Below are positions 1-12,128 of a DNA stretch of 12,128 nucleotides, piece after piece. The stretch's first letter is position 1. The number at the start of each line of letters is the position of its first letter. A model generated the notes under the pieces. It was given only the letters and a program-made list of their open reading frames with translations, searched no databases and was not told the origin of the DNA. The stretch spans positions 1 through 12,128 of the forward strand of contig JAIRYY010000257.1 in the NCBI GenBank assembly GCA_031267485.1. Direction: 5' to 3'. Source of the stretch: Tannerella sp. (GTDB lineage Bacteria > Bacteroidota > Bacteroidia > Bacteroidales > Tannerellaceae). The position numbers and the translations under genes are program-made.

Positions 1-1
1 C

Positions 2-2017
2 AGCGACTACCGGCAGTACAATCTGCGCTCCAACATCGACCTTACGCTGCACGACAATTTCAGGGCTTCCATCAACCTCGCTGCACGCCAGGAAGACAGA
101 AATTCCCCGCGTTCAGGCTCCGAATCCATCTGGCGCAGTCTGAGGGTTTATTTTCCCACTTCCCATATCGTGTATCCCGGAACGGATTACCGGATACCGC
201 AGGACGGAAACAATCCGCTGTCGGCTTCCGACGGGTCGATGGGGTATCAGAAGAGAATCCAGAACTATTACAACGGGGATATAACGGCTCACCTGGACAT
301 GCCTTTTATCACCCGCGGATTGTCGCTCGATGCCGGCCTTTATCTCGATTTGGCGAACAGCATGTACAAAAACTTCAACAAGCAATATTTCTTCTACAAC
401 AAGGTCGGAGATGAATACGTCGCGAATGCCTACGGCCCGACCAATGCCAGCCTGACTCATGAGATGAATCGCTCCATCGGGATTACCCTGAACGGGAAAA
501 TCAACTATGAAAGGCAGTTTAACGATATGCACAACGTGAAGCTGTTCGCCGCATACGAACAGTACACCTATCGTTATGATTTCCTGAACGGATACAGGGA
601 AGCATTCCTGTCTGCCGCAATAGACCAGCTGTTCGCCGGCGAACGCACAACCGCCAATAATAACGGAACGGCATCCGAATCGGCGCGCATGAATTATTTC
701 GGGCGTATGGATTACGACTATGCCGGCAAATACCTGTTCCAGTTCAACTGGAGATATGACGGTTCGCAAAATTTCCCGAAAGGAAAACGGTTTGGATTCT
801 TCCCCGGCGTATCTGCCGGATGGCGCATATCGGAAGAGAATTTCTGGAAAGAACGCGTATCTTTCGTCGACAATTTGAAGTTGCGCGCCTCGTGGGGGAA
901 AATGGGAAATGACAAAGTGTCGCAATTCCAGTATATCACCTCCTACACGTTCAGCAATCCGGCAATGCTGGGCGGAGCCAATCCGCAGCCTCAAACCGGC
1001 GTATGGCAAAGCCGCATACCGAATCCGAATATCACATGGGAAGTTGTGACCACGTACAATCTCGGACTGGAAGCGACGCTGTGGAACAGCCTGAATTTCT
1101 CTCTCGACCTGTTCCGCAGCGAAAGGAGCAATATTCTGGCCAGGCGGGATGCTTCACTGCCGGCTTTCTCCGGGCTGAGCCTGCCGGACGAGAATTTCGG
1201 GGAATGTTACAGTCAGGGCTTCGAACTGATCCTGAGCTATACGAAGAAAATCGGAAAAGACCTGCGCCTCAACGCAGGAGGTAATTTCTCCAACGCCGTC
1301 AATCGCATCCGGTTTATCGACGAAGCGGCCAGTGCATTTGACTGGCAGCGGCGTACGGGCAAACCCATTGATGCCGGATGGCTGATGTACGAGGCCGATG
1401 GAATCTTCAATACCCAGCAGGAACTGGACGGCTATCCGCATTTGCCGAATGCCGGCGTGGGCGACGTCAAGTTTGTAGATGTGGACAGGGACGGGATAAT
1501 TGATGGAAACGACCGCGTGCGGCCCAACAAGACGGGAACGCCCGAAATCATATATGGCATCACGCTGGGTCTGGAATGGAAACAGTGGAGCCTGAATACC
1601 CTGTGGCAGGGAGCCGCCAGGATGTGGACCTATCAGTTCTATGAATCGGGAACGATCGGAAACTTCACGAAAGATTTCTATGAAAAGAGATGGACGGCCG
1701 ACAATCCCAATGCCGAATATCCCCGGACATACAATCTGGCCTACACGCCGACAGGTACGCAGAATACTTTCTGGTTGAATAATGCGTCTTATTTCAGGCT
1801 GAAAAATATCGAATTATCCTATTCTCTCCCCCGCAAATTACTTTCCAGGGGCTTCATAGAAGACGTCCGGTTCTACGTAAGCGGCTACAATTTACTGACA
1901 TTTACGGGACTTAAAAATCTGGATCCCGAATCGAAAAGCAATACCAGCCTGTACAGCGAAGGCGCAGATACCCCGCAATCGAAAATCATTAATTTTGGAG
2001 TAAACATAACATTTTAA
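2..2017 (+). CDS. SusC/RagA-family TonB-dependent outer-membrane transporter, 5'-truncated by the window edge
   Basis: The frame is open from base 2 and ends in TAA at 2015-2017, giving 671 residues. SusC proteins are usually about 1000-1100 residues, so the signal peptide, carboxypeptidase-like domain, TonB box and most of the plug lie outside the window. What is visible is outer-membrane beta-barrel: alternating aromatic/polar strands, a late SusC-type segment with an acidic EF-hand-like motif (DVDRDGIIDGND, bases 1478-1513) followed by TPEIIYG, and the family ending NFGVNITF with a terminal Phe. An internal GTG at 170 could be mistaken for a start, but the same frame continues upstream with barrel-like sequence, so it is not the start. 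The protein should import a glycan oligomer across the outer membrane using TonB energy, with SusD as its lid. The susD gene follows after 12 nt, so the two are co-transcribed. The substrate cannot be read from the sequence. Confidence 0.96.
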   Translation, partial: SDYRQYNLRSNIDLTLHDNFRASINLAARQEDRNSPRSGSESIWRSLRVYFPTSHIVYPGTDYRIPQDGNNPLSASDGSMGYQKRIQNYYNGDITAHLDMPFITRGLSLDAGLYLDLANSMYKNFNKQYFFYNKVGDEYVANAYGPTNASLTHEMNRSIGITLNGKINYERQFNDMHNVKLFAAYEQYTYRYDFLNGYREAFLSAAIDQLFAGERTTANNNGTASESARMNYFGRMDYDYAGKYLFQFNWRYDGSQNFPKGKRFGFFPGVSAGWRISEENFWKERVSFVDNLKLRASWGKMGNDKVSQFQYITSYTFSNPAMLGGANPQPQTGVWQSRIPNPNITWEVVTTYNLGLEATLWNSLNFSLDLFRSERSNILARRDASLPAFSGLSLPDENFGECYSQGFELILSYTKKIGKDLRLNAGGNFSNAVNRIRFIDEAASAFDWQRRTGKPIDAGWLMYEADGIFNTQQELDGYPHLPNAGVGDVKFVDVDRDGIIDGNDRVRPNKTGTPEIIYGITLGLEWKQWSLNTLWQGAARMWTYQFYESGTIGNFTKDFYEKRWTADNPNAEYPRTYNLAYTPTGTQNTFWLNNASYFRLKNIELSYSLPRKLLSRGFIEDVRFYVSGYNLLTFTGLKNLDPESKSNTSLYSEGADTPQSKIINFGVNITF

Positions 2018-2029
2018 AAAAAGAAGAAG

Positions 2030-3754
2030 ATGAAAAACAAAATATTAAATATCGTATGCAGCTTTCTGTCGGTTTGGAGTATCTGCTCCTGTGACGACTT
2101 GCTGGACAAACAGCCGTTGACCGAAATAAGTGATGTGGCCGTATGGAGCGATCCGTCGCTGGTACAGGCTTTTGTAAATGCGCGTTATAACCGGATCCGT
2201 TCGGGCTGGCAGGAAGAACCCTGGATCAGTTCGCTAACGGATGAAACATACCTGACATGGTCGCGCGGCTGCGAGCCTGTCACACAGGGTTATATAAATG
2301 CCTCCGATTTAGGCTCCGTAAACTGGGGACTCAGAGAATGGGGCAGCGTCTGGCGGAACATTGCCAACTGCAATCAGTTCTTTGAAAACATCGAACAGGT
2401 ACCCTTCCGCGAAGAAGCGCAGAAAGTGAGGCTGACGGGCGAGGTGCGTTTCATTCGGGCGCTGTGTTACCACGATCTGGTTTCCCGCTGGGGAGCCATG
2501 CCGCTCATCACTAAATATTTTACGCTGAACGACCGCGAAGAAGCGATAAACATGGGGCGTTCCACGTATGGAGAATGTATCGATTACATCCTTACCGAGC
2601 TGGATCAGGCAGCGAAAGAACTGCCCGACAGCTATTCGGGGAAAGACGTTGGGCGCGCGACGAGAATCGCCGCACTGGCATTAAAAGCGCGTGTTTTGCT
2701 CTATGCGGCCAGCGATTTGATGAACGTGGACGTGAAAAACGAAATGCTGGGATACACGTCTCCCGTACCGAATCGATGGACGAAAGCGGCGGAAGCATCC
2801 GAAACCTGCATCAGAGAAGCCCTTGCCGGCGGATACGCTTTATACGATGAATACGGCGACGATGTAAAACAGAAATACATTCAGCTGTTTCTGGAAGGAG
2901 GAAATTCCGAAGCCATTTTCGAACGTCAGCACGGTTCGTCAAGCGTGGGAGACAACGTGCAGATCGATCATAAAAATGGGCCTAACGGCTATGCATCCTG
3001 GGGCGCTAACACACCTGCCGACAATCTGGTAAGCGCTTTCGAAATTGCCGACGGGACGCCTTTCAGCTGGGAAGAATGGCAGAAGTCGGGAGGCTCGAAC
3101 CCGTGGGAAAACAGAGACCGGCGACTGTATGCAACCGCTCTTTGCGACGGGGATTACTTCAAATACCGGGATGTCGAAACCTTTATCAATGTCGATGACG
3201 CAGGCCGTGAACTCAGTTCCGGAGGCCGTGATACGAAGTTCGGCATCGAATCGCACAATGCCTCCCTGACGGGATACAACATGCGCAAGTTTATCGACGA
3301 AAACTACAAGGACGCCAGCTGGCAGTTTTCTTCCAAAAACTGGATGTGGTTCCGTCTGGGCGAACAATACCTGAATCTGGCCGAAGCACGGTATATGGAA
3401 GGGAAGGAAGCCGAAGCGCGAACAGCCGTCAACGAGATCCGCCGCCGCGCCCGCATGCCGGAAATAACCGCCTCGGGACAGGAATTGCTGGATAAAATAC
3501 GGCACGAGAGGCAAATCGAATTGTGTTTCGAAGAACATCGCTATTTTGACGTAAGACGCTGGAAACTGGGAGAAGCGCTGCTGAACTTCCCGGCAACGGG
3601 CGTCCTCGTCCATAAATGGCCGGACGGACACAAGACGTATACTTCCGGCATTATTGTCGAACAACGGAAATTTGTCGAACGGATGTACTGGTTGCCCATT
3701 CCTCAGTCAGAAATGGACAAAAGCCCGAATCTGAAACAGAATCCGGGATATTAA
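2030..3754 (+). CDS. SusD/RagB-family glycan-binding outer-membrane lipoprotein
   Basis: This 574-residue protein has the length usual for SusD. The N-terminus is a lipoprotein signal: a short Lys/Asn region, a hydrophobic stretch, then SICSC with Cys21 as the lipidated residue. Cys21 is followed by Asp-Asp, matching the acidic Bacteroidota surface-export signal, so surface display is likely. Family marks are the TPR-type helix at residues 134-160 (LTGEVRFIRALCYHDL, then WGAMPLI), a near C-terminal ERQIELCFEEHRYFDVRRW segment (493-511) and the classic ending YWLPIP...PNLKQNPGY (553-574). SusD proteins cap the SusC barrel and capture glycans at the cell surface. The start ATG at 2030 is preceded by an AAGAAGAAG stretch only 12 nt after the susC stop, which fits translational coupling. 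The specific glycan is unknown; the downstream GH27 gene suggests one with alpha-galactosyl-type branches. Confidence 0.96.
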   Translation: MKNKILNIVCSFLSVWSICSCDDLLDKQPLTEISDVAVWSDPSLVQAFVNARYNRIRSGWQEEPWISSLTDETYLTWSRGCEPVTQGYINASDLGSVNWGLREWGSVWRNIANCNQFFENIEQVPFREEAQKVRLTGEVRFIRALCYHDLVSRWGAMPLITKYFTLNDREEAINMGRSTYGECIDYILTELDQAAKELPDSYSGKDVGRATRIAALALKARVLLYAASDLMNVDVKNEMLGYTSPVPNRWTKAAEASETCIREALAGGYALYDEYGDDVKQKYIQLFLEGGNSEAIFERQHGSSSVGDNVQIDHKNGPNGYASWGANTPADNLVSAFEIADGTPFSWEEWQKSGGSNPWENRDRRLYATALCDGDYFKYRDVETFINVDDAGRELSSGGRDTKFGIESHNASLTGYNMRKFIDENYKDASWQFSSKNWMWFRLGEQYLNLAEARYMEGKEAEARTAVNEIRRRARMPEITASGQELLDKIRHERQIELCFEEHRYFDVRRWKLGEALLNFPATGVLVHKWPDGHKTYTSGIIVEQRKFVERMYWLPIPQSEMDKSPNLKQNPGY

Positions 3755-3795
3755 CGGCCTGTCGGCAGTTTTAAAATTACAGCTTAAATAACAAA

Positions 3796-3846
3796 CGGTC
3801 TCCTCTCCCGGCAAACTGATTGAGGTGAAGATGGAAGAGGAGACCG
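3796..3846 (+). terminator. 11-bp perfect inverted repeat between susD and the GH27 gene (possible terminator or attenuator)
   Basis: Arm CGGTCTCCTCT (3796-3806) is the exact reverse complement of AGAGGAGACCG (3836-3846), with a 29-nt loop. In RNA this would form a GC-rich stem just after susD. No T-run follows the second arm, so it is not a textbook intrinsic terminator. It may act as a 3' end stabiliser, an attenuator or a protein-binding site. The pairing is certain; the role is inferred. Confidence 0.45.
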
Positions 3847-3870
3847 GATATGTATCTCGCAGAAAATAAT

Positions 3871-3878
3871 TATCTTTG
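3871..3878 (+). promoter_or_regulatory. Bacteroides-type -7 promoter element for the GH27 gene
   Basis: TATCTTTG is a perfect match to the TAnnTTTG -7 consensus of the Bacteroides primary sigma factor. It lies 32 nt before the ATG at 3911, so transcription would start near 3885 with a leader of about 26 nt. No clear TTTG -33 element is seen at the usual 19-20 nt distance. It suggests that the GH27 gene can be transcribed independently of susC/susD. Confidence 0.6.
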
Positions 3879-3910
3879 CCGGGACATACTTGTTTTCAGT
3901 ATAAACATAA

Positions 3911-5263
3911 ATGAATTATAAACAGATGAAAAAAAAGAACTTGTTTTTGTTGGGGATTATCCTGTGTGTCTCCCATACGTTATTTGCCCAGCAGGATTTC
4001 AGGGAATGGGCTAAAACTCCGCCGATGGGCTGGAACAGTTGGGACTGTTATGGCCCTACGGTCGAAGAACATGAGGTCAAAGCCAATGCCGACTATATGG
4101 AAAAATACCTGAAAAAGTACGGCTGGGAATATGTCGTGGTGGATATACGCTGGTTCGTGGAAAACGACAAGGCCGGAGGTTACAACCAGACCGACCCGCG
4201 CTACGTGATGGACGAATACGGACGTTATCTTCCCGCACTCAACCGTTTCCCCTCGGCTGCCGACGGGAAGGGCTTCAAGCCGCTGGCTGATTACATCCAT
4301 TCCAAAGGACTGAAATTTGGCATCCACATCATGCGCGGCGTGCCGAAGCTGGCCGTAGAAAAGAAACTGCCCGTCAAGGGTACGGCATACACTGCCGACC
4401 GGATCTATTCCACCGATACGCTCTGCAAGTGGCTAAATGACAACTATACGGTTACCGGTAAACCCGGCGGACAGGAATACTATAATTCCATCATGGAACT
4501 GTACGCTTCGTGGGGTGTGGATTTCCTGAAGATAGACGACCTGTCAAGCCCTTACCACACGTCGGAGATAGAAATGATACGTAAAGCGATCGACCGGACA
4601 GGACGCCCGATCGTCCTGAGCGCTTCTCCGGGTGAGACGCCTGTTTCCGAAGCCGGACACGTGAGCGCACATGTGAATATGTGGCGTTTGGTAGGCGACG
4701 TCTGGGATTTGTGGCGGGATGTTACCCATCTGATGAATGTACTTCAGGGCTGGTATCCCCACATCGGCCCCACGTGGCCGGACTGTGACATGATACCGCT
4801 CGGACGTATTGCCATCCGCGGCGAACGTGGACAGGAGCGGATGACGCGCCTGACGAAGGACGAACAGTATACGCTGATGACTCTTTTCACGATTTGCCGT
4901 TCGCCGCTGATGTTTGGCGGCGACCTGCCCGGTAACGACGACTTCACCCTGTCATTGCTCACGAACAGGGAAGTCCTGCAAATGCACCGTGAAAGCGCGG
5001 AGGTCCGGCAACTGTTCCGGCAGGACGGAAGACTGGCAATTACCTCGCGCAACCCCCTCTCCGGCGAACGTTATCTGGCCGTATTCAACACCTCCGACCG
5101 CCCCGAACCGGCAGACATAACAATCAATCTGCAGGACATCGGAATCAAAGGGAAATGTGAAGTGCATAACCTGTGGACAGGAGAAACCTCGACCGCTACG
5201 GACGGAACGCTGGCAGTCAGCCTTCGGCCCCATGCCTGCGCGCTGTTTACCTGTAAGAATTAA
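3911..5263 (+). CDS. Secreted GH27 glycoside hydrolase (alpha-galactosidase family)
   Basis: The 450-residue protein begins with a signal peptide ending ...HTLFA|QQ (cleavage near residue 26), so a periplasmic or secreted location is expected. ATG 3926 (MKKKNL...) is an equally plausible start. The GH27 (beta/alpha)8 domain begins at TPPMGWNSWDCYG (36-48). By hand alignment with human alpha-galactosidase A, the nucleophile is Asp209 in FLKIDD and the acid/base is Asp263 in WRLVGD, four residues after Arg259. A substrate-loop WPDCDM (289-294) and a C-terminal beta-sandwich (about 370-450) complete the family layout. The enzyme should hydrolyse terminal alpha-linked galactose or a close analogue with retention. 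Two binding positions are unusual: the family's DDCW is DIRW here (78-81), and the Glu before the family Trp is replaced by Ser239, so alpha-N-acetylgalactosamine or beta-L-arabinopyranose specificity cannot be excluded. It follows susC/susD, as is usual for a polysaccharide locus enzyme. Confidence 0.93.
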   Translation: MNYKQMKKKNLFLLGIILCVSHTLFAQQDFREWAKTPPMGWNSWDCYGPTVEEHEVKANADYMEKYLKKYGWEYVVVDIRWFVENDKAGGYNQTDPRYVMDEYGRYLPALNRFPSAADGKGFKPLADYIHSKGLKFGIHIMRGVPKLAVEKKLPVKGTAYTADRIYSTDTLCKWLNDNYTVTGKPGGQEYYNSIMELYASWGVDFLKIDDLSSPYHTSEIEMIRKAIDRTGRPIVLSASPGETPVSEAGHVSAHVNMWRLVGDVWDLWRDVTHLMNVLQGWYPHIGPTWPDCDMIPLGRIAIRGERGQERMTRLTKDEQYTLMTLFTICRSPLMFGGDLPGNDDFTLSLLTNREVLQMHRESAEVRQLFRQDGRLAITSRNPLSGERYLAVFNTSDRPEPADITINLQDIGIKGKCEVHNLWTGETSTATDGTLAVSLRPHACALFTCKN

Positions 5264-5286
5264 GTTTTATTGGGTTGAATGTTAAA

Positions 5287-7035
5287 TCATATCCCCAGCG
5301 AGGCTTTTATCCTTTCTATTTTTTCGGAAGCCGCTTTTTCCGCTTCGGGGATGTCTTCCACGGATTTTACCGGCTCGTGAACCTCGATATAGAACTTGAT
5401 TTTCGGCTCCGTTCCCGAAGGGCGTATGGATACTTTTGTGTCGTCCTCCGTATAATACTGGAGTACGTTCGACGTTGTGGGCATGTTCAGCGAAAAATCC
5501 TCGCTGTCCACAAAACTGTGTCCCTTCAGCGACGCGAAATCGTAAGTCATCGTAACTTTGGAGCCGGCTATTTCCTTCAGCGGGTTCTCGCGGAAGTTTT
5601 TCATCATCGCCTCTATTTCTTCCGCCCCGCTTTTCCCTTTCTTAACCACGGAGACGCCCGTTTCCTTCGAATAGCCGTATTCCGCATAAATCCGGTGCAG
5701 CAGCTGGTAGACCGTCAGTCCGCGGTCTTTTGCCCAGGCGGCTATCTCGGCCAGGATGCAGCAGGCGGAAACGGCATCCTTGTCGCGGACGAAATCCTCG
5801 CACAGGAAGCCGTAACTCTCCTCGCCGCCGCCAATGTAGGTTTTCCGGCCCTCGTTCTTGCGCATGACGTCGGCAATCCACTTGAAGCCGGTATAGACGT
5901 CGTAGAATCCCACTTCGTTCCGTTCCGCTATGGCGCGTATGGTTTCCGTCGTCACAATCGTCTTTACGATATATTCTTTTCCCGTCAGCCGTCCGAGTTC
6001 TTTCCAGCGCGTTATCAGGTAATAGACGAGCAGGAGCGCCGTCTGGTTCCCGTTCAGGAGCGTCCATTCGCCGTCGCTGTTTTTGACGGCGGCGCCAACC
6101 CGGTCGGCATCGGGGTCGGAGGCAAGCACCAGCTCCGCATCCGTCTCCACCGCCCTGTCCACCGCCATCGACAGCGCCGCAGGCTCTTCGGGATTGGGCG
6201 ATACGACCGTCGGGAAATCGCCGCTCACGACGTCCTGTTCCGGGACGTGGATGATGTTTGTGAAGCCGAAGCTGTTCAGCGCCGCGGGGATGATTTGCAC
6301 TCCCGTCCCGTGAATCGGCGTGTAGACGATTTTCATCCCGTGATGCCGGGAGATGACGTCCGGCGACAGCGAAACCGTCTTCAGGTCGTTGATATACGCC
6401 CGGTCAATCTCCCCGCCTATGATTTCGACAAGGCTTCCGTCGCCGTTGAATTTTATATCCGCCGCGGTGCGCACCTTGTTCACTTCCGCAATCGTGTTCT
6501 TGTCGTGCGGGGCTATCATCTGCGCCCCGTCGTCCCAGTAAGCCTTGTAGCCGTTGTACTCCTTCGGGTTGTGGGAGGCGGTGAGTATGATGCCGCTCTG
6601 GCACTTCAGCCTGCGTATGACGTATGACATTTCGGGCGTCGGACGCAGGTCATCGAACAGGTAGACCCGTATCCCGTTGGCCGAGAAGATGCCGGCGGAT
6701 ATTTCCGCAAACTCGCGGCTGTTGTTGCGGCAGTCGTGTCCGATGACGACTTTTATTTCCTCCAGGTCGGCAAATTCCTTTTTCAGGTAATTCGACAGCC
6801 CCTGGGTTGCCGCGCCTACGGTATATCGGTTTATGCGATTGGAGCCTGCTCCCATGATGCCGCGCAGACCGCCCGTTCCAAATTCCAAATCCCGGTAAAA
6901 CGATTCGATGAGGTCCGCCGGGTCGGGATTGTCCAGCATGGACTGCACCTGACGGCGCGTGGTTTCGTCATAATCCCTGCCCAGCCATGTCTGCGCCTTT
7001 TTTCTTATGTCTTCTGTCAATTCCTTATTTTCCAT
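5287..7035 (-). CDS. Phosphohexomutase (phosphoglucomutase / phosphomannomutase)
   Basis: The 582-residue protein has the full four-domain alpha-D-phosphohexomutase layout. It carries the phosphoserine loop TASHNP with catalytic Ser154, the metal-binding loop DPDADR (307-312) that holds Mg2+, the sugar-recognition loop GGGEESYG (402-409) and the phosphate-binding loop RPSGTEPK (538-545). It interconverts hexose 1- and 6-phosphates in the cytoplasm through a bisphosphate intermediate, linking sugar catabolism to nucleotide-sugar and envelope synthesis. The length and the N-terminal motif FGTGGLRG (52-59) fit the long, PGM2-like bacterial branch. That branch may act on glucose, mannose or pentose phosphates, so I give no gene symbol. 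ATG 7033-7035 has no Shine-Dalgarno but an A-rich upstream stretch. A perfect -7 promoter element lies 42 nt upstream, so it is probably transcribed on its own. It converges on the GH27 gene across 23 nt. Confidence 0.96.
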   Translation of the reverse strand: MENKELTEDIRKKAQTWLGRDYDETTRRQVQSMLDNPDPADLIESFYRDLEFGTGGLRGIMGAGSNRINRYTVGAATQGLSNYLKKEFADLEEIKVVIGHDCRNNSREFAEISAGIFSANGIRVYLFDDLRPTPEMSYVIRRLKCQSGIILTASHNPKEYNGYKAYWDDGAQMIAPHDKNTIAEVNKVRTAADIKFNGDGSLVEIIGGEIDRAYINDLKTVSLSPDVISRHHGMKIVYTPIHGTGVQIIPAALNSFGFTNIIHVPEQDVVSGDFPTVVSPNPEEPAALSMAVDRAVETDAELVLASDPDADRVGAAVKNSDGEWTLLNGNQTALLLVYYLITRWKELGRLTGKEYIVKTIVTTETIRAIAERNEVGFYDVYTGFKWIADVMRKNEGRKTYIGGGEESYGFLCEDFVRDKDAVSACCILAEIAAWAKDRGLTVYQLLHRIYAEYGYSKETGVSVVKKGKSGAEEIEAMMKNFRENPLKEIAGSKVTMTYDFASLKGHSFVDSEDFSLNMPTTSNVLQYYTEDDTKVSIRPSGTEPKIKFYIEVHEPVKSVEDIPEAEKAASEKIERIKASLGI

Positions 7036-7077
7036 ATTTTACATGCACTTTTTTATTTCAACCATTAAAAAACGCAT

Positions 7078-7085
7078 CAAAGGTA
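7078..7085 (-). promoter_or_regulatory. Bacteroides-type -7 promoter element for the phosphohexomutase gene
   Basis: On the minus strand this reads TACCTTTG, a perfect TAnnTTTG match. It sits in the 90-nt gap between the M23 peptidase stop (7126) and the mutase ATG (7035). Transcription would start near 7071, leaving a 5' leader of about 35 nt rich in A. No convincing -33 TTTG is present. Read-through from the upstream operon is also possible because no strong terminator is seen in the gap. Confidence 0.6.
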
Positions 7086-7125
7086 TGAAAAATTTACTTA
7101 TGGCGCACGGCCGGGCGGGATAATT

Positions 7126-8922
7126 TTACCACGTGAAGGCGTGCCGGTATTCGGATCGGTTTCCGCATCTGTCCGTAACAGTGAGTTTCAGGTGATGATA
7201 GCCGGGATGTAACCGTCCGTCGTCAAAATCGTATGAGAGCATCGCCTTTTTGCCGTCAAATTCAAACAGCGCATAGCTGCCGTCAATCTCGCCCCTGTAC
7301 GTGGAAATGCCGCTCAGGTTGTCGGTTATGCGAATCAGCATCTGTTTCCTCCCGCGCCATTTGACCGGGTCGACGGGCGTTATGACGGGCGGGACGGTAT
7401 CGCGCGAGACGGCATAAGTCCCCAGTTCGCTTATGTCGGCGTCCATCCAGCCGTCGCGGTAAACGCCTCCAATCCACGAAAGTTTTCCGGTGAAGGCGTC
7501 TGCGCGGACTATGCCGAACTGTTCCGTACCGGCCTGTTCATGCATGCGGCCCATGTGGATTGATAACTGTGCCGGCCCGTGCAGCGGTACGGGCGACGGA
7601 TGCAGGGTGTGAACCGCCGAATAAAAAGCGGCGCCTCTGCCGGCGGCCGGCCGGCCGCGAACGGAGCCGTCGCCGGGACAGGAAACGCTGTAACGCATGT
7701 AAAGGCTGCTGTAAAGGCTGCCTCGCGGAATCGTGAGGCGGACGCCCGGCGAACCGAACGTGCTGTAATCGTACCACCTCATCAGCGTTGCGCCGGCTGT
7801 GTCGGGAGGCGTTATTTCCTGCCTTTTCCCCCTTATTTCCACCGGCGCCTCGCACGTATTGCCATACAGGTCGGTCAGCCTGACCGTCACATGGTATATG
7901 CGCTCCTCGCTGACCGTTATTTTCCCGGAATTGCGGCTTGCGACGAAACGGAGACGGCAGCCGGGTTCGACGAACGTTTTGATGTAAAACGCACGGTTGC
8001 GCGACCATTCCCCATAATCCGCATAACTGTTGATATATCCCGATTCGCCGAACGAAAAGCGGTCGGCATAACTGCGGTATGTTTCCACGCTGTCCACCGT
8101 CTGCAGAATATCTTTTATCCCGTAGGAGAAACCGGCGCCGTCCATCCGGTCGACGGCTCTTATCCCCAGGCCAATCTCACCCCAGGCTTCAATAACGGCC
8201 GTGATGACGGGATTGCCGTTTTTATCATATTTGAGTTCGACGGCCTGTTTGCGGTTGCTGCCGTTCACCATTCCCAGGCCTTCGACAGGGTATATCATCA
8301 GGCCTGCGACGTGGGGCTTGCGCGTGTCCGGCACATGCTGCCGGTAGAAGACAAGCGGGTCGAGCGGTTCATCCGTCCGCATGTCGCGCACTTCAAAATG
8401 CAGGTGAGGCCCGCCCGAACTGCCGGAATTGCCGCTGTATCCGATTATATCGCCCTGTCCGACCGGCATTACGCCGGGATTCAGGCTGAAATCGACGGCA
8501 TAGCTTTCGCTTCCGTACTGCCTTTCCCGCACCATATCGGCCAGGCGGCTGTTGAACCGCTGCAGATGGCCGTAAACGGTGACGATGCTGTCGTCCGGGT
8601 GCGCGACGTAAACGGCCAGGCCATATCCCCACGGGCTGACCGACACGCGCGAGACATAACCCCGCTGTACGGCATGCAGGGCATGACCCTCGGAGCCTCC
8701 CGTGCGAACGTCGATGCCGGCGTGGAAATGCCCGGCGCGCAGGTCGCAGAAAGCCCCCGACAACTGCATCGGGAAGTCAAACGGATTCGACAGGCGGATG
8801 CTTTCCGGCACGCCGGCCGCACGGCGCTCCGCTCCGGCTTCCGGCCGGCGCTCCGTTTCGGCCCGCACGAATGGCTGCGTGGCCGCAAGAATCACGATGA
8901 TTTTCGAGAGGGTTTTGTTCAT
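7126..8922 (-). CDS. Exported M23-family (LytM-type) metallopeptidase with long C-terminal beta domains
   Basis: This is a 598-residue protein with a signal peptide (cleavage near VRA|ET, residue 21), so it is periplasmic or outer-membrane associated. The M23 domain occupies about residues 55-180 and keeps all expected zinc and catalytic residues: HxxxD (His67, Asp71), YGH (His119) and HLH (173-175). M23 enzymes cut peptidoglycan cross-links or stem peptides; an active enzyme is likely because no ligand is lost. Residues about 200-598 are not a recognised enzyme. They look beta-rich, and the last 80 residues, with SGI..Y...IDG and a late LTVTDRCGNRS motif, resemble Ig-like beta-sandwich modules. 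After the signal peptide there is a short Ala/Arg/Glu low-complexity stretch. It is the last gene of the three-gene operon, starting 6 nt after the upstream stop, with no clear Shine-Dalgarno. The cell-wall target is inferred from the family. Confidence 0.93.
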   Translation of the reverse strand: MNKTLSKIIVILAATQPFVRAETERRPEAGAERRAAGVPESIRLSNPFDFPMQLSGAFCDLRAGHFHAGIDVRTGGSEGHALHAVQRGYVSRVSVSPWGYGLAVYVAHPDDSIVTVYGHLQRFNSRLADMVRERQYGSESYAVDFSLNPGVMPVGQGDIIGYSGNSGSSGGPHLHFEVRDMRTDEPLDPLVFYRQHVPDTRKPHVAGLMIYPVEGLGMVNGSNRKQAVELKYDKNGNPVITAVIEAWGEIGLGIRAVDRMDGAGFSYGIKDILQTVDSVETYRSYADRFSFGESGYINSYADYGEWSRNRAFYIKTFVEPGCRLRFVASRNSGKITVSEERIYHVTVRLTDLYGNTCEAPVEIRGKRQEITPPDTAGATLMRWYDYSTFGSPGVRLTIPRGSLYSSLYMRYSVSCPGDGSVRGRPAAGRGAAFYSAVHTLHPSPVPLHGPAQLSIHMGRMHEQAGTEQFGIVRADAFTGKLSWIGGVYRDGWMDADISELGTYAVSRDTVPPVITPVDPVKWRGRKQMLIRITDNLSGISTYRGEIDGSYALFEFDGKKAMLSYDFDDGRLHPGYHHLKLTVTDRCGNRSEYRHAFTW

Positions 8923-8928
8923 GGAGAC

Positions 8929-10041
8929 TCATTCTGATTTTTCCGGAGACAAAGGTAGCAAAAAATCGGCGAAAACGGGCAGGTGGTCGCTGTATCCGCC
9001 TTTATAAAACCGGCCGGCGTATTTGCGGAACGGAGACTGTTCGCCGCGGCTGTCCCGGGGGGTGAGCAGGAAGCTACGGACAAATATTTGCGGACTGCCC
9101 TCGCGGAGGTATCTGTTCCAGTTCCGGCTTATCATCATCTGGTCGAGCTGCGACCACTCGCCCTGAAACTTGTGCGAGCCGCCGAAATTCAGCCGGCCCG
9201 GGTCGCCGAACAGGTTTATCAGGCTGTATTCAGCCTTGACGGCGCTTTCCGTCAATATCCGTATGCTTTTATCGCGGGGGTTGTCGTTGAAATCGCCCAT
9301 CACAATGATATTGGCGTCGCCGTTCATTTCAAAAACGGAATCGCATAACCGGCGAAGGCATCCGGCGGCGTCCATGCGGCGCTGCTCCGATTCTTTCTCG
9401 CCTCCCGAACGGGACGGGAAATGGCAGACGAAAATATCCAGCCGCTCGCCGTTAATCACTTCTCCCCACACGTGCAGGATGTCCCGTGAACGTCTGTTTT
9501 TGTCCGTGAACGGTATCCGTTCCGACGAGTGGCCAAGGTAGCGGAACTTATCCCGCTGATAAAGCAGCGCGTTGTTTATCCCGCGGGCGTCGCTTCCCGC
9601 CGTCATGCAATAGCTGTAATGCTGTTCACGGAGCGGCGTGCGGTTCAGCAGGTGCGTCAATACCGTGTCGCTTTCGACCTCGCACAGGCCGCATACGGCA
9701 GGCGTTCCCCATTCCCCGACGGCGCTTATTACCTGCGCGGTCCTGCGCAGATGCAGGCGGTAGCGGCCGGGCGTCCAGCGCATGGCGCCGCCGGGCAGAA
9801 ACTCGTTGTCGTTTTTATGCGGGTCGTCGTACGTGTCGAAAAGATTTTCCACGTTATAGAACATGACGCGGAAGTCGCTCTCTTTATCATTGTTATTATT
9901 GCGGTTATTCGCCGGACTTTTGCCGGAAGTTTCCAGCTGCTGATTCTTATCCGGGCGTTTCTGCGACTGAGCGTTTGAGTTTGTGCATCCCGACAATATC
10001 AGGAGGCAGCAGAGGAACGGCGTAATTTTTTTCAGGGGCAT
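8929..10041 (-). CDS. Endonuclease/exonuclease/phosphatase-fold lipoprotein
   Basis: I choose ATG 10041 (370 aa) over the in-frame ATG 10074. The former has a strong AAGGAG 7 nt upstream and gives a compact lipoprotein signal, MPLKKITPF...LSGC, with Cys19 lipidated; the latter would add 11 residues and overlap the previous gene. An Asn-rich linker (about 46-52) leads to the DNase I-like fold. Catalytic marks, numbered from 10041, are Asn63 in YNVEN, Glu121 in CEVE, His207 in CHFPSR, Asp250 and Asn252 in GDFND, Asp300 in QLDQM, and the terminal SDH (351-353). The full set predicts a Mg2+-dependent phosphoesterase. Whether the substrate is DNA, a phospholipid, a sugar phosphate or another phosphodiester cannot be told. 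The lipoprotein signal places it in the envelope, so scavenging phosphate or nucleic acid outside the cytoplasm is plausible. It starts 1 nt after the upstream stop, so it is translationally coupled. Confidence 0.93.
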   Translation of the reverse strand: MPLKKITPFLCCLLILSGCTNSNAQSQKRPDKNQQLETSGKSPANNRNNNNDKESDFRVMFYNVENLFDTYDDPHKNDNEFLPGGAMRWTPGRYRLHLRRTAQVISAVGEWGTPAVCGLCEVESDTVLTHLLNRTPLREQHYSYCMTAGSDARGINNALLYQRDKFRYLGHSSERIPFTDKNRRSRDILHVWGEVINGERLDIFVCHFPSRSGGEKESEQRRMDAAGCLRRLCDSVFEMNGDANIIVMGDFNDNPRDKSIRILTESAVKAEYSLINLFGDPGRLNFGGSHKFQGEWSQLDQMMISRNWNRYLREGSPQIFVRSFLLTPRDSRGEQSPFRKYAGRFYKGGYSDHLPVFADFLLPLSPEKSE

Positions 10042-10042
10042 T

Positions 10043-11608
10043 TTATTTCTCCTTTTCCCGCGGCACATATTCATAAGCTCCTATTGACGGCCCGTGTTCG
10101 CCGGTAAGCCGGTTAACGCCCAGGCGGTCGACGGGATACAGTTCCGCGACGGCGCGGTCGGCCTTTCCTATGACGGAGGATTCATCATCCGGGCGAAAAT
10201 CAAACACATAATCATATTTGCCGTCCCTGTTTATCCCGCTGCTTTTCATGTATTTCGGGCTTTCGGCAAACAGAACCTCGACGAAACGCCCGTTATCCGT
10301 CCTTTTGGTCTTGACGGCGCAGTGGTTGAAGCGGTAATTGAACGCTTCGTCGTGGCCGCCGACATAATCTTCGCCGGTCAGGAAACGGATTTCGCCGCCG
10401 TATTCCGTCGACAAATCATCCTGCATGTTGCCGTCGATTATGCAGTTGTCGAACCGCGCCTGCTGCAGCGGGAACGTCTGCCCGTCGCCCTCCTCCCCGC
10501 CGGGGACATGATCCGACAGGGTAAGGCACTTCTCAAACCGGCTGGAGAGGTTGCTTATAAAGTTGCCCGGCATGTAATTGGCCATTGTGCAGTGTGAGAA
10601 CTGATATTTCCCGCCCGCAAGCATGACGAGGTACCGGCCGGCATTGCCAAACTCCGTATTGGAGGCTTCGATATGGCAGTTCACGCTCCACAGCGCATTG
10701 CCGTCCATGTTCTTTATCTGCGAGTTGCTTACGGTCATCTTTTTCCGGCCGGTCTCCGACGGTTCAAAGACAAGCCCCGAAATGCCGTTCCTTATCGACG
10801 CGTAATGGAGTTCATTGTCAAAGCTCGAGGCGCGGAAAAACAGCCCGTCCCACTGCGCCGGTACGTTATCGTACGAGATTGAGACGGAATAATGATTCAG
10901 CCGGTCGCCGCGGAACGTGACCGGCCTGTCCCGCGTGCCGTTCACTTTCAGCGTGCCGTCGACCAGCCACCTGGCCTTGCCGTGCATGTAAAAGGCGACG
11001 CCCGGTTCGATGCTGACCGTCACCCCCTCCGGTATCATGACGCTGTCGTAAACCAGGAAAGGCCTTTCCGCCGTAAGCGTCGCGTCGCCCGCAAACGTCG
11101 TCCCGCCCCTCATGATATGCGCGTTCTGTCCGTACGCTTCGAGTTTGACGGACTGCACGGCGCCGTTCGTGACGAACACAATCGAGTCGTATATGACGAA
11201 CGGCGTGTTTTCGCCGTTCGGGTCGACCGTCACCTCGACCATCACGTAAAGGCTGTCGTTTTTCCAGACAGGGATATTGCTGAACAAATCCCCCCTGCGC
11301 CCGTCGACGTTGATACGGAAATTACTTTCCCGCCCGTTCGCCAGCGCGATTCGCTCAATATTCAGCGCCTCGCCGTTCCGGTTGTATATCATGAAATAGC
11401 GGGTCATGGAGCCGACCGTCGTAAACACCGTGTCGAAAGACAGCGTGTCGGTCGAAAACGAGAGCCGGTGATTGGGGCTGACGGAATAATTGTCCATATC
11501 GCTGCACCCCGCCATCATCGCGATTATCAGGCCTGCCGCCCATACCCCCAGCGCCCGTCGGCGCCCGTCAAACCGTAACCCCCGTATGATAAAGTTCTTC
11601 TCCTGCAT
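10043..11608 (-). CDS. Putative lipoprotein with right-handed beta-helix (pectate-lyase-like) repeats
   Basis: The 521-residue form from ATG 11608 has a basic n-region, a hydrophobic stretch and the lipobox AMMAGC with Cys35 followed by SDMD, consistent with an outer-membrane lipoprotein. An upstream in-frame ATG at 11650 would give 535 aa with an implausibly long n-region, and a possible promoter element lies between the two, so 11608 is preferred. Residues about 45-160 form a beta-rich domain (LSFDTVFTTVG..., then FRINVDG). The following roughly 250 residues contain short repeated strand-turn units (PGVAFYMHG, DGTLKVNG, HYASIRNG, SNSQIKNMDGNA, SHCTMANY) typical of right-handed parallel beta-helices. 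The protein closes with the SIGAYEY motif common at the ends of such lipoproteins. No polysaccharide lyase catalytic site is recognisable, so binding or scaffolding is as likely as catalysis. It is the first gene of the operon. Confidence 0.85.
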   Translation of the reverse strand: MQEKNFIIRGLRFDGRRRALGVWAAGLIIAMMAGCSDMDNYSVSPNHRLSFSTDTLSFDTVFTTVGSMTRYFMIYNRNGEALNIERIALANGRESNFRINVDGRRGDLFSNIPVWKNDSLYVMVEVTVDPNGENTPFVIYDSIVFVTNGAVQSVKLEAYGQNAHIMRGGTTFAGDATLTAERPFLVYDSVMIPEGVTVSIEPGVAFYMHGKARWLVDGTLKVNGTRDRPVTFRGDRLNHYSVSISYDNVPAQWDGLFFRASSFDNELHYASIRNGISGLVFEPSETGRKKMTVSNSQIKNMDGNALWSVNCHIEASNTEFGNAGRYLVMLAGGKYQFSHCTMANYMPGNFISNLSSRFEKCLTLSDHVPGGEEGDGQTFPLQQARFDNCIIDGNMQDDLSTEYGGEIRFLTGEDYVGGHDEAFNYRFNHCAVKTKRTDNGRFVEVLFAESPKYMKSSGINRDGKYDYVFDFRPDDESSVIGKADRAVAELYPVDRLGVNRLTGEHGPSIGAYEYVPREKEK

Positions 11609-11634
11609 GTGTGAATCCAATTTTTTTACAGTAT

Positions 11635-11642
11635 TAAAGATA
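11635..11642 (-). promoter_or_regulatory. Weak candidate -7 element for the envelope operon
   Basis: On the minus strand this reads TATCTTTA, seven of eight positions of TAnnTTTG. It would start transcription near 11628, 20 nt before ATG 11608, and would exclude ATG 11650 as a start. There is no clear -33 element. This is a suggestion from position and partial match only. Confidence 0.3.
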
Positions 11643-11650
11643 ACGCGCAT

Positions 11651-11762
11651 ATCCCCGGATTATTGTACGGGCGATTTTCCCGCCGTCCCGCCCCCGTAAT
11701 CGCAAACCCTCCCGGCCTCGCCGGTGACGGGTCCGGTGTTGCGGATGCAAAAAATATTTCTT
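11651..11762. other. GC-rich intergenic stretch upstream of the operon
   Basis: No gene is visible here. It contains a short CCGGC-CTC-GCCGG inverted repeat (11713-11725) and two direct copies of CCGGTG 12 bp apart (11721-11726 and 11733-11738). It then switches abruptly to T-rich sequence at about 11747. On the minus strand TATTTTTTG (around 11750) resembles a -7 element with one extra base. None of these is strong enough to assign a function. Confidence 0.3.
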
Positions 11763-11815
11763 TTTTCTTCTTTTTTTGATACGCTTTTTGTCATTTTCTT
11801 CCTTTTTTGATACGC
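11763..11815 (+). repeat. Two tandem 22-bp direct repeats (shared core TTTTTTGATACGC), 31 bp apart
   Basis: Copy 1 is 11763-11784 and copy 2 is 11794-11815. They agree at 21 of 22 positions, differing only at position 9 (T versus C). Both begin with TTTTCTTC and end with TTTTTTGATACGC. The start-to-start distance of 31 bp is close to three helical turns, so proteins bound to both copies would face the same side of the DNA. They lie about 190-245 bp upstream of the predicted sigma-54 transcription start, a usual distance for activator (enhancer) sites. The repeat is seen directly; the binding role is inferred. Confidence 0.8.
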
Positions 11816-11819
11816 CCGC

Positions 11820-11844
11820 ACAATATTTTACGGCAAAATATTGT
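11820..11844. promoter_or_regulatory. 25-bp perfect palindrome, operator-like
   Basis: Arm ACAATATTTT (11820-11829) and its exact reverse complement AAAATATTGT (11835-11844) flank the spacer ACGGC. It overlaps the place where the -33 element of the following TATATTTG promoter would be, which suits a repressor or activator site. Because seven T follow the second arm start (11844-11850), it could also act as a weak AT-rich intrinsic terminator on the plus strand. The symmetry is certain, the role is not. Confidence 0.6.
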
Positions 11845-11862
11845 TTTTTTGAAATATGTGTT

Positions 11863-11870
11863 TATATTTG
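11863..11870 (+). promoter_or_regulatory. Bacteroides-type -7 promoter element, rightward
   Basis: TATATTTG is a perfect TAnnTTTG match. ATTG at 11840-11843, a 3/4 match to the -33 TTTG, ends 19 nt before it, which is the usual spacing. Transcription would start near 11877 and run rightward through the sigma-54 promoter region toward a gene outside the window. Confidence 0.55.
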
Positions 11871-11980
11871 CAGGCGAAATTCACAAGAAGTTCATGGAAA
11901 ACGAAGCATAATAATATGAATATTTTCTCGCCATCTCACATTCCGTATAACTCCCGTCCAATCCTTTGGATGAGAGGTTT

Positions 11981-11996
11981 TGGCACGATTCTTGCA
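11981..11996 (+). promoter_or_regulatory. Sigma-54 (RpoN) -24/-12 promoter
   Basis: TGGCACG-N4-TTGCA is a complete match to the sigma-54 core consensus TGGCACG-N4-TTGCW. The invariant GG (11982-11983) and GC (11994-11995) are separated by exactly 10 nt. The predicted start of transcription is about 12 nt beyond the GC, near 12007, pointing right. Sigma-54 promoters need an ATPase activator bound upstream; the tandem repeats and the palindrome are candidate sites. The controlled gene begins beyond the window. The match is seen directly; activity is inferred from the known consensus. Confidence 0.75.
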
Positions 11997-12020
11997 GAGA
12001 GAGAGAGAGAGAGAGAGAGA
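11996..12020 (+). repeat. (AG)12 dinucleotide microsatellite covering the predicted transcription start
   Basis: Twelve and a half uninterrupted AG units run from the last base of the sigma-54 -12 element to the A of an ATG at 12020. Perfect dinucleotide tracts this long are rare in bacterial genomes and are prone to slipped-strand length change. Here a length change would alter the initially transcribed sequence and leader, and the frame of any ORF crossing it. Confidence 0.9.
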
Positions 12021-12046
12021 TGGGCAGGTTTACCGCTTAGCTTCAC

Positions 12047-12059
12047 GCGCGCCGCGCGC
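12047..12059. repeat. GCGCGC-C-GCGCGC palindrome
   Basis: A perfect 13-nt palindrome of alternating G and C sits 40-52 nt downstream of the predicted sigma-54 start, inside otherwise AT-rich sequence. The spacer of one base is too short for a closed hairpin with full pairing. It could be a protein site or part of a leader structure. The 60 nt that follow contain no start codon that I can assign to a gene. Confidence 0.4.
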
Positions 12060-12128
12060 ATCATAGGGAAAACTTCCAAAAAAAACAAATATCATTTAAG
12101 AGAATTTTCAATCCATCCGGGTAAATTT

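Follow-up and report, generated by a model that had tools for sequence, protein, structure and literature searches.

SSR contingency loci are exemplified by the opa genes of Neisseria, with their CTCTT repeats, and by the lic and mod genes of Haemophilus, with tetranucleotide repeats. In Bacteroides fragilis, phase variation of SusC/SusD is reportedly brought about by invertible promoters, a finding attributed to Nakayama-Imaohji in 2009, and the tetQ gene of Bacteroides is subject to translational control through a leader peptide. Moreover, sigma-54 promoters carry the core consensus TGGCAC-N5-TTGC, with the transcription start (+1) located ~12 nt past the GC of the -12 element. Frame transitions, phase variation, and coupling are dealt with in PMC3711429, where mod is mentioned as well, and a 2025 review on phase variation (PMC11868660) cites DNA inversion for Bacteroides. 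In the open-licence PMC papers, no description of a leader element built around an AG tract was found.

The 12,128 nt analysed here (the window) make up contig C245 in a MAG of 2.73 Mb that is 77% complete and consists of 351 contigs. The forward strand of the window, to which the parts of the element described next belong, carries a perfect 25-nt A(GA)12 tract at 11996..12020, exactly the AG microsatellite that the earlier note had described. Directly 5' of it lies TGGCACGATTCTTGC at 11981..11995, a full match to the sigma-54 core, and the predicted +1 falls within the tract, as had also been proposed. Approximately 125–126 nt upstream of the tract, a predicted housekeeping-type promoter, P1, occupies 11841..11870 (TTG at 11841-11843, 19 nt, and TATATTTG at 11863-11870). 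Downstream of P1, the ATG at 11916 (-80 from the tract) opens a frame that continues into the repeat. This leader ORF, partial with 71 codons (11916..12128), reads the sigma-54 match together with the first tract base as GTILA and the tract as (ER)n, and remains open to the contig end. In the post-tract leader (12021..12128), frame 0 is open to the end of the contig, while frames 1 and 2 stop at +43 and +17, respectively, and the tract length of the window leads into frame 0, the long frame and supposed ON register. Only 108 nt of contig follow the tract, so that the gene being served lies outside the window. In addition, a perfect 10-nt palindrome, ACAATATTTT/AAAATATTGT, operator-like in appearance, spans 11820-11844 and overlaps the -33 element of P1. 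No match to a known RNA family was obtained at the Rfam gathering score for the window, L078, L085, and L081.

This arrangement resembles SSR contingency loci in that a tandem tract, with a unit that is not a multiple of 3, precedes surface-protein genes, occurs in several copies per genome, and is present in all registers. The tract is far longer than expected by chance, its length varies between paralogs and near relatives with conserved flanks, its register sets a long or a short exit frame in silico, and seven other copies in the same genome precede a Pfam-confirmed SusC gene. It departs from such loci in that the tract is located in a separate leader ORF rather than in the surface protein, the repeat is an AG dinucleotide in Bacteroidales, and the leader frame ends near, or passes, the gene's own start. 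As with the invertible promoters of B. fragilis, the systems varied would be SusC/SusD outer-membrane systems; here, however, the variable part is a repeat tract, and inverted repeats within 11500-12128 amount to two 10-nt pairs only, the contig ending 108 nt past the tract. The parallel to tetQ is that translation of a short leader would set downstream expression, and very short ORFs (M-D-K, for example) are located close to the stop of the long frame, but the leader frame would be gated by a mutable tract instead of a ligand. With sigma-54 promoters, the element shares the core hexamers, the spacing, the trailing A, and an RpoN domain encoded in the genome, although the predicted site lies within a leader ORF that has a housekeeping-type promoter upstream. 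We hold with fair confidence that the tract is a hypermutable frame gate of a translated leader before surface-protein genes, one that probably acts by translational coupling or polarity, and that the element is likely phase-variable.

In its own genome, the block at 11839..12020, comprising promoter, leader ORF, motif, and tract, has six other matches of ~180 bases or more with 77–89% identity (on C79, C8, C24, C345, C124, and C312). The MAG holds at least 19 AG-tract elements, 17 from a general scan plus C41 and C99, two contigs that end 10 nt into a TTGC-AG tract, and nine exact TTGC+AG tracts are present. Among 116 genomes, AG tracts are found in 33 of the 41 from the genus and in 9 of the 75 outside it, and sigma-54-linked AG tracts in 16 of 41 and 0 of 75, with a reversed control of 0. 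A scan of a species-genome collection returned at least 115 AG-tract stretches; among the matches listed, 78 of 80 loci bear Bacteroidales names (Tannerella sp., Prevotellaceae, Dysgonamonadaceae, and 'Bacteroidales bacterium') and 2 are Pseudomonadota. The isolate codes of the matched loci presumably resemble those of termite-gut MAGs. Such MAGs are the subject of PMC9137090. One genome of another family than that of the window, G147, has 20 AG-tract copies, and up to 51 AG tracts occur in a single genome. Given the many paralogs in many genomes, the tract is not an isolated assembly quirk, a concern that the earlier note had raised.

Elements were assigned to class A when a sigma-54 core precedes the tract, to class B when TTAATTAAC-N8-GTTGGTTA.. 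does, to class C for a form specific to G027, and to class D for the G147 copies of the other family, and the elements used comprise 96 A, 24 B, 11 C, 17 D, and 20 others. L103 and L135 (both Pseudomonadota), L216, and L245 were left out, as was the second L110 tract, so that 138 of 143 elements remain; 30 elements added later gave 168, including the second tract of L288, which is one and the same as the dropped L110 tract. Clusters follow a blastn rule devised for this analysis, and most tests count elements rather than clusters, related elements not being independent samples. Tract length ranges from 15 to 89 nt in 120 class A and B elements. The class C loci (L206-L224) carry ACGCGCGTAGCGCGT inverted repeats before the tract, and no housekeeping promoter box was found in them. 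In viral contigs, the class A pattern had 0 matches, and no plasmid copies of the leader were found. Contig ends cut through the tract in 10 of the 168 elements and follow it by no more than 110 nt in 27, as though assembly were interrupted by tracts of mixed length or by repeats.

The promoter and leader recur across most of these classes. The motif TAnnTTTG, which we take to be the -7 element of the Bacteroidota housekeeping promoter, lies upstream of 79/93 class A, 23/24 class B, and 17/17 class D elements, compared with 13.1, 4.1, and 2.7 in shuffles, and of 0/10 class C elements. For the extended form TTG-N18-21-TAnnTTTG, the upstream regions of class A contain it in 56 of 93 cases against 1.8 in shuffles, those of class B in 10 of 24 against 0.5, and those of class D in 11 of 17 against 0.2. 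An ATG whose frame is open into the tract is found in 37.0 of 43 leader groups (41 sequence clusters of the 138 elements, two of them split by class), against 12.0 expected from dinucleotide shuffles. This ATG is located at -68 to -92 in 73 of the 79 class A elements having one and at -77 in all 18 G147 copies with enough sequence. It keeps to one frame in 18 of the 22 class A clusters having such an ATG; at T-preceded tracts, a frame bias is partly forced, because one frame meets TAG at the junction, and the class A figure is free of this junction. Of the 28 leaders in the largest cluster, 27 preserve the frame despite starts at -68, -80, or -89. Constraint on the peptide is weak or absent, depending on the cluster, with amino-acid change near neutral in two of five leader clusters, a comparison that covers only ATGs in one frame. 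A conserved RNA hairpin before the tract was considered as well, and no claim is made for it, the mean z being only -0.75 across 33 class A group representatives; the class B representative folds well, with a z of -3.6.

After the tract, one of the three frames is usually long and the others are short. One frame is open for more than 120 nt in 88% of 66 class A elements and in all 20 class B elements, compared with 31% and 38% in the respective shuffles. The median stops in the three frames are 4.5, 35, and 172.5 nt in class A (10, 37, and 88 in shuffles), 14, 92, and 271.5 nt in class B (12.5, 42, and 101), and 10, 14, and 642.5 nt in 16 G147 copies (12.5, 41, and 94). Moreover, one frame exceeds 270 nt in all 16 G147 copies with enough sequence, against 2.9% in shuffles, while the other two stop by 20 nt in 94% of copies; the long frame stays open to the end of the fetched DNA, and into the downstream gene, in six copies and ends at an ATGA overlap in three. 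Class C (G027), without the housekeeping-type promoter, has a weaker pattern. The proximity of the long-frame stop to the next start is partial: the stop falls within -20 to +40 nt of a downstream ATG in 28 of 89 elements (mean 4.7 and maximum 9 in 40 shuffles), and 61 of the 89 stops do not adjoin a gene start. A CTATG start lies near the long-frame stop in 30 of 97 cases, compared with ~5 from background, 17 of the 30 opening only an ORF of 1–8 codons and 10 a long one.

A protein encoded by the post-tract long frame was considered and ruled out, as its substitutions look neutral. Because amino-acid change is near neutral in the long frame (synonymous fraction 0.23, and 29 of 249 indels being multiples of 3) and in the leader clusters mentioned, at most the openness of the leader and long frame is constrained, not the peptide. 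In the fused G147 frames that were inspected, a signal-peptide-like start lies inside the frame, which makes coupling or anti-polarity a likelier role than an N-terminal extension, we infer. As a separate observation, minisatellites of 21 bp, in 5 to 20 copies, occur inside the long frame of 9 of 141 post-tract leaders (L071, L075, L076, L086, L091, L112, L170, L226, and L232), and the frame is kept across them because the unit is a multiple of 3. Repeats of other periods are also located inside some long frames.

Tract length varies between paralogs and near relatives, which is the level at which variation was seen. All three pairs with near-identical flanks on both sides differ in tract length (33/81, 51/35, and 30/62 nt), and lengths modulo 3 are spread evenly, 30/30/29 in class A and 6/6/5 in class D. 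The tracts of the window, C79, and C345 measure 25, 67, and 31 nt and all exit into the same long frame, a 1-nt deletion in the leader being compensated downstream. With 35 ambiguous A/B/x/y elements set aside, the long register is occupied in 16 of 71 classifiable ones, below one third.

Taken as a working model, these features would fit together as follows. Transcription, judging from motif and spacing, would start from the housekeeping-type promoter ~125 nt upstream, and ribosomes would initiate at the short leader ORF, at ATG 11916 in the window, and read into the AG tract. Every frame of the tract would be read as Glu-Arg, and the frame of exit would be set by tract length modulo 3; two frames would usually stop soon, and the third would run for ~100 to >700 nt, to or into the start of the downstream gene, be it SusC/SusD, an FG-GAP protein, or another. 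Since any change by one AG unit (2 nt) shifts the register, replication slippage in living populations would switch the gene between a coupled, expressed state and an uncoupled, silent one, and the output would presumably come from translational coupling or from relief of Rho polarity, with the long register as the putative ON state. A sigma-54-type promoter that overlaps the end of the leader in class A elements, the window's among them, could supply a second, leader-independent transcript. A reading-frame gate is favoured because a leader ORF enters the tract and one long and two short frames follow it, also where the sigma-54 motif is absent. Counting against the gate are the near-neutral amino-acid change, the 61 long-frame stops away from a gene start, the weaker pattern of class C, and the occupation of the long register in fewer than one third of the classifiable A/B/x/y elements.

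The earlier note had placed the switch elsewhere, at the sigma-54 +1, where slippage would alter the initially transcribed sequence and the leader length and, thereby, transcription or message stability. As for the motif itself, TGGCAC-N5-TTGC occurs once in the window against 0.02 expected, and TGGCAYR-N4-TTGC has 18 sites in the genome, 11 of them adjoining AG tracts, with a remainder of 7 that about equals the reversed control (8). At position -9, a G is present in 91 of the 96 class A elements, though this is usually a third codon position and is not fixed by the search pattern; among the matches listed, 31 of 36 C-preceded tracts carry TGGCAYN5TTGC by manual comparison, and of the remaining 5, 3 are one base off the core. 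The leader frame reads through the motif as GTILA or GTIFA, and because of the -9 G and of the full core in the tracts listed, the motif looks conserved at the nucleotide level, beyond a codon accident. The spacing is likewise perfect, and a sigma-54 DNA-binding domain is encoded in 56 of 61 genomes, including the window's own (G000, with one PF04552 match). Five PF00158 (activator domain) matches in G000 also fit, but the domain is unspecific, having matched 14 of 14 control genomes, and the count is thus an upper bound. The presence of RpoN was rejected as a discriminator, nearly all relatives having it. Against a shifted start as the main mechanism is the recurrence of tract and leader without the motif in classes B and D, together with a housekeeping-type promoter upstream in all main classes except C; moreover, the conservation of the leader ORF and the frame asymmetry after the tract are left unexplained. 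Sigma-54 as the sole explanation is ruled out by the same two classes. It appears improbable, on this evidence, that slippage acts through the sigma-54 start, and a frame gate is the most likely mechanism; what survives of the original proposal is that an element driven by a repeat, and probably phase-variable, lies at a motif of the sigma-54 type in a Bacteroidota genome. Whether the class A motif works as a second promoter we regard as about an even chance. A GTGTAAA..TTTACAC-type palindrome, a candidate activator site, lies upstream of two tract-less sigma-54-like sites, L328 (C140) and L331 (C231), which may be chance sites, as tract-less sites are about as many as in the reversed control; the palindrome was not seen by eye at the window element, which also counts against the sigma-54 start.

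The registers of G147 bear on another mechanism, in which slippage of ribosomes or of RNA polymerase on the AG tract would bring a fixed fraction of messages into the long frame with the DNA unchanged. In that assembly, 0 of 16 classifiable copies are in the long frame and 13 are in one OFF register, a sharing that would rarely be expected from random switching at one third and that counts against a frame gate. This bias is the best argument for programmed slippage, since in these 13 copies, with tracts of 15–25 nt, the actual frame stands at one and the same -1-type offset from the long frame (L274 was worked out by hand, and the other 15 copies were counted). However, all three registers are used in class A (12, 20, and 17 of 49 classifiable elements), and near-identical copies differ by up to 48 nt; programmed slippage is, on balance, quite improbable. 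Lastly, the tract might be a product of neutral expansion, or a recombination joint at which leaders and promoters are swapped without any switching of expression. L137 and L146, from two MAGs, have a downstream gene in common (98.9% over 1992 nt) and match right up to the tract, with unrelated leaders upstream, and leaders seem, from this one clear case, to be exchanged at the tract. On the other hand, a leader ORF and frame asymmetry in leader families unlike one another, and again in another taxonomic family, are not what neutral expansion predicts, and an account with no role in expression is highly improbable to our mind.

The purine-rich tract had also been taken for a Shine-Dalgarno-like sequence directly before an ATG. 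Such an ATG is present in the window but is not conserved among the elements (19 of 89 in class A, 8 of 23 in class B, and 0 of 17 in class D), and the gene starts that could be placed lie 100–884 nt past the tract (89 elements); this role was therefore discarded.

The genes downstream are largely those of the cell surface in the window's own genome, where eight copies have >1 kb of downstream sequence and seven of the eight precede a SusC gene, all seven confirmed by Pfam (Plug, CarbopepD_reg_2), as were all three SusD partners tested; the eighth copy, C46, faces a gene on the opposite strand. Among the matches listed, 29 of 81 database loci have a SusC-like ORF within 2 kb, 29, including the two Pseudomonadota loci, have none over at least 700 bp, and 23 end too soon to judge. 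Other downstream genes, named by reading the sequences, are TetR and efflux genes, an ECF-like sigma factor, and lipoproteins, and a NusG-like gene with polysaccharide synthesis was identified by Pfam. Of the six G147 copies in which the long frame enters the gene, three were tested, and FG-GAP repeats were confirmed in all three.

If the frame gate is true, replication slippage would let these Bacteroidales vary their nutrient receptors and adhesin-like proteins combinatorially, in addition to the DNA inversions known in Bacteroides. A gate in the leader would spare the surface protein itself and could be placed before any operon, and switching could thus be predicted from tract length modulo 3 in genomes and reads. 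A broader proposition, for and against which we find the balance even, is that of a new contingency-locus architecture, in which a translated leader, itself dispensable and swappable, carries a hypermutable tract and gates many surface operons through translational coupling. This architecture would be spread over no fewer than two and perhaps three Bacteroidales families (f1, f31, and, on the strength of three copies, f20), with as many AG tracts per genome as given above; promoter/leader modules would be traded at the tract, and one class would have an overlapping sigma-54 promoter as an override. Besides AG, tracts of the CA dinucleotide occur in 15 of 41 genomes searched (25 from the genus and 16 others), including G000, G001, G002, G011, G013, and G129; they may represent another repeat type within this system, and at L278 the tract is compound, (AC)n(AG)n.
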